Both the position numbers and the translations under genes were made by a program. The notes beneath the pieces were generated by a model. The model was not told where the DNA came from. It was given only the letters and a program-made list of their open reading frames with translations, and made no database searches. A DNA stretch of 64,000 nt, taken from NCBI RefSeq assembly GCF_018219155.1, contig NZ_CP056123.1, positions 620,001 through 684,000 of the forward strand, given 5' to 3'. Below are positions 1 through 64,000 of this stretch, piece after piece (position 1 is the first letter of the stretch; each line of letters starts with the position of its first letter). The DNA is from Moritella sp. 24 (GTDB lineage: Bacteria > Pseudomonadota > Gammaproteobacteria > Enterobacterales > Moritellaceae).

Positions 1-10
1 GCGAGGCATA

Positions 11-355
11 ATGCCAAAATTAGAATCTCAATGTTGCCCTGAACCGCAATGTAGTGCAGAGCTACCCGCGTTAGATGATAAGCACATTGCTTCACTGGCG
101 CATTTGTTTCACTTATTAGGCGATGAAGGACGTATACGTTTAGTGCTTGCTTGTATGGGCGGGCCTGTCGCGGTATCAGATCTATCTGCGGCAACGGGTA
201 TGTCACAATCGCTTACCAGCCACCATTTACGCCACCTACGTGAAGCGCGTATTTTACGTTCGGAGCGTCAAGGTAAACAGATATTATACCGACTTGATGA
301 TCACCATATTCGTCATGTTGTGCACGATCTTGCCTGTCACGTTACTGAGCATTAA
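11..355 (+). CDS. ArsR/SmtB-family zinc-responsive transcriptional repressor
   Basis: A 114-residue winged-helix repressor of the ArsR/SmtB family. The helix-turn-helix spans about residues 53-82 (SDLSAATGMSQSLTSHHL). The C-terminal helix carries D97-x-H99, H110-x-x-E113, which has the same spacing as the alpha5 zinc site of SmtB (D, H, H, E), so zinc or a similar divalent metal is the likely inducer. An N-terminal Cys pair (C8, C9) and C14 could form an extra metal site. The start follows a GCGAGG Shine-Dalgarno. It lies 47 bases before an HD-domain gene and about 0.9 kb before a ZntA-type exporter, whose promoter carries a palindrome that is the probable operator. Role as repressor of zntA is inference from context. 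Confidence 0.88.
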   Translation: MPKLESQCCPEPQCSAELPALDDKHIASLAHLFHLLGDEGRIRLVLACMGGPVAVSDLSAATGMSQSLTSHHLRHLREARILRSERQGKQILYRLDDHHIRHVVHDLACHVTEH

Positions 356-402
356 AAATTACCTAAACCTAATCTAATAGACCTAATTTTAAAGAGTGAA
401 TC

Positions 403-1029
403 ATGCGACATTTGTTTATCGAATTTTTAACACAACTTGGTAGCGCTGATCGTGCGCATGATATCGATCATATTGAACGTGTTGTTGCGACAGCAAGACA
501 GCTTGGCAAAAGAGAAGGGGCTGAACTAGCGGTATTAGAACCCGCAGCTTGGCTACATGATTGTGTTTCTGTTGCCAAAGACCATCCGCAACGTAAGCAG
601 GCATCTTTATTAGCCGCAGATCGCGCTGTTGAGTTCTTACAAGAGATTAATTATCCCTCGCAATATCTTAGCGCAATTCATCATGCCATCGTCGCACACA
701 GCTTTAGCGCCAATATAAGACCTGAAAGCCTTGAGGCTAAAATATTGCAAGACGCTGATCGTATGGATGCGCTGGGCGCGATTGGTATTGCCCGCTGTAT
801 TTTAGTTGGTGGCAAGCTTAATCGGCAGTTGTATAGCAGCATTGATCCATTGTGTGTTGATCGTGAACCGAATGATGATGTGTATACTCTTGATCACTTC
901 TTCACTAAGTTGCTTACATTGGGCGAGAGTATGCAAACACAGGCAGCAAAGGCAGAAGCACAACGACGCAGTATCTATATGCGCGATTTCTTAGTGCAGT
1001 TGCAGTCAGAATTATTGACGCAAGAGTAG
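403..1029 (+). CDS. HD-domain metal-dependent phosphohydrolase (YedJ-like)
   Basis: A 208-residue cytoplasmic HD-superfamily protein. The ligand motifs appear in order: H at residues 19 and 23 (HDIDHIERV), the HD doublet in WLHDC at about 52-53, HH near 92, H in the VAHS segment, and D in DADRMDALGAIG. The length and the DADRMDALGA segment match the YedJ/YpgQ group, several of which hydrolyse nucleotides. The substrate here cannot be read from sequence. It follows the ArsR gene with its own Shine-Dalgarno (AAAGAG) and is closed by an intrinsic terminator, so the two probably form one unit. Coupling of an HD phosphohydrolase to a metal repressor is not an obvious functional pair. Confidence 0.85.
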   Translation: MRHLFIEFLTQLGSADRAHDIDHIERVVATARQLGKREGAELAVLEPAAWLHDCVSVAKDHPQRKQASLLAADRAVEFLQEINYPSQYLSAIHHAIVAHSFSANIRPESLEAKILQDADRMDALGAIGIARCILVGGKLNRQLYSSIDPLCVDREPNDDVYTLDHFFTKLLTLGESMQTQAAKAEAQRRSIYMRDFLVQLQSELLTQE

Positions 1030-1067
1030 GGTATTAACACCTAAATATATAGTTTAACAACATGACC

Positions 1068-1114
1068 GCTAACTCATTTTTCGTGAAGGATAACGAATGG
1101 GTTAGCTTTTTTTT
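1068..1114 (+). terminator. Intrinsic terminator after the HD gene
   Basis: An imperfect inverted repeat (GCTAACTCATT ... AATGGGTTAGC) is followed directly by eight T residues. It ends the arsR-HD transcript and separates it from the zntA promoter. Confidence 0.85.
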
Positions 1115-1124
1115 GTAAAGACAC

Positions 1125-1158
1125 TTGAATGAAAGTTAATATGAATATATATTTATAT
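1125..1158 (+). promoter_or_regulatory. zntA promoter with overlapping ArsR-type operator palindrome
   Basis: A sigma70-like promoter is visible: -35 TTGAAT at 1125-1130, 17 bases, -10 TATATT at 1148-1153. A 20-bp palindrome at 1139-1158 (ATATGAATAT/ATATTTATAT, 9 of 10 positions symmetric) covers the -10. Its ATATGAA half resembles SmtB/CzrA-class operators. Repressor binding here would block zntA until metal releases it. Binding by the ArsR protein at 11-355 is inferred. Confidence 0.62.
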
Positions 1159-1232
1159 GTAAGTTAATTGGCTTGAACGCTTTAACTGTTATTTATATTA
1201 CTAACTTCAATTCTATTTACGAGGATAAACCC

Positions 1233-3563
1233 ATGTCATGTAAAGGCAATACTGCAACAGCAGTCGCACAAAAATCAAATCAAGGATGTTGTGGCAGTGA
1301 TCACAGCAAAACACACGTACACGAACATCAACATACAGATGAGCATCATGTTGCATCTGCAAGTAGTGATTCCTGCTGTGCCAATTCAGAATCTAACGAG
1401 GTTATTGCTGACGATGAGGAACCTGAGTCCAGTAGTTTAACCGCTCGTTTATCCTGGTTAGTTACAGGCATGGACTGCCCAAGTTGTGCCCGTAAAGTAG
1501 AAAAAGCCGTTCAAGCATTACCGCAAGTTAAGCAATGCCGCGTCGCATTTGCCACCGAAAAGCTCCTTGTTGATATCGAAAAAGATAGCAATACCAATAC
1601 ACTTGATAGCATAAAGCAAGACGTGATTAATGCCGTTGTGAGTGCTGGATTCAAGTTACAAGAAGTGGGAAAAAAAGCGGCAAACATTGAAGAAGATAAT
1701 TCTCTATCACAAAACTTACGTGAGCATTGGCATGCAATAACGCTCGTGAGCGCTATCGTTATTGCTGCGATCCTTACTCAATTTAACAGTGATGCTAGTC
1801 AATGGTTATTTACTTTTGCCAGCGTTTTCGGTGTTATTCCTGTTATTAACCGCTCGATTAAATTAGCGCGTTCAGGTACACCGTTTGCTATCGAAACACT
1901 AATGTCAGTGGCGACTGTTGGTGCCCTTATTCTAGGTGAAACAGCTGAATCTGCGATGGTATTAGTACTGTTCATGATTGGTGAGAAACTGGAATCGTTT
2001 GCCGCAGGTAAGGCACGTAAAGGTGTTAAATCATTAATGTCATTAGTGCCGGAAGAGGCAACTAAAATTGTCGGTGACAAGCGTGTACTCGTTGCTGCTG
2101 GTGACCTACAACCGGGTGATATTATTGAAATTAAACCGGGAGATCGTCTACCAGCTGATGGCGCTTTATTATCTTCAGGTATTAGTTTTGACGAAAGCGC
2201 ATTAACTGGTGAATCTGTTCCTGTTGAACATCAAGCTGAAGATATCGTGATGGCGGGTAGCCTAGCGGTTAACCGACTTGCGCAATTACGCGTGGTGTCA
2301 GAGTCTGGTAACAACGCCATTGATCGTATCTTACACCTGATTGAAGAAGCAGAAGAAAACAAAGCCCCAATCGAACGTTTCCTTGATAGATTCAGTCGTT
2401 GGTACACACCTGCAATGATGTTATTAGCATTAATTGTTGTGATTGTGCCTCCATTATTATTTGGCGGAGATTGGACTGAGTGGGTTTATAAAGGTCTGAC
2501 ATTACTCTTGATTGCATGTCCTTGTGCATTAGTAATTTCAACACCTGCTGCAGTGACATCGGCATTATCTGCAGCCAGTAAACGTGGTGTATTAGTGAAA
2601 GGCGGTGCAGCACTAGAGCAAATTGGTCGCATTCAGCAGATTGCTTTTGATAAAACCGGTACATTAACGCAAGGTGTTCCTGAAGTCACAAGTGTGGTTA
2701 GCTTTATTGATGATAAAAATAAGGTTTTACAGCTTGCAGCAAGCATTGAACAAACGTCAAATCACCCATTAGCAACCGCGATATTATCGCATGCTGAACA
2801 AAAGTCAGTTAGGCTATTAACAGTGACGAATGATCAAACATTAGCTGGTTTGGGTGTGCAAGGTGAAGTTCAAGATGAAGGTGAAACGCAACTCATTAAA
2901 CTGCTAGCACCTCATCATATGACTGCTTTGTTAGCACAATTACCAGAAGTACGTAGTGCAATTGAAGAACTTGAAAATGGCGGAAATACAACGGTTGTTG
3001 TACTACAAAATGAACAGGTTATTGGCTTGGTTGCACTGGCTGATAGTATCCGTGAAGATGCGCGTCAGGCTGTTGAAGAATTGCAAAAACTGGGTATTAA
3101 CACTGTAATGCTAACGGGTGATAACCGTCGTACTGCTAAAGTGATAGCTGATTCGTTAGGTATGGAATATCGTGCAGAGCTATTACCGGAAGACAAATCG
3201 CGTATTGTCGGTGAACTTAATCAAGGTAAAGATACCGCGATGGTTGGTGATGGTATTAACGATGCACCAGCGATGAAGAGTTCGAAATTAGGTATTGCGA
3301 TGGGCGGTGGTACGGATGTTGCGTTAGAAGCGGCGGATGTTGCTTTAATGCATAATCGCTTAGTTGAATTACCACAAATGGTTGGTTTAGGTCAGGCTAC
3401 ATTAGCTAATATTAAGCAAAATATTACCTTAGCGGTTGGACTTAAAGCGGTATTCTTAGTGACGACTTTATTAGGCTTTACAGGTCTGTGGGTTGCTATT
3501 TTAGCTGATTCAGGGGCGACTGCCTTAGTGACAGCGAATGCATTAAGACTATTACGTAAATAA
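1233..3563 (+). CDS. zntA: Zn2+/Cd2+/Pb2+-exporting P1B-type ATPase
   Basis: A 776-residue inner-membrane heavy-metal exporter. The N-terminus is rich in metal ligands: CC at 19-20, a His cluster at about 24-39, and CC at 48-49. One HMA domain with GMDCPSC (CxxC at 82-85) follows. The membrane CPC motif lies at about 429-431, the phosphorylation motif DKTGT begins near residue 473, and GDGIND near 672. CPC together with the DSGATALVTANALRL tail places it in the Zn/Cd/Pb group rather than the Cu group. An upstream in-frame ATG at 1173 exists, but ATG 1233 has the better Shine-Dalgarno (ACGAGGATAAACCC) and is used. Regulation is probably by the ArsR protein at 11-355. Confidence 0.95.
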   Translation: MSCKGNTATAVAQKSNQGCCGSDHSKTHVHEHQHTDEHHVASASSDSCCANSESNEVIADDEEPESSSLTARLSWLVTGMDCPSCARKVEKAVQALPQVKQCRVAFATEKLLVDIEKDSNTNTLDSIKQDVINAVVSAGFKLQEVGKKAANIEEDNSLSQNLREHWHAITLVSAIVIAAILTQFNSDASQWLFTFASVFGVIPVINRSIKLARSGTPFAIETLMSVATVGALILGETAESAMVLVLFMIGEKLESFAAGKARKGVKSLMSLVPEEATKIVGDKRVLVAAGDLQPGDIIEIKPGDRLPADGALLSSGISFDESALTGESVPVEHQAEDIVMAGSLAVNRLAQLRVVSESGNNAIDRILHLIEEAEENKAPIERFLDRFSRWYTPAMMLLALIVVIVPPLLFGGDWTEWVYKGLTLLLIACPCALVISTPAAVTSALSAASKRGVLVKGGAALEQIGRIQQIAFDKTGTLTQGVPEVTSVVSFIDDKNKVLQLAASIEQTSNHPLATAILSHAEQKSVRLLTVTNDQTLAGLGVQGEVQDEGETQLIKLLAPHHMTALLAQLPEVRSAIEELENGGNTTVVVLQNEQVIGLVALADSIREDARQAVEELQKLGINTVMLTGDNRRTAKVIADSLGMEYRAELLPEDKSRIVGELNQGKDTAMVGDGINDAPAMKSSKLGIAMGGGTDVALEAADVALMHNRLVELPQMVGLGQATLANIKQNITLAVGLKAVFLVTTLLGFTGLWVAILADSGATALVTANALRLLRK

Positions 3564-3589
3564 TTAAACCGTTTTACTCTATACTTATA

Positions 3590-3623
3590 AAGCTCATCAA
3601 ATTTAATTTGGTGAGCTTTTTTA
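3590..3623 (+). terminator. Intrinsic terminator of zntA
   Basis: A stem AAGCTCATCAAATT/AATTTGGTGAGCTT is followed by TTTTTA. It overlaps the stop codon of the convergent GGDEF gene, and the A-run on the left arm gives it some activity in the other direction. Confidence 0.85.
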
Positions 3624-4496
3624 TTTGTTATTCAATTTACTGTTGTAAAGATCTTCATCAGCAATTTTAAATAAGCTCTCTATCGTTTCACCAGATCGCC
3701 ATGTTGCCGAGCCAATCGCAGAGGTAATATGGAACTCACTAAGTAATACGTCATTTTTAATTTCGGTATAAATACGTTCTATTACTAATGCCGTTGATTG
3801 TGATGAAGCGGGTTGTAAGATAATCGCAAACTCATCGCCGCCTAATCGAAATGCAAGATCACTGTTGCGAATACTACGTTGTAATACATACGCATAATGT
3901 TTCAAAATACGATCACCAAACTGATGACCATAAGTATCATTAATACGTTTGAAATCATCTAAATCTGTAATGAGTAGTGCCATATTAGATTTATGACGCT
4001 GACACAGACTGTAAGAACGTTGGATGTTCTCATCAAAGCTCGCGCGATTATTAAGACCTGTTAAATGGTCTTTCATAATGCGAATTTGCATTTCTTGCAG
4101 CATTAACGCATGCATCAAGTTTGTTGTTAATAGTTGATGTAGTTCTTTTAATAAACTGAGTTCGTTAATTTTTAATGGTTTTGTTGAGCTGTAAAGTAGC
4201 GTGCCGAGATCTTTATCCTGTACCGACAAATGATAATTTTGTTGAAACGTGGCGGTTTGATCTGTCTTAATATGGATATTGTTTACCGCATCAGTAAAGC
4301 TTAAACCGGTAAATTGGACATGTTGTGCCGCTATGGCGGCAAAGTTATGTAACAAGGATTCGACGTCTAAACTAGTTTGTAATTTTTTTAAGGTCGCAAT
4401 GGTTTGTGCAGACGTTAACTTTTGTTGCCGTCTTGGCATCGCAAGTCCATAATTAGTATGCATTTTAGGGGTATTGATGATGCTTACGTTATCCAT
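3621..4496 (-). CDS. GGDEF-domain diguanylate cyclase
   Basis: A 291-residue protein predicted to make cyclic di-GMP. The C-terminal GGDEF domain begins at LTGLNNRASFDENIQR, contains LITDLDDFKRINDTYGHQFGD, and has an intact FRLGGDEFAIIL active site. The product-inhibition I-site is present: RNSD lies exactly five residues before GGDEF. The N-terminal ~120 residues have no obvious transmembrane segment and look like a divergent GAF-type sensory region. That assignment is weak. The start at ATG 4496 is preferred over an upstream TTG because AGAGGT sits about 5 bases before it. Confidence 0.9.
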   Translation of the reverse strand: MDNVSIINTPKMHTNYGLAMPRRQQKLTSAQTIATLKKLQTSLDVESLLHNFAAIAAQHVQFTGLSFTDAVNNIHIKTDQTATFQQNYHLSVQDKDLGTLLYSSTKPLKINELSLLKELHQLLTTNLMHALMLQEMQIRIMKDHLTGLNNRASFDENIQRSYSLCQRHKSNMALLITDLDDFKRINDTYGHQFGDRILKHYAYVLQRSIRNSDLAFRLGGDEFAIILQPASSQSTALVIERIYTEIKNDVLLSEFHITSAIGSATWRSGETIESLFKIADEDLYNSKLNNK

Positions 4497-4725
4497 TTGT
4501 ACCTCTGTCAAAAAAATTACATAGTTCAGTGTAGTATTAATTTATGCACGTTTCGTACCATATTTAAAAAGCTTTATGGTTAATTAACCCTGTGTGTTCA
4601 ATACCGAACATAAAGGTGACAACTTGTTAAATTGTGCGCTAGTACGTATTCTTTAGAAGCATTGTTTTTTATTATCTTAGTTACTTTATTTACGCCGCTC
4701 ACCAGATCACGTCGGAGGTAATATT

Positions 4726-6690
4726 TTGTTTATTGATATCATCTTATTGCTTTCCCTTGCGGTTGGACTTGTGGCGTTATTCCAACGTATTCATCTACCA
4801 CCTATTTTGGCTTATCTTGCTACGGGGGTTATTGCTGGGCCTTATGGTTTTCAATTAATTGTCGAGCAAGCTGATATTGAGCTATTTGCCGAGTTGGGCG
4901 TTGTTTTCCTCATGTTTTCGCTGGGGTTAGAGTTTTCTTTACCGCGGTTATTGTCGATGCGCCATTTGGTATTGGGGTTAGGTGGTGGGCAAGTTCTCTG
5001 TGTTGGCGTGTTATTTATGTTGCTCGGGCTTTTTTCGTCGCTCTATTGGCCGCAAGCATTTGTTGTCGCTTCCGCGATGTTAATGTCCTCTACCGCTATT
5101 GTGATTAAGCAACTGGCTGAATCAAAACTACTTAATACACGCATGTCTAAGCTGTCGATCAGTGTGTTGTTATTCCAAGACATTGCCGTTGTTCCTTTCT
5201 TGATCATGATCCCTTTATTGGCTCAGCAAAATGGCGACGTTGTGTTTATTGCAGAGCAAATGGGCTGGGCGCTGGTTAAAGGCTTACTCGCTGTGTTTCT
5301 GATCTTATCGGTAGGCCGTTGGATATTGCCGACAGTATTTAAAGAGATCGCATTAACCCGCTCTGATGAATTGTTTGTGATGTCGACATTACTCGTGGCC
5401 TTGATTGCAGGGTTGATGACTCATTGGTTAGGATTATCGATGGCCTTGGGCGCATTTTTAGCCGGAATGATGTTAGGTGAGGGGCCTTATCGCCATCAAC
5501 TTGAAGCGGATATTCGCCCTTTCCGTGATGTATTGATGGGACTTTTCTTTATCACTATCGGTATGTTGCTCAATGTGGCAGACCTATTGGTGGATTGGCC
5601 ACGTTTACTCATTATATTGACAGTGATGATGCTGAGTAAAATCACCTTAGTCTTTATTCTCGCTAAGCTTTTAGGCGAGAGTAACAGCAATGCTTTGAGT
5701 ACTGGTTTAGTTCTCGCGCAAATGGGGGAATTTGGGTTTGTATTATTAGCGTTAGCCGGCAAGCTTGAGTTATTGCCCGCAGAGCTCATCTCGACGTTGG
5801 TTGGTGTGGGTGTGATAAGCATGGCGATGACTCCTTGGCTAATCGAATGTCATCAAGATATTGTTAGGCGATTATTATTCAAGACGAAGCCTCGACGAAA
5901 AAGTGGATTATTACCCCCTCTACCGGGGCAACACATTGATCATGTTATTGTGTGTGGTTACGGTCGGGGCGGACAAACTATCGCGAGATTCTTAAAAATT
6001 GAAGGCATTCCTTATATTGTTATCGACCGTGACCCTGTTCGAGTGCAGGAAGCCTTGAATGGTGGGGAAAAAATTGAATTTGGTGATGCCAGCCGTCGTG
6101 AAATTCAGATGATGCTGGGTGCCGAGAAAGCTAAATCAATTATTATTACCTTTAAAGATACCGAAAAAGCTATCGAACTGTTAAAGATTGTTAAACCCTT
6201 AACTGACGCTAAAGTATTGGTTCGGACTACTGATGATAGCAATATGCAAAAATTGCATAATGCAGGAGCAAGTGATGTCGTGCCTGAATCACTAGAAGGC
6301 AGTTTGATGATGGTCTCTCATGTATTAGCGATATCAGGTGTACCGATTAAACGGATTTTAAAGCGCTTGCAGCATGAACGTCAGGGCCACTATAACCATT
6401 TACACGGCTTTTATTTTGGTGGTGAAAGTAATGTGTCTTTTGAAGAAAGCGAAGTACTCGAACGATTACACGCTATTCGACTTGAGTTTGGTGCTTATGC
6501 CATTGGTAAATCAGTTGTAGAGATAAAATTAAAAGAAGTCAGTTATCGTGCGGTACGTCGGCAAGGCATAGAGCTCACTCAAGTACATCAGGATTTTATT
6601 TTTGAAATTGGAGATGTGGTACTTATCTGTGGGCCATCACGTTATGTGAAACGTGCAGAGCATTGTTTGTTAGGCGGTTGGGCTGGCTAG
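4726..6690 (+). CDS. CPA2-family cation:proton antiporter (KefB/KefC type) with TrkA-N domain
   Basis: A 654-residue inner-membrane protein. About 12 hydrophobic segments fill residues 1-380, including the FLMFSLGLEF and FLAGMMLGEGPYRHQLEADI motifs typical of KefB/C. A cytoplasmic Rossmann-like TrkA-N domain follows (VIVCGYGRGGQTIARFL, about 405-520), then a TrkA-C-like tail. The family exports K+ or exchanges Na+/K+ for protons; which ion is moved here is not readable. It starts with TTG: GGAGG at 4714-4718 is 7 bases away and no better in-frame ATG exists nearby. It ends two bases from the convergent patatin gene with no terminator between. Confidence 0.9.
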   Translation: MFIDIILLLSLAVGLVALFQRIHLPPILAYLATGVIAGPYGFQLIVEQADIELFAELGVVFLMFSLGLEFSLPRLLSMRHLVLGLGGGQVLCVGVLFMLLGLFSSLYWPQAFVVASAMLMSSTAIVIKQLAESKLLNTRMSKLSISVLLFQDIAVVPFLIMIPLLAQQNGDVVFIAEQMGWALVKGLLAVFLILSVGRWILPTVFKEIALTRSDELFVMSTLLVALIAGLMTHWLGLSMALGAFLAGMMLGEGPYRHQLEADIRPFRDVLMGLFFITIGMLLNVADLLVDWPRLLIILTVMMLSKITLVFILAKLLGESNSNALSTGLVLAQMGEFGFVLLALAGKLELLPAELISTLVGVGVISMAMTPWLIECHQDIVRRLLFKTKPRRKSGLLPPLPGQHIDHVIVCGYGRGGQTIARFLKIEGIPYIVIDRDPVRVQEALNGGEKIEFGDASRREIQMMLGAEKAKSIIITFKDTEKAIELLKIVKPLTDAKVLVRTTDDSNMQKLHNAGASDVVPESLEGSLMMVSHVLAISGVPIKRILKRLQHERQGHYNHLHGFYFGGESNVSFEESEVLERLHAIRLEFGAYAIGKSVVEIKLKEVSYRAVRRQGIELTQVHQDFIFEIGDVVLICGPSRYVKRAEHCLLGGWAG

Positions 6691-6692
6691 TG

Positions 6693-7820
6693 TTATATAT
6701 TTAAAAATTGTCTTAATGCTTGTTCTTGTTTGAGCACATCCTGATAGCCTAAATTAATTAATCGTCGAGTACAGTTTTGTTCAAACATTAAGTATGAAGT
6801 GATTGAAGACTGGCTGTGTTGATTTACACCAATAGCGTGTAATAGACAGCGGATAGTGATCGGTAATTCGTAGAAACACTCATCGGCAATGGCATTAATA
6901 TCATGTTCATTAGCGAGGCGGAATAACTCGATATACTTCATGCTTGAAGCGGGTCGCTGTGTTTCTGGAGTCAGTGCGAGGGTTTCATTGACGCGGTTTA
7001 GTCGTTCGATATCCGAATTTAGGGTATCAGTAAAAATAGTATCAAGCAGATGGCCAGCAATATCCGCTCCGGATGGGGTTTGGCGTAACGCTCCCGGTTT
7101 CAGCTGTTGTGGGGGTTGTTCTGCGCCTATCACGAGTAGTTTTTCGGCCCCAAGGTGAATAGCGGGACTCAATGGCGATAATTGATGTACTGAACCGTCA
7201 CCATAAAAATCCTGACCTATTTGAGCACAAGGGAATACCAGCGGTATTGCGGCTGAGGCTAATAGGTGTAGGGTATTTAAGCGTGTTCGACGACCGCAAC
7301 GACGAGCACGCTGCCATTCTTGCAGATGTTGATTACCTTCAAAAAAACTAACTGAATCACCGCTGTTATAATCCGATGCAGTGATCGAAATCGCATCGAG
7401 GTGTTGGCGTTGAATGTTAAGGTCGATACGGCGCATATCTAAATACCGATCTAATAATTGGTGCAAAGGTTTATTGTTAAATAGAGATACTGGCTGTCGT
7501 ACCATGTGCGGTGATTGAAATTTGGATAAAAAAGTCAGTAGCAGATGTCGGGATATCTCATTAAAACTACACTGGAATACGTGATTAGCGTGAAAGTTAT
7601 TCCAGATATATTCGAGTTTTTTTACCCCTAAGCGAAAACAACTGGCATAGCAAGCTATTGCACAACTATTGATTGCTCCTGCGGATGTTCCCGTGATGAT
7701 TTTAAAAGGTGAACCGTGATTACGGGGATAGAATTCCGCAATGGCTTTCAACGCACCGACTTGATACGCAGCCCTCGCGCCACCGCCTGTGAGTAACAAT
7801 CCTTGTTTAGTCCCTGCCAT
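6693..7820 (-). CDS. Patatin-like phospholipase
   Basis: A 375-residue patatin-fold lipid acyl hydrolase. The oxyanion-hole segment LLLTGGGARAAYQVGALKAI is near residues 8-28, the nucleophile elbow GTSAG about 44-48, and the catalytic aspartate is in YGDGSV near 207. There is no signal peptide, so a cytoplasmic or peripheral inner-membrane location is likely. Bacterial members include RssA/YjjU-type housekeeping lipases and ExoU-like effectors. Nothing here points to secretion. It is monocistronic and convergent with the antiporter gene. Confidence 0.88.
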   Translation of the reverse strand: MAGTKQGLLLTGGGARAAYQVGALKAIAEFYPRNHGSPFKIITGTSAGAINSCAIACYASCFRLGVKKLEYIWNNFHANHVFQCSFNEISRHLLLTFLSKFQSPHMVRQPVSLFNNKPLHQLLDRYLDMRRIDLNIQRQHLDAISITASDYNSGDSVSFFEGNQHLQEWQRARRCGRRTRLNTLHLLASAAIPLVFPCAQIGQDFYGDGSVHQLSPLSPAIHLGAEKLLVIGAEQPPQQLKPGALRQTPSGADIAGHLLDTIFTDTLNSDIERLNRVNETLALTPETQRPASSMKYIELFRLANEHDINAIADECFYELPITIRCLLHAIGVNQHSQSSITSYLMFEQNCTRRLINLGYQDVLKQEQALRQFLNI

Positions 7821-7943
7821 TACCGTTTAAACTCATAGGTAAAATCCTATTTAATCAAAGATGAAATGTCCTTTATTAATTATTGTTAAAGACTGGCGGC
7901 TTCGCCAAGTTAATCGTGTGGTATTGAGGGGGCGTTTGAGGGC

Positions 7944-7969
7944 AAAAAGCCAGCAAGTGCTTGGCTTTG
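7944..7969 (-). terminator. Intrinsic terminator of the DUF3465/pilin transcript
   Basis: Read on the minus strand, AAAGCCAAGC and GCTGGCTTT pair with one bulged base and are followed by a T5 run. It lies 30 bases after the stop of the DUF3465 gene. Confidence 0.7.
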
Positions 7970-7998
7970 ATAATTCGCGTCATGGAAACTGAAGTCTA

Positions 7999-8394
7999 TC
8001 AGTTATAAATCCGACCACGATGTTTCAACCAACCGTGTTGATGATTATTACGTGGATCTTTATGGGTCCAATGGATAACGCCACCTTTGCTATTCCATTC
8101 ATATTCACCATAGAATTGCACTGTGTCACCGACGTTTAAATCATTAATACGTGGTGCTAAATCAATATTATGCGCAACTAAGATAGTTTGGCGGTTGTTC
8201 AAACGTAACAGAAATTTCTGATGGCGGGAGCCTTTATTATCATCGGCAAGTATACGCGTTACCTTACCCGACCCTTGAACTTGAATATCACTTTGGCGAG
8301 CGTCATAGGCATGTTTCAAGACGCTATCATTGGCCCATACGGAGCAAGATAATAAACTTAACAATATGAAGAAGTGAGTAAAAGTCCGTTTCAT
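7999..8394 (-). CDS. Exported DUF3465 protein
   Basis: A 131-residue protein with a cleavable signal peptide (MKRTFTHFFILLSLLSCSVWA). The mature part matches DUF3465, a small OB-like domain (GSGKVTRIL, GDTVQFYGEYEWN, GGVIHWTHKDP, HQHGWLKHRG). Function is unknown. An in-frame upstream ATG at 8418 exists, but ATG 8394 has AGAGGAAAG in position and gives a clean signal peptide. It starts 15 bases after a pilin gene ends, so it is probably co-transcribed with it. Confidence 0.8.
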   Translation of the reverse strand: MKRTFTHFFILLSLLSCSVWANDSVLKHAYDARQSDIQVQGSGKVTRILADDNKGSRHQKFLLRLNNRQTILVAHNIDLAPRINDLNVGDTVQFYGEYEWNSKGGVIHWTHKDPRNNHQHGWLKHRGRIYN

Positions 8395-8408
8395 TATGCT
8401 TTCCTCTA

Positions 8409-8936
8409 TTACTCGCAATCTTGAGTTTCTAAGCCAATCTCAGCTTTAGAGCCATCTTCGTGATTAACGTAATAAACGCCACATTGATCACTCCAGCGAT
8501 AACCGCGAGGGAATACTTTACCGATACGGCCGGGAAGCGTCGTGCTGATAATACCACTCGGTATCGTCCTCGCATTACCCATACCGCACCAATCCGTTGT
8601 GCATATTGCGTTGTTCTTGGAAAATTCGACAGTATCTAAGTTAACAATGTAACGAATACCATTCATCCAATTACCGACAGGGTAACCACTGTGTAACTGT
8701 ATTTTAGCACCGCCAATATCGGTCATGATCAAACCCACATCTTGATTATTAATCACTGCTTTAGAGTGGATTAGATTGGCTCCGCTGCGCATTGCTGCTT
8801 CCATTCCTTTTAGAGAGGCAATACGAGCATCGGACGATAAGTTGATAAATTTTGGTATTGCAACGGCAGCGAGTATACCTAAGACGATAATCACGATTAC
8901 TAATTCGATTAATGTAAAACCTTGCTGTTTATTCAT
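8409..8936 (-). CDS. MSHA-like type IV prepilin, copy A
   Basis: A 175-residue type IVa-like pilin. It has a short leader MNKQQG with cleavage before F, then TLIELVIVIIVLGILAAVAI with the conserved E5, and an MSHA-style PKFINLSSDARIASLKGMEAA helix. The C-terminal globular part has Cys in TTDWCG, QCGVYY and at the end, able to form pilin disulfides. It is a close paralogue of the next pilin upstream (9055-9597). No pilus assembly ATPase, platform protein or prepilin peptidase is nearby. Starts at 8978 and 8948 are also open, but MNKQQ matches the normal prepilin leader. Confidence 0.87.
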   Translation of the reverse strand: MNKQQGFTLIELVIVIIVLGILAAVAIPKFINLSSDARIASLKGMEAAMRSGANLIHSKAVINNQDVGLIMTDIGGAKIQLHSGYPVGNWMNGIRYIVNLDTVEFSKNNAICTTDWCGMGNARTIPSGIISTTLPGRIGKVFPRGYRWSDQCGVYYVNHEDGSKAEIGLETQDCE

Positions 8937-9054
8937 CGTATTCGCCATTGCTATGTAATACTTGAATATTAACAGCACAACGTAATACTGTAAATTAGCT
9001 ATCAGCGAGATAGTAAATAACCAAGCGAAAACTTGGCGTCATGATCTATTTAGC

Positions 9055-9597
9055 TTATTTACAATGCTTTGTTTCTAAGCCAATTTCAGGTTTAGAACCG
9101 TCGTAACGATTAATATAGTAAACACCACATTGGTTATTCCAGCTATAACCTCGTGGATAAACCTTTGCTATCTGTCCGTGGATGATGACCTCACCAGTAC
9201 TGGGCAATCGTTTTTGATCACCTCTGCCGCACCAGTCAGCATCGCATATAAGATTCGGAGAGCTTAAGAAATCAACGTCATCTAAGCTAATGGCGTAGCG
9301 AACACCGTTAATCCAATTTCCATCGGGGTAGCCACTGTGTAATGTCATTTTAATACCGTCTATATTAGCGACAATGAACTTATTTTTTATAGGGTTAACA
9401 TCTTGATGAGTGATGACTGCCTTAGCGTGAATTAAGTTTACGCCACTGCGTAGTGCGCCTTCCATGCCTTTCAGTGTAGCGAGGCGAGCATCAGATGATA
9501 AATTAGTGAATTTTGGTATTGCAGATACAGCAAGTATACCGAGTATGATAGTTACTATGGTTAGTTCGATTAATGTAAATCCTTGCTGCTTGTTCAT
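9055..9597 (-). CDS. MSHA-like type IV prepilin, copy B
   Basis: A 180-residue prepilin and tandem paralogue of 8409-8936. The leader MNKQQG is identical, followed by FTLIELTIVTIILGILAVSA. The body shares LHSGYP, DWCG, YPRGY, QCGVYYIN and a final EIGLETKHCK with its neighbour. The start at ATG 9597 has AAGGCGG at good spacing. The central loop (INPIK...KF) is longer than in copy A. The pair probably arose by duplication and forms one transcript with copy A and DUF3465. Whether they are major or minor pilins cannot be told here. Confidence 0.88.
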   Translation of the reverse strand: MNKQQGFTLIELTIVTIILGILAVSAIPKFTNLSSDARLATLKGMEGALRSGVNLIHAKAVITHQDVNPIKNKFIVANIDGIKMTLHSGYPDGNWINGVRYAISLDDVDFLSSPNLICDADWCGRGDQKRLPSTGEVIIHGQIAKVYPRGYSWNNQCGVYYINRYDGSKPEIGLETKHCK

Positions 9598-9757
9598 CAC
9601 ATCCGCCTTATTGTCGAATGAAGATGTTAACAACCCAAATTAAGGTGGTAAATTAATGCGGAATGTAAAGTGCGAGTTTAGTCCGGTTCCGGCATAAGTC
9701 GCGGTAAAAGCTTGACTGTGTATTTATTTGGAATGGTATTCGACGTTTTACTGGCAC

Positions 9758-9786
9758 AAAAAAGCCAAGCATCTGCTTGGCTTTTA
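9758..9786 (-). terminator. Intrinsic terminator of proS
   Basis: On the minus strand, AAAAGCCAAGC and GCTTGGCTTTTTT flank a four-base loop. It lies about 50 bases after the proS stop. Confidence 0.88.
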
Positions 9787-9835
9787 ATATTCACTATCTG
9801 ACTTCACATATTGAGTCAGTTAATCGCGTATTAGC

Positions 9836-11557
9836 TTATGCTAGTAGGCTTTTAACGTGTTCAACGATGTCTGTCAGTGCGATCTCAGTCTTATCACCAG
9901 TTGTACGTAGTTTGTGGTCAACTAGACCATTTTTAAGGCTACGATCACCGATGATGATGTTGTGTGGGATACCGATAAGTTCAGAATCTGCGAACATAAC
10001 ACCTGGACGTTCTTTACGATCATCAAACAATACTTCGATACCAGCTGCTTGAAGGTCAGCGTAGATTTTCTCTGCTGCTTCTTTAACTTCTGCTGATTTA
10101 TGCATGTTCATTGGGATGATAGATACTTTGTATGGTGCGATTGACTCGTTCCAGATAATACCGTTTTCATCGTGGTTCTGTTCGATTGCAGAAGCAACGA
10201 TACGAGAAACACCAACACCATAACAACCCATTGTCATCGTTTGTTGCTTACCTTGCATATTCAGTACGCCAGCACCCATAGATTCTGCGTATTGAGTACC
10301 AAGTTGGAAGATATGACCTACTTCTATACCACGTTTAATAGAAAGTGTACCTTTACCACATGGGCTAGCTTCACCTTCAACAACGTTACGGATATCTGCA
10401 ACTGTGTATTCTGCAATATCACGATCCCAGTTAGCGCCAGTCATGTGCTGACCATTAACGTTAGCACCACAAACAAAGTCTGCTAGGTGTGCCGCGCTGC
10501 GATCAACAACAACAGGGCAGTTCAGACCTTTAGGACCGATAGAACCCGCATCGCAGTTTGCTGCTGCTTGGATTTGTGCTTCGTTAGCAAATGTTAACGG
10601 TGCTGCAACGCCTGCAATTTTCTCTGCTTTCACTTCGTTTAGCTCGTGATCACCGCGTAGTACAAGAGCGATAACGCCTTGTGCTTCGCCTTCTTCAGCT
10701 TCAGCAGCAACAAGCAGTGTTTTCACTGTTTGTGTAGCGTCAACGCTTAAGAATTTACAAACGTCTTCGATGCTGTGTGCATCTGGCGTATCAACAACTG
10801 TTAATGCTTGCGTTGCTGCAGGACGTTCGCCAGCAGGTGCTAGTGCTTCTGCTTTTTCGATGTTTGCTGCGTAATCGCTGCCGTCAGAGAATACTATATC
10901 GTCTTCGCCGCTTTCTGCAAGTACGTGGAATTCGTGAGACACTGCACCACCAATTGAACCAGTATCAGCAAGTACTGGACGGTACTCTAGGCCAATACGT
11001 TCGAAGATGTTGCAATATGCTGTGTGCATTTTTTTGTACGTTTCGTTTAGGCATTCATCTGATAAATGGAAAGAGTAAGCATCTTTCATCAGGAATTCAC
11101 GCGAACGCATCACACCGAAACGAGGACGAACTTCATCACGGAATTTAGTTTGGATCTGGTAAAGCGTCAACGGCAGTTGTTTGTAGCTGTTGATTTCTTT
11201 ACGCGCGATGTCAGTGATTACTTCTTCGTGCGTTGGACCTAAAACAAAAGGACGGTTGTGGCGATCGTTAATGCGTAACAGTTCAGGACCAAACTTATCG
11301 ATACGGCCTGTTTCTTGCCATAAATCTGCTGGTTGAACCATTGGCATTAGAGTTTCAACAGCACCTGCTTTGTCCATCTCTTCACGTACGATGTTTTCTA
11401 CTTTGCGTAAAACTCGTAAGCCTGTCGGTAACCAAGTGTATAGACCTGATGCAAGACGACGAACCATACCTGCACGAAGCATTAGCTGGTGGCTAATTAC
11501 TTCTGCGTCATTTGGAGTTTCTTTCAAAGTTGAAAGCAAGTAATTGCTGCTGCGCAT
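9836..11557 (-). CDS. proS: Prolyl-tRNA synthetase (bacterial type with editing insertion)
   Basis: A 573-residue class II aminoacyl-tRNA synthetase that charges tRNA-Pro. Class II motifs are visible: GPTHEEV near 107-113, [19 protein letters not shown] about 150-168, and GCYGVGVSR near 445. The INS/YbaK-like editing domain, which removes Ala-tRNA-Pro, lies between about 225 and 405 ([37 protein letters not shown]). Length matches E. coli ProS (572). AAAGGA precedes the ATG. In E. coli proS also neighbours trmO and rcsF; here two genes intervene. Confidence 0.98.
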
Positions 11558-11730
11558 AACGTTCCTTTATTTACTAATAAAATCGATATAAGGGAGCGAT
11601 TTTAACAGGGCACAGCCAGAGTAAACAGTAAAAGTTAGTGATTAGTTTTATTTATTTTTGACTGCTGTCCTTTTATTCGTTTCTCGGAGGTCATATACTG
11701 GCTGCCAAAATTGGATTTGTGCTATTTAAA

Positions 11731-12345
11731 ATGAAAAAAATACTGAGATTAGCTGCACTTATAATGGTTAGCAGCGTATTGTTTGGTTGTGCTTCACAAC
11801 CGAGTAATCCGGAAAATATTTGCGATATCTTTATTGAAAAATACGATTGGTATGAAGCCGCCATGGACAGCAACGAAAAATGGGGTGTGCCTGTACATGT
11901 GCCAATGGCAATGATGTATCAAGAGAGTTCATTTAAACATAATGCACAGCCGCCGATGCAGTATTGGTGGATCATTCCAACGGGTCGCGCGAGTTCTGCT
12001 TATGGTTATGCACAAGCAAAAACCATGACCTGGGATGATTACGTGAGGGAAACAGGTAATAGCTGGTCAAGTCGTTCTAATTTCCATGACGCCATGGATT
12101 TCATGGGTTGGTTTATGAATAAAACTCAAAAAATCAATGGCGTATCGAAGTGGAGTGCCGAACAGCAATACTTGAATTACCACGAAGGGTGGGGCGGTTA
12201 TAAGAATAAAAGCTATAACAAGAAACCTTGGTTGAAGAAAGTCGCTAAAAAAGTTGATCAACGTTCGTTACGCTATGCAGGTCAATATCGTACCTGTAAA
12301 GAGGATTTAGATTCTAACTGGCTATGGCGCTTATTCTTCTTATAG
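11731..12345 (+). CDS. Lipoprotein with lytic-transglycosylase (SLT-like) fold
   Basis: A ~204-residue lipoprotein with lipobox VLFGC in the first 22 residues. The body resembles SLT/goose-lysozyme-type peptidoglycan hydrolases: MAMMYQESSFKHNA with the probable catalytic Glu, SSAYGYAQAKTMTWDDY, and a late YHEGWGGY. It is expected to be outer-membrane anchored and to act on murein. The start is uncertain: ATG 11731 has no clear Shine-Dalgarno, GTG 11719 is open, and a strong GGAGG at 11686-11690 points to a possible in-frame CTG at 11698. It sits between proS and trmO, genes that are adjacent in enteric bacteria. Confidence 0.8.
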   Translation: MKKILRLAALIMVSSVLFGCASQPSNPENICDIFIEKYDWYEAAMDSNEKWGVPVHVPMAMMYQESSFKHNAQPPMQYWWIIPTGRASSAYGYAQAKTMTWDDYVRETGNSWSSRSNFHDAMDFMGWFMNKTQKINGVSKWSAEQQYLNYHEGWGGYKNKSYNKKPWLKKVAKKVDQRSLRYAGQYRTCKEDLDSNWLWRLFFL

Positions 12346-12346
12346 A

Positions 12347-12390
12347 CCTGAATACGTATATTAAATGAATAGCATTCAGGCCGATTTTCT
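12347..12390 (+). terminator. Weak terminator-like hairpin between convergent genes
   Basis: CCTGAAT and ATTCAGG pair across a long AT-rich loop. A TTTTCTTCTTTC tract follows. The pairing is short, so activity is uncertain. Confidence 0.4.
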
Positions 12391-12405
12391 TCTTTCTATG
12401 ATGAG

Positions 12406-13044
12406 TTATTCGGCTTGAGTTTGTTTTAGCAGACTGTCTTTTTTATCCCGTCTATCACCGATTTGACGCGCGGGATTACCAGCCATTATCGCCCACTGAG
12501 GCACATCTTTCGTCACCACACTCTGCATGCCTATCACTGCATTATCCGCAATCGTGACGCCATCGACGATCCCGACATTCGCGCCAATCCATACATCTTT
12601 ACCTATCGTCACTCCTTGTGAGGTCGATGCTTGTTGCCAGATAACTTGGTCAGGATGCATACCGTGATTGGATGCGTGGATACGGCAATTGTTGGCGATG
12701 CGGGTATCATCGCCAATGCTAATGCCGTTTTTCCCACCATCGAAAGAGCAACTATGGTTAATTGCCACGTTGTTTCCGAGAGTCATCGGACCATGAATAA
12801 AACTTGCTGAAGCAAAAAAACAGTTATCGCCAGTGGTGATTTTACGTCCTGGTTCAGCAAAGATGTGGCAATCAGGGGCAATGAAACAGTTGTCACCAAA
12901 CTCGACCGTTTCCACTGCCATTAAATAAGACTGTAACTCTGCTTGCCAAGGTCTTGCCCAGCTTAATGCTTTGGGTTTTAACTTGTAATATAAACCCGGC
13001 ATCCAAGCTAATCGACGTTTATGCTGAGCGATATAATCAATCAT
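12406..13044 (-). CDS. Hexapeptide-repeat O-acetyltransferase (LbH family)
   Basis: A 212-residue left-handed beta-helix acyltransferase. Isoleucine-patch hexapeptides run from about residue 55 to 190 (FGDNCFIAPDCHIFAEPG, IGDDTRIANNCRIHASNHG, IGKDVWIGANVGIVDGVTI), and the catalytic His is probably in the ASNHGMH segment. The GKDVWIGANV...GAVVTKDVP-like ending resembles the WbbJ/LacA/Maa group, so acetyl-CoA-dependent O-acetylation of a sugar is likely. The start overlaps the 3' end of trmO by 8 bases (13037-13044), so they are translationally linked. GGAAAGC precedes the ATG. Confidence 0.85.
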   Translation of the reverse strand: MIDYIAQHKRRLAWMPGLYYKLKPKALSWARPWQAELQSYLMAVETVEFGDNCFIAPDCHIFAEPGRKITTGDNCFFASASFIHGPMTLGNNVAINHSCSFDGGKNGISIGDDTRIANNCRIHASNHGMHPDQVIWQQASTSQGVTIGKDVWIGANVGIVDGVTIADNAVIGMQSVVTKDVPQWAIMAGNPARQIGDRRDKKDSLLKQTQAE

Positions 13045-13786
13045 TGTTGCTTTCCGATTCCGTTACTGTCGTTACTTCATCTGCGGTTCTAATGACAGAA
13101 ACGACTGTGGTGATATCACTTTCGACTACCCAGCGTACGTTAAAATCGTATAACTTAACCCCGTACTCCTGACGAGTGGTTTTATTCTTTTTATAAGCAG
13201 GACGTGGATCTTGCGCTAATACCTGTGCAATAAAATCTCGTAATTCTGGGTGTTTCCTATGCTGTGCTGTAATTTGGGTGACTGCTTCATCGGAAAATAA
13301 TACTGGCATATCGGCAATCGGTACATCACTGGCATAACCGGCTTGCGCATCAGGTAAACTGTCGGCATAAGGCACGTAAGGTTTGATATCTAAAATCGGT
13401 GTGCCGTCGACTAAGTCAATGCCGGACAAATTTAAGATACACTGATTGTTTTTAATCGTGATGCCATCAAGTTTCGCGACTGATAAACCTAATGGGTTAG
13501 GGCGAAAAGTGGAACGTGTTGCAAAGACACCTAAGCGTTCGTTACCGCCCAAACGTGGTGGGCGTACCGTTGGATTCCAACCTTTGTCCATGGTTTCATG
13601 AAACGCAAAAATAAGCCAAACGTGACTAAATTGTTCCAGTCCACGTAATGCGTCAGCTTCATCAAATGGTGGGCTAAGAATCAATTGTGCTTTTGCTGCC
13701 GACACTAAGCCTGGTTGACGGGGAACCGCAAATTTTTCTTTATAAGGGGTATGAATAATACCAACGGTTTCTAGCTGTATACTCAT
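13037..13786 (-). CDS. trmO: tRNA (N6-threonylcarbamoyladenosine37-N6)-methyltransferase
   Basis: A 249-residue TsaA/YaeB-family protein that uses S-adenosylmethionine to methylate t6A37 of tRNA-Thr. Family signatures are present: VGIIHTPYKEKFAVPRQPGL at the start, HVWLIFAFHE, a PPRLGGNERLGVFATRSTFR segment, PNPLGLSVAKL, and DIKPYVPYADSLPDA. The C-terminal part carries DPRPAYKK and YGVKLYDFNVRW. Length is close to E. coli TrmO (235). It lies 2 bases after rcsF, an arrangement conserved with E. coli. Confidence 0.93.
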   Translation of the reverse strand: MSIQLETVGIIHTPYKEKFAVPRQPGLVSAAKAQLILSPPFDEADALRGLEQFSHVWLIFAFHETMDKGWNPTVRPPRLGGNERLGVFATRSTFRPNPLGLSVAKLDGITIKNNQCILNLSGIDLVDGTPILDIKPYVPYADSLPDAQAGYASDVPIADMPVLFSDEAVTQITAQHRKHPELRDFIAQVLAQDPRPAYKKNKTTRQEYGVKLYDFNVRWVVESDITTVVSVIRTADEVTTVTESESNND

Positions 13787-13788
13787 GG

Positions 13789-14175
13789 TTAGTTACTGTC
13801 ATCACGGTTGATTAAAGGTATTACAGTGATTGCATCGCCATAACAAATGTAGCTGCTGATGCAGGCTTTTGATGCAGGTGGTGCAATGCACGAACGAATA
13901 ATAATGCCATTTGCATTGAGCGCCGCTGCTTTACGTTTTGCGGCAATTTGTGCTTGTTTTTCTTCTGCTGGTGGTAGGTTGGCAGCATCTTGGCAGCTCT
14001 CGCCTTCTACTAATCCCAGTTTTTCTACCTGATAGTTTTGCAGCTCACTTGGGGTATAATATTCAACACTTGAAACAGAGAAATAGTTGGTAAAGTTATC
14101 TTTATCTAGATTTGTTTGTAGCGGATATTTACTGCAACCGCTCAGTAGTATGGTCAGTAATATTAAATATTTCAT
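13789..14175 (-). CDS. rcsF: Rcs stress-sensor lipoprotein RcsF
   Basis: A 128-residue outer-membrane lipoprotein with lipobox LLSGC (Cys 14). The C-terminal domain fits RcsF: GESCQ, a run of Ala/Lys ending ANGIIIRSC, then CISSYICYGDAI. This gives the four cysteines that form two nonconsecutive disulfides in RcsF. In enterics it senses envelope damage and signals to IgaA and the Rcs phosphorelay. The linker between lipid anchor and domain is shorter in Pro than in E. coli. Immediately upstream of trmO as in E. coli. Confidence 0.88.
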   Translation of the reverse strand: MKYLILLTILLSGCSKYPLQTNLDKDNFTNYFSVSSVEYYTPSELQNYQVEKLGLVEGESCQDAANLPPAEEKQAQIAAKRKAAALNANGIIIRSCIAPPASKACISSYICYGDAITVIPLINRDDSN

Positions 14176-14381
14176 GGCATTTTGATCGAATGATATTTGC
14201 TTTAATTATAATTCTATCACTGACTTAAAGACATTTATTTTTGGGCTGATTTTGTTGTTAGTTACTTCTATGAGGCAAGATATAAGCATTACAGATGAAT
14301 AATTGTGATGTTTTACTAGATAGCTAGAGATTTATAGTCTTAACTTATATTGGATAAACGCAATATGAGGTAAGCAAGACG

Positions 14382-15185
14382 ATGACAAAAACGAGCTGTA
14401 TTATCGCTGTATTATGTTCACTAAGTTTAGCCAGTATTGGTCTATCTGCCCATGCAGGTATTGATAAAATCCGTCTTACTGCAGAAGAGCGGACTTATCT
14501 TTCTGCGCGAGCCCCGATAAAACTATGTATCGATCCTAATTGGATGCCTTATGAAGCGTGGGATCCTAAGCGTGGTTACATAGGTATTGCAGCGGATTAT
14601 ATAGCGGTGTTTTCTCAGATGTTAGATGTTGAGTTTAAAGTAAGAGAAACAGAGACATGGCAACAAAGCTTAGATGTCACCCGTAATGGAGGGTGTGACG
14701 TATTGTCTTTTCTTAACCAAACCCCAAGACGTTCACAGTGGCTGATATTTACAGCACCTTATGTTGAAGCTGAAGCGGCACTGGCAACGAAAAAAAATGT
14801 ACACGGTATCCGTAATTTAAAATCATTGAGAGGCAAAACAGTCGCCGTTGTAGAAGGGTATGTTTATGAAGAATATTTACGTAATAACTACCCAAGAGTG
14901 ATCGTCAGTCGAGTCGACAGCACGGATGATGCACTAAGAAAAACTTCCAATGGTGAGATCGTCGCTACAATAGAGTCATTATTTGTATTACGTTACAAAA
15001 TAGCCAAGCTCGGATTAAAGAACTTGACCGTTTCTGGACGCACTAAATATGTAAATCGTTATCGTTTTGGCGTACGTAAAGACCAAGCCATGTTACGTAA
15101 AATATTAGACAAGGCGATTATGCAAATAGAGCCTAAATACGAAAACAAAATTTTACGTAAATGGAGTTTGGAGCATAACTACTAA
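14382..15185 (+). CDS. Periplasmic family-3 solute-binding protein
   Basis: A 267-residue protein with a signal peptide (about residues 1-26, cleaved near AHA). The mature part is an SBP_bac_3 domain: ICIDPNWMPYEAWDP-like opening strand, YIGIAADYIAVFSQMLDVEF, RSQWLIFTAPYVEAEAALATKK, and LRGKTVAVVEGYVYEEYLR. Such proteins bind amino acids or serve as stand-alone or fused sensor modules. No permease, ATPase, GGDEF or kinase is adjacent, so the partner is unknown. A good GAGGTAAGC precedes the ATG. Monocistronic. Confidence 0.85.
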   Translation: MTKTSCIIAVLCSLSLASIGLSAHAGIDKIRLTAEERTYLSARAPIKLCIDPNWMPYEAWDPKRGYIGIAADYIAVFSQMLDVEFKVRETETWQQSLDVTRNGGCDVLSFLNQTPRRSQWLIFTAPYVEAEAALATKKNVHGIRNLKSLRGKTVAVVEGYVYEEYLRNNYPRVIVSRVDSTDDALRKTSNGEIVATIESLFVLRYKIAKLGLKNLTVSGRTKYVNRYRFGVRKDQAMLRKILDKAIMQIEPKYENKILRKWSLEHNY

Positions 15186-15222
15186 AGTTTAGGCTGTTCA
15201 TCATCCCCTTAACTCTTCATTT

Positions 15223-15274
15223 ATCGGTAAGACAAGGTAAACTAACCGATTAGCCCACAGGCTGGGTGTTTACC
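15223..15274 (+). other. Possible pseudoknotted 5' leader before the RidA gene
   Basis: Two interlocking inverted repeats are visible: ATCGGT (15223-15228) with ACCGAT (15245-15250), and GGTAAAC (15236-15242) with GTTTACC (15268-15274). Within the second, CCCA/TGGG adds pairs. The two outer stems cannot nest, so they would either form a pseudoknot or be alternative structures. It is 27 bases before the RidA start. Function is not known. Confidence 0.35.
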
Positions 15275-15301
15275 TAAACTATTTAACGAAGAGAATTTAG
15301 C

Positions 15302-15652
15302 ATGATTGAACGTATGGAAACTAAACCAAGAATGAGCCGTATTGTTAAACATAATGGCACTATCTACTTATGTGGCCAAGTATGTGCAGATGCAACACAA
15401 GGTATCAAAGAGCAAACAGAAACGATGCTAGCAAAAGTGACGGATCTATTGGCACAAGCTGGCAGTGATAAAGAGCACATGTTATCGGCAACGCTTTATA
15501 TTAAAGACATGGCAGACTTTGCTGTAATGAATGCAGTTTGGGATGCATGGGTACCTGCAGGTCATGCACCAGCACGTGCATGTGTGCAAGCAAGCATGGC
15601 GCGTGAAGCGTTATTAGTTGAAATTTCAGTGGTTGCTGCTGAGATTGTATAA
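15302..15652 (+). CDS. RidA/YjgF-family protein (YoaB-like)
   Basis: A 116-residue RidA-family protein. Family features: LCGQVCAD near residues 24-31, a central [21 protein letters not shown] segment, and [23 protein letters not shown] with the conserved Arg-Ala and Glu near the end. Classical RidA deaminates reactive enamine/imine intermediates of amino acid catabolism. This subgroup is smaller than RidA proper (~128) and its substrate is less certain. Shine-Dalgarno GAAGAG precedes the ATG. Its leader has interlocking inverted repeats. Confidence 0.9.
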
Positions 15653-15815
15653 ACGCTAACGCGAATATTAAGGGCAGCGATATGTTGATTATTTTTAGTA
15701 TTAACTGCTCTTTTATCCCTATCTATTTATTTCTTATCCTGCCAGATAACACTTTTCTTTATAAACTGTTATCGAGACGTCTTCCTTACAACTAAATTTA
15801 AATCCGGAGCATCTT

Positions 15816-15829
15816 TAGATTTAGATCAA
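15816..15829 (+). promoter_or_regulatory. FNR-like site upstream of the UbiA-family gene
   Basis: TAGAT-TTAG-ATCAA matches the FNR/EtrA consensus TTGAT-N4-ATCAA at 9 of 10 positions. It is about 60 bases before the start of the UbiA-family gene. A single near-match in AT-rich DNA is weak evidence. Confidence 0.35.
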
Positions 15830-15888
15830 ATTCAGCTGCTTTTAGTTACGCTAAAATAACCCTAAGTGAGTAATTTGAGGGTGTAATT

Positions 15889-16779
15889 ATGTTGGCATTC
15901 AGGTTTAAAGCAGTATTACGAACGATAAATTTATCGTATTTACTGTTAACGGTTGTTTGTATTTTTTTAGGATTTAGCGCTGTGATAGCAAATCATGGTG
16001 ATGTAAATGGTTATTTATTAATTGCAGCCTGTGTTGCTGCATTTATTGGTCACTTCAGTCTTTGTACATTTCACGAATATTCAGATTTAAAACATACCTG
16101 GGCATTTAAACTAAACAGTAAAAAGCATCATGGTCATCCTCGAGCGAGAGATCAGGTGAACTCTGCATTCCTAGCCGGACTTGTTGCGCTTATCGTGAGT
16201 TTGTCATGTGGTTTATTTTTAGTGGTTCAATTTGGTTTAGGCATTTTACCGATAGGCGTTATAGGTTTGATGGTGCTGTTGAGCTACAGCAGCATTATTA
16301 AAAAGCACCCTATTTATTCATTATTAGCACCTGGATTTGGTTTTGCGTTATTAATTGCATTAGGTACAGAATATGTCTTAGTAGGGCAATACACGCAATT
16401 GGTCTGGGTGATTGCGATGATCCCATTTTTCTTGGTAAATAATCTTTGGTTGTTAAATAATTACGGTGACATGAAGGCGTCTGCTGATGAGAGTGGTCAT
16501 GGTGATTTCTCAATGGCCTATGGGATCAAAGTCAGTAATTATGTTTATGCCGTATTTGCGACATTAGCAACGTTAATGATTATCTTGTATGTGGTCATTG
16601 GCTATCTGCCTGTATTAAGTCTGATTGCGCTAATACCGATGCCGTTAGCATTTTATGCGTTATATGGTGGGATTAAATTTGGTAAGAATATCGCCCAACA
16701 ACCTAAATTTTTACGTTCTAACTTAATTGCGACAGTGGCGACGCCAGCGCTATTAGGATTAACATTAATTTTAGATTAG
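15889..16779 (+). CDS. UbiA-family prenyltransferase-like membrane protein
   Basis: A 296-residue integral membrane protein with 8-9 hydrophobic helices. The overall pattern fits the UbiA superfamily, which transfers prenyl chains to aromatic acceptors. The second aspartate-rich motif is recognisable as NNYGDMKASADESGHGD near residues 188-204. The first motif, normally NDxxDxxxD, is degenerate here (FHEYSDLKHTW, about 62-72), with only one Asp. The substrate is therefore unclear; 1,4-dihydroxy-2-naphthoate or a non-quinone acceptor are possibilities. GAGGGTG precedes the ATG. It stands alone with its own upstream region. Confidence 0.75.
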   Translation: MLAFRFKAVLRTINLSYLLLTVVCIFLGFSAVIANHGDVNGYLLIAACVAAFIGHFSLCTFHEYSDLKHTWAFKLNSKKHHGHPRARDQVNSAFLAGLVALIVSLSCGLFLVVQFGLGILPIGVIGLMVLLSYSSIIKKHPIYSLLAPGFGFALLIALGTEYVLVGQYTQLVWVIAMIPFFLVNNLWLLNNYGDMKASADESGHGDFSMAYGIKVSNYVYAVFATLATLMIILYVVIGYLPVLSLIALIPMPLAFYALYGGIKFGKNIAQQPKFLRSNLIATVATPALLGLTLILD

Positions 16780-16815
16780 TGATCGAGTCGTATTGATATC
16801 TTGGTCAGAATAATA

Positions 16816-16846
16816 ACCACCCACTATAATTGTTATAGTCGGTGGT
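16816..16846. repeat. Hairpin between convergent genes
   Basis: ACCACCCACTATAA pairs with TTATAGTCGGTGGT over a 3-base loop with one mismatch. Neither side has a convincing T run, so it may be a weak terminator or a transcript-stabilising hairpin. Confidence 0.5.
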
Positions 16847-16862
16847 AGCATTATTGTTTTAT

Positions 16863-17288
16863 TTAGCTTTTTGCAAGAGCGATATATTTTGGATCATCAT
16901 CACCAAATATTTCTTCGCCTTCAGCTTCAAACGCTTTTGTTAATTGCTCTTTAGCTGGTTCCATATTGCCTAGTTCAAAGTGTGCTTGGCCTAAACGTAG
17001 GTGTAAGTAAGGATTTACGGCACCTTCAGGGCATAACATTGCAAAACCTGTTGCTTCTTCTAATGATGCCCAGTCGCCTAGCATGAAGTGAGCATCACCT
17101 AGTGCAGTTAGGATCCATGTTGAAACGTTCCAATGGATCTTCGGGTCTGGAACAAGATCATAAGCTTGCATAAAGGTTTCGATCGCAGTTTTATAGTCTT
17201 CAGCTTCGAGCTGCTCTTCACCTTTTTCACAAATGATTTCGATTTTTTTAAATAGCTTAGGGTCAAGTGCTGTCTTGGTTGCTGTCAT
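16863..17288 (-). CDS. Tetratricopeptide-repeat protein
   Basis: A 141-residue cytoplasmic helical protein with about three TPR units (GEEQLEAEDYKTAIETFMQAYDL, LGDAHFMLGDWASLEEATGFA, RLGQAHFELGNMEPAKEQLTKAF). The arrangement recalls SycD/LcrH-type chaperones, but there is no type III secretion gene nearby, so a general scaffold role is as likely. No signal peptide. GGAAATAAGA precedes the ATG. Divergent from the PhoH gene. Confidence 0.75.
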   Translation of the reverse strand: MTATKTALDPKLFKKIEIICEKGEEQLEAEDYKTAIETFMQAYDLVPDPKIHWNVSTWILTALGDAHFMLGDWASLEEATGFAMLCPEGAVNPYLHLRLGQAHFELGNMEPAKEQLTKAFEAEGEEIFGDDDPKYIALAKS

Positions 17289-17448
17289 TCTTATTTCCGT
17301 AATAAAAGCCTGATAGGGTCATCAGAGATATGTATTTTGTAAGTATATCGTATTGCAGCACAGATATTGTAAAAAAATGGCTAAAAATGAAATCAACAAG
17401 GTCGACGGTTACGCTTTAATGGCTAACCGAACTTAATGAGGTGTTTCT

Positions 17449-18843
17449 ATGGAAAGTACCAATAGTAAAGTTTTCATTCTCGATACCAATGTGTTGTTAC
17501 ATGCTCCTTTGTCTATCTTCACCTTTCAAGAGCACGATGTCATGATCCCCATGACAGTTCTAGAAGAGCTCGATAATATTAAGGATAGAGGCAGGGATGT
17601 CAGTCGGGATGCACGTGTCGCAATTCGTGCGTTAGAAGATATTTTTTCTAATGCAACTCCTGATGAAATCAGCCAAGGTGTTCCCCTTCAAAAAGTAGAA
17701 AGTAAAAATAAGCTGGGTAAAATTTCAATTTTTGCTGATCATAGCGTAATGAAGCAAGATGCTTTCTTTACCGATAATGAGCCTGATAATCGCATTATTA
17801 ATGCAGCGCTGTACTTACAAAACAAGTCAGATCGCGAAGTGGTATTAGTGACGAAAGACATTAATATGCGACTGAAAGCGAAAGGAGCAGGGCTTAATCG
17901 TGTTGAAGATTATCGTTCAGATCAATTGATTGACGATATTAAGTTTCTGGCGACAGGTTTTCATAAATTTAGCGGTGATTTTTGGCAGGAAATTAAAGAG
18001 TGCCACAGCGAAAGCATGAAAAGTGAAACGATGGGCTCAAAGACCATTCACACGGTCGAAACAGAGTTACTGAAAGACAGTTTTGTTAACCAATACCTGA
18101 TTGATGAAACTGACCACTTTGCTGCACGGGTCGTCGGTAATCAAAATGGTGAAATTAGCTTTGTTGATTTAGGTCGTGAACGCTTGATGTCGAAAAAAGC
18201 CTGGGGTATCCACCCTAAAAATATTTACCAAGGTATGGCGATGGAAGCGTTATTGAATCCGCATATCGATTTGGTCATTTTGACTGGGCCAGCGGGGAGT
18301 GGTAAAACCATTTTAGCCATGGCAGCGGCGTTAGAACAAGTCGTTGAGCGGAAGATGTATGACAAAGTGATTGTTACACGTAACACCCCTGAAATTGCTG
18401 AAAGTATTGGTTTCTTACCCGGTACAGAGGAAGAAAAAATGCTGCCTTGGTTAGCGGCTGTAACAGATACACTGGAAGTATTGCATAAATACGATGAATG
18501 TAAGGATGGTTCTGTCGAGTACATTAAGCAGAAAGCGAACTTACAATTTAAGTCGGTGAACTTTATGCGTGGTCGGTCTATTCAAAATGCCTTTGTGTTA
18601 TTGGATGAATGTCAAAACCTCACCGCTGCACAGCTTAAGACTATTATTACACGTTGCGGTGAAGGGACTAAAATTGTGTGTTCAGGTAACTTATCGCAAA
18701 TTGATAGCAGTTACTTAACCGCAGTGACTTCGGGCCTTACTTACGTTGTAGAGCGGTTCAAAAATTTCGATGGTAGTGCGAATGTGTTCCTTAAAGGAGT
18801 GCAACGTAGCCGTTTAGCTTCTTTTGCTGAGCATAATATGTAA
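17449..18843 (+). CDS. PIN-domain fused PhoH-family ATPase (PhoH2/YlaK type)
   Basis: A 464-residue two-domain protein. Residues ~8-150 form a PIN nuclease domain (FILDTNVLLHAP, EELDNIKDRG, DNRIINAALYL, VTKDINMRLKAKGAG) with the acidic metal-binding residues retained. Residues ~245-460 form a PhoH P-loop ATPase: GPAGSGKTILAMAAAL is Walker A and FVLLDECQNL is Walker B. PhoH2 proteins couple RNA unwinding to RNA cleavage. Often linked with VapBC-like systems, but no antitoxin gene is seen here. TGAGGTG precedes the ATG. Confidence 0.93.
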   Translation: MESTNSKVFILDTNVLLHAPLSIFTFQEHDVMIPMTVLEELDNIKDRGRDVSRDARVAIRALEDIFSNATPDEISQGVPLQKVESKNKLGKISIFADHSVMKQDAFFTDNEPDNRIINAALYLQNKSDREVVLVTKDINMRLKAKGAGLNRVEDYRSDQLIDDIKFLATGFHKFSGDFWQEIKECHSESMKSETMGSKTIHTVETELLKDSFVNQYLIDETDHFAARVVGNQNGEISFVDLGRERLMSKKAWGIHPKNIYQGMAMEALLNPHIDLVILTGPAGSGKTILAMAAALEQVVERKMYDKVIVTRNTPEIAESIGFLPGTEEEKMLPWLAAVTDTLEVLHKYDECKDGSVEYIKQKANLQFKSVNFMRGRSIQNAFVLLDECQNLTAAQLKTIITRCGEGTKIVCSGNLSQIDSSYLTAVTSGLTYVVERFKNFDGSANVFLKGVQRSRLASFAEHNM

Positions 18844-18871
18844 TTAATAATCAGATTTAATGATACCGATA

Positions 18872-18896
18872 ACGGGCTTTTTAGCCCGTTTTTTTG
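18872..18896 (+). terminator. Intrinsic terminator of the PhoH gene
   Basis: ACGGGCT-TTTT-AGCCCGT followed by a T7 run, 28 bases after the stop codon. Confidence 0.93.
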
Positions 18897-19118
18897 TGAT
18901 TTTTTTTAATTTTAGAATGCAAAACAAAAATTGTATAACTACAGTTACTAGGTATAAAACCAGTTATATATCAATGGTTATGCTTTGTTGTTTTGTAGGT
19001 CTTACTCTTAGTCGTTAGCGTATTTTGTCCCTTAATATCGTAATTGGCAGTGAGCTTTTGCTGTCTATCTTTACCAGCAGAAAAAATAATGGAATCGTGA
19101 TCATGGATGGTCTAAAAA

Positions 19119-19508
19119 ATGAAGAAACAAGCTGGCGTTACGTTAGTTGAATTAAGTGCTGTTGTCGTTATATCTTCTATATTGGGTGCGATGGCTGTTC
19201 CTCGATTTATTGATCTTGCTGATGCCGCATTAGATGTCAGTGTCGTTAATATTGCGCGGGGTATTGAAAGCGCAAGCGCCTTAAATTATGCGGCTAGTTT
19301 TATCTCTAGATCGGGACTATCGACAGATGAGGTAGTCACTATTGATAATTGTGATGATGCAGGTAGTTTGTTAACTGGTTCGTCATTACCACTTGGCTAC
19401 AGCGTTACGCCAATGGATATTGCTAGTAGTATGGCTGTAACCTGTACGATAAAGCATATAGATTCTGCTAAAAGTATGACATTTATTATGCAAGGAACAT
19501 CACTGTGA
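19119..19508 (+). CDS. Type IV prepilin-like protein
   Basis: A 129-residue prepilin-like protein. MKKQAG is the leader, followed by VTLVELSAVVVISSILGAMA with Glu at +5. The first mature residue is V rather than the usual F. PRFIDLADAALD follows in the MSHA/type II minor pilin manner. Two Cys (in IDNCDDAG and AVTCTIKH) could form a disulfide. It is far from other pilus genes and about 9.5 kb from the tandem MSHA-like pilins. Start by GGATGG. A small lipoprotein gene follows. Confidence 0.75.
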   Translation: MKKQAGVTLVELSAVVVISSILGAMAVPRFIDLADAALDVSVVNIARGIESASALNYAASFISRSGLSTDEVVTIDNCDDAGSLLTGSSLPLGYSVTPMDIASSMAVTCTIKHIDSAKSMTFIMQGTSL

Positions 19509-19545
19509 ACCAATATTAATACAGAGATAATTGCAGGAGCATACA

Positions 19546-19806
19546 ATGTTTTTTAGGAATAGTTTATACATCTTATTATTAGCGACGATCACGGCATGTA
19601 GCCATTCTGAACCAGAGCCCATCGGAGGCGATCGAGATGAACATGGATGCTTGCCAGCTGCGGGGTATTTATGGTGTGAGCGAACCCAAACCTGTGAACG
19701 TTCATGGGAACTTGCTGATGCTGCAAAAATTGAACATACCGAAGCCGAAGTAAAGGCGTATTGTGAGATCATTGATAGTGATCTATTTATCGATGATGAA
19801 GAATGA
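19546..19806 (+). CDS. Small lipoprotein with a C-GYxWC-C-WE motif
   Basis: An 86-residue secreted protein. The N-terminal hydrophobic stretch ends in ITAC, an acceptable lipobox. The body holds GCLPAAGYLWCERTQTCERS, a compact three-Cys module that recurs in small bacterial secreted proteins, but I cannot name the family with confidence. The rest is acidic. ATG 19546 is chosen over TTG 19531 because AGGAG sits six bases before it. It follows the prepilin gene by 37 bases, so co-transcription is likely. Confidence 0.65.
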   Translation: MFFRNSLYILLLATITACSHSEPEPIGGDRDEHGCLPAAGYLWCERTQTCERSWELADAAKIEHTEAEVKAYCEIIDSDLFIDDEE

Positions 19807-19869
19807 TAAGGTCTTATTGCGCCTTTAATGATGAAGGCATTGATTTAACGTAAATAATGTAAATTCAAT

Positions 19870-19888
19870 GCCAATGAAAACCATTATC
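19870..19888 (-). promoter_or_regulatory. Fur-box-like site upstream of the metal-uptake gene array
   Basis: On the minus strand GATAATGGTTTTCATTGGC matches the 19-bp Fur consensus GATAATGATAATCATTATC at 14 positions. It lies 53 bases before the PepSY gene. No Zur-type palindrome was seen. Control by Fur is inference. Confidence 0.45.
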
Positions 19889-19940
19889 AATTACATTGCT
19901 TGTACTTTAATCCCATAAACCAAGCAGTGTTATTACGATC

Positions 19941-20645
19941 ATGTCTTCTCTTAGTCAACCCTTTCCCCAGACACCTACAAGATCGAAACACCAAAAAATA
20001 AAATCAAAAAACAAAACGTTTTTGAAAAACAAGCAAGTGCAATTATGGGCACGTCGTCTGCATATCTATATTTCGATGGCGCTGTTGCTGGTGGTGCTAT
20101 TTTTTTCAATCACGGGTATTACGCTAAACCGTCCAAGTCTATTTGTTAGCAGCCAGCCTGATATTCAAGAAACCATTCTGACCTTACCACAAGTCTTATT
20201 TAGTGACGCCAATGGCAATGTTGCTGTAGATAAAGTAGGCATTGTCAATTACCTGACCGAACACGCCAAACTTTCTGGTCAACCTTCTGCATTAGACGTG
20301 TTTACTGAAGTTGAAGACGGTGAATTAATCGAAGGTGAGATCGCCATGGACTACAAAGGTCCGGGTTACAACGTGGCTGTATTTATCGACATGACTACGA
20401 CTGAAGCGGTGATTGAGAAAACCGATTACGGTGTTATCGCAGTATTAAATGATCTGCATAAAGGACGTAACAGTGGTGATGTATGGAAGCTATTTATCGA
20501 TATCACGGCACTGTTGATGGTGTTCTTTGTATTAACCGGTGTGTGTTTATTGGTGCCGAAAAAGAAAACCTTTGCAACCTCATTAAAATGGACCTTGTTT
20601 GGTTCGCTCGTTACTTTGGCTATTTTTGTCGTAGCCGTCCCTTAA
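19941..20645 (+). CDS. PepSY-associated TM-helix (PepSY_TM) family protein
   Basis: A 234-residue inner-membrane protein. A basic N-terminal tail precedes a first membrane helix (residues ~38-58, RRLHIYISMALLLVVLFFS, FSITGITLNRP). A periplasmic PepSY-like region follows (~65-165). Two more helices lie near 175-200 and 210-232. PepSY_TM proteins often sit with siderophore or metal uptake genes and some act as ferric-siderophore reductases. The HxG/His residues HIYIS and DLHKGRNSG fit that family. First gene of the metal array; only 9 bases before DUF2271. Confidence 0.82.
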   Translation: MSSLSQPFPQTPTRSKHQKIKSKNKTFLKNKQVQLWARRLHIYISMALLLVVLFFSITGITLNRPSLFVSSQPDIQETILTLPQVLFSDANGNVAVDKVGIVNYLTEHAKLSGQPSALDVFTEVEDGELIEGEIAMDYKGPGYNVAVFIDMTTTEAVIEKTDYGVIAVLNDLHKGRNSGDVWKLFIDITALLMVFFVLTGVCLLVPKKKTFATSLKWTLFGSLVTLAIFVVAVP

Positions 20646-20654
20646 GGATATAGT

Positions 20655-21224
20655 ATGACTTTGTTATTTAAACGTTTTAGTCAGTGCATTGCACCATCTA
20701 TTGCATTATCTATTGCATTATCTATTGCATTATTAAGCGGCCTGCTCATTCCGACTTTTTCGGCAAGCGCGGCACCGATCCCTGCGAACGCTGAACTGGC
20801 TGTTGAATTTAGTTTACCGAAGATTGATACCACTATGTATGCGCGCCCTTATGTCGCGATATGGATCGAGAACTCAAAGCGTAAATCAGTACGTACTGTC
20901 GAATTGTGGGTTGGTAAAGATGAATGGCTAAAGGACTTACGTAGCTGGTGGCGAAAAGTGGGTCGTTATGATCGCGCTTTAGTTGACGGCGTGACATCAG
21001 CAACACGACCAGCAGGTGATTATCGTTTCACTTGGGATGGTTTAGATAATGATGGCAACCGCGTTGAAGCGGGTAATTATACATTTTATGTTGAAGTGGT
21101 ACGTGAACATGGTGGGCGTAATTATATCCGCCAAAAAATGACGTTAGGCGATAAGCCATTTAGTCACAGCATTGCGCCGACAGAAGAAACTGGCGATATC
21201 CGCATCAACTACCTAATTAAATAA
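20655..21224 (+). CDS. Exported DUF2271 protein
   Basis: A 189-residue secreted protein. The signal peptide is unusual: it contains SIALSIALSIAL, coded by three exact 12-bp repeats at 20697-20732. The mature part fits DUF2271: PYVAIWIENSKRKSVRTVELWVG, a WLKDLRSWWRKVGR segment, PAGDYRFTWDGLDNDGNRV and AGNYTFYVEVVREHGG, likely an Ig-like or FlgD-like beta sandwich. DUF2271 genes commonly lie beside PepSY_TM and DUF4198 genes. AAGGATATAGT precedes the ATG. Exact role unknown. Confidence 0.85.
   Translation: MTLLFKRFSQCIAPSIALSIALSIALLSGLLIPTFSASAAPIPANAELAVEFSLPKIDTTMYARPYVAIWIENSKRKSVRTVELWVGKDEWLKDLRSWWRKVGRYDRALVDGVTSATRPAGDYRFTWDGLDNDGNRVEAGNYTFYVEVVREHGGRNYIRQKMTLGDKPFSHSIAPTEETGDIRINYLIK
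20697..20732 (+). repeat. Three tandem copies of a 12-bp repeat in a signal-peptide coding region
   Basis: TCTATTGCATTA occurs three times in a row without change and encodes SIAL each time. The unit is a multiple of three, so copy-number change would alter signal-peptide length without a frameshift. Confidence 0.95.
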
Positions 21225-21240
21225 TATAGCGAGAAAGATA

Positions 21241-22107
21241 ATGTCTACAGTTCAGTCTTTTAAAGAAAAGAATTTAAAAATAAGCAAATTTAAAGTATTA
21301 GGTTTAGCCTGCACGGTTATCGCTGGATTAGCGGCAACAACAACGGCAAACGCACATCCACGTTGGGTATTACCATCACACTTCACTGTATCGAAAGAAG
21401 GTGGTGACTGGTTAACGTTCGACGTAACTGCATCACACGGAACATTCGTATTTGATAAACCTGCGGGCAGCGAGTTTGCACAAGTGACAATGCCAGATGG
21501 TCGTAAAGAACGTCCTAACTTTGTGATCCGCGGTAAGCGTCGTTCTATCTTTGACTTCTACTTTGAGGAAGAAGGTACGCATAAAGTGGCTATCAACAAT
21601 GTACCGTCTTACTACACAGCGTATAAAGCGGGTCGTCGTGACACAATTAAACGTGTAAAAGCGAACAAAGCTGAACGCGCAAATTTGATTCCTGAAAAAT
21701 CACGCGACGTTAGCACGCAATTAAGCTACACCCGTGCAGAAAGTTATGTAACGGTTGGTATGCCAACGGAAAAAGCATTAGAAATCGAAGGTAAATACCT
21801 AGAAATGCGTCCACTGACACACCCGTCAGACATTGTTGAAGGCGAAGAGGTAAGCTTCCAGTTCTTCTTTAACGGCGAACCACAAGCGGGCGTTACTGCT
21901 GATATTACCCGTGAAGGTACGTTATACCGCAATCATCAAGAGCAAATTGATGTTGTAAGTGATAAAGACGGTAAAGTGACATTCACACCAAATGTGGCTG
22001 GCCGTTACTTGATGAAAGCCAACTACAAAGGTGAGTTGAAAAATGATCCAATGGCTGACAAAGCAAGTGTAAACGTCCACTTCACGTTTGAGGCGTTACT
22101 ACAGTAG
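21241..22107 (+). CDS. Periplasmic DUF4198 protein
   Basis: A 288-residue exported protein. The signal peptide ends at TANA, giving a mature N-terminus HPRWVLPSHFTV. DUF4198 proteins characteristically begin with a histidine just after the signal peptide and have Ig-like domains; here FDVTASHGTFVF, a RRSIFDFYFEEEG strand, and a C-terminal CNA-B/Ig-type segment (VTADITREGTLYRN, DGKVTFTPNVAGRYLMKANY). An exposed N-terminal His suggests metal binding, which is inference. GAGAAAG precedes the ATG. A strong terminator lies just after this gene. Confidence 0.85.
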   Translation: MSTVQSFKEKNLKISKFKVLGLACTVIAGLAATTTANAHPRWVLPSHFTVSKEGGDWLTFDVTASHGTFVFDKPAGSEFAQVTMPDGRKERPNFVIRGKRRSIFDFYFEEEGTHKVAINNVPSYYTAYKAGRRDTIKRVKANKAERANLIPEKSRDVSTQLSYTRAESYVTVGMPTEKALEIEGKYLEMRPLTHPSDIVEGEEVSFQFFFNGEPQAGVTADITREGTLYRNHQEQIDVVSDKDGKVTFTPNVAGRYLMKANYKGELKNDPMADKASVNVHFTFEALLQ

Positions 22108-22137
22108 TACTGACTATTGTTAATTCCTTATCTTACT

Positions 22138-22174
22138 AGCCTGTAATGAGACCTGAGCTGATTACAGGCTTTTT
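22138..22174 (+). terminator. Intrinsic terminator inside the metal array
   Basis: AGCCTGTAAT and ATTACAGGCT form a perfect 10-bp stem around a 13-base loop, followed by TTTTT. It separates the PepSY-DUF2271-DUF4198 genes from the transporter genes. Either the array is two transcription units or read-through is partial. Confidence 0.87.
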
Positions 22175-22233
22175 CGCTCTATTTATTCACGACTTATCTA
22201 TTTTGTATGAGTCTATTTCGTATTGAGGTTTTC

Positions 22234-22563
22234 ATGACAAAAATGGCAATCAAACCGACCCTACTCGCGCTCTCATTAATCACTGGTTTATTCTCAGGTA
22301 CCGCGCGTGCTCATTTTCCATTAATGACCTGCTGGTTCGAGTCTGACAACGTAGTTTGCGAAGCTGGTTACAGTGATGCTAGTACCGCTGTAGATTACGC
22401 TGTAAACATGTATGACTACGACGATAACTTAATTGCAAAAGGCATGACAGATAAGCGCTCAATAGCTGAATTTAGCAAACCGGATACTGATTTTTATTTA
22501 GTATTCGATGCGGGCCATGAAAACCCAGTTGAAGTTGACGTTGTTGAGATTAGTGAAAAATGA
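22234..22563 (+). CDS. Small periplasmic protein of the metal-uptake array
   Basis: A 109-residue exported protein. The signal peptide ends in ARA, giving a mature N-terminus HFPLMTCWFESDNVVCEAGY. Like the DUF4198 protein it starts with His after processing, and it has two Cys that could form a disulfide. The body is acidic (VNMYDYDDN, DAGHENPVEVDVVE). No family recognised with confidence. ATG 22234 is chosen over 22207 because TGAGG lies seven bases before it and the signal peptide is more typical. Its stop overlaps the next gene by four bases. Confidence 0.75.
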   Translation: MTKMAIKPTLLALSLITGLFSGTARAHFPLMTCWFESDNVVCEAGYSDASTAVDYAVNMYDYDDNLIAKGMTDKRSIAEFSKPDTDFYLVFDAGHENPVEVDVVEISEK

Positions 22564-23177
22564 TCAGTCAATCAGTCCATCCAGATGATGGCGGTCGTGA
22601 AGGTAAGTGGGTGGCGTTAATCATCATCACCATTCTTGTTACTGCCGCGCTACTTTTACCTTATCACCAAACCGCATCGAGCGAGCAAGAACTGGCGAGT
22701 CATCAAGTATCAATTAAAGATTTACCTTCGGTTGAGCTGGCTATGATCGCTGAATTACGTTTAGCGCACGAAGAGATCCGCAATATTCATCAAGACAGTC
22801 TTGAACTAGAAAATGTCGATGTTTGGCCCGATATGGCTGAATTAGATGAGTTGTGGTTAGCGCCATTTATCATTGATAAAAGCTGGGAACGTAAAGGTAA
22901 GCATGCGTGGCGTAAAGTTGCTCCGGCTCTATATCAAGGTATACCAGCATTAACAACGGGTAGCGCTGCTGTGTTATTGAATAGCCAAGACACACGACCT
23001 GATGTGTGGTTAGCACTTGATATGCCGGTACCAACCCCGGTGGTAGAAAACGATCTTATAAATGAGTCTGGATCACTTGATACGACAGCGCTGATTAATG
23101 CGGGCTGGAAACAAGTGGTATTTGCTGGTGATGCGTCGTCAGAAAATACAGAACACGCAGATAACGACAGCCATTAA
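22560..23177 (+). CDS. Membrane-anchored protein of the metal-uptake array (possibly DUF6162)
   Basis: A 205-residue protein with one N-terminal membrane helix (WVALIIITILVTAALLLPY, residues ~17-35) and a periplasmic remainder. It contains ELRLAHEEIRNI, LDELWLAPFIIDKSWERKGKH and ALYQGIP, and ends in a His/Asp-rich tail (ENTEHADNDSH). I associate it with DUF6162 from context and composition, but am not certain. ATGA overlap with the gene before it indicates translational coupling. It is followed after 18 bases by the first substrate-binding protein gene. Confidence 0.72.
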   Translation: MISQSVHPDDGGREGKWVALIIITILVTAALLLPYHQTASSEQELASHQVSIKDLPSVELAMIAELRLAHEEIRNIHQDSLELENVDVWPDMAELDELWLAPFIIDKSWERKGKHAWRKVAPALYQGIPALTTGSAAVLLNSQDTRPDVWLALDMPVPTPVVENDLINESGSLDTTALINAGWKQVVFAGDASSENTEHADNDSH

Positions 23178-23195
23178 GGCTCGACGGTAGTGATA

Positions 23196-24236
23196 ATGAG
23201 AGTTGTAACAATGAAAACTGTAATGATGAAAAGAAGCAGAATGAATAACGTAATCAGTCACATGTGTAAAAAACTAATCACTGCATGCACGACTGCGGCT
23301 GTATTGTTAATGAGCTTGCAAGTTCAAGCGGCGGATAAGTTGACTATTGGTATTACGCTGCAACCTTACTACAGCTATGTGAAAGCGGTTGTGGGTGATA
23401 AGGCGGATGTATTACCGCTGGTTGATGAAGGCTTTAACCCGCATAACTACCAGCCACAACCGAATGATTTACGCCGTCTTAAACAGATGGATGTGATCGT
23501 GGTGAATGCGATTGGCCATGATGATTTTGCTTTAAAAGTGATTAAAGCAGCAAACCGTGATGATCTTATTGTGATAAAAGCCAATAAAGATGTGCCGCTA
23601 TTACCTGCTATTGGTCAATCTGTTGGTGAAGGCGCTGTAAACCCGCATACCTTTGTTGGCCTATCAACGACAATTCAGAAGGTATATACCATCGCCACTG
23701 AGTTATCGAAAATTGACCCTGACAATGCCCGTACTTATCGTAAAAATGCCCGTAAATACGCAACAGAATTCCGTAAAATGAAACGCCAAGCGATGTTAAC
23801 GTTAGGGGATTTAGATACCTCGGGCATGCTGGTGGCTACAACACATAATGCTTACGGTTATATCTTGCAAGAGTTTGGTGTAGACGTGGCGGCTGTGATT
23901 GAACCTGCTCACGGTGTTGAACCAAGTGCGAGCCAGTTACAAGAAACTATTGAGAAGATCCGCGCGTCAAAGATTGATGTGTTGTTCTACGAATTAAATA
24001 TGCCAAGTCGTTATGTTGAAACGATTGAAGCGGCAACAGGTGTACAACTTTACCGTTTCTCACACATGACACATGGTGCATATGAAGAAAGCAAAGTAGC
24101 GGTTGAAATGAAAAATAACCTGACAACATTAGTAGAAGCAATGAAGTTTGCGGCTAAACGCTCGCTTGCTGACGCAGATGAATCAACGACTAACGCTGCA
24201 CTTAATACAGCTACAAATATCAAGCAAGGAAGTTAA
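23196..24236 (+). CDS. Metal ABC transporter substrate-binding protein (ZnuA/cluster A-I)
   Basis: A ~346-residue periplasmic protein of the cluster A-I (Zn/Mn/Fe) class. A long basic N-region precedes the signal peptide hydrophobic core, cleaved near VQA-ADK. The expected metal histidines are in FNPHNY, NPHTFVGL and THNAYGY. GVEPSASQLQETIEKI and KIDVLFYELNMPSRYVE complete the fold. No His-rich loop like that of E. coli ZnuA is present, so Zn, Mn or Fe are all possible. The start is uncertain (GTG 23190, ATG 23196, ATG 23211 or later ATGs). GTG of the ATPase gene follows 2 bases after the stop. Confidence 0.88.
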   Translation: MRVVTMKTVMMKRSRMNNVISHMCKKLITACTTAAVLLMSLQVQAADKLTIGITLQPYYSYVKAVVGDKADVLPLVDEGFNPHNYQPQPNDLRRLKQMDVIVVNAIGHDDFALKVIKAANRDDLIVIKANKDVPLLPAIGQSVGEGAVNPHTFVGLSTTIQKVYTIATELSKIDPDNARTYRKNARKYATEFRKMKRQAMLTLGDLDTSGMLVATTHNAYGYILQEFGVDVAAVIEPAHGVEPSASQLQETIEKIRASKIDVLFYELNMPSRYVETIEAATGVQLYRFSHMTHGAYEESKVAVEMKNNLTTLVEAMKFAAKRSLADADESTTNAALNTATNIKQGS

Positions 24237-24238
24237 TC

Positions 24239-24979
24239 GTGGGTCCTGCAATACGTTTACAAAATGTTGGTTTGAAATATGGTGATAATGTCATTTTAGA
24301 AGACATTTCACATTATCTAGAAGCGGGTCAGTGCCATGTGATCATGGGGCCAAATGGTGGTGGTAAAACCTCATTGTTGCGCTCTATTTTAGGGCTGACT
24401 CCTTTCACTGGTAATATTGATATTCAATGGCCTAAGCATAAAGGCAATATCGGTTATGTACCGCAGAAAGCCACGTTTGAGTCGAGTTTACCGTTTACGG
24501 TGATGGATTTTATTTTGCTAAATCAGAGCCGTAATCCGTTATTTTGGCGAAAGCGTAAAAAAGAACAAGATCACGCACTGGCACAGCTCGATCGCGTCGG
24601 TATGGCAAATCGTACTGACCGTCGTATGGGGCAGTTATCAGGTGGTGAGCAGCAGCGTGTGCTATTCGCTCAGTCATTATTAGATAACCCAGATCTGCTC
24701 GTACTTGATGAACCAACAACGGGCATGGATGAGCAAGGTGTTCGTTACCTTGAGTCGTTGATCCACGAGTTAGTACGTGAAAATAAAACCATCTTAGCTG
24801 TGCATCATGACGTGAGTGCTGTGCGCCGTTTAGATGGTCAAGTACATGTGGTGAATCGTCAGTTAGTTGATTCTGGCGCTGTGTCTGATGTGTTAAGAGA
24901 CGATAAGATCGAGCGTTTATTCAATCATTATACCGGCGGTAATATCTCTGACATTAATTCTGCTCAAGGAGTTAAATAA
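24239..24979 (+). CDS. Metal ABC transporter ATP-binding protein (ZnuC-like)
   Basis: A 246-residue ABC ATPase. Walker A is GPNGGGKTSLL (about 38-48), the Q-loop is in YVPQKATFESSLPF, the signature is LSGGEQQRV near 130, Walker B is LLVLDEPTTGMD, and the switch His is in LAVHHDVSAV. Similarity is to ZnuC/MntB/YfeB type proteins. It starts with GTG, with AAGGA eight bases upstream. The stop overlaps the permease ATG by one base. Confidence 0.92.
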   Translation: MGPAIRLQNVGLKYGDNVILEDISHYLEAGQCHVIMGPNGGGKTSLLRSILGLTPFTGNIDIQWPKHKGNIGYVPQKATFESSLPFTVMDFILLNQSRNPLFWRKRKKEQDHALAQLDRVGMANRTDRRMGQLSGGEQQRVLFAQSLLDNPDLLVLDEPTTGMDEQGVRYLESLIHELVRENKTILAVHHDVSAVRRLDGQVHVVNRQLVDSGAVSDVLRDDKIERLFNHYTGGNISDINSAQGVK

Positions 24980-25854
24980 TGGATACTATTCGTCATTGGG
25001 CACAACTGGGTGTTGATGCTGGTTGGTTGAGTGAGAGCTTCTCTTATTCGTTTATGGTGAATGCGGTTGTCGCAGCGTTATTACTTGGCCCCTTACTTGG
25101 TGGGTTAGGTACGTTAGTGATTGCTAAGCGTTTAGCTTTCTTTTCCGAAGCGGTAGGTCATGCGGCATTAACGGGTATTGCCTTAGGCGTATTATTAGGC
25201 GAACCAGCAGAAAACCCGATTATTGGCTTATTCAGTTTTTGTATGATCTTCGCTTTACTGCTGCACTTTGTTCGTAATCGTACAAACGTGCCTTACGATA
25301 CCTTAGTTGGCGTATTCCTTGCCTTTGCATTAGCAGTCGGCGCAGCATTACTCATGTATGTGGCCCGTAAGATTAACATTCATATGTTAGAGAATGTGTT
25401 GTTCGGATCGATCTTAACGATCACCGATTATGACTTATTGATCTTAGCTGTTACTTGCGGGGTTATTTTATTGGTCTTGATACCGACCTTTAACCGTATT
25501 TTATTAACCTGTATCAGCCCTGACATTGCCAAAGTACGTGGTTACGCGACTAACTTTTATGATTATCTTTTTGTCATGATGATCACGCTAGTGACGATCG
25601 CGTCGGTGAAAATTGTCGGTGCGGTATTAGTGGGCGCATTGCTATTGATCCCCGGTGCGACAGCCCGTTTACTCACAAAAAATATGGGTAGCTTTGTACT
25701 TATGTCTGCGTTATTAGCCACGATAAGCTGCTTAGTCGGTACGGTTTTACCAATGGAATTAAAACTGCCTATTCCTTCTGGTGCCGCAATTATTATTGTG
25801 TCGACCAGCTTCTTCTTAACGGCAACTTGCTACCGTATTGTACGCAAAGGATAA
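24979..25854 (+). CDS. Metal ABC transporter permease (ZnuB-like)
   Basis: A 291-residue membrane protein of the ABC-3 family with about 8 helices. Motifs include LLGPLLGGLGTLVIAKRLAF, FFSEAVGHAALTGIALGVLLG, and SVKIVGAVLVGALLLIPGATA, all typical of ZnuB/MntC/YfeC permeases. It follows the ATPase with a one-base overlap and an AAGGAG Shine-Dalgarno. Exported as a homodimer-forming inner-membrane pore with the ATPase. Confidence 0.92.
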   Translation: MDTIRHWAQLGVDAGWLSESFSYSFMVNAVVAALLLGPLLGGLGTLVIAKRLAFFSEAVGHAALTGIALGVLLGEPAENPIIGLFSFCMIFALLLHFVRNRTNVPYDTLVGVFLAFALAVGAALLMYVARKINIHMLENVLFGSILTITDYDLLILAVTCGVILLVLIPTFNRILLTCISPDIAKVRGYATNFYDYLFVMMITLVTIASVKIVGAVLVGALLLIPGATARLLTKNMGSFVLMSALLATISCLVGTVLPMELKLPIPSGAAIIIVSTSFFLTATCYRIVRKG

Positions 25855-25860
25855 CTGATT

Positions 25861-26745
25861 ATGACTTCTCGATTATTAACCGTCAGCACCGCTGTATTGT
25901 TGCTAACATCAATGCTTGGTTTTAGCCAAAAGGTAAGTGCCGCTGATATTCTTACAGCGACACCCGTAACTTATATGTTAGCGACAGAGTTAACTAAAGG
26001 TACAGATATTACCACGCAGTATTTGCCTCCAAAGCGTTACGGTTTATCGCGTTTACCGAACTGGTTTAGTTCGAAAGGGGCGGCATTAACAGAAAAAGCG
26101 GCAGTTGATGCACAAGTGAGTATTACCCTAGGTGCTGTTTGGTCGCAAGACCCATTATTTGTCCATGCGCGTAAAGGCAATATTCGCATGATTGAAGTGG
26201 ATGCGTCACAAGCTATTTCACCTCGTGCTCAAGGGGTTGCAGCACTGCGTTTAGAGGATGGTAGTATCTCGCCTTATACTTGGCTTAATCCAACTAATTT
26301 AACCCGTATGACTGCGATTGTGAGTCAGGATTTACAACAAGTATGGCCACAAGAAGCGGCTACAATTGCCAGTAATCAACAAGCTTTGATGATGTCGGTA
26401 CGCCATTTGATTAATCAACAACAAGCTATGTTGTTAGATAATGAAATTGATTCTGTTGTGTTGTTATCAACGGAGTTAGAAGATTTTGCGTCGGGTAACC
26501 AGTTATTTGTGGTTGAACGTTTAACCAAACCTGAATTGGAATGGACTGCAAAAGATAAACAGCAGTTTGTTGAACTGTTAACTGAAGATGATAGTTTATG
26601 GGTGCTGACATCGAAACGAGCGAGCAAGCAACTTAAAGCATTAGTGCCTAATCCAGCTCGTATTTTAACGATTGATAGTATCGACCGTTGGGGCCGAGGG
26701 ATTAAGGCTGACAAGCCATTACAACGCTGGCAGTTAACGCTCTAG
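25861..26745 (+). CDS. Second substrate-binding protein, metal site degenerate
   Basis: A 294-residue protein with a signal peptide (cleaved near VSA-ADI). Its fold follows the ZnuA class, but the three histidine positions are changed: the first region reads SRLPNWFSSKG with no His (~64-73), the second is SPYTWLNP with Tyr 139 in place of His, and the third is LSTELEDF with Glu 205 where THNAY stands in the partner. The other features, such as the central helix and the C-terminal lobe, are kept. It ends the array, 6 bases after the permease. It may have lost metal binding or have a new ligand or accessory role. Confidence 0.78.
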   Translation: MTSRLLTVSTAVLLLTSMLGFSQKVSAADILTATPVTYMLATELTKGTDITTQYLPPKRYGLSRLPNWFSSKGAALTEKAAVDAQVSITLGAVWSQDPLFVHARKGNIRMIEVDASQAISPRAQGVAALRLEDGSISPYTWLNPTNLTRMTAIVSQDLQQVWPQEAATIASNQQALMMSVRHLINQQQAMLLDNEIDSVVLLSTELEDFASGNQLFVVERLTKPELEWTAKDKQQFVELLTEDDSLWVLTSKRASKQLKALVPNPARILTIDSIDRWGRGIKADKPLQRWQLTL

Positions 26746-26783
26746 GGTTTTAATATCTCGTTACTGATATGGTTTTAGAAAAG

Positions 26784-26837
26784 AAACGCCCCGTATAATC
26801 AGACTGTAATTAAGTCGATCATACGGGGCGTTTTGTT
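26784..26837 (+). terminator. Intrinsic terminator of the metal-transporter genes
   Basis: AAACGCCCCGTAT and ATACGGGGCGTTT form a perfect 13-bp stem around a loop of about 24 bases, followed by a T-rich tail. The left arm begins with AAA, giving some activity towards the convergent chemoreceptor gene. Confidence 0.9.
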
Positions 26838-26884
26838 TTAGCTATTATTTTATCTATTACTTTATATATTGTTAAATTAAAGAC

Positions 26885-28777
26885 TTATAAACGGAATTGA
26901 CTAACAATACCGTCAAGTCTATTCGCCATACCACCGAGTTCTCTCGCTAATACGGTTGTTTGCTCAGAATCTGTGTGCGATTGCTTGGCTGAGTCGTTAA
27001 GCTCTACTACACTGCGGTTAATATCTGCGGCAACATGGTTTTGTTCCTCAGCTGCTGTCGCAATTTGATTATTCATGTCTTGAATCACCGATACCGAGTT
27101 TAAAATCGCGCTTAATGCTGTTTGTGCTTCCGATGTTTTGCTTGATGTTACTTTGGCATCATTGGAATTATTAATCATTAAGTCGACAGATTTCTTCGCT
27201 TCTGATTGTAGCTTAGCGATCATCACTTGGATTTCTTCGGTACTTTGTTGAGTTCGACTTGCTAGGCTACGTACTTCATCAGCTACCACGGCAAAACCAC
27301 GACCCTGTTCACCAGCGCGTGCCGCTTCAATGGCAGCGTTAAGTGCGAGTAGGTTGGTTTGGTCAGCAATGCCTCTGATCACATCAAGAATACTGCCGAT
27401 GCTTTCCGTTTCTTTTTCCAAGTTCATGATGACATCACTTACATTGCCGATGTTAGAAACGAGTGTTTGGATGTTATCGTTCATGTCTTCTATAACAGAA
27501 ATACCCGTTGCAGAACTCTCGTTAGCATCATTCGCTGCATCAGATGCTTGTAGTGCATTACGGGCCACTTCATCAACGGTTACTGTCATTTCATTCATTG
27601 CTGTTGCAGTTTGCTCTAGCTGTTCGGTTTGCAGCTTAGAACCATCACTGATTGTTGTTGCAGATGATGATAGCGTTTGTGATGATTGATTTAACTCACT
27701 TGTGGTCTGATTGATTTCTTCAATCATACTTCTTAGATTATTAATCATGATAAGCACGTTGTAATAGATGCCAGTTTCGCCACCTGTAGTAGTCGTGCGC
27801 ATTGTTAAGTCACCATTCGACACTCTTTGTACTAATTTTGATATCTCTTCTGGTTCACCACCAATAGGTCCATATACTAATTTGGTTACAATGGCATAGG
27901 TACATAATAAGAATATCATGATTGAAACGAGTGAGATGATAATGGTTGAACCAAGCGTGTCTTGGCTATCTTGTTCAACAACTTCAACCGTTTCGTAATT
28001 AACGACGGTCCAAGGGAACGCATGCATTTTTTTACTTACTGCAAAATATTCGATTCCCGTTGGTGCGGTATAGTGGATATCAGCGCTTTCAGGGGTTTTA
28101 AATGCATTATAGTCAGGGCGGAGTTGAAAGATGTTTTTAGTAATATGATTAACATCACTCGCTGCAATGATAAAACCATTATTACGGAATACAAACATGT
28201 TGTTATTCTCTGATAATGTTTCGATAAAACGCGTTACTTCAGAGATTTGTAATTCAAGTGCAATTGTCGCGACTGTTGAGCCATTTTTAATGATAGGCAC
28301 TGCAAGTGCGATCACATCACGATTCGATGTATTTTTATAATTTTCGGTAATGACGTTGTCCAGACCTTGCCTAAATATTTGGTTATACCAATCACGGTTT
28401 AATGTTCTGGCATTAAAACCTGCGATATAGCCAGTATCGATAAATGCTTCACCTGACTGTAGGCCGATGAATACACGATCAACACCCAGTGTTTTCTGTA
28501 GTCTTGCAAGAGAAAGTTCGATCTTATCTGGTTCCATTAAGTAACCTTCAGCATCAAAGTTAAGTGAAAAATTACCTACTGAGTTTAGTACATCAAAGTA
28601 GCGCATTATTTTTTCATCTAATGCTCGACCTACTAGTGTTGAGTTTTCATATAATTTAGATTCAAAATTTTGGACACTTGATTTTCTAAAACTCATATAG
28701 CTTGAGGTTGATAAAACCATAACAACTATAATCAGTAATATTGAATTAATTAATGCGAATTTATTTTTTAACGTCAC
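26885..28777 (-). CDS. Methyl-accepting chemotaxis protein with Cache-type sensor
   Basis: A 630-residue transmembrane chemoreceptor. A first membrane helix (residues ~6-28) is followed by a periplasmic dCache_1-like domain (about 30-275, with [30 protein letters not shown]), a second helix ([20 protein letters not shown]), a HAMP region, and the signalling tip [20 protein letters not shown]. The start is GTG 28777, not the longer frame to 28921: AAGAGGTAA lies right before it and the first helix then begins near the N-terminus. Chemoeffector unknown. Monocistronic. Confidence 0.9.
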
Positions 28778-28980
28778 TTCGTTACCTCTTGAAACACATA
28801 TTGGCAATGTTATATTTATTCGTTTTTTATCGGCAGAACAAGCATTTACTTGAGCAATGTATAGGAAAAAATAATAATTTAAAGTGAATCTTTTCAAACA
28901 GATAAAGTGATATTGTTCCATTGAATATTATATTGTTTTTAGTTGTTTTGTAGTGATATGGTTTATTACTGCATCATGGT

Positions 28981-29010
28981 CTTACACTTATGCCTACGAG
29001 TAGGTATAAT
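28981..29010 (+). promoter_or_regulatory. Candidate yihD promoter
   Basis: A perfect -10 TATAAT at 29005-29010 is preceded by CTTACA (4 of 6 for -35) with 18 bases between. The transcript would start about 20 bases before the yihD GTG. Confidence 0.45.
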
Positions 29011-29036
29011 AACCTTATTTATAATGAGGTTATGGC

Positions 29037-29300
29037 GTGAAGTACCATCGTATTAATGAACTTATCGAATTATTACAACCTGAATGGCAGAAAACTCCAG
29101 ATGTAGATTTACTGCAATTCTTAGTGACACTTGCTGAAGAAATGAAGTTAGAAGGTCAGCTAGAAACATTGACTGATGATGCCCTTATTTATCATCTTAA
29201 AATGCGCAATAGTGCGAAAGATGCAATGATTCCTGGGTTAGCTAAAGACCAAGAAGATGATTTTAAAACTGCACTACTTAAAGCACGTGGTTTTATGTAA
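29037..29300 (+). CDS. yihD: YihD family protein (DUF1040)
   Basis: An 87-residue cytoplasmic protein. It aligns along its whole length with E. coli Yih[61 protein letters not shown]. Molecular function is not established. In E. coli it lies near mobA/dsbA. The start is GTG 29037, preceded by TGAGG. Confidence 0.93.
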
Positions 29301-29628
29301 TAAAAATCGTTATATTCACATTACTATCGTTGCTGAATGAACTGAAATTAATGCCGTGGTACTGGACTAGAATATTCATTGTAGATTTATATTCTGGTCA
29401 TTATTTTCTCGCCTTGTTTGATCTACATCAATCCCCTGTTATTTTGAATCAACGTCCTCATCGGTTAATTTATACCAATTAAGTTAATAAAAACCAATTA
29501 AATACATAAAAACTACTCTACTTAAATCAAACGTTTAAATTGTTTTGTGTGTTCCTGTATTTCTCTGTATTGCAGCAAAAAAAGTCACTTGATAGACTCC
29601 TTTTTTTTGAAATTAATAGCGGTTGTAA
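29301..29628. other. Regulatory intergenic region before the sulfite dehydrogenase genes
   Basis: A 328-base AT-rich gap. It contains a perfect FNR palindrome (29418-29431), a partial copy of the ATACCAA repeat element (29472 onwards, right arm absent) and poly-T/poly-A tracts near 29578-29610. No ORF is supported. The long leader between the FNR site and the first gene leaves room for a promoter that I cannot place reliably. Confidence 0.6.
29418..29431 (+). promoter_or_regulatory. Perfect FNR/EtrA-type binding site
   Basis: TTGAT-CTAC-ATCAA matches the FNR consensus TTGAT-N4-ATCAA at all 10 positions. It is about 200 bases before the first cytochrome gene of the sulfite dehydrogenase cluster and about 120 bases after yihD. 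Oxygen-dependent control of this operon is therefore likely. Confidence 0.65.
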
Positions 29629-29931
29629 ATGATGAACAAGCGAGTCTCTCGATATTTTTTGACGGGTTTTTATCTGTGCATTATGTCATTTTCAGCGGCA
29701 TCTGCAGATCTAGATAAACTGCAAAACATGTGTATGGCATGTCATGGCGATAACGGTGTTAATCCTTATCAGTCAATTCCCGATCTGCGAGGCCAGAGCT
29801 TAGTTTATTTGAGAAATCAGATGGCAGCTTTCAAAAATGGCGAACGCCAAGATATAACGATGAGCAAAGTTGCACAGTTACTTTCTGATGATGACATCAA
29901 TAAGCTCACCAAATACTTCAGTGAACAGTAA
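29629..29931 (+). CDS. Periplasmic c-type cytochrome
   Basis: A 100-residue class I cytochrome c. The signal peptide ends near ASA-DLD. The heme motif is CMACH, and the distal Met is probably in ITMSKVA. KFxEx-like ending helix SDDDINKLTKYFSEQ is typical of c4/c553-type domains. It starts the four-gene sulfite-oxidation-like operon and likely passes electrons from the molybdoenzyme. ATG 29629 or 29632 may be used. Confidence 0.88.
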   Translation: MMNKRVSRYFLTGFYLCIMSFSAASADLDKLQNMCMACHGDNGVNPYQSIPDLRGQSLVYLRNQMAAFKNGERQDITMSKVAQLLSDDDINKLTKYFSEQ

Positions 29932-29943
29932 GGTTTATAAGCA

Positions 29944-31167
29944 ATGAAACGTAGAGATTTTATTAAAGGCACATTTGCTGTCGGCGCGAGTGCTATGTTA
30001 CCGGTTAATTGGGTATTTGCTGGCAATTTACCAAAAGGCCTATCGCCACTGGAAGTGGATTCGCTAACATGGTCGTCGGTAACTGACTTACCTGAGTATT
30101 ATAAGGTGCTGAACAGTAACCCGCTAAATGCTTATGTCGCTGATCATATGTTAGATCCAACGGTGACTCCTGCGAATGTACCGTTTGTACGTTGGAATGG
30201 TTTATTACCTGACTTTAAAGCGATGGACCCAAAAATTTGGGAATTCACTGTTGATGGTGAATCTTGTGAGCAGCCAAAAACATATACGATTGCAGATTTG
30301 AAAAGCAAATTTAAACATCATACTTATGCGTTAACGCTAGAGTGTGGTGGTAACAGCCGTAAGAACTTCTACCCGTCAGCGAAAGGTAATCAGTGGACTG
30401 ACTCTGCTGTTTATTGTTCTGAGTGGACAGGGGTATTGGTGAGTGATGTATTAAAAGATTGTGGTATTAAAGACGATGCAGTCTATACCGGCCATCACAG
30501 TATTGATCGCCATTTAAGTGGTAAAGGTGATGCGATTTCGCGTGGTGTACCAATTCAATATGCATTAGAAGATAATGCATTGATTGCTTGGTCGATGAAC
30601 GGTGACGAAATTCCTTATATGCACGGTTATCCGTTACGTATCGTATTTGGTGGTCGTCCTGCGTCTATCTCATCAAAAGCAGCAACGGGTATCAGTATTC
30701 GTAATGTTGAACATGATGGTAAGAAAATGGAATCACCTGCTTATCGTGTCCCTAAATACCCAGTTGCACCGGGCGAGAAAGTGCCATTAGATGATTTTGA
30801 AATCATTGAACACATGATCGTTAAATCATTAATCACGCATCCACAAACAGGCAGTGAATTTAAATTAGGTCAGAAGACAGCTGTTCGTGGTCATGCTTGG
30901 GCGGGTCCACTTGAGGTTGTTAAGATGGAAGTCAGCTACGACTATGGCACGACTTGGCATGTTGCGGATTTGAAAAAACAGCCAAATAAAATGGCGTGGC
31001 AAGATTGGTCAATCGAACTTGATTTACCACAACACGGCTATTACGAAATATGGTCAAAAGCGACCGATAGCGAAGGTAAGACGCAACCTGTAGTACAACC
31101 ACAGTGGAATCCAAAAGGTTACATGTTTAACGGTTGTCACCGTATTGCGGTTCGGGTGCAAAAATGA
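29944..31167 (+). CDS. Sulfite oxidase family molybdoenzyme (SorA/SoxC-like), Tat-exported
   Basis: A 407-residue periplasmic enzyme. The Tat signal has MKRRDFIKGTFAVGASAMLP (RRxFxK). The molybdenum-ligating Cys lies in LTLECGGNSRKNFYP, about residue 138. Downstream there are GDEIPYMHGYPLRIVFGG (Mo-pterin domain) and the C-terminal dimerisation domain (VRGHAWAGPLEVVKMEVSYD, KATDSEGKTQP). Members oxidise sulfite to sulfate and pass electrons to cytochrome c. That fits the flanking cytochromes. Sulfite is the likeliest but unproven substrate; methionine-sulfoxide-type or thiosulfate-linked roles exist in the family. Confidence 0.88.
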   Translation: MKRRDFIKGTFAVGASAMLPVNWVFAGNLPKGLSPLEVDSLTWSSVTDLPEYYKVLNSNPLNAYVADHMLDPTVTPANVPFVRWNGLLPDFKAMDPKIWEFTVDGESCEQPKTYTIADLKSKFKHHTYALTLECGGNSRKNFYPSAKGNQWTDSAVYCSEWTGVLVSDVLKDCGIKDDAVYTGHHSIDRHLSGKGDAISRGVPIQYALEDNALIAWSMNGDEIPYMHGYPLRIVFGGRPASISSKAATGISIRNVEHDGKKMESPAYRVPKYPVAPGEKVPLDDFEIIEHMIVKSLITHPQTGSEFKLGQKTAVRGHAWAGPLEVVKMEVSYDYGTTWHVADLKKQPNKMAWQDWSIELDLPQHGYYEIWSKATDSEGKTQPVVQPQWNPKGYMFNGCHRIAVRVQK

Positions 31168-31532
31168 ATAAACTCCGCTATTTAATATTATTATTTTTGC
31201 TCGGCGCGAGTACAACTGCCGCGGCAAAAGTTGAAAATTACTTAGTCGATGAAAAGTCTGGTCTGATCATGGCACCAGGCTGGGAAGTGGTTAATAAACA
31301 ATGTAATGCTTGTCACACCAGCTTAATTATTACTCAGAATAAAGGTAATAAAGAAGAATGGCGAGAAACTATCCAGTGGATGGTTGATAGCCAAGGGTTG
31401 TGGGATTTAAGTGATACTTGGGAACCGGTATTAGACTATTTATCGACTTATTATAACCAGCAAGAAATCGACTTAACCACGTTTAGACGATTACCGTTAG
31501 CGGTTGAATATCAACCCCCTGTGGCAAAATAG
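31164..31532 (+). CDS. Small c-type cytochrome subunit (SorB-like)
   Basis: A 122-residue exported protein. A signal peptide (MNKLRYLILLFLLGASTTAA) is followed by the heme motif CNACH near residue 50. The segment EEWRETIQWMVDSQGLWDL is like the small cytochrome subunit of sulfite dehydrogenases. The start ATG 31164 overlaps the sorA-like stop by four bases (ATGA), so the proteins are probably made in coupled amounts. Forms with the molybdoenzyme a likely heterodimer; inference from family. Confidence 0.85.
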   Translation: MNKLRYLILLFLLGASTTAAAKVENYLVDEKSGLIMAPGWEVVNKQCNACHTSLIITQNKGNKEEWRETIQWMVDSQGLWDLSDTWEPVLDYLSTYYNQQEIDLTTFRRLPLAVEYQPPVAK

Positions 31533-31547
31533 AGTGAGTACTAAATC

Positions 31548-31877
31548 ATGATCAAAAAAATAGCATTCACTGCTGCTTTATTGTTGGGTTCTGCAACTGC
31601 GATGGCATCTGATGCTGATATCATTAAGCCTAATTTAGCTAATGGCAAACAGCTTTCTGAGCGTTGTTTAGCATGTCACAACGAGAGCCGATTGGAAGAG
31701 TTTAATTACTTTCCGTATCTGGAAGGGCAGAAGTATAAATACATCGTTCGCCAATTGAATAACTTTAAATTGGGCTTACGTAAAAGTCCATTTATGGAAG
31801 GCGAAGTCGCGTATCTAACTCGCCAAGATATGGTTGATGTTGCCTATTTCTTTAGCGTTCAGCCAAAGAAACTGTAA
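31548..31877 (+). CDS. c4/c553-type cytochrome
   Basis: A 109-residue exported cytochrome with signal peptide ending AMA-SDA. Heme motif CLACH; the probable axial Met is in PFMEGEVAYLT. The FPYLEGQKYKYIVRQLNNFK segment is typical of cytochrome c4 domains. It is the last gene of the four-gene set, 15 bases after the SorB-like gene, and may relay electrons to a terminal oxidase. Confidence 0.88.
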   Translation: MIKKIAFTAALLLGSATAMASDADIIKPNLANGKQLSERCLACHNESRLEEFNYFPYLEGQKYKYIVRQLNNFKLGLRKSPFMEGEVAYLTRQDMVDVAYFFSVQPKKL

Positions 31878-31902
31878 TCACCGCTAAGAAGACTCACATG
31901 CA

Positions 31903-31933
31903 ACGAGTCTATACATTGCGTATAGGCTCGTTT
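31903..31933 (+). terminator. Hairpin after the sulfite dehydrogenase operon
   Basis: ACGAGTCTATAC and GTATAGGCTCGT pair (one G-T) around a 5-base loop. Only TTT follows, so termination may be weak or Rho-assisted. Confidence 0.55.
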
Positions 31934-31945
31934 CATCCGAATCTT

Positions 31946-31980
31946 ATCTACAATCTACAATCTACAATCTACAATCTACA
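31946..31980. repeat. Five tandem copies of a 7-bp repeat
   Basis: ATCTACA occurs five times in a row without change. It lies between the convergent ends of the cytochrome and thiQ genes, 11 bases after thiQ's stop on the minus strand. Confidence 0.95.
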
Positions 31981-31991
31981 TCTATTATCGA

Positions 31992-32732
31992 TTACTTCCC
32001 TAAATAACGTTTCAACATCTCAGGCGCATTGTTATCAGCTAAAATAGCCGCGGGTGCATGAAGTGCTATCTTACCGTCTTCTACAAACGCAATATTATCT
32101 GCAATCTGCAGGGCATCATCCGGGTTATGTGTCACCATCAGTACGGTAATGTCATGTTCGTTATTTAATTTGTCGATTAAACGTAACATCTCTTTACGTA
32201 ATGCAGGGTCGAGCGCACTAAACGGTTCATCTAACAGTAGTAAAGGTTGTTTACGTGCGAGACAGCGGGCAATACCAACGCGTTGACGCTGGCCACCACT
32301 CAGGTCACCAGGAAGACGGTTTAGTAATTCGGTTATCTCCACTTGCTGTGCGGCTTTTTCAAGCGCAGTTTGTTGGTGCTTATCCAATTTCATGTTTGGC
32401 GCTAAACCAATGGCAATATTTTGCTTTACCGTTAAATGATTAAACAGGTTATGCTCTTGGAATAAAGTTGTTATTGGTCGCTGTGCAGGCATTTGTTTAA
32501 TGATTGAGTCTGATTGAAATCGAATATCACCAGACAAGGGATGATTAAAACCGGCAATCAAGTTAAGCAAGGTCGATTTACCAGAACCACTCGCCCCCAG
32601 AATTGCCAAGGTTTCTCCCTTATTCACCGTTAAGTCAAATTGCATCTGCATTTGTTCATAGGCAAAGGTAATGTTGTCTACCTGTAATAACACTTGCTTA
32701 TCAGCGCGATCAAGGGGGATTGTATTAGGCAT
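31992..32732 (-). CDS. thiQ: Thiamine ABC transporter ATP-binding protein
   Basis: A 246-residue ABC ATPase of the thiamine/TPP importer. Walker A is GASGSGKSTLL (~44-54), signature LSGGQRQRVGIARCLARKQP, Walker B LLLLDEPFSALDP, and switch MVTHNPDDAL. ATG 32732 has GGAGG in place; the longer frame from 32777 lies inside thiP and is not needed. It overlaps thiP by 8 bases. Third gene of a thiBPQ operon under a TPP riboswitch. Confidence 0.93.
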   Translation of the reverse strand: MPNTIPLDRADKQVLLQVDNITFAYEQMQMQFDLTVNKGETLAILGASGSGKSTLLNLIAGFNHPLSGDIRFQSDSIIKQMPAQRPITTLFQEHNLFNHLTVKQNIAIGLAPNMKLDKHQQTALEKAAQQVEITELLNRLPGDLSGGQRQRVGIARCLARKQPLLLLDEPFSALDPALRKEMLRLIDKLNNEHDITVLMVTHNPDDALQIADNIAFVEDGKIALHAPAAILADNNAPEMLKRYLGK

Positions 32733-34329
32733 GCTTGCCTCCAATAATGCGTTCAAACAGATAAAAAATAACACCACAGAGCGTCAATAGAAAAATAGCC
32801 GTCACTGCCGCAGCATCGAGTTGATAGCTGCCCAGTTGACGATACAGCATGAGGGGTAATGTCTGTATGTCCTGACTTCCGAATAATGCAATCACACTTA
32901 AATCACCTAATGATAAAACACAGGCGAGTCCTAGTCCCATCGCCACCGGTTTCCGTAATAACGGCCATTCGATAATACGTAGCCGTTGCAGACGTGATAG
33001 ACCTAAACTGACGGCAAGTTTGTCGTATGATGCGAAGCTATCTTGGATCGGTTGATTCAATACACGCAGTAAGTAAGGTAACGACATTAAGGCATTCACT
33101 AAAATTACCAGCCAAGCCGCAATACTAAATACATCCACGAACGGGCGTAATAATAGGAACAAACCCGTTCCAAGTACCAATGCGGGCACGACTAAAATAA
33201 TAGCGCCAATATTTTCGATACCATAAGCCAGCGCCATTAACTTAAAACGTACTTTTAAGATACGTGTCGAAAATAAGATTGCGCAGGCCAGTAGCAAACT
33301 TAACAAGCCAGAACTTATTGCTATTTGCAGCGAGATACCAGTGGCTTGCCATAACATGGGGTCGCGAATAACCGAGAGTGTATTACTATTAATACCACTG
33401 AGCAGAATAGCCAGTATAGGTGGTGCTAACAAACAGGCTGCAAGTAGAAAGCTAATTCCATCGCTAATTTTGCTGCTTAACGCGTGGCAATCTGGACGAC
33501 GAAAGTAATTACCTGAAGGTGCTGACATCGGTTGCGATTTTAAGAAAATGGCACTAAAAATCATCAACGCGACAGTAATCGCGACCTGAATAATCGCCAG
33601 TGCCACGGCTTGCTCTATATCAAATTCAAACTTGAGGGCTTGATAGATAGCAACTTCAAGCGTGGCAAAGTCAGGACCACCACCGAGAGACATAACAATC
33701 GCAAAACTGGTAAAGCACAGCATAAAAATAAGACTGATTAACGAGGGGAGTTGTTGCTTTATCTTTGGCCATTCTAAGGTGATAAATATATGGCGAGATT
33801 GTAAGTTAAGTTGACTGGCTAATCGCCAAGATTCACTCGGAATGGAATCTAATGTTTGCAATAAAATACGGGTGGCTAACGGTACATTAAAAAACAGGTG
33901 CGCGAGTAAAATACCGGTTAATCCATAAATGTAATGACCTGCATCGAGACCAACAAAACTAAGCAGTTGGTTTACCCAACCATTTTTACCATGTACAGCC
34001 ACAATGCCAAAGATCGCGATAATAATTGGCAAGACTAACGACAAGTTAAATAGCTTAATGATGAATTGTTTACCAATAAACTCTCTGCGGGAAAATGCAC
34101 GTGCAAGAGGGATGGCTAAGCCAATACTCAATACCGTGGATAATGCAGCCTGATAAAAACTAAAGCGGATAACATGCTGAGTGTAAGAATCAGCAAGTAC
34201 ACTGCTAAAGTCTAACTCTGCTTGTGAAAAGTTAAGGAGGGCGGTAAAGCTACCGCCTACAAGAATTAAAATGATGCTGATGGCGAGCAAAGCGCTACAC
34301 CACCAGTATTTATGTGAATTGGAAATCAT
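32725..34329 (-). CDS. thiP: Thiamine/TPP ABC transporter permease
   Basis: A 534-residue permease with about 12 membrane helices in two homologous halves. EAA-type loops appear around SIPSESWRLASQLNLQSRHIF and ASYDKLAVSLGLSRLQRL. Length equals that of E. coli ThiP (536). It follows thiB by 13 bases and overlaps thiQ, so the three proteins are probably co-translated. Imports thiamine across the inner membrane. Confidence 0.93.
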   Translation of the reverse strand: MISNSHKYWWCSALLAISIILILVGGSFTALLNFSQAELDFSSVLADSYTQHVIRFSFYQAALSTVLSIGLAIPLARAFSRREFIGKQFIIKLFNLSLVLPIIIAIFGIVAVHGKNGWVNQLLSFVGLDAGHYIYGLTGILLAHLFFNVPLATRILLQTLDSIPSESWRLASQLNLQSRHIFITLEWPKIKQQLPSLISLIFMLCFTSFAIVMSLGGGPDFATLEVAIYQALKFEFDIEQAVALAIIQVAITVALMIFSAIFLKSQPMSAPSGNYFRRPDCHALSSKISDGISFLLAACLLAPPILAILLSGINSNTLSVIRDPMLWQATGISLQIAISSGLLSLLLACAILFSTRILKVRFKLMALAYGIENIGAIILVVPALVLGTGLFLLLRPFVDVFSIAAWLVILVNALMSLPYLLRVLNQPIQDSFASYDKLAVSLGLSRLQRLRIIEWPLLRKPVAMGLGLACVLSLGDLSVIALFGSQDIQTLPLMLYRQLGSYQLDAAAVTAIFLLTLCGVIFYLFERIIGGKHA

Positions 34330-34342
34330 ATCAATTTGCTAA

Positions 34343-35356
34343 TTACTGAGTAACAGCATTACGCCATTCTTTAACCCAAGATTTGCGTGATTCAGCCACT
34401 TCTTCAGGTGTGAATTCAAGGGTTTTTGCTGGGGTGATTAATTTATCGAATTCACTTGGTAGTGCTGCCGCTTGTTTTGCTGGTAGCATCCAGTTACCTG
34501 TTGCGATCACATCTTGGAATGCTGGCGTTAGTACAAATGCCATAAATTGATCTGCAAGTTTCGGATTTGCTGCATCTTTCAAACGAGCTACAACTTCTGT
34601 TTGTTGGTAGTGACCTTCACTAAACTCTGCTGCTTTATATTTGAATTCTTTCTCTGCAACCATGTGGTAAGCCGGTGATGTGGTATAGCTTAATACCATA
34701 TCCGCTTCGCCCTTTAAGAACATGCCGTATGCTTGGCTCCAACCTTTTGTGATCGTCACTGTTTTATCTGCAATTTGTTGCCATGCTTGTGGTGCTTTAT
34801 CACCGTAAACGGCTTTAACCCATAACATGAGCCCTAGACCAGGTGTGCTGGTACGTGGATCTTGATAGATAATGTTGAGATCTTTACGCTCAACCAGTTC
34901 AGCCAAACTCGCTGGTGGATTTGCTAGTTTTTCACTGTCGTAGATAAATGCAAAGTGGCCATAATCGAATGGAATAAAGTATTTATTTGTCCATGCATTT
35001 GGCAATGATAGTACGCTGGTATCTTGCTGGTGCGGTGCAAGCAGTTTAGTTTTTTCTGCTTCAGCCATTAGGTTGTTGTCTAGACCTAATAATATATCAG
35101 CCTTGGTGTACTTACCTTCTAGTTTTACGCGGTTAAGAATACTCACACCATCTTCAAGCGCAACTAAATTAAGTTCGCAATTACACTCCGCCTCAAATGC
35201 TGTTTTTACTTTTGGACCCGGTCCCCAATCTGACGCAAATGAATCATAGGTATACACATTTAATACAGGCTTATCGGCTGCGTTAGCCAGTGGTGTTGTT
35301 AGTGCGGGTAATAGCAGGGCAGTACAAAGAGTTAATTTTTTGATAGTGTGCTTCAC
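34343..35356 (-). CDS. thiB: Thiamine-binding periplasmic protein
   Basis: A 337-residue periplasmic binding protein. The signal peptide ends ANA-ADK; mature domain has LNVYTYDSFASDWGPGPKVK, ADILLGLDNNL, IPFDYGHFAFIYD, and WSQAYGMFLKGEADMVLSYT, all TbpA/ThiB features. The start is GTG 35356, with AGGAG six bases ahead; the ATG at 35380 lies further upstream with no better signal. It heads the operon, immediately downstream of a TPP riboswitch. Confidence 0.93.
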   Translation of the reverse strand: MKHTIKKLTLCTALLLPALTTPLANAADKPVLNVYTYDSFASDWGPGPKVKTAFEAECNCELNLVALEDGVSILNRVKLEGKYTKADILLGLDNNLMAEAEKTKLLAPHQQDTSVLSLPNAWTNKYFIPFDYGHFAFIYDSEKLANPPASLAELVERKDLNIIYQDPRTSTPGLGLMLWVKAVYGDKAPQAWQQIADKTVTITKGWSQAYGMFLKGEADMVLSYTTSPAYHMVAEKEFKYKAAEFSEGHYQQTEVVARLKDAANPKLADQFMAFVLTPAFQDVIATGNWMLPAKQAAALPSEFDKLITPAKTLEFTPEEVAESRKSWVKEWRNAVTQ

Positions 35357-35402
35357 GGTTACTCCTAGAATGTGAAGCATAGAACTTATGACTCAGTTGG
35401 TC

Positions 35403-35500
35403 GAATCTCATTCCTATGCCAGCATTATCTGGTTCAAGTTATTACGGGTGTTATCTCAGCCACGCTGACTCTTCAATGAAAAGTCTGGTAGCACCCCGAT
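35403..35500 (-). promoter_or_regulatory. TPP riboswitch (THI element) for thiBPQ
   Basis: Read on the minus strand: CGGGGTGC opens the element, then GGCTGAGATAACACCCG is the conserved pyrimidine-sensor loop, and AACTTGAACC, AGATAATGCTGGC and ATAGGAATGAGA complete the pyrophosphate-sensor side. Order and sequences match the THI-box. TPP binding should turn down thiB expression. It ends about 47 bases before the thiB GTG. Confidence 0.95.
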
Positions 35501-35691
35501 GAGTGAGCGCACATTGTATTTTTATTTGTTCTAAAGTGCTAGTTAATTATTAGGGCGAAAATAGCTATGTTGATCGCATTATTACTCTTCAATAGCCCGA
35601 GTTAATAAATGATGACTATACTAATAAAAAGAGACGAATTAGTCATAGATTCGAATCATTTATAAACTATAGCAACAAGAGGGATATTGAT

Positions 35692-35982
35692 GTGCTAAAA
35701 GCTAACTTGGAACGACGCAGTTATCATCGAATGTTAATCGATTCGCCAGTTCAAATAACCGATGAACAACAAAATGTAACTGCTATCTGCCGTGATTTAA
35801 GTGCCAGTGGGATGTCTTTAGATATATCTGATAGTTATTTCTCTTTGAATGACAATGTCAGTATCTTTTTACCTACAGGGGATACGCGAGTACCACCTTT
35901 GCAGGCTGAAGCAAAAGTCACGCGCATTGAACACAGTAGCGATGTTTATCAAATAGGTGTCGAATTTATTAATTTCACATAA
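35692..35982 (+). CDS. PilZ-domain c-di-GMP-binding protein
   Basis: A 96-residue single-domain PilZ protein. The c-di-GMP motifs are visible: RRSYHR at residues 8-13 (RxxxR) and DLSASG near 38-43 (D/NxSxxG). GTG 35692 is the start, after AGAGGGATAT. Stand-alone PilZ proteins act as c-di-GMP receptors on motility or other outputs. It could serve the GGDEF genes in this window, which is inference. Confidence 0.9.
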   Translation: MLKANLERRSYHRMLIDSPVQITDEQQNVTAICRDLSASGMSLDISDSYFSLNDNVSIFLPTGDTRVPPLQAEAKVTRIEHSSDVYQIGVEFINFT

Positions 35983-36007
35983 TGAAAATTATTGATATTA
36001 GAATACT

Positions 36008-36047
36008 AAAAAGGCCGATAGTGAATATATCATCTATCGGCCTTTTT
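36008..36047. terminator. Bidirectional terminator between PilZ and leuB
   Basis: AAAAAGGCCGATAG and CTATCGGCCTTTTT form a long stem. Runs of A and T on both sides make it active for either strand. Confidence 0.9.
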
Positions 36048-36050
36048 GCG

Positions 36051-36085
36051 ATTAACACCAATCGAAATGAAATTGACGGCGTTAA
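36051..36085. repeat. Inverted repeat at the leuB 3' end
   Basis: ATTAACACC and GGCGTTAAT pair with one mismatch around 17 bases. It lies just after the leuB stop on the minus strand and resembles other short intergenic repeats here that start with an ACCAA core. Its role is not known. Confidence 0.4.
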
Positions 36086-36096
36086 TCTAGAGGGAA

Positions 36097-37209
<1,113 letters not shown>

Positions 37210-37230
37210 CTATTTATTATTAAATTACTA

Positions 37231-38796
37231 TTATTGATTTTGTTTTTTAAGTTTCTGTTGCTCTACCGCATTTGCGCGATGGATATTATTCATTACGTGA
37301 ATATAAGCCAGCGCAGAAGATTCAATGATATCTGTCGCTAGACCGATACCGTGGAATTTACGACCTTCATATGTAGCCACTATATCTACTTGACCTAATG
37401 CGTCTTTACCTTCACCTTTTGCGGTAATGTGGTAATCAGCGATATCAATATCAAAGCCAGAGATACGGCTTAAACATTTATAAACTGCATCAACAGGACC
37501 ATTACCAATCGCGGCTTCGGTTGTTGATTGCGTCTCGTCGTTTGTGGCTAATTGCGATTTTAAGCAAATAGTAGCTGTCGCTGTTACGCCTGAACCAGAC
37601 TGGACGCTGAGATAATCTAATTTAAAGTGTTCTTCATCTTCGTGTAAATTATTAAAGAAAACTAAGGCTTCAAGATCATAATCGAATACTTGACCTTTTT
37701 TGTCTGCAAGCTGCAGGAAGCTTTCGTATAGTTCATCAAGGCTATAATCATTATCACTATAACCAAGCTCAGCCATACGGTGTTTGATGACGTGACGGCC
37801 TGAACGCGATGTCAGGTTTAGTTTATTTTGAGTTAAGCCTATGCTTTCTGGAGTCATGATTTCATAGGTATTTTTAGCTTTTAACATGCCGTCTTGGTGA
37901 ATACCTGATGAATGTGAAAATGCATTACCACCGACAATCGCTTTATTGCTCTGTACTGGCATGTTGCATAACTGGCTAACAAGCTGGCTGGTACGGTAAA
38001 TTTCTTGTGGATTGATATTAGTCGTTTTACCTAATAAATCTTGACGTGTATGCAAGATCATCGCAATTTCTTCTAACGAACAGTTACCTGCTCGTTCACC
38101 GATGCCATTGATAGTACATTCAATTTGACGTGCGCCTTGTTCTACTGCTGCAATTGAGTTTGCGACAGACAAGCCAAGATCATCATGGCAATGCACAGAG
38201 ATAACAGCTTGATCTATATTAGGAACGCGATTAAATAGATTAGTAATGATGCCACCAAATTGTGATGGCACAGTGTAACCAACAGTATCTGGAATATTAA
38301 TCGTGGTAGCACCTGCTTTAATCGCTTCTTCTACCATGCGGCATAAGTTATCGATTGGTGTACGACCTGCATCTTCACACGAAAATTCAACATCATCAGT
38401 ATATTTACGTGCGTGTTTGATTGCATGACGGCCCATCCCTAGTACGTCATCAAAGCTACGCTTTAACTTACTTTGTACATGGATATCAGAAGTCGATATA
38501 AAGGTGTGAATACGGAAGTCTTTCGCGACAGACAGCGCTTGGCCTGCAGCATCAATATCTTTTTCAAGAGCGCGAGACAGTGCACACACGCGACTGTTTT
38601 TAATATTACGTGCGATAGTTTGTACTGACTCAAAATCACCAGGTGATGAAATTGGAAAACCAACTTCCATTACATCAACACCTAAACGCTCAAGCGCGAA
38701 GGCGATTTGTAATTTTTCTTTTACGGTTAAGCTTGCAGATAATGCTTGCTCTCCATCCCTTAAGGTCGTATCAAAAATAATAACCTGGTCTGACAT
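37231..38796 (-). CDS. leuA: 2-isopropylmalate synthase
   Basis: A 521-residue enzyme that condenses acetyl-CoA with 2-oxoisovalerate in the first committed step of leucine synthesis. [20 protein letters not shown] opens the TIM barrel, with [20 protein letters not shown] and [20 protein letters not shown] as catalytic and metal-binding parts. The C-terminal leucine-regulatory domain starts near residue 395. Length matches E. coli LeuA (523). A sigma70-like promoter lies about 75 bases upstream; no leucine-rich leader peptide was seen. Confidence 0.97.
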
Positions 38797-38869
38797 TATG
38801 AATCCTTCAATTGCCGTTATATAAATGTGCTTTAGCCATCTATATGTATAAATTAATTTTATGTCTTAA

Positions 38870-38898
38870 TCTTTACAGGCTTGGTTGTTTTTTGTCAA
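38870..38898 (-). promoter_or_regulatory. Candidate leuA promoter
   Basis: On the minus strand a perfect -35 TTGACA (38893-38898) is followed by 17 bases and TAAAGA as -10 (38870-38875). The start codon is about 74 bases downstream. Confidence 0.5.
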
Positions 38899-39089
38899 TT
38901 AATTTATGGCGAAGTGAGTGGTTGATATTGGGTGTTGGGGTGACTTAGTTTGAGCTCGTATATGTACAGATAGGGGAAAAAGCTTGTTTTTATAGGGGTA
39001 ATTTCACATTGCCTTTATTATGCCGGAATATTAGACCTTTTCTTGATCTATGCCACACTTAAAATAGGTTTTTGATCATGAGGTGGTTT

Positions 39090-39239
39090 ATGTTATTTAA
39101 AAATGAAAATGGTGAAATGGTTGAGCTTGCCGATGACTTAACATTGAAAGAGTTAACCGAGATGGGGATTGATATTTCCTTAGTAGAGAATGACTGCGAT
39201 GAGCCACTCGATAGTTGGTCACATTTAGCTAATCATTAG
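39090..39239 (+). CDS. Small acidic 49-residue ORF
   Basis: A short ORF of 49 codons with ATG 39090 and a GAGGTGG Shine-Dalgarno at about 6 bases. The product is soluble and acidic (MLFKNENGEMVELADDLTLK at the start, ending LDSWSHLANH). The protein-like composition and the Shine-Dalgarno support coding. No family is recognised. It sits alone in the leuA-ligase gap, on the opposite strand from leuA. Confidence 0.55.
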   Translation: MLFKNENGEMVELADDLTLKELTEMGIDISLVENDCDEPLDSWSHLANH

Positions 39240-39443
39240 ATATGATTAATGCCTCAAAATGTTGTTAATTGCGGCGATAAGTTCTCGTTTTTAATTAAAA
39301 TGCCGTTATTATTCGCTTTTTTTGTGTTAAATAGGTTATAAAATCCTCATTTATTTTACAAATGATATTTTACAGGCTACCCTCTCGGGCTTACAACTGT
39401 AAGCCGAGTCGAATTCGCGCCAGCATTAACATGAGAAATAGAC

Positions 39444-41252
39444 ATGAGTCAGCATTTCGTAAATCAGATCCTAGATAGGATTGAAAAGTACCAAGACAAA
39501 ACAGCCCTTAAGAGTAAGACTAAAGCTGGCTGGGATCGTATCAGCTGGAAGCAGATGGGTGAAAGAATAGAAGGGCTTGCAAATAATCTATTAAGCCGCG
39601 GCCTTCAAGTTCAAGAAAAAGTGGGTATTTGGTCAAACAACTTACCAGAGTGGACTATTGCCGATCTAGCTCTACAGCAGTGTCGTGCTGTATCTGTGCC
39701 ACTGTATCCAAGTAGCACGTCATCACAAGCAGAATATATCATTAATGATGCGAGTATTACTTGTATGTTTATTGGTGATAAAGCAGAGCTAAAACTAGCA
39801 CTGCCATTATTAGATAAATGTGAATCATTAACGTCACTTATTGTTTTCTCTTCGGCTGTCACGTTACCTGATGACCCGCGTGTTGTTGCGTATGCTGATA
39901 TGCTCGAGTTTACGCCTGGTAGCTCATCATCAATGGCACTTTCACTGCGTATTGAACAAGCTAAAAAGGATGATCTAGTTACCTTGATTTATACATCAGG
40001 TACTACTGGCGAACCTAAAGGTGTGATGCTTGATTATACAAATATCCAGTCTGCGTTAGCATTTAATGAACCTGAAACGCGTTTAGAAGAAGATGATGTG
40101 TCATTGGCATTTTTACCGCTAAGTCATGTGTTTGAACGTATTTGGACGTTTAATGCGTTATTTTGGGGTGCTGAAAATACATATTTGAAAGATCCAGCCC
40201 GTATTCAAAAAGCATTAACAGACACACAACCAACAGTGATGTGTGCAGTTCCGCGTCTGTATGAAAAAATTCATACTACGATGATGAATAAAGTAGAAAA
40301 TGCCCCGACAGCACGTAAAAAATTATTCCATTGGGCTGTTGGTATTGGTAAAAAATGCTTTGAAGTTAAGCAAGCAGGTAAGTCTGTTTCGCCATTATTA
40401 CAACTGCAGCATGCGATTGCTGATAAGTTAGTCTTCAGCAAATTACGCGCTGTATTTGGTGGCAAGGTACGTTTCTTCCCTTGTTCAGGTGCGAAGCTTG
40501 ATGATGAAGTAAATTTATTCTTCCAATCGATTGGTATTCATCTTAAATATGGTTACGGCATGACAGAAACTGTTGCGACAGTTAGTTGTTATTCTAAAAA
40601 TTATAAATTAGGGTCTATTGGCTCTGTGTTACCGGGTATTGAAGTCAAATTAGGTCATGAAAATGAAATTCTGATCAAAAGCCCGACTGTAATGCGTGGT
40701 TACTTTAACAAGCCTGAAGAAACAGCAAAAACCTTCGAGGGTGAGTGGCTAAAAACGGGTGATGCGGGTGCGATTGATGAAAATGGTTATTTGTATATTA
40801 CTGACCGTTTAAAAGACTTAATGAAAACAGAGTGCGGTAAGTATATTGCACCACAGCTAATTGAAGGCACATTGGGTCGCGATCGTTTCATTGAACAAGT
40901 TGCTGTATTTGCTGATGCAAGAAAGTATGCGTCAGCCTTGATTGTTCCAGCACAGGAAGCGATCGAAGAGCATGCAAAAACACTTAATTTGAAATATGAA
41001 TCATATGTTGAGTTACTCAAGCATACCAAGATTGTTGAATTGCTTGATGAGCGTGTTAAAGAGATGCAAAAAGAGCTTGCTAAGTTTGAGCAAGTGAAGA
41101 AATTTAAGTTGATGGCATCGCCTTTTACAAATGAGAAAGGTGAGCTAACGCCAACACTTAAGCTAAAGCGTAAGGTGATTCAACAGCGCTACAGTAGTTT
41201 AATTGAAAGTATGTATAGCACTGTTAAAAAAGGAAAAAATGCCAAGCATTAA
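39444..41252 (+). CDS. AMP-dependent long-chain acyl-CoA synthetase
   Basis: A 602-residue ANL-superfamily enzyme. Key motifs: LIYTSGTTGEPKGVML (P-loop, about residues 177-192), YGYGMTET, TGDAGAIDENGYLYITDRLKDLMKT (A8 hinge region), and KTECGKYIAPQLIE. It resembles long, eukaryote-like fatty acyl-CoA ligases rather than E. coli FadD. It activates fatty acids to acyl-CoA via acyl-AMP. Its chain-length preference is not readable. Monocistronic, ending in a terminator. Confidence 0.92.
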   Translation: MSQHFVNQILDRIEKYQDKTALKSKTKAGWDRISWKQMGERIEGLANNLLSRGLQVQEKVGIWSNNLPEWTIADLALQQCRAVSVPLYPSSTSSQAEYIINDASITCMFIGDKAELKLALPLLDKCESLTSLIVFSSAVTLPDDPRVVAYADMLEFTPGSSSSMALSLRIEQAKKDDLVTLIYTSGTTGEPKGVMLDYTNIQSALAFNEPETRLEEDDVSLAFLPLSHVFERIWTFNALFWGAENTYLKDPARIQKALTDTQPTVMCAVPRLYEKIHTTMMNKVENAPTARKKLFHWAVGIGKKCFEVKQAGKSVSPLLQLQHAIADKLVFSKLRAVFGGKVRFFPCSGAKLDDEVNLFFQSIGIHLKYGYGMTETVATVSCYSKNYKLGSIGSVLPGIEVKLGHENEILIKSPTVMRGYFNKPEETAKTFEGEWLKTGDAGAIDENGYLYITDRLKDLMKTECGKYIAPQLIEGTLGRDRFIEQVAVFADARKYASALIVPAQEAIEEHAKTLNLKYESYVELLKHTKIVELLDERVKEMQKELAKFEQVKKFKLMASPFTNEKGELTPTLKLKRKVIQQRYSSLIESMYSTVKKGKNAKH

Positions 41253-41272
41253 GCCTTAGTATTTATTCTATA

Positions 41273-41318
41273 TAATCCCGTTGTGCATTTTTATTGAATG
41301 ACAGCGGGATTTTTATTT
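41273..41318 (+). terminator. Intrinsic terminator of the acyl-CoA ligase gene
   Basis: ATCCCGTTGT pairs with ACAGCGGGAT around a loop of ~17 bases, followed by TTTTATTT. Confidence 0.75.
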
Positions 41319-41474
41319 CAGGGATCACACTTCTTACTGAGCAAAACTTTATAGCCCTAACACTTTCCTCTGTTTATTACTAAGCGTCGTCAATTATTCA
41401 CGCCATTGTTATTTTTCTGGACTAACCTTAACCTAATATGGGTAAGCAGATTGGTAACAACGGATAGTGCTAAT

Positions 41475-43115
41475 ATGAACAGGCTTAATACCAGAAACTC
41501 TTCACATCAATGGAATACAGTGATACGAACCTTAATTATAGGTAGTGGGTTACTTGTTCTATTTTCTTGCGTCTATTTTTTAGCGTTTTCAAGCGATACT
41601 TTGTGGTTCTTTTTGCTGGAGTTACGTCACATCGTTATTGAAACGCCTACTTACCTTGTTATTACCGCGATCGTCAGTGTGTTCAGTGTTATTTATATCT
41701 ACAAGACGTACAACTATCGGCGAGTCCTACGTCAAACTAATTTAGAGTTACACAGGTTGCAAGGGCAGCTTGTAGAGTTGGACCTGTCTGCCTATTTAGA
41801 CAATGGCACCGGGTTGGCTAATCGATTTAAATTTTTAGAAATGCTTGATACGGCAATGGCGGAAGGGCAAGGGAATACGGCCCTGTGTATTTTAGATTTA
41901 GATGACCTTAAAAATATCAATGACACACTCGGTCACCATGTTGGCGATCAAGTTATCTCTATTATCGCGCAGCGAATTAAACTGTCGTTAGAACATAACG
42001 ACAGTGCAGACATCTTTGAAACGCATATATTCCGCATTGGTGGAGATGAATTTGCCATTCTTATTAATGGCATTTCAGGTGCTAAAGATATCGCTCCTAT
42101 ATTGAAAAAATTACTTAAAAACATCCGTCGTAAAATCGAATTATCTGGTGAGAGGATATCGGTTGGGGTCAGTATAGGGGTCAGTATTAGTCCTGAACAC
42201 GGGACTTGCAGCGATTCGCTATTGAAAAAAGCCGATATGGCGATGTATAAGGTGAAAGAATCTGGAAAGCATGGCATTGCATTTTTTAAACCTGAATACC
42301 TTAGAGAACTAGAATATCGAGTGCATTTAGAGCAAGAGCTAACGCAAGCGATTCAACGTGGCGAATTTGAAATTTATTACCAACCTGTCATTGATATTGC
42401 GACAGAGAAAGAGCTTGGCTTTGAGGCGTTAATTCGTTGGCATCACCCTGTTAGAGGACTTGTGCCGCCTGATGATTTTATTCCTGTTGCAGAACAAACG
42501 GGATTGATTGTTCCTATGGGCAAGTGGATCATTCAGCAAGTGTGTAGCGATTTATCGTTATTGCAGGTAACGAATCCGGAATATTACATCGCGATTAATA
42601 TTGCTCCTCAACAATTGGCAGATCATGGCTTTGTACATCATGTTAGAAGTATTTTGGCTAGCCATTCTTTATCACCGAAACAGATTCATTTTGAGATTAC
42701 TGAAACGACATTAATGAATGCTGACAGTGATAATTTAGGTGTGTTACGTGAATTAAATAATTTAGGTATTAAATTGTGGATTGACGATTTTGGTACTGGT
42801 TACTCTTCATTTAGTTATCTACACAAGTTCCAATTCTATGGGATCAAGCTAGATCGCAGTTTCATAGAAGGGGTTGTCGATTCGGAACGTAGTCAAAATA
42901 TCGTTAAAGGTATTTGTGCTATGGGGGATGCATTGAAGCTTGAATTACTTGGTGAGGGAATTGAACAACCTGAGCAAGCTGAATTTTTATTAAAGCAAGG
43001 TTGTTTTAAAGTGCAAGGTTATTGGTATGCAAAACCGATGTCATTGCCGACATTAAACATGTGGTTAGCAAATAGAAATGAAAATGTTGCCATTGATGTT
43101 ATTGATCAAGCGTAA
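41475..43115 (+). CDS. GGDEF-EAL bifunctional c-di-GMP protein
   Basis: A 546-residue inner-membrane protein. Two N-terminal helices (about residues 18-38 and 50-72) are followed by a short coiled region. The GGDEF domain has FRIGGDEFAILI intact, with DLDDLKNINDTLGHH. The EAL domain has FEALIRWHHP intact and conserved INIAPQQL, ITETTLM, DDFGTGYSSF, KLDRSFIEG and LGEGIEQPEQ. Both activities are therefore possible. ATG 41475 is the first in-frame ATG and is preferred over TTG 41406. Confidence 0.9.
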   Translation: MNRLNTRNSSHQWNTVIRTLIIGSGLLVLFSCVYFLAFSSDTLWFFLLELRHIVIETPTYLVITAIVSVFSVIYIYKTYNYRRVLRQTNLELHRLQGQLVELDLSAYLDNGTGLANRFKFLEMLDTAMAEGQGNTALCILDLDDLKNINDTLGHHVGDQVISIIAQRIKLSLEHNDSADIFETHIFRIGGDEFAILINGISGAKDIAPILKKLLKNIRRKIELSGERISVGVSIGVSISPEHGTCSDSLLKKADMAMYKVKESGKHGIAFFKPEYLRELEYRVHLEQELTQAIQRGEFEIYYQPVIDIATEKELGFEALIRWHHPVRGLVPPDDFIPVAEQTGLIVPMGKWIIQQVCSDLSLLQVTNPEYYIAINIAPQQLADHGFVHHVRSILASHSLSPKQIHFEITETTLMNADSDNLGVLRELNNLGIKLWIDDFGTGYSSFSYLHKFQFYGIKLDRSFIEGVVDSERSQNIVKGICAMGDALKLELLGEGIEQPEQAEFLLKQGCFKVQGYWYAKPMSLPTLNMWLANRNENVAIDVIDQA

Positions 43116-43194
43116 ACATCGTTAAATATATTTCATATTTTAGTGATAGTTTGAATGACCTTTTTTATTTATGTCTCATCATGTTGTGCTTGAT

Positions 43195-43239
43195 ATACCA
43201 ATGGTGAGAATTATTTATTTAAAATCAATTGCTTGGTAT
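43195..43239. repeat. 45-bp inverted intergenic element (ATACCAA...TTGGTAT)
   Basis: ATACCAA and TTGGTAT delimit a 45-base segment. It is followed by T8, so a hairpin here would act as a terminator. The same ends and the same total length occur at 55236-55280. Confidence 0.6.
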
Positions 43240-43410
43240 CTTTTTTTTGTTGATTTACCCCATATTTAAGACTGAAAAATATCGTTATTAGTGATAATGA
43301 CGATTTTTTTTGATATTTAATTTCTCATATCACTTTTAAAGATGATTTTATTTTGTTAATTTCTATAAATAAACCAATAAAAATAAAGTTAAATCTAATT
43401 CAATGGGAAG

Positions 43411-43438
43411 TTTAAAGTTGTAATCAATTTGTTACAAT
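43411..43438 (+). promoter_or_regulatory. Candidate ilvI promoter
   Basis: TTTAAA (-35, 4 of 6), 16 bases, TACAAT (-10, 5 of 6). It is about 50 bases before the ilvI start. Confidence 0.4.
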
Positions 43439-43488
43439 GTGAACAGTTGTCAAACTAGAATTAGGATATGGGCCGGGAGGGCCTGCTT

Positions 43489-45216
43489 ATGGAAATGTTG
43501 TCTGGTGCCGAAATGGTAATCCGCTCACTGGAAGATGAGGGTATTGAGCATATCTTCGGTTATCCTGGTGGCTCTGTTCTTGATATTTATGATGCGTTAT
43601 TCGAATCAAGTCAAATTGAACATTTTTTAGTGCGTCATGAGCAAGCTGCAGTACATGCTGCAGATGGTTATGCACGTTCAACAGGGAAAGTTGGTACCGT
43701 CCTTGTAACATCAGGACCTGGTGCTACAAACTGTATTACTGGTATTGCAACAGCGTATATGGATTCAATTCCTCTAGTTGTATTATCAGGTCAGGTTCCG
43801 ACATCAATGATCGGTAATGATGCATTCCAAGAAACAGATATGATGGGCGTATCTCGTCCAGTCGTAAAACACAGTTTTTTATGTAAAACAGCTGCTGATA
43901 TTCCTGATGCAATCAAAAAAGCGTTTTACATCGCGTCAACAGGTCGTCCTGGGCCAGTTGTTATTGATTTGCCAAAAGATACACAAAACCCGTTAGCTAA
44001 ATTTCCGTACAAGTACCCTGAAAACGTTTCTATGCGTTCATATAACCCAGTTAAATCGGGTCATAAAGGGCAAGTACGTAAAGCTGTTAAAGCAATTTCA
44101 ACTGCTAAAAAACCAGTGTTATACGTTGGTGGTGGTGCTGTACTTGCTAATGCAGAAACGCAAGTATTGAAATTTGCAGAGCAGTTAAATCTACCCGTTA
44201 CAAATACCTTGATGGGGCTGGGTATATTCCCTGGCACACACCCTCAGAATATAGGTATGTTAGGTATGCACGGTACGTTCGAAGCGAATAAAACGATGCA
44301 TAACTCAGATCTAATTATCTGTTTAGGTGCACGTTTTGATGATCGTGTAACGAATGCGATTGATAAATTCTGCCCAGAAGCAAAAATCATCCATGTTGAC
44401 ATTGATCCGACATCAATCTCTAAAACAGTACATGCTGATATTCCTATTGTAGGTTCTATCGACGTCGTTGTTGAGCAGATGCTTGATATTATTGACGAGC
44501 TAGACGTAGTAGCGAATGAAGAAGAACGTGCGATTTGGTGGAAACAAGTTGATGGCTGGCGTACTAAGCAATGCTTAAGTTATGAAACTGGCACATCAAT
44601 TAAGCCGCAAGCTGCAATTCAAGCCTTGTATAAGCATACTGATGGTAAAGCTATTATTGCATCGGATGTTGGACAACATCAGATGTTTGGTGCTTTGTAT
44701 TACCCGTATGATAAGCCGCGCCAATGGATTAACTCTGGTGGTCTAGGTACGATGGGCTTTGGTTTCCCTGCTGCAATGGGTGCTAAAATTGCACACCCAG
44801 AAAAAGTAGTATGTTGTATCTCGGGTGATGGCTCTATTCAAATGAACATCCAAGAGTTATCAACGTGTCTACAGTATGGTATTGCCGTTAAGATTATAAC
44901 CCTGAATAACGGTGCATTAGGCATGGTTAAGCAGTGGCAGAAGATGTTCTATGATGGTCGTCACTCTCATTCTTATATGGAGTCTATGCCTGACTTTGTT
45001 AAATTAGCTGAAGCTTATCATCACGTTGGTATTCAAGTTAGTAAACCTGAAGATCTTGATAAAGCCTTTGCTGAATGTTTCTCGGAAGAAAATAAAAACC
45101 GTGTTGTATTCATGGATATCATTATTGATCCAGAAGAACATGTATATCCGATGCAAATCAAATACGGTGCAATGGACGATATGTATTTAAGTAAGACGGA
45201 GAAAACCACATCATGA
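43489..45216 (+). CDS. ilvI: Acetolactate synthase isozyme III large subunit
   Basis: A 575-residue thiamine-diphosphate enzyme for valine, leucine and isoleucine synthesis. The N-terminus [18 protein letters not shown] matches E. coli IlvI. The TPP glutamate is in [16 protein letters not shown], and the metal-binding [12 protein letters not shown]...[12 protein letters not shown] is in the C-terminal part. ATG 43489 is preferred over 43468: GGGAGG fits and the N-terminus equals the family's. Overlaps ilvH by four bases. Confidence 0.96.
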
Positions 45217-45707
45217 GACGTATAATTTCAATATTAACAGAAAATGAATCTGGTGCTTTGTCACGTATTGTTGGTCTGTTCTCACAACGTGGTTACAACA
45301 TTGAATCATTAACCGTTTCAACAACGGATGATGAAACATTATCGCGTTTGACGCTGGTAACAAACGGTGACCGTGCTGTTATCGAGCAAGTCATGAAGCA
45401 ACTTAACAAGCTTATTGATGTGTTAAAAGTAAGTGATCTTACTGAAGGCGCACATATTGAGCGTGAGTTGCTACTGATTAAAGTAAAGGCGGCTGGTTTT
45501 GTTCGTGCAGAAGTAAAACGCACGTCAGATATCTTCCGTGGTCAAATTGTTGATATTACAGATTCTCTTTATACAGTACAACTTGCAGGTGATAGCGATA
45601 AGCTTGACGCCTTCATCCAAACATTAGCGTCGCATACCGAGATTGTAGAAGTGGTGCGAAGTGGTGTTTGTGGTATCGCCCGCGGTGATCGTTGTTTAAA
45701 AGCATAA
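45213..45707 (+). CDS. ilvH: Acetolactate synthase small (regulatory) subunit
   Basis: A 164-residue regulatory subunit. The N-terminal ACT domain reads [20 protein letters not shown], with [15 protein letters not shown], which holds the valine-binding residues. The C-terminal domain ends with [14 protein letters not shown]. Length equals E. coli IlvH (163). ATGA overlap with ilvI. A terminator follows. Confidence 0.96.
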
Positions 45708-45726
45708 TTTAGTTTTTGTATGAATC

Positions 45727-45762
45727 AAAAAAGCCAGTTCACTTATGAGCTGGCTTTTTATT
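45727..45762 (+). terminator. Intrinsic terminator of ilvIH
   Basis: AAAAAGCCAGTTCA pairs with TGAGCTGGCTTTTT around a 4-base loop. It is between convergent genes and A/T runs flank both sides. Confidence 0.9.
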
Positions 45763-45788
45763 TGGCATTATTTTATATTTGAGTCGCT

Positions 45789-46139
45789 TTAGACTAATTT
45801 AGATATTTCACTATCAAATAAGTTTTTCATTAAACCCGTAAACTCTTCGATAAATTCCATCTGCTGGTTACTTGGCGAAACGTCCCAAACACTTGACAAT
45901 ACTTCTTCTAAATCCCCAACAATAGCATCGATTTCGCGGATAATAACAAAACGATGTTTTTCTGTGAGTTGTTTATGTTGATTACAAACTGCCATGGTAT
46001 TACTCGCGATATGCTCTGAAAAGATATCTCCGATGGTGTCAGTAATAGACACTTTTTGCTGAGTGTGGTGTTCAAAAATAGCCAAGTTATTAGCCAAAAA
46101 GTGGATTAGCTGAATATAACCATCACTGTTTGTAATCAT
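45789..46139 (-). CDS. Uncharacterised cytoplasmic protein (DUF3802-like)
   Basis: A 116-residue soluble, mainly helical protein without signal peptide or membrane segment. Features include SDGYIQLIHFLANNLAIFE near the start, VCNQHKQLTEKHRFVIIREI, and QQMEFIEEFTGLMKNLFDSE near the end. The length and pattern recall DUF3802 proteins of marine gammaproteobacteria, though I am not sure of the match. No function known. Single gene, convergent with ilvIH. Confidence 0.6.
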   Translation of the reverse strand: MITNSDGYIQLIHFLANNLAIFEHHTQQKVSITDTIGDIFSEHIASNTMAVCNQHKQLTEKHRFVIIREIDAIVGDLEEVLSSVWDVSPSNQQMEFIEEFTGLMKNLFDSEISKLV

Positions 46140-46356
46140 AAGTATTTACCGATTTAAATATAAGGATGACATGCTATTGCACCGAATATAACTAACAATT
46201 TAAGGTGTTGTGGTTCTATTGGGGTATAAACATGTATAAGGCTTGATTATGCGCTGACCGTGTCGATAGGTAAAGTAGAACAGAAAATAAAGTGCTATTT
46301 TCTGTTCTATATTGGTCATTTATTTTTAGGTATTACGTGGTATTTAAGTCCCGCAG

Positions 46357-47130
46357 TTAATTGAATTTTGAGAAGTCTGGTTTGCGCTTTTGCATAAATG
46401 CGCTAACGGCTTCTTTTGATTCTTCACTTTCCAGCGCGGCAGAAAAGTGCTCGAGCTCAACATGGATAACTTTTTCTATTTGGCTAATTAGCTCAGCTTT
46501 CATTAGTTTTTTCGTGTTACGTAGTGATGCCGGTGCTTTTGCTGCTAATTTCAATGCGCTTTTTTCTGCCATCGCAAATAATTCGTCTGCGGGTAATACT
46601 TTATTCGCTAGACCAATCTCTAATGCTGTCTGAGCATCGAACTTATCGGCAAGTAGCATGAGTTCTGACGCGCGCTGATGGCCCGCTATACGTGGTAATA
46701 TAAGACTTGCTGCGTATTCTGGTACAGCAGCAAGGTCGGTAAACGGTAAGCGTAATACGGTGTTATCGGCAAGGTAAACTAAATCACAATGCATTAACAT
46801 TGTGGTTCCAATTCCCACTGCTGGCCCCGCTGCCGCAGCGATCACTGGCTTTGAAAAATGTAATAGTGCGAGCATGTACTGAACAAGAGGTTGGTCTTTA
46901 GAAAAATCCATGCCATTCATGAAATCAGCCATGTCATTACCAGCGCAAAAACAACTTTCTGAACCCCTCAATATCACCACTCTTACTGCTGGATTAGCAT
47001 CTGCTTGGCGAAAAGCATCGGCGAGTTCAGTATAAAAAGCACCATTGAATGCATTGAGCTTATCTAATCGATTAAGGGTTAAGGTTAATACACCTTGTTC
47101 ATTTAGTTGTGTTAGTAAATAAGTAGCCAT
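46357..47130 (-). CDS. Enoyl-CoA hydratase/isomerase (crotonase family)
   Basis: A 257-residue crotonase-fold protein. The oxyanion-hole segment CFCAGNDMADFMNG (~60-74) and AAAAGPAVGIGTTMLMHCDL (~98-117) are clear. The position of the usual first catalytic Glu reads PAVGIGTTMLMHCD, without the typical Glu, while TDLAAVPEYAASLILPR keeps the second Glu (PE). That pattern is common in isomerases (Delta3,Delta2-enoyl-CoA isomerase type). Reaction is therefore uncertain. Single gene with a GATGATAAAATGG start region. Confidence 0.88.
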   Translation of the reverse strand: MATYLLTQLNEQGVLTLTLNRLDKLNAFNGAFYTELADAFRQADANPAVRVVILRGSESCFCAGNDMADFMNGMDFSKDQPLVQYMLALLHFSKPVIAAAAGPAVGIGTTMLMHCDLVYLADNTVLRLPFTDLAAVPEYAASLILPRIAGHQRASELMLLADKFDAQTALEIGLANKVLPADELFAMAEKSALKLAAKAPASLRNTKKLMKAELISQIEKVIHVELEHFSAALESEESKEAVSAFMQKRKPDFSKFN

Positions 47131-47372
47131 TTTATCATCCTGATGATGGTTTTTTGAAACAACTATTTTGCCATGTAAAGCCTCTAATTTGAATGATAAA
47201 TGTTAATGTTAAGTGGTGCTTGTGTTAATGGCTTTTGGGTGTAGTGGTTATACATGCACTAAGATATTTGTTGTTATATAACTAAATGGAATAAAAAATC
47301 GTTATTTATTCTTTGTGGTTATCCTTAACAGTCGTTAACCTTTAGTTAATTCAGCACAGTGGAAGCCGTAAT

Positions 47373-49169
47373 ATGCTATTAAAGGAACTATCATCATTGA
47401 CAAGTCCATTGAGTGAAATGCAATTATCACAATTGCAATTAGCACTTAATGATTTGTCACCGACGCAAACTGCGTGGGTAAGTGGGTATTTGGCAGGGAT
47501 AAGTCAAGCATCTGGAGGTCAAGTACAGACGCAGGGAGCCGTTGCGCAACCTGGTCAACGTTTGACTATTTTATTTGGTTCACAAACCGGTAATGCCAAA
47601 GGTGTTGCTGAAGAGCTTTATGAGCAAGCGCAAGCGCAAGGTATCGCCGCTCGACTTGTGAACATGGCTGATTATAAAGCCAAGGAACTTAAAACAGAAT
47701 CACACTTGCTGATTGTCGCAAGTACGAATGGTGAAGGCGAAGCGCCTGATGATGCTATTACTTTCCATGAATTTTTAGCCTCTAAAAAAGCACCTAAAGT
47801 ACCAGAGCTAAAATACAGCGTATGTGCATTAGGTGATTCTAGTTATGAATTTTATTGTCAGACTGGCTTAGAGTTTGATGAACGTTTAGCTGCTCTAGGC
47901 GGCGAAGCTGTTGTTGCTCGCGCTGATTGTGATGTTGATTATGATGATGCAGTAACAGCATGGAGTGAATTAGCGCTTGCAGCTGTAAAAGCTACGCTAA
48001 AAGAAGCGACGTCAGCCGCTGCACCCATTGCAGCTGTCGCAACTAACCATGTCGCTAATACGTATTCAAAAAAGAACCCATTTAAAACAGAATTACTCGT
48101 GAATCAAAAGATCACGGGTCGTTTCTCAAGTAAAGACATCCGTCATTTTGAGATAGCATTAGAAGATTCAGGCATTACTTACCAAGCAGGTGATGCATTA
48201 GGGATCTGGTTTAAAAATGATCCTGTTCTAGTTGATGCAATTTTAGATCAGTTAGAACTCGATGGTGCTGAAATCGTGACGGTGGCTAACGAAACAGAAA
48301 GTTTACGTGAAGCATTGATTAATCGTTTTGAGTTAACACAGAGTTACCCAAGTTTTATTCAAGCATATGCTGAGCTGTCAGGTTCGAAAAAATTAGCTAA
48401 ATTACTCGATGATAAAGCAGCGCTGCGTAACTATTGTTATGGACGCCAAATCTTAGATGTCATTGATGAAAAGAAAGCAAAATTAACGGCAGAACAACTG
48501 CTGAGTGGTTTACGTAAATTAACCCCTCGTCTTTATTCTATCGCATCAAGTCCGAATGAAGCGGAGGGTGAAGTTCATTTAACTGTTGCAGTTGTTGATT
48601 ATCAGCAAGGTGGTGAGCAACGTATTGGTGGTGCTTCTGGCTTCCTTCAACGACTTGAAGAAGGCGCTGAAGTTGAAGTCTTTGTTGAGCATAACGATAA
48701 TTTCCGTTTACCAAGTAATGATGAAACACCAGTGATCATGATTGGTCCTGGTACTGGTATTGCGCCATTCCGTGCGTTTGTTCAGGAACGAGATGTTCGA
48801 GAAGCGTCTGGTAGCAACTGGTTGTTCTTTGGTAACCAGCACTTTACAGATGATTTCTTATATCAAACTGAATGGCAAGACTATCTAAAATCGGGTGTGC
48901 TGACCAAGATGGATGTAGCCTTCTCTCGCGATCAAGCAGAGAAAGTATATGTGCAAGATCGCTTACGTGAGAATGCGATTGAAGTATATCGTTGGTTAGA
49001 ACAAGGTGCCCATGTCTATGTTTGCGGTGATGGCGACAGAATGGCGAAAGATGTGAACGAAGCATTAATCGAAATTGTAGCAGAGCAAGGTAAATTAGCG
49101 CGCAGTGAAGCTGAAGAGTATGTAGCTGAACTACGTCGAAATAAACGTTATCAGAGGGATGTTTACTGA
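47373..49169 (+). CDS. cysJ: Sulfite reductase [NADPH] flavoprotein alpha subunit
   Basis: A 598-residue diflavin reductase. A flavodoxin domain (FMN) spans residues ~62-210 ([30 protein letters not shown]). The FAD-binding region has [14 protein letters not shown], and the NADPH part [20 protein letters not shown] and [10 protein letters not shown]. Delivers electrons to CysI for sulfite to sulfide. Length matches E. coli CysJ (599). It overlaps cysI by one base. Confidence 0.97.
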
Positions 49170-50857
49170 TGAGCGACAAGAAATTAGCGGTTAACGAACG
49201 CATCAAAACGGAAAGTAATTTATTACGTGGCACCATTGCTGAAGGTCTTGCAAATCAAATCACTGGCGGACTGTCAGATGATGATATGCAATTAACAAAA
49301 TTCCACGGTTTTTATCAACAAGATGATCGTGATATTCGTGCCGAACGTCAGAAACAAAAATTAGAACCTCGCCATAGTTTCATGCTACGAGCACGTGTTC
49401 CAGGTGGTATTTGCACGCCTGAGCAATGGCTAGAGATAGATCGTATTGCCAGTGACCTGACTATTTATGGCAGCATTCGTCTAACGACGCGTCAAACGTT
49501 CCAGTATCACGGCATTTTGAAACCACAGGTGAAACCACTCATTCAAGCATTAGGCTCGGTTAACCTTGATTCTATTGCCGCGTGTGGTGATGTGAACCGT
49601 AATGTAATGTGTACGCCAAATCCAGTTGAATCAGAATTGCATCAAGAAGCTTATGCATGGGCAATTCGTTTAAGTGATGATTTATTACCAAACACGAATG
49701 CGTATGCAGAGTTATGGCTAGATGGCGAAAAAGTAACAAGTAATGAAGTTGAACCTATGTATGGGCCAACTTACTTACCCCGTAAATTTAAAATTGCAGT
49801 GGCTATCCCACCACACAATGATGTGGATATTCATGCCAATGATTTAAACTTTGTTGCAGTTGGTGATAACGGTAAATTAGCTGGTTTTAATGTATTAGTT
49901 GGCGGCGGCATGGGTACAACGCATGGCGACGTAAATACCTTCCCTCGTTTAGCGGATGACTTAGGTTTTGTTAAACCCGAAGACGCTGTTGAAATCGCGA
50001 AAGCGGTACTGACAGTACAGCGCGACTGGGGTTGTCGTACTGACCGTAAACGAGCGCGTTTGAAATACACAATGGAAGACAACGGCGTTGATAAATTCCG
50101 CGCTGAAGTTGAACTACGCTCAGGTATCAAATTTGAAACGCCAAAAGCAATCGAATTTACCACGCGTGGTGATCGTTTTGGTTGGATCAAAGGCGTTGAT
50201 AATAAATGGCATTTAACCCTGTTCATTGAAAATGGCCGTATTGTTGACACTGAAACACACCCGATTAAAACAGGTTTAGTTGAAATTGCTAAGATCCACA
50301 ATGGTGATTTTAGAATGACAGCAAACCAAAACTTAATCATTGCAGGTGTTGCAGAGCAAGATAAAGAACAAATAGAGCGTCTTGCACGCTTATATGGTCT
50401 GTATTCTGATGAGTTAAGCCAACAGCGTTTAAACTCCATGGCGTGTGTTGCACTACCTACATGTGCGTTAGCTATGGCTGAAGCAGAGCGTTATTTACCA
50501 TCATTAGTGACGAAAGTTGAAGGTTTACTGGCGAAACATAGTATTCCAGAAGAGCATTTTGTGATGCGAATGACGGGTTGTCCAAATGGTTGTGGCCGTC
50601 CATTCCTAGCGGAAGTTGGTTTTGTTGGTAAGGGCCCAGGTAAATACAATATGTATTTGGGTGCGAAAAACAACGGCATGCGTTTAAACAAAATGTATCG
50701 TGAGAATATCGGTGAAACTGAGATCTTAACGATTCTAGATGAATTAATTGCAGCGTGGGCAACAAGTGGACTACCAGACGAACGTTTTGGTGATTTCGTT
50801 GTACGCAGTGAAGTGATTAAACCTGTCATTATTGCGTCGAGAGATTTTCATGGCTAA
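49169..50857 (+). CDS. cysI: Sulfite reductase hemoprotein beta subunit
   Basis: A 562-residue siroheme/4Fe-4S enzyme. The cluster and siroheme cysteines are in [20 protein letters not shown] and [19 protein letters not shown] (C-x5-C and C-x3-C). [13 protein letters not shown] and an N-half CxxxNRNV-like segment ([10 protein letters not shown]) are also conserved. It carries out the six-electron reduction of sulfite. Length close to E. coli CysI (570). It overlaps cysH by 8 bases. Confidence 0.97.
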
Positions 50858-51611
50858 ATTGAACCTAGATGAATTATTAACGTTAGATAAAGCGAGCCAG
50901 AAAGCAGCTTTAGCTGTGGTTAATGCTCAGCTAGAGGAAATGACTGCGCAGCAACGTGTCGATTGGGCGGTAACCGAACTTGGCGATAAATTAGTATTAT
51001 CATCAAGTTTTGGTATCCAAGCAGCGGTTTGTTTGCATTTATTAACGCAGTTTAAGCCTGATATTCCGGTGATTCTAACGGATACTGGGTATTTATTTCC
51101 TGAGACTTATCAGTTTATTGATGAGTTAACGCAGCAGCTTAGCCTTAACTTGAAAATATATACCGCACCACAGTCACCTGCGTGGCAAGAGTCTCGTTAC
51201 GGTAAATTGTGGGAGCAGGGTGTTGAAGGTATAACGCAATATAACTTGCTTAATAAAGTAGAGCCGATGAAACGCGCGCTAAAAGAATTGAATGCGCAAG
51301 TATGGTTTTCCGGATTACGCCGCAGTCAGTCATCAAGTCGTGAAGCATTACCGGTTTTATCCATTCAAAATGGCTGTTTTAAATTTTTGCCTATTATTGA
51401 TTGGACGAATAAAGACATTCATTATTATCTCAAAGATAACGAGTTGAATTATCATCCGTTATGGGAACAAAATTATGTTTCTGTTGGCGATGTGCAAACA
51501 TCTCAGCCATTACAAGCAGGCATGTCGGAAGAAGAAACACGCTTCTTTGGCTTGAAGCGTGAGTGTGGTTTACATGAAGACAATGATGAAGTCGGTGGCA
51601 GTGGTATTTAA
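50850..51611 (+). CDS. cysH: Phosphoadenylyl-sulfate (PAPS) reductase
   Basis: A 253-residue thioredoxin-dependent PAPS reductase, producing sulfite from [29 protein letters not shown], and [19 protein letters not shown] are family signatures. The catalytic Cys lies in [13 protein letters not shown] near the C-terminus. There is no second Cys pair for an iron-sulfur cluster, so this is the enteric PAPS type rather than the APS type. ATG 50850 is preferred over 50832 (GAGAGA at good spacing). Completes cysJIH as in E. coli. Confidence 0.95.
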
Positions 51612-51658
51612 CCGTTAATCTGCTGTAGCGATTTTTGACTTTCAATCGTTACGTTAAT

Positions 51659-51695
51659 AAAGCTTAGTTCTGATACGTTGGAACTAAGCTTTTTG
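51659..51695 (+). terminator. Intrinsic terminator of cysJIH
   Basis: AAAGCTTAGTTC pairs with GAACTAAGCTTTTT around ~10 bases. It overlaps the last codons and stop of the convergent coiled-coil gene. Confidence 0.88.
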
Positions 51696-52082
51696 CCATT
51701 CAGGAATAGCGTTATCAATCGGCGCTGCTTCTGGTGTTGGCTGTGTCTCTTTTGTTTCATCTTCTGATGACGATTTTTTGGCTTCATCTAATTCTTTTTG
51801 CAACTCTTCTACTTTTTTCTTGGTTTTATCCCAGCCTGCCTCTGCACCTTGTTTTAAGGATTCAAGCCATTCATCGCTGTTATCCGCACTATCTTCTAAT
51901 AGCTCATCCGTTTTACTTTTCGCGGCTTCCATTGCTTTTTCTGTTGCTTCTTTGGTTTTATTCCATGCTTCTCCCATTGCGTCTTTAGAAGCATCCCATG
52001 CGTCATCTGCGCTGTTTGCTTGAGCTGCAAATGTCGAAAAGCAACTTGCTAGGCTGATTATTAAAATGGAAATTTTTTTCAT
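51684..52082 (-). CDS. Secreted charged coiled-coil protein of unknown function
   Basis: A 132-residue exported protein with a signal peptide ending AQA-NSA. The mature part is almost wholly helical and highly charged: DAWDASKDAMGEAWNKTK, ATEKAMEAAKSK and KKKVEELQKELDEAKKSS are amphipathic repeats with Trp every ~11-18 residues. A Pro/acidic tail follows. No known domain. Start ATG 52082 has AGCGAG five bases ahead; GTG 52088 and ATG 52085 are alternatives. The stop lies within the cysJIH terminator. Confidence 0.72.
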   Translation of the reverse strand: MKKISILIISLASCFSTFAAQANSADDAWDASKDAMGEAWNKTKEATEKAMEAAKSKTDELLEDSADNSDEWLESLKQGAEAGWDKTKKKVEELQKELDEAKKSSSEDETKETQPTPEAAPIDNAIPEWQKA

Positions 52083-52218
52083 CATCACTCGCTTATTCTT
52101 TAAATAGGATAACTAATATAAATAGAATCGTTAATACTGTTAAATTGTAACAAATATTGCATCAATACGGCATCCCCCAATGGGTATAAGGGCATGCTTG
52201 TTGCTGCTAGGATGAATG

Positions 52219-52659
52219 TTACATGTGTAGCCGTTGTGCTATCGCATCTATTTGGTATTTAGCGATAATGATCAACAATATGGTTGTGAAGGCGAGTACT
52301 GTTCCACATATACCTGCTATTTTACCCTGTAGCCACGTCAGCATACCTATTGCGATAATAAAGAGAAATAGGGCGATACTCGCAGAGGTTGTTCCGATCG
52401 CACGTACTTGGCTGATTTGTTCTAATACTGCTGGGGAGAACGTCGTGATCGTTGCGACCTCAATACTGAGGCGAACATCAATATATAGCGCGACAACGAA
52501 TAATAACGACGTGAGTGTGAACATTAAAAGTGTAATCGTACTATAGATACTTTTACGTTGATGTCGTAAAATTTGCGCTGCAATAGATAAAGAGAAACCA
52601 GCCATTAAACCACTGATAAAAGAAACTTGATTAGTCTGCAGTTCGAGGATCTCATTCAT
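52219..52659 (-). CDS. Small four-helix membrane protein, unknown function
   Basis: A 146-residue inner-membrane protein with four hydrophobic segments (approx. residues 14-32, 40-62, 91-110, 114-135). No family recognised. A charged loop lies between the second and third segments (YIDVRLSIEVATITTFSPAV). No clear operon partner. A related name cannot be given. Confidence 0.65.
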   Translation of the reverse strand: MNEILELQTNQVSFISGLMAGFSLSIAAQILRHQRKSIYSTITLLMFTLTSLLFVVALYIDVRLSIEVATITTFSPAVLEQISQVRAIGTTSASIALFLFIIAIGMLTWLQGKIAGICGTVLAFTTILLIIIAKYQIDAIAQRLHM

Positions 52660-52725
52660 AGGTGTACACCGCTAATGGATTTTTTAAGAAGGTGATATTG
52701 ACGTTATATTAGTATGTTAGCTACA

Positions 52726-52752
52726 AAAAAGCCAAGTACGAGACTTGGCTTT
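52726..52752 (-). terminator. Intrinsic terminator of pepD
   Basis: On the minus strand AAAGCCAAGT and ACTTGGCTTTTTT flank a five-base loop. It lies about 60 bases after the pepD stop. Confidence 0.87.
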
Positions 52753-52809
52753 GTGATAACGGTTCGAAGACTCAACGTAAATGAGTTAATCGATATAGCG
52801 TGTTTTAGC

Positions 52810-54267
52810 TTACTTAGCTGGGATCGCTTTTAAGATCGCAAGTAAGTATTTCCAGAACATGCCAACTGTTTCGATGTTCACTTTCTCATCTGGAGAATGT
52901 GGGAAACAGATTGTTGGGCCAAATGATGCCATGTCCATGGTTGGGTATGAAGTTTTGAATAAACCACATTCTAGACCAGCATGGATAACCATGATTTTTG
53001 GTACAGAACCAAACTCTTTTTCATATACGTCACGCATGATCTGCATCACTGGTGAAGTTGTGTCTGGTTTCCAACCTGGGTAAGCACCATCAAATTTTAC
53101 GTCGGCACCCGCAAGTTCAAATACCGATGCAATAATTTCTTGTGCATCAAGACGGCAAGAGTCAGCTAAAGAACGGATCAAGCATTGAATATGTACCGTT
53201 TTACCGCGTGATTGAATAACACCAAGGTTAGATGATGTTTCAACTACGCCCTCGATTTCATCACTCATGCGCATTACACCATTGAAGACACCGTTAAGTG
53301 CTGCAACAAGGCGAGTTTGGCAATCTTGAGTCATCACTGTTGGTTCATTTGGAACTGGGAACAGTGAGATTGAGAAATCAGGTTCTGTCGCTGTAAGCTC
53401 TTTTTTAATTGTTTTAGCAAAGAATTCTAAACATGCTTTAAACTCTTCACGTTGTGCTGGTGCAACAGTAATAACTGCAAAAGCTTCACGTGGAATTGCG
53501 TTACGTAGTGAGCCACCATTAATCTCAACAAGGCGAACACCCATATCGCGACCAGCTTCTTTTAAGAAACGAGCCAGTAGTTTGTTCGCATTACCGCGAC
53601 CAAGGTGAATATCAACACCAGAGTGACCGCCTCTTAGGCCAGAAATAGATATTTCAAATGTTTGGTGATCTGTTGGTGTGTCTTCGCGCTCGATAGGGAA
53701 AGACACTGTGGCATCGATACCGCCAGCACAACCCATGTAAACTTCGCCTTCGTCTTCTGAATCCGTGTTTAGTAGGATCTCACCTTCTAACCAACCCGCT
53801 TCAAGACCAAATGCGCCAGTCATACCTGCTTCTTCATCGATAGTCACTAGTACTTCTAGTGGACCATGCTCGATATCGTCTGAGAAAATAACAGCTAGAC
53901 TTGCAGCAAGACCAATACCGTTATCGGCACCAAGTGTTGTACCGCGTGCAGTTACCCACTCGCCATCAACATAAGCATCGATTGGATCTGTAATAAAGTC
54001 ATGCTCGGTATCTGAATTTTTTTGTGGAACCATGTCCATGTGTGCTTGTAGAACGACACCTTTACGGTCTTCCATGCCTGCGGTTGCAGCTTTGCGTAAG
54101 ATGAGGTTACCAACGTTATCTTCTTTACATTCAACGTTGTGATCTTTTGCTAATTGTTGGATCCACGCTGATACTTTTTCTTCGTGTTTTGAAGGGCGTG
54201 GGTTTGCACACATTTGCTCAAAAATATTCCAAACAACTTGCGGTTCTAAATTACTTAAATTTGCCAC
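52810..54267 (-). CDS. pepD: Cytosol nonspecific dipeptidase (aminoacyl-histidine dipeptidase)
   Basis: A 485-residue M20-family Zn dipeptidase. Ligand motifs: VVLQAHMDMVPQ (His), GTTLGADNGIGLA (bridging Asp), DEEAGMTGAFGL (Glu pair), and a late AGLECGLF with another Glu. Cleaves Xaa-His and other dipeptides in the cytoplasm. Length equals E. coli PepD (485). The upstream region has GAGC just before the start (AAGGAGCTACC). Confidence 0.95.
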   Translation of the reverse strand: MANLSNLEPQVVWNIFEQMCANPRPSKHEEKVSAWIQQLAKDHNVECKEDNVGNLILRKAATAGMEDRKGVVLQAHMDMVPQKNSDTEHDFITDPIDAYVDGEWVTARGTTLGADNGIGLAASLAVIFSDDIEHGPLEVLVTIDEEAGMTGAFGLEAGWLEGEILLNTDSEDEGEVYMGCAGGIDATVSFPIEREDTPTDHQTFEISISGLRGGHSGVDIHLGRGNANKLLARFLKEAGRDMGVRLVEINGGSLRNAIPREAFAVITVAPAQREEFKACLEFFAKTIKKELTATEPDFSISLFPVPNEPTVMTQDCQTRLVAALNGVFNGVMRMSDEIEGVVETSSNLGVIQSRGKTVHIQCLIRSLADSCRLDAQEIIASVFELAGADVKFDGAYPGWKPDTTSPVMQIMRDVYEKEFGSVPKIMVIHAGLECGLFKTSYPTMDMASFGPTICFPHSPDEKVNIETVGMFWKYLLAILKAIPAK

Positions 54268-54591
54268 TTGGTAGCTCCTTAATTGGAATTAGTTATTATA
54301 TTTAGCATGATACAAAGGATGTTCTAGTTTTTTAAGATAGTAAAGAGGAATGTTCCAAAGATACAGTGCTAATATATGGTTATGCGATACTGTAAACAAG
54401 TTTCACTATATCGGTACTCAATAAGGAGTAAATAGTGGTCAATAACTTGTCCTGAGAGTCAAGTGCTGGTATCTTTACGGGTTACAAATTGAGTGTACAA
54501 TATTCAGTGTTTTTGTACGTAAACCCTTCGTTGATGATTTTAAATAGCTATGCCTTAGTTTGTTCGCTAAGTGTATATAGAGGTTGGTTAA
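54268..54591. other. Intergenic region between pepD and gpt
   Basis: A 324-base divergent region. A candidate gpt promoter (TTTACG at 54474-54479, 16 bases, TACAAT at 54496-54501) is visible. A weak PurR-like segment (54517-54532, 10 of 16 positions) follows and is not convincing. No ORF supported. Confidence 0.45.
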
Positions 54592-55053
54592 ATGAGTGAT
54601 AAATTTATAGTATCTTGGGATGATTTACAGCGTGATACGCGTAAACTTGCTCGTAAGCTTCTTCCTGCGACACAATGGAAAGGTATTATTGCGGTTAGCC
54701 GTGGTGGTCTAGTACCTTCAGCAATTCTTGCTCGTGAGCTAGATTTGCGTCATGTTGATACTGTATGTATCTCAAGCTACGACCACGATCATCAGCGTGA
54801 TATGACAGTACTAAAATCAGCACCGGGTGACGGTGAAGGCTTTATTATTATTGATGATTTAGTTGATAGTGGTGAGACAGCGAAGAAAATTCGCCAAATG
54901 TACCCTAAAGGTAAATTCGTTACTGTATATGCTAAGCCACTTGGCGAGCCTCTAGTAGACGATTTTGTTACTGCGATTAGCCAAGATACTTGGATTGAAT
55001 TACCTTGGGATATGGCTATTGAATTTGTAGATCCAATCTGCAAACAAGGTTAA
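54592..55053 (+). CDS. gpt: Xanthine-guanine phosphoribosyltransferase
   Basis: A 153-residue purine salvage enzyme. [19 protein letters not shown] and [17 protein letters not shown] (PRPP-binding) match E. coli Gpt closely, as do ISSYDHDHQ and [11 protein letters not shown]. Converts guanine and xanthine to nucleotides. In E. coli gpt also lies near crl and proBA, as here. Confidence 0.97.
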
Positions 55054-55062
55054 TTAACATAT

Positions 55063-55090
55063 CGAGAATGCACTTCAGCTTGTGTTCTCG
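55063..55090 (+). terminator. Weak hairpin after gpt
   Basis: CGAGAA pairs with TTCTCG, with further CAC/GTG pairing inside a bulge. Only a short T-rich tail follows. Confidence 0.4.
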
Positions 55091-55235
55091 TTATTAAACA
55101 GCGTTGTAAATTATAACGCTGTCATTTCTTGATATTATATTCTGCAAAATAGTACTATTTCAGTTTTATTATTTGACCAAATTTGATTGTTAGCTATGCT
55201 TAACAGTTATTCCTGACATTTATAGTGACTCATCT

Positions 55236-55280
55236 ATACCAATTTACAATAAATAGAGCGTTTATTTAATGCGTTGGTAT
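55236..55280. repeat. 45-bp inverted intergenic element (ATACCAA...TTGGTAT)
   Basis: ATACCAA (55236-55242) and TTGGTAT (55274-55280) delimit a 45-base segment, with an internal AATAAA/TTTATT pairing and a GCG near the right arm. It lies between gpt and crl. Same ends and same length as the element at 43195-43239. Confidence 0.65.
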
Positions 55281-55324
55281 TACCGCTTTTAATTCGTAAC
55301 TACAAGCAAATAAGAGAAATCATT

Positions 55325-55735
55325 ATGCCAATACCGAATGATCCAAATCTGATCTATTTCCGTAAACGAATTCGTATTTTAAATGCACTTGGTCCTTATT
55401 TAAGAGAAAACAATTGCCAGCCTACGTCCTTTTATTTTGATTGCTTTAGTATTTGTATTGACGCAAATATTGAACCTGAAGAGCGTGAATTTCATGGTTG
55501 GTGGTTAGAGATGGAATTGGTCAATGAAACATTCGAGTATCATTATCAATTTGGTGTTTATAATAAAGCGGGTAATTGGGTGGAAAAACCCATACCAAAA
55601 CAGTATCAGCACGATGTGACAAAAACGCTCAATCAATTTTATGAAAAGTTATCAATTTGTTTAACTGAGCAGCTAAAATTCAACCTTAAACCGTCCTCTA
55701 TTCTAGCTAAAACCTTGGTTTTATCTGCCGCTTAA
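55325..55735 (+). CDS. crl: Sigma factor-binding protein Crl
   Basis: A 136-residue protein that promotes sigma-S holoenzyme assembly in enterics. It aligns along its length with E. coli Crl: LGPYLRENNCQ, FYFDCFSICIDAN, EPEEREFHGWWLEMEL and YHYQFGVYNKAGNWVEKP. The start is ATG 55325 after AAGAGAAATCATT; the longer frame to 55274 is not supported. Location between gpt and proB agrees with E. coli order. Confidence 0.93.
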   Translation: MPIPNDPNLIYFRKRIRILNALGPYLRENNCQPTSFYFDCFSICIDANIEPEEREFHGWWLEMELVNETFEYHYQFGVYNKAGNWVEKPIPKQYQHDVTKTLNQFYEKLSICLTEQLKFNLKPSSILAKTLVLSAA

Positions 55736-55923
55736 TGTAATGCCTTAGTACTTTATTTTTAGTTAACTCTGCTTGATCCTACGGTTTGGTAACAAATGTA
55801 ACGTTGGATCGAGTAAAAGTGCAGTGTTTCGCTGTACTTTCCCCGCCTATCAAGCTTTCCCTATTGTATAAATTCAATTCTCAGGTCAAAATACTTGTTA
55901 AGTAAGTAACGAGAATGAGTTAA

Positions 55924-57027
55924 ATGACTAAGAAAACCATCGTGGTGAAGTTAGGAACCAGTGTATTAACCAGTGGCACGTCTAAAATAGACCGTGCGCA
56001 TATGGTTGAATTGGTTCGTCAGTGTGCACAATTGTACAAACAAGGGCATGACATTATTGTTGTAACGTCAGGGGCGATTGCTGCTGGACGTGAGCATTTA
56101 GGTGCGCCTGAATTAGCCCCCACCATGGCAAATAAGCAGATGTTGGCCGCAGTAGGTCAAAGTCAGCTTATTTTTATTTGGCAGAGTCTATTTAATATCT
56201 ACGGCTTAAATGTCGGTCAGATGCTGTTAACACGTGCAGACCTTGATGATCGTGAACGATTTTTAAATGCACGCGATACGATGCGTGCATTACTTGATAG
56301 CCGCATTGTACCGATTATTAATGAGAATGATGCTGTTGCAACCACTGAAATTAAAGTGGGTGACAATGATAATTTATCGGCACTTGCAGCTATTTTAGCT
56401 AATGCAGATACACTGATGTTGTTAACGGATCAGGATGGTTTATTTACGGCAGATCCTCGCAGTAATCCTGACGCAAAATTAATTGAAGTTGTTGATGTTA
56501 TTGATGACGAATTACGTCAATTAGCAGGTGGTACAGTGGGTGGTTTAGGCACTGGTGGCATGGCAACGAAATTACAAGCTGCAGAAATCGCATGTCGTTC
56601 AGGCATTGATGTTGTTATTGCAGCGGGTGTTGCTGAAGATGTGGTATTACGTGTAGCTGAAGGTAAGCGTGTTGGTACGTTATTTCCTTCAAATATCACC
56701 CCATTAGAAAGCCGCAAACAGTGGATCCTTGCGGGGCCACCACCATCAGGTATTATTGTGATTGATGATGGTGCTGTTAATGCTGTGAAACAAAAAGGCA
56801 GTAGCCTGTTACCGAAAGGCATTACTGACGTGTTAGCTGTTTTCAAACGTGGTGATGTTGTACAGCTACAAACGTTACAAGGCAAACTACTTGGTCGTGG
56901 TATTTGTCGCTATACCAGTGATGAGTTAACGACGATTGCAGGTTGCCATTCATGTGACATCGAAAGCAAGTTGGGTTACGGCTATGGTGCTGTAGCGATA
57001 CATCGCGATGATTTAGTTTTATTTTAA
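55924..57027 (+). CDS. proB: Glutamate 5-kinase
   Basis: A 367-residue kinase for the first step of proline synthesis. The amino acid kinase domain has [46 protein letters not shown], and [15 protein letters not shown]-terminal PUA domain follows (about 276-360, [35 protein letters not shown]). Length matches E. coli ProB (367). It precedes proA by 10 bases. Confidence 0.97.
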
Positions 57028-57037
57028 GGAAGATACC

Positions 57038-58294
57038 GTGTTACAAGAATTAGGAAAAAGAGCAAAAACGGCGAGTTATGAATTAGCAACGCTAACAACC
57101 GCACAAAAAAATAATGCATTAGAGTGTATTGCTTGCGAGCTTGAAAATAGCCAAGCAGAAATCTTACTTGCTAATGCGAAAGATATTGATGCCGGTAAAC
57201 AAAATGGTTTAACGGATGCGCTACTTGATCGTCTATTATTAACAGAAGCAAGACTTGCTGCAATTATTGCTGATGTGCGTAGCGTTATTGCTTTACCAGA
57301 TCCTGTTGGCGCAGAGTCTGAAGGTAAGGTTCTAGAAAACGGTTTACGTTTATCAAAGCGTTGTATTCCACTCGGCGTAATGGGTGTTATCTATGAAGCC
57401 CGTCCAAATGTGACGATTGATATTGCGGCATTAAGTTTAAAAACAGGTAATGCTGCGATTTTACGTGGTGGTAAAGAAACGGTTCATTCGAATGTTGTAT
57501 TAGTTAATGTTATTCAAGCGGCATTAGAAACGGCTAAACTACCAAAAGATTCCATTCAAGTTATTGCAGATCCTAACCGTGAATTGGTGACAGCATTATT
57601 GAAAATGGATAAATATGTCGACATGATCATCCCGCGTGGTGGTCCAGGTTTACACCGTTTATGCCAAGAGCAAAGCACTATCCCTGTTATTACGGGTGGT
57701 ATGGGCATTTGTCATGCGTTCGTTGACGCCTCTGCTAATGTTGAAAATGCGATTGCGATTATTGAAAATGCAAAAGTACAACGTCCTTCAGCATGTAATG
57801 CGCTGGATACGATATTAGTACATAAGAATATTGCAGACACATTTTTGCCACTCGTTGCTGAACGTTTGGAAAAAAGTGGTGTGGAATTACGTGCCGAGCC
57901 GAAAGCACACATTGCACTATCTAATGTAAATGCTAAAAACTTGCATGTTGCAACTGCCGATTGTTTTGACCAAGAATGGCTAGCGCTTATTCTAGGTGTG
58001 AAAGTGGTAGATGACGTTGAAGAAGCGATTGTCCATATCCGTGAGCATTCGACAGAGCACTCTGATGCGATCTTAACGGATAACTTAACGAACGCGACAC
58101 GTTTCTTAAATGCGGTTAACTCAGCAGCTGTTTACGTGAATGCAAGTACACGCTTTACCGATGGTAGTCAGTTTGGTTTAGGTGCTGAAGTCGCTGTATC
58201 AACGCAGAAACTACATGCGCGTGGCCCAATGGGTTTAGAAGAGTTAACAACGTATAAATGGATCGCGATTGGCGATGGTTTAATTCGCCCATAA
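57038..58294 (+). CDS. proA: Gamma-glutamyl phosphate reductase
   Basis: A 418-residue NADPH-dependent reductase that follows ProB. Signatures: [46 protein letters not shown], and the catalytic Cys in [13 protein letters not shown]. Length matches E. coli ProA (417). The start is GTG 57038 after AAGGAAG. A terminator follows. Confidence 0.97.
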
Positions 58295-58327
58295 GCGTTT
58301 AGCATGTCGTTAATTTGATTAAGTCTT

Positions 58328-58360
58328 AAGGCAGTCCAGTAATGTGTGGCTGCCTTTTTT
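58328..58360 (+). terminator. Intrinsic terminator of proBA
   Basis: AAGGCAG and CTGCCTT, extended by CCA/TGG, are followed by a T-rich run (CTGCCTTTTTT). Confidence 0.85.
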
Positions 58361-58390
58361 ATATTTCGGGTAATTAAATACGGAGGGCTT

Positions 58391-59122
58391 ATGGCTCAAC
58401 AAGCGGTAGATAAAGCGGCTTCACGATTTAATTTTTCAGCAGTCTTAGCTGCAGGTTTAATTGCTGCGAGCTTAAGTTATTTTTCGTATGCGGTACTGAA
58501 TTTGACCAAAGAGGTGTCTGAAGTACGTAAAGCGTTGCCTGATATATTGCAGGAAATTGATGATATTGCTGTGCAAATCCCAGCGATAGTTGCGCAAGTA
58601 GAATTGATTAATGAACAAAGCATTCCGAATATATTAACTGAAGTTGCCGCCGTACGGGATAGTGTGCCAAGTATCTTAACTGAGGTTGAATCTGTCCGCG
58701 TGAGTGTTCCGCCAATGTTACAAGAACTTGAATCGATTCGTTTAGCGGTGCCGCCTATTCTCGCTGAAGTGGCAGCAGTAAGGGCTGAGTTACCGGCGTT
58801 GTTAAAACAAGTTAACGCAGTCAATAATCGGATCCCTGCGGTCCTGACGCGAGTTGATGAGGTGAACAAGCGGGTGGATGATATTAACAAATTAGTCCCA
58901 CCTATTTTAGCGCAAGTTGAAAAAGTGCGTCTGGATATACCACCAACGCTAACACGTGTCGAAGCTTTGGTTGAAGCCAGTGATAAGATTGGTGAAAATG
59001 CGTCTAAGGGTGCGACGAAAGGTGCCATTAAAGGTATTTTAGAAATGCCGGTTGATGCGACGAAGCGATTATTTACAGCACCAGGTACTTATTTTGAAGG
59101 CGATGAAAAAGGTGGTGAATAA
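58391..59122 (+). CDS. Membrane-anchored protein with tandem 14-residue helical repeats
   Basis: A 243-residue protein. One hydrophobic helix lies at about residues 15-38. From residue 49 to about 196 there are roughly ten nearly perfect 14-residue units of pattern [IVL]PxxLxxVxxVRxx, for example VPSILTEVESVRVS and VPPILAEVAAVRAE. One unit has an extra residue and one half unit (VDDINKL) occurs before the last two. The regular Pro and hydrophobic spacing suggests a kinked helical rod, probably periplasmic. A Gly/Lys-rich stretch (NASKGATKGAIKG) and a short tail end it. No family assigned. ATG 58391 has GGAGGG. Confidence 0.8.
   Translation: MAQQAVDKAASRFNFSAVLAAGLIAASLSYFSYAVLNLTKEVSEVRKALPDILQEIDDIAVQIPAIVAQVELINEQSIPNILTEVAAVRDSVPSILTEVESVRVSVPPMLQELESIRLAVPPILAEVAAVRAELPALLKQVNAVNNRIPAVLTRVDEVNKRVDDINKLVPPILAQVEKVRLDIPPTLTRVEALVEASDKIGENASKGATKGAIKGILEMPVDATKRLFTAPGTYFEGDEKGGE
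58535..58978 (+). repeat. Coding region of the 14-residue repeats
   Basis: 42-bp periodicity is carried at protein level by units such as VPPMLQELESIRLA and IPAVLTRVDEVNKR. Nucleotide copies have diverged more than the protein, so this is an old array kept by selection on the protein. Confidence 0.8.
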
Positions 59123-59201
59123 AAATAGAGTCGTTGCAGAGGATTTCTGAGGTGCTATAAGCGAATGCTAGGGTGTTTTTATGTTTGATATTGAGTCAGT
59201 A

Positions 59202-59240
59202 ATCAAAGCTAACAGCGGAAATTCCGTGCTAGCTTTGATA
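59202..59240. repeat. Inverted repeat after lipA
   Basis: TCAAAGCTA and TAGCTTTGA, with inner CGGAA/TTCCG, form a long stem between the repeat-protein gene and lipA. Neither side has a clear T run, so it may be a processing or stability hairpin. Confidence 0.5.
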
Positions 59241-59255
59241 AAACACTGGAAAGGG

Positions 59256-60221
59256 TTAAGTAACCTCTTTACCTTGTGCTTGTAAGTCTGCATGGTATGA
59301 AGAGCGAACGAACGGGCCGCAAGCTGCATGCTCAAAGCCAACTTCTTTCGCAAGTACACCTAGTGCATCAAAGTCATCAGGATGAACGTAGCGTTTCACT
59401 GGTAAGTGATGGCGGCTAGGTTGTAAATATTGACCTAGTGTTAGCATCGTTACACCGTGCTCCGCAAGATCTTTAATTACTTGTGCAATTTCTTCGTTTG
59501 TTTCACCTAAGCCCATCATGAGACCTGACTTAGTTGGAACAGTTGGGTGCATTTCTTTAAAGCGTTTTAATAAACGTAAAGACCACTGGTAATCTGAACC
59601 TGGACGCGCCATTTTGTAATGTTGCGGTGCAGTTTCTAGGTTGTGGTTAAATACATCTGGTGGTGTATCTTTAAAGATATCTAATGCTTTATCCATACGT
59701 CCTTTAAAATCTGGCACCAAAATTTCGATTTTGATTTCAGGGTTTAATAGGCGAATTTCACGAATACAATCGGCAAAATGCTGTGCACCACCGTCGCGTA
59801 AGTCATCACGATCTACAGACGTAATTACCACGTATTTTAACTTCATTTTTGCAATTGTTTGTGCAAGTTTTAGCGGTTCTTCGGCAACAAGTGGTAATGG
59901 CTTACCATGTGCAACATCGCAGAATGGGCAACGACGCGTACAGATAGCGCCCATGATCATAAAGGTTGCTGTACCGTGGTTAAAGCATTCCGAAAGATTC
60001 GGACATGATGCTTCTTCACATACTGAATGCAGATTGTTTTCACGCATCACATTTTTAATTTCTTGGATACGAGCAGAGCTTTTCGGTAGACGGATTTTCA
60101 TCCACGATGGCTTACGCAGGATTTCATCATTATCAGTAGCAATGATTTTCACTGGAATTTTAGCCATTTTATCTGCGTCGCGAAGTTTAACGCCAGGCTC
60201 TAATCGAACGGTTTTACTCAT
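59256..60221 (-). CDS. lipA: Lipoyl synthase
   Basis: A 321-residue radical SAM enzyme that inserts sulfur into octanoyl groups. The auxiliary cluster cysteines are in [14 protein letters not shown] (~91-104). The radical SAM motif is CTRRCPFCD (C-x3-C-x2-C, ~117-124). [10 protein letters not shown] is near the C-terminus. Length equals E. coli LipA (321). Overlaps lipB by 8 bases. Confidence 0.97.
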
Positions 60222-60870
60222 GCTCTGTTAATCCATCTTTGAAAGTTAATTGGGTGTATTCTAGCAGGGAACATAGGTGCTCGACCAGCTTAGGTTGTAT
60301 CTCGCCTAAGCTGGTAGCACCACCAAGATCACTTGTTTGGGTCATTTCCATACCCGCATAACCACAAGGGTTAATACGCAGGAAAGGCGATAAGTCCATG
60401 TTTACATTAAGTGCTAAACCATGGAATGAGCGGCCTTTTCTGATCCTTAAACCTAATGAAGCAACTTTTTTGTCAGCAACATAAACACCGGGTGCATCTG
60501 CGCGTGGGTAGGCTTCAATACCTGATTCTGCCAGCGAAGCAACAATACCATTTTCGATATGGGTAACAAGTTCTCTCACACCCAGTTTACGGCGTTTAAT
60601 ATCGAGTAAGAAGTAGACTACTTGTTGACCCGGACCATGGTAAGTAACTTGACCACCACGATCGGCTTGCACGACTGGAATATCGCCAGTGGCGAGTATA
60701 TGTTCAGCTTTACCTGCTTGACCTTGTGTAAATACAGGATCATGCTCAACAAACCAAAGTTCATCTTCAGTGTTCTCGTCTCTGTTATCAGTAAACGATT
60801 TCATCGCGTCAAATATAGTGCTGTAAGATTGGCGATTAAGTTGACGAATAATAATGCTATGTTCTGACAA
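60214..60870 (-). CDS. lipB: Octanoyl-[ACP]:protein N-octanoyltransferase
   Basis: A 218-residue enzyme that starts lipoate assembly. [40 protein letters not shown] and [20 protein letters not shown] are family signatures; the catalytic Cys is in [13 protein letters not shown]. The start TTG 60870 is chosen: GAGGAG is six bases ahead, and its N-terminus ([11 protein letters not shown]) has the same length up to RQL as E. coli MYQDKILVRQL. The GTG at 60894 lacks a good Shine-Dalgarno. Confidence 0.94.
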
Positions 60871-60953
60871 AATATGCTCCTCTATGTGATTCACACCAAC
60901 GACAAAAATCTAATGAGCAAAGCTGATTAGATTTTTGATATTAGTATTATTTA

Positions 60954-61223
60954 TTATAAAACGCGGATCACACCTGGGATCGCACCGAAAGCTACATATA
61001 AGCCTTCTACTTGATCTTTGTCTTGTACTTTAACTTTGATAGTTACAGAGTTATAAGTGCCTTTGCTGCTCTTTTTAGATGTCGGAGCATAGTTACCTGA
61101 CACGTGCTTTTGGGCAACAGCAACAATATTATCTTCTAGTTTTGGATCGGTATTACCGATAACTTTAAAGTTAAATAGACAAGGGAAATCAAGTAATTCG
61201 TCGAATTTGGTATTTAAAGACAT
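60954..61223 (-). CDS. ybeD: YbeD/DUF493 family protein
   Basis: An 89-residue protein similar to E. coli YbeD: TKFDELLDFPCLFNFKVIG, SSKGTYNSVTIKVKVQD and a final VIRVL. It may be an ACT-like regulatory domain; function unknown. ATG 61223 is chosen over 61286 since it gives the family's usual length (87 in E. coli). ybeD next to lipB and dacA matches the E. coli order. Confidence 0.9.
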   Translation of the reverse strand: MSLNTKFDELLDFPCLFNFKVIGNTDPKLEDNIVAVAQKHVSGNYAPTSKKSSKGTYNSVTIKVKVQDKDQVEGLYVAFGAIPGVIRVL

Positions 61224-61253
61224 TAGTTTTTCTCGTACCTTAGAAATAATGGC

Positions 61254-61275
61254 AAAGGAGGCAATTGCCTCCTTT
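61254..61275. repeat. Perfect 22-bp palindrome between dacA and ybeD
   Basis: AAAGGAGGCAATTGCCTCCTTT is fully self-complementary. On the minus strand only TTTG follows, so it is not a typical terminator. It sits just upstream of ybeD. Confidence 0.6.
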
Positions 61276-61316
61276 GTATTCGTCATTATAATCGGGTAAC
61301 GGTGTCAGGGAAAGGA

Positions 61317-62483
61317 TTAACCAAACCAACCGGCAAATAATAATTTGAAATAATCAATTAAACGGCTAAACCAGCTACCCAGTTCAACGTCTTCAAGCGC
61401 GATTAAATCAGCTTGTGCAATTTCTTCGTCGTTCAATTTATAGAACACTTTACCGACGATATCGCCTTTAGCAATCGGTGCACTTAGCTCTTTTTCAATT
61501 TCAAAGTCAGCTGTTAGGTTTTTCGCTTGGCCGCGTGGCACTGTTAGCGTTAATTTATTTGCTAGACCTAGTTTAACTTGCTCTTGCTCACCCATCCATA
61601 CACGTTCTTCAACGATGCTCGAGTTTGCTTCGTGTAGTGTTACTGTTTCATAGAAGCGGAAACCAAAGTTAAGTAGTTTTTTACTTTCAGCTTTACGTGC
61701 ATCTGAGCTTTTAGTACCAAGTACAACAGCAACTAAGCGCATGTTATCTTTGGTTGCTGAAGACACTAGGTTAAAGCCCGCGCCCGAAGTATGACCGGTT
61801 TTAATACCGTCAACGTTCATGCTCTTATCCCACAATAAGCCATTACGGTTATATTGGGTGATGCCGTTGTAGCTAAATTTCTTTTGTGAGTAAATGCGAT
61901 ATTCTTCAGGTACATCACGGATAAGTGCTTGTCCTAATGTCGCCATATCACGTGCGGTAGTGTACTGCTCTTTGCTATCTAGACCGTGGCTATTAGCAAA
62001 ATGCGTTGAATCCATACCAAGCTGTTTGCTCCATGAATTCATTAATTGTGCAAACGCACTTTCTGTACCAGCGATGTGTTCAGCCATTGCAACGCAAGCA
62101 TCATTACCTGATTGAACAATAATGCCTTGATTCAGTTTTTCTACCGTAACTGTCTTGCCAACTTCGATAAACATTTTTGATGAGTCTGGGAAATTTTTAG
62201 CCCATGCATTTTTACTGATGGTAACTTCGTCATCTAGGCTGATATTACCGGCTTGGATTTCTTGACCAATAACATAACTTGTCATCATTTTAGTTAGGCT
62301 GGCAGGTTTTAATGAATCATCAGCATTTTTTTCTGCAATTACTTTACCTGAGTCAAAATCAACTAATATGAATGCTTTAGCTGCAACGACTGGAGTATCT
62401 GGGATAACACTCGGTGCTGCACTTAATGAAAAACTCGCCATTGCTAGGCTCGTTAAGATAAGTTTTTTTAATTGATTGGCCAC
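61317..62483 (-). CDS. dacA: D-alanyl-D-alanine carboxypeptidase (PBP5/6 type)
   Basis: A 388-residue low-molecular-mass penicillin-binding protein. The signal peptide ends near LSA-APS. Active-site motifs: PASLTKMMT (SxxK, ~62-70), SGNDACVAMAE (SxN) and VDGIKTGHTSGAGF (KTG). A C-terminal beta-rich domain and a short amphipathic anchor (FSRLIDYFKLLFAGWFG) attach it to the inner membrane. Trims the terminal D-Ala from peptidoglycan. Length near E. coli DacA (403). Confidence 0.96.
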   Translation of the reverse strand: MANQLKKLILTSLAMASFSLSAAPSVIPDTPVVAAKAFILVDFDSGKVIAEKNADDSLKPASLTKMMTSYVIGQEIQAGNISLDDEVTISKNAWAKNFPDSSKMFIEVGKTVTVEKLNQGIIVQSGNDACVAMAEHIAGTESAFAQLMNSWSKQLGMDSTHFANSHGLDSKEQYTTARDMATLGQALIRDVPEEYRIYSQKKFSYNGITQYNRNGLLWDKSMNVDGIKTGHTSGAGFNLVSSATKDNMRLVAVVLGTKSSDARKAESKKLLNFGFRFYETVTLHEANSSIVEERVWMGEQEQVKLGLANKLTLTVPRGQAKNLTADFEIEKELSAPIAKGDIVGKVFYKLNDEEIAQADLIALEDVELGSWFSRLIDYFKLLFAGWFG

Positions 62484-62535
62484 GTTTCACTTCACTATGA
62501 TTAAAGTTGGAATTAAGTTATTGATAACTTAATTA

Positions 62536-62572
62536 AATAATCTTAATCAAGCACTTGTTGATCAAGATTATT
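62536..62572 (-). terminator. Hairpin 5' of dacA (minus strand)
   Basis: AATAATCTTAATCAA pairs with TTGATCAAGATTATT at 14 of 15 positions around 7 bases. It lies between rlpA and dacA, about 50 bases before the dacA start, and may end the rlpA transcript or form part of the dacA leader. T runs are poor. Confidence 0.45.
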
Positions 62573-62579
62573 CGATAAT

Positions 62580-62606
62580 AACAGCTAGTCTATCAAACTA
62601 GCTGTT
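62580..62606 (-). terminator. Hairpin after rlpA
   Basis: AACAGCTAGT and ACTAGCTGTT form a perfect 10-bp stem with a 7-base loop. On the minus strand it lies about 23 bases after the rlpA stop and is followed by ATTATTATC rather than a T run. Confidence 0.5.
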
Positions 62607-62628
62607 TCTATGTCTTATTATTTAAAGT

Positions 62629-63420
62629 TTATTTATTAGATACAGTTTTACTGGAAAGTTCCTTCAATAAGTAAGCATTCTTATGATTTTTTTGGATTTT
62701 AGCTAAAAGTGCCTGTGCTTTATCATTGTCGGTGATAGGGCCAAGTTGAACGCGATGGAACTTACCACTGATGACCAAGCGGTTTTCAGTGCTGTATTGA
62801 GTGCCCAACGTATCGGCAATTTTCTGTGCTTTAGTTTCACTGCTCGATGCTAATACTTGAATAAACCATTGTGGTTTAGGCGTAAATAAGCTGCTGTTAT
62901 CAGTCGTGGGAATAATTAATTCAACACGTACATTAGCGGTACCTGATTGCAGCATATCGAGTTTATAGGCTGCAGCGTAAGACAGATCTATGATACGTTC
63001 TGGATGGAAAGGACCACGATCATTAACGCGTACAATAACTGTTTTATCATTCCCTAAATTGGTTACTTTAACAAAGCTAGGGAGTGGTAAGTTTTTGTGT
63101 GCAGCAGACATAGAGAACATGTCATAAATCTCACCATTAGAGGTTTTATGACCATGAAACTTGTTACCGTACCAAGATGCTTTACCTTCTTGCGTTAAGG
63201 TTTTTATATCACGCCATACTTCATAATCAATACCGCGTACTTGATAGTCACGATTCGCGTAGCGACTATAAGTTTGTGGTGTTGGCACTGCATCAGCAAT
63301 ATCCTCAAGCTGAGGAATATTCTCTGGTGCGTGATCATCACTGTACTCATAACGAGAAGAAGAACATGCGGCCAATAGGCCGCAGATACAAAGTAGGGTT
63401 AAACGTTGTTTATTGCGCAT
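62629..63420 (-). CDS. rlpA: Septal-ring lytic transglycosylase RlpA
   Basis: A ~263-residue outer-membrane lipoprotein with lipobox LLAAC. The double-psi beta-barrel domain reads GKASWYGNKFHGHKTSNGE through VRVNDRGPFHPERIIDLSY, with the Glu/Asp catalytic residues of RlpA. A C-terminal SPOR domain (PQWFIQVLASSSETKAQKIA onward) binds denuded glycan at the septum. ATG 63420 or GTG 63444 may be used; ATG is chosen although its Shine-Dalgarno is weak. It overlaps the mltB 3' end by at least 11 bases. Confidence 0.92.
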   Translation of the reverse strand: MRNKQRLTLLCICGLLAACSSSRYEYSDDHAPENIPQLEDIADAVPTPQTYSRYANRDYQVRGIDYEVWRDIKTLTQEGKASWYGNKFHGHKTSNGEIYDMFSMSAAHKNLPLPSFVKVTNLGNDKTVIVRVNDRGPFHPERIIDLSYAAAYKLDMLQSGTANVRVELIIPTTDNSSLFTPKPQWFIQVLASSSETKAQKIADTLGTQYSTENRLVISGKFHRVQLGPITDNDKAQALLAKIQKNHKNAYLLKELSSKTVSNK

Positions 63421-64000
63421 GTTTAGCTTGTTTAATCTTTTCACTTAGTTGGAATACTGCCATTGCATACAATGGGCTGTGGTTATAACGCGTGATGGTG
63501 TAGAAGTTATCTAGGTAAACCCAGTATTCATCACTATCAAGCTGTTGCAGTTTGAGTAGTTTTGCAGGGCTTGAGTCTTCTATCGTGATACTTGGTACGC
63601 GATCATCTGATTCTTTTAATTCGACACCCGCAGCTGTTAGATCTGCCCATGTGTGTTTGATTTTTAATGATGAACTCAGTAATGCTGCCACTTTTTCGCT
63701 GTCTGCTTTGACTGGATAAGCGACGGATGCATCAGTCGTCCATTTATGCTTGCTAAAGTAATTGGCGATACTACCAATAGCATCAACAGGATCATTGATC
63801 ATATCAACTTTACCATCACCAGAAAAATCAACACCGTAATGGGTATAACTTGATGAAATAAATTGACCTAAGCCCATTGCTCCAGCATATGAACCTTGTG
63901 TTTCAGTTAGTTTCCAACCCTGTTGTTCGCTTAATTTAATGTATTGCGCAAACTCTTGGCGGAAAAATTTACCACGGGATGGATAATTAAAACCGAGCGT
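63410..64000 (-). CDS. mltB: Membrane-bound lytic murein transglycosylase B, 5' part outside window
   Basis: The last 196 residues of MltB; the frame is open to the window edge. LGFNYPSRGKFFRQEFAQYI and QGSYAGAMGLGQFISSSYTH match E. coli MltB; VDFSGDGKVDMINDPVDAIG continues the family's core. The catalytic Glu and the lipoprotein signal would lie upstream, beyond 64000. The gene cleaves peptidoglycan glycan strands to anhydro-muropeptides. Overlaps rlpA. Confidence 0.9.
   Translation of the reverse strand, partial: TLGFNYPSRGKFFRQEFAQYIKLSEQQGWKLTETQGSYAGAMGLGQFISSSYTHYGVDFSGDGKVDMINDPVDAIGSIANYFSKHKWTTDASVAYPVKADSEKVAALLSSSLKIKHTWADLTAAGVELKESDDRVPSITIEDSSPAKLLKLQQLDSDEYWVYLDNFYTITRYNHSPLYAMAVFQLSEKIKQAKHAQ

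Follow-up and report, generated by a model that had tools for sequence, protein, structure and literature searches.

A nine-gene operon in Moritella sp. 24 probably forms the inner-membrane and periplasmic half of a reductive ferric-siderophore pathway

Which metal is handled by a run of nine genes that joins PepSY, DUF2271 and DUF4198 proteins to an ABC transporter, and by what route does it enter the cell? We analysed this run in a 64-kb window, meaning the whole stretch of DNA examined, and conclude that it probably forms the inner-membrane and periplasmic half of a ferric-siderophore pathway of the PeuA/TonB2 type, with reductive release of iron and import of Fe(II). The nine-gene array claimed in an earlier note is real. 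An ORF check of the window found the nine reading frames as described, all on the + strand at 19941-26745, with intergenic gaps of -4 to +16 bases except for 99 bases ahead of gene 4. The run is bounded by a Fur-box-like site at 19875-19889 and a strong intrinsic terminator at 26783..26834 (+), which has an outer stem of 14 pairs followed by a T tract, gives -30.4 kcal/mol for its 65-base fold, and was missed by a scan restricted to loops of 3-8 bases. Gene order is identical in 76 of 80 loci, these being the best 80 of at least 520 relatives ranked by similarity to gene 6, so that the sample leans towards close kin; this conservation indicates that the array is more than chance. One of the four exceptions (L077) is truncated by a contig end, and the others (L094, L095 and L097) lack a DUF6162 match at E 1e-3. 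Conservation counts given as rows refer to automatically picked ORFs, a few loci having no row.

Genes 4-9 are homologous, one by one and in order, to FpvJ, K, C, D, E and F. The same Fpv order occurs in two probably Pseudomonas genomes, and on annotated Azospirillum and Cereibacter plasmids. Gene 4 (22207..22563, +), the NikL-like FpvJ homologue, matches a profile of FpvJ-position proteins at E 1.8e-30 and has AHxP...C and DAG motifs in common with them. No Pfam family scored above cut-off for this gene, and NCBIfam NikL gave 2.2e-9 and 37.5 bits against a 100-bit cut-off. Its structure model, which like that of gene 1 was used for secondary structure only, is all-beta beyond the signal helix (pLDDT 87). 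A histidine at the mature N-terminus of the exported products of genes 3 and 4, as the earlier note proposed, is a constant feature: given the putative cleavage sites, AHP stands at the predicted mature N-terminus in 79/79 rows of the gene 3 product and AHxP in 73/73 rows of the gene 4 product. Gene 5 (22560..23177, +) encodes a DUF6162 protein (Pfam 1.7e-14) with 31% identity to an FpvK-position protein (3.5e-23), and the FpvK-position protein of L123 matches DUF6162 at 2.7e-44. The single N-terminal membrane anchor read from its sequence agrees with the same note, whereas the His-rich end described there amounts to a modest enrichment at the C-terminal ...EHADNDSH.

Gene 6 (23190..24236, +; ZnuA Pfam 4.8e-50) encodes the FpvC homologue, a predicted periplasmic metal-binding protein that we call SBP1; its listed GTG start is possibly not the true start, and Met codons lie further in. 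SBP1 is 49% identical to the chain of PDB 6r3z, which we take to be P. aeruginosa FpvC, and in 81/81 rows it retains all six His positions that are Gly in 6r6k. Genes 7 (24239..24979, +; Pfam 3.1e-27) and 8 (24979..25854, +; Pfam 1.7e-54) encode an ABC ATPase homologous to FpvD and an ABC-3 permease homologous to FpvE. Gene 9 (25861..26745, +) encodes the FpvF homologue SBP2, a degenerate ZnuA-like protein (Pfam 2.3e-6, below cut-off) in which no column holds His in at least half of 81 rows, and which is probably the siderophore-binding subunit. Identities to the proteins of the Fpv locus L124 are 49.0% for C, 38.7% for D, 53.0% for E and 28.8% for F, the last with an E value of 5.7e-30.

The first three genes correspond to a PepSY/DUF2271/DUF4198 combination known from the literature as an iron-linked periplasmic reductase set of the flavin type. 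Gene 1 (19941..20645, +; Pfam 2.1e-55) encodes a PepSY_TM_like_2 membrane protein of 234 aa that is probably a transmembrane haem reductase. Its model contains three long helices with a mainly strand domain between them (pLDDT 85, pTM 0.65), and the protein also matches PF03929 partially but above cut-off (best stretch 85-163 of 295). His41 and His173 are invariant in 79/79 rows; by analogy with FoxB, as described in PMC11334425, the gene 1 product may ligate haem. Gene 2 (20655..21224, +; Pfam 1.5e-45) encodes an exported DUF2271 protein containing DGVTSAT and, judged by its sequence, is likely a covalent-FMN carrier. D111, A116 and T117 are invariant in 80/80 rows, and the residue preceding A is S in 71 of the 80, G in 8 and A in 1. 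The ApbE target motif is given in PMC8238504 as [S/T]GA[S/T], with G before A; there, a DUF2271 protein from another species is flavinylated by its own ApbE, and PepSY-like flavinylation clusters hold apbE frequently, not always. Using tblastn with three own-genome ApbE queries (E 1e-4), we found apbE in 0/80 loci (best 80 of at least 520); the three apbE genes of the own genome lie elsewhere, next to NQR or DUF3570 genes. Gene 3 (21241..22107, +; Pfam 9.3e-48) encodes the exported DUF4198 protein. All three families co-occur in 79 of the best 80 of at least 520 loci, the exception being the contig end L077.

The Fur-box-like site TGAAAACCATTATCA at 19875..19889 (+) has 2 mismatches to TGATAATNATTATCA, and its first base lies 66 bases ahead of the gene 1 start. 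We applied the 15-base form of the Fur consensus; a 19-base form is quoted in PMC6957404. The window holds 3 comparable sites against 0.71 expected, so that one such site carries little weight on its own. Among the relatives, a Fur score of at least 11 of 14 was reached in 70/79 regions upstream of the operon (best 80 of at least 520), compared with 68/698 control regions, which lie upstream of further ORFs from these loci. The operon upstream regions showed no enrichment over controls for a simple 15-base Zur-type consensus.

The linked TonB receptor for which the earlier note advised a search is found in relatives; in the own genome the receptor is unlinked. Among the best 80 of at least 520 loci, TonB and TPR genes lie upstream in 44, and a receptor related to that of the own genome is present in 23. 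In V. campbellii (L153) a 17-kb stretch contains a regulator, a kinase, a receptor, six TonB2-type genes and, ~1.2 kb after the latter, all nine operon genes, and its receptor and TonB2-type part matches the published peuRS-peuA-tonB2 locus. Under our linkage criteria 23 of the 80 loci (best 80 of at least 520) have no partner gene; six of these have <4 kb of upstream sequence, and two (L072 and L097) have a receptor of another type. Neither the own genome nor the four named Moritella loci have a receptor linked to the operon. The own-genome receptor/TonB2-type cluster (L148), whose receptor is preceded by a one-mismatch Fur-box-like site, is ~1.07 Mb from the operon. With operon and receptor unlinked and six receptors in the genome, their pairing comes from relatives only. 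Linked receptor types vary among species and thus imply no single siderophore; IucA/IucC-type siderophore synthetases gave 0 matches in the own genome.

Taken together, the FpvJKCDEF homology, the PepSY/DUF2271/DUF4198 set, the Fur-box-like site and the receptor/TonB2 linkage support periplasmic reduction followed by ABC import. The earlier note had suggested such a route for an unspecified metal; our results support the route, and its cargo is very probably siderophore-borne iron, not zinc or a metal left open. In the pathway that we propose, a TonB-dependent receptor powered by a TonB2-type system would deliver the ferric siderophore to the periplasm, where SBP2 would present it together with the FpvJ-like protein. 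Electrons from the inner membrane would reach DUF2271, in its flavinylated form, by way of the PepSY_TM_like_2 cytochrome, and DUF2271 would reduce Fe(III) to Fe(II). Hand-over of the metal may be aided by DUF4198 and FpvJ through their N-terminal His, after which the His site of SBP1 would catch Fe(II) for import by the ATPase and permease. As Fe(II) would be caught and imported separately, the siderophore would not need to cross the inner membrane. The gene content, the homologies, the conserved residues, the Fur-box-like site and the linkage to receptor and TonB2-type genes in relatives are observations; within the scheme built on them we infer the electron path, the flavinylation, the Fe(II) binding, the FpvJ and DUF4198 roles, the receptor served and the siderophore identity.

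A related but unlikely reading is that uptake is independent of siderophores, with weakly chelated Fe(III) being reduced, Fe(II) imported and SBP2 binding small chelates. The unlinked receptors in Moritella would fit this, as would the reported reduction of iron by VciB, which is PepSY-like but has no flavinylation partners. However, the operon retains FpvJ and an FpvF-like second binding protein, receptor and/or TonB2-type genes adjoin it in many relatives, and V. campbellii has all components in one stretch. Alternatively, intact ferric siderophore could be imported by the ABC transporter while PepSY/DUF2271 serves another purpose, which we regard as highly improbable. FpvF does bind a siderophore in Pseudomonas according to PMC6954188, and the gene 8 permease exceeds the FecCD cut-off (32.1 against 26.5 bits), yet it is much more strongly of the ABC-3 metal-ion type (185.5 bits), and the FpvDE model in the literature has the transporter carrying freed iron. 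Against our main reading, six strong FecCD-type permeases are encoded elsewhere in the own genome, so alternative siderophore import routes are possible; for V. alginolyticus, the literature points to vctPDGC and fhuCDB as such routes.

Import of zinc, manganese or nickel/cobalt is suggested by the family names ZnuA, NikL and DUF4198 in Pfam and NCBIfam, and V. parahaemolyticus vpa0159 is termed orthologous to nickel transporters in one paper. We nevertheless give this reading very little weight, and rejected Zn, Mn or Ni import as the main one. Among solved structures SBP1 is nearest the 6r3z family (9e-87, against 1.5e-25 for Zn/Mn proteins), the upstream enrichment is Fur-like rather than Zur-like, two stronger ZnuA-family proteins are encoded elsewhere in the genome, and Zn import would have no obvious need of a reductase set.

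We also sampled genomes for components of the system. In 274 genomes drawn from the class, the SBP2 query gave just two weak matches apart from the own genome, and DUF6162 was found in the own genome alone out of 274. The FpvC sequence matched 2/369 genomes at E 1e-40, the own genome being one, and 12/244 in the order of Neptunomonas; within the genus, SBP2 is present in 9/10 other genomes. These low counts indicate a patchy system, despite the at least 520 relatives in the named collection. In an SBP1 tree of 39 rows, the two large-PepSY clusters L107 and L126, together with L125, lie on one branch (99/97) with six DUF2271-type clusters, as would be expected after a swap of reductase modules; given long branches and a midpoint root, the branching is suggestive only.

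We see about an even chance that the operon represents a receptor-independent machine, widespread in Vibrionaceae and marine Oceanospirillales, for stripping iron in the periplasm. A single FpvJKCDEF core for capture and import would combine with varied siderophore receptors and reductase modules, whether FpvG-FpvH, large PepSY proteins or the PepSY_TM_like_2/DUF2271 flavoprotein; the machine would supply the inner-membrane route still missing from the PeuA/TonB2 pathway, with covalent flavin making the last electron step. If the operon works as we propose, many marine species have a conserved periplasmic reductive route resembling that of pyoverdine, its genes now being named after zinc or nickel transport. 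The operon is a concrete candidate for the cell entry of iron from PeuA-type receptors, and the unexplained roles of FpvJ, FpvK, DUF4198 and DUF2271 become testable within one operon.

Compared with known systems, the operon has protein superfamilies in common with ZnuABC and AztABC. It differs from them in missing the NCBIfam cut-offs (SBP1 scored 128 of 350 bits for AztC and 53 of 268 for ZnuA), in its Fur-like rather than Zur-like site, and in the additional reductase and FpvJ/K/F genes. The peuRS-peuA-tonB2 locus of Vibrio parahaemolyticus, as presented in the accessible part of PMC4141801, has the same gene kinds and order as L148; genes of this type adjoin the nine genes in V. campbellii, whereas the two halves lie apart in the own genome. 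That part of the paper describes the locus as VPA0148-VPA0156 and does not mention VPA0157. The PepSY-like flavinylation clusters of Meheust et al. 2021 (PMC8238504) likewise comprise a PF16357 protein, DUF2271, secreted DUF4198 and a link to iron. The operon differs in that we found no apbE in any of the 80 loci, in having TSAT in place of the [S/T]GA[S/T] motif, and in joining the set to a two-binding-protein ABC importer.

The fpvGHJK-fpvCDEF system of Pseudomonas aeruginosa, which takes iron from pyoverdine (PMC6954188), has in common with the operon the J, K, C, D, E, F order, two binding proteins per ABC transporter and a PepSY-type reductase in front. Where it has FpvG and FpvH, the operon has PepSY_TM_like_2, DUF2271 and DUF4198. 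FpvG is ~400 aa and matches PF03929 over nearly its full length (positions 2-295 of 295 in L124, 1.9e-64), whereas gene 1 belongs to PF16357 and has 234 aa. We rejected FpvH as a relative of the operon genes other than the ATPase and permease: a profile of four FpvH proteins reached a best probability of 2.3% against these seven of the nine gene families, which points to replacement rather than a divergent copy. Unlike the Fpv system, the operon is linked to PeuA/TonB2-type genes in relatives. The earlier note had put the system forward as a candidate for an undescribed one, which does not hold for its kind, given the Fpv system and the flavinylation clusters; for the nine-gene combination, we found no description in the open-access literature. 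The components of the operon resemble two known systems, and their combination, which joins the Fpv import core to a flavin-type reductase, is new as far as we have found.

The nine genes lie consecutively on the forward strand of the window (C1:620001-684000 of the 4.73-Mb genome) at 19941-26745, separated by gaps of -4 to 16 bases with a single exception of 99 bases. A Fur-box-like site starts 66 bases 5' of gene 1, and 3' of gene 9 comes a hairpin whose outer stem has 14 pairs, then a T tract. Family searches assign genes 1-9, in order, to PepSY_TM_like_2, DUF2271, DUF4198, a small exported protein, DUF6162, ZnuA, an ATPase, an ABC-3 permease and a degenerate ZnuA-like protein, in agreement with an earlier note that had named PepSY, DUF2271, DUF4198 and a ZnuABC-like transporter. 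Judged by gene 6 (the binding protein SBP1), the nearest named relatives among the matches listed are Moritella. Directly 5' of the operon, a 129-aa pilin-like ORF and a second, short ORF resembling a lipoprotein gene (19119-19806) were noted by eye and excluded from it. At 29629-31167 a small cytochrome c-like ORF precedes a 407-aa molybdopterin-oxidoreductase-like ORF, and the two resemble a sulfite dehydrogenase pair.

An SBP1 profile scan of named genomes gave at least 520 relatives, and the best 80 of these were read as loci. All nine genes, with their order kept, are present in 76 of these 80. One locus (L077) is broken off by a contig end, and in three others (L094, L095 and L097) only DUF6162 went undetected, its position being occupied by an ORF of 169-200 aa. 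Nine-gene loci among the best 80 span Moritella, Photobacterium, Vibrio, Aliivibrio, Psychromonas, Ferrimonas, Motilimonas and Oceanospirillales. The system is rare in wide genome samples: with an FpvC query at E 1e-40, 2 of 369 genomes across the class matched, Moritella sp. 24 included, as did 12 of 244 genomes from the Neptunomonas order. DUF6162 was found in one of 274 class-wide sampled genomes (Moritella sp. 24), yet also scored above cut-off in the Caulobacter vibrioides control genome.

Sequence comparison identifies genes 4-9 as the predicted counterparts of FpvJ-K-C-D-E-F. SBP1 shares 49% identity with the PDB 6r3z chain, named 'probable adhesion protein' in the PDB, which we take to be P. 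aeruginosa FpvC. This assumption is supported by 86-87% identical proteins in two genomes (L123 and L124, probably Pseudomonas), where they lie in an Fpv-like cluster of a PepSY_TM protein, FpvH-like and FpvJ-like proteins, DUF6162, a binding protein, an ATPase, a permease and a second binding protein. PDB 6r6k differs from 6r3z by six His-to-Gly changes, and all six His are kept in 81/81 SBP1 rows. In profile comparison, gene 4 matches the proteins at the FpvJ position in six clusters that have an FpvJKCDEF-type core (E 1.8e-30) and shares with them the predicted mature start AH[FYN]P with a Cys close by, while gene 5, like the FpvK-position protein, is DUF6162. Gene 9 (SBP2) matches the FpvF-position proteins of L124 and L123 (E 5.7e-30 and 1.4e-30), and no conserved His was found in its family in the alignment rows from read loci. 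The core recurs near a TonB-dependent receptor gene on annotated Azospirillum and Cereibacter plasmids, and in Azospirillum it is also adjoined by MacB-type and efflux adaptor genes.

Other arrangements of this core were also seen. On plasmid b of Vibrio sp. THAF190c, an FpvJKCDEF-type cluster (L107, 3768-12388) includes a PepSY_TM protein of 585 aa along with a divergent TonB receptor; the nine-gene type lies on the other large replicon of this strain. A conjugative plasmid of Cereibacter azotoformans (L109, 5365-12507) has the core with PepSY, DUF3649 and DUF3325 genes, 3' of sigma factor, FecR and TonB receptor genes: another reductase arrangement, this one on a mobile element. A possible hybrid is locus L125, in which FpvJ-, FpvC- and FpvF-like ORFs adjoin an ABC ATPase-like ORF and large ORFs.

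Genes 1-3 are a putative flavin-type reductase set. PepSY-like proteins are described as occurring with DUF2271 and secreted DUF4198 and are tied to iron reduction, and flavinylation of DUF2271 by ApbE was demonstrated in one species (Meheust et al., PMC8238504). DUF2271/DUF4198 genes have been reported as Fur-linked or iron-responsive in Alteromonas and Caulobacter. Among the relatives of the operon, His41 and His173 of the PepSY protein are kept in 79/79 rows, and DUF2271 has the motif D-x-x-[TS]-x-A-T, with D, A and T in 80/80 rows; the place of G in the published [S/T]GA[S/T] motif is taken by Ser (71 rows), Gly (8) or Ala (1). No apbE was found in the best 80 loci. Moritella sp. 24 has three, one beside NQR genes and the others beside two DUF3570 genes, and flavin loading would therefore be in trans. 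The two DUF3570-ApbE clusters (L154 3803-6863, within C1:1470000-1482000; L155 3952-9400, within C1:2837000-2849000) match the published DUF3570 flavinylation type and carry thioredoxin-like genes, and one of the two clusters also has DsbD. Since an FpvH profile gave no match when compared with seven of the nine families (best probability 2.3%) and FpvG of L124 is a full-length PF03929 protein, the reductase module appears to have been exchanged, which is more than mere divergence.

Using the Fur-type consensus TGATAATNATTATCA, we scored the best site within 300 upstream bases out of 14. Scores of at least 11 were obtained for 70/79 operons (the window and 78 loci, after exclusion of the two in which no PepSY ORF had been picked), which are related to one another and so are not 79 independent cases, versus 68/698 upstream regions of other ORFs and 105/1580 shuffles. 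A Zur-type consensus gave no such excess, with scores of at least 10 in 16/78 operons versus 124/698 other upstream regions, and of 11 in 3/78 versus 21/698.

The linked TonB receptor raised by the earlier note adjoins the nine genes in some relatives, but in Moritella sp. 24 a similar receptor lies in a separate cluster. This cluster (C1:1716000-1733000) encodes a response regulator, kinase, receptor, DUF3450, large ExbB, ExbB, ExbD, TonB and TPR protein, and a Fur-box-like site with one mismatch to the consensus ends 61 bases before the receptor, one of six in the genome. It is 56-64% identical to receptors of Psychromonas, Motilimonas, a Vibrio and one further relative, all directly 5' of the nine genes and co-directional with them, and 42-44% identical to divergent Ferrimonas receptors. 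Among the best 80 loci, 23 have a receptor with 35% or higher identity to it, and TonB and TPR genes lie 5' of the nine genes in 44, ExbD in 41, ExbB in 38, a large ExbB-type gene in 37 and DUF3450 in 36. With flanks limited to 10 kb per locus, many loci stop short of a possible receptor; 23 of the 80 have no partner by these criteria, six of them with less than 4 kb upstream, and two (L072 and L097) have a receptor of another type. Receptors were confirmed with Pfam, and their NCBIfam likenesses (FhuA/FoxA, RhtA, CfrA/CirA, haem) fall below curated cut-offs for the specific families.

In V. campbellii both halves occupy one strand of a 17-kb stretch, in the order regulator, kinase, receptor (68%, 48% and 59% identical to those of Moritella sp. 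24), six TonB2-type genes, ∼1.2 kb and all nine genes. We assigned the names peu, ttp and tonB2 from similarity to the Moritella cluster and from gene order in papers. Tanabe et al. 2014 (PMC4141801) showed for V. parahaemolyticus that iron represses two operons, one of peuRS and one of peuA with VPA0151-0156 (TonB2), and that at alkaline pH PeuA functions in the use of enterobactin. They name V. campbellii among the species that have peuRSA orthologues; VPA0157 does not occur in the main text of that paper. In a transcriptome study (PMC3895804), vpa0159, assigned to COG5266 and called 'orthologous to several nickel transporters', is one of the genes that changed 5-fold or more in DMEM and upon expression of exsA. 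From its position, vpa0159 would be the DUF4198 gene.

From the observed genes, their conservation and order, and the Fur-box-like site, we infer each biochemical step of a mechanism. The most economical reading would be the FpvG-H-J-C-F model of Pseudomonas (PMC6954188) with another reductase. SBP2 and the FpvJ-like protein would hold a ferric siderophore that enters the periplasm via TonB2, PepSY with DUF2271 would reduce the held ferric iron, and Fe(II) would pass to SBP1 and then be pumped in. Other siderophore import routes are possible, given that vctPDGC and fhuCDB are indicated for import of a catechol siderophore in V. alginolyticus (PMC12366790) and that Moritella sp. 24 has six strong FecCD-type permeases outside the operon. 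In searches of open-access literature, we found no description of the combination of Fpv-type core and flavin-type reductase set, nor of any partner that the peuA-tonB2 locus has at the inner membrane. Both halves are already known kinds: the nine-gene operon shares the FpvJ-K-C-D-E-F core with the Fpv system but has a predicted PepSY/DUF2271 reductase in place of FpvG-FpvH.
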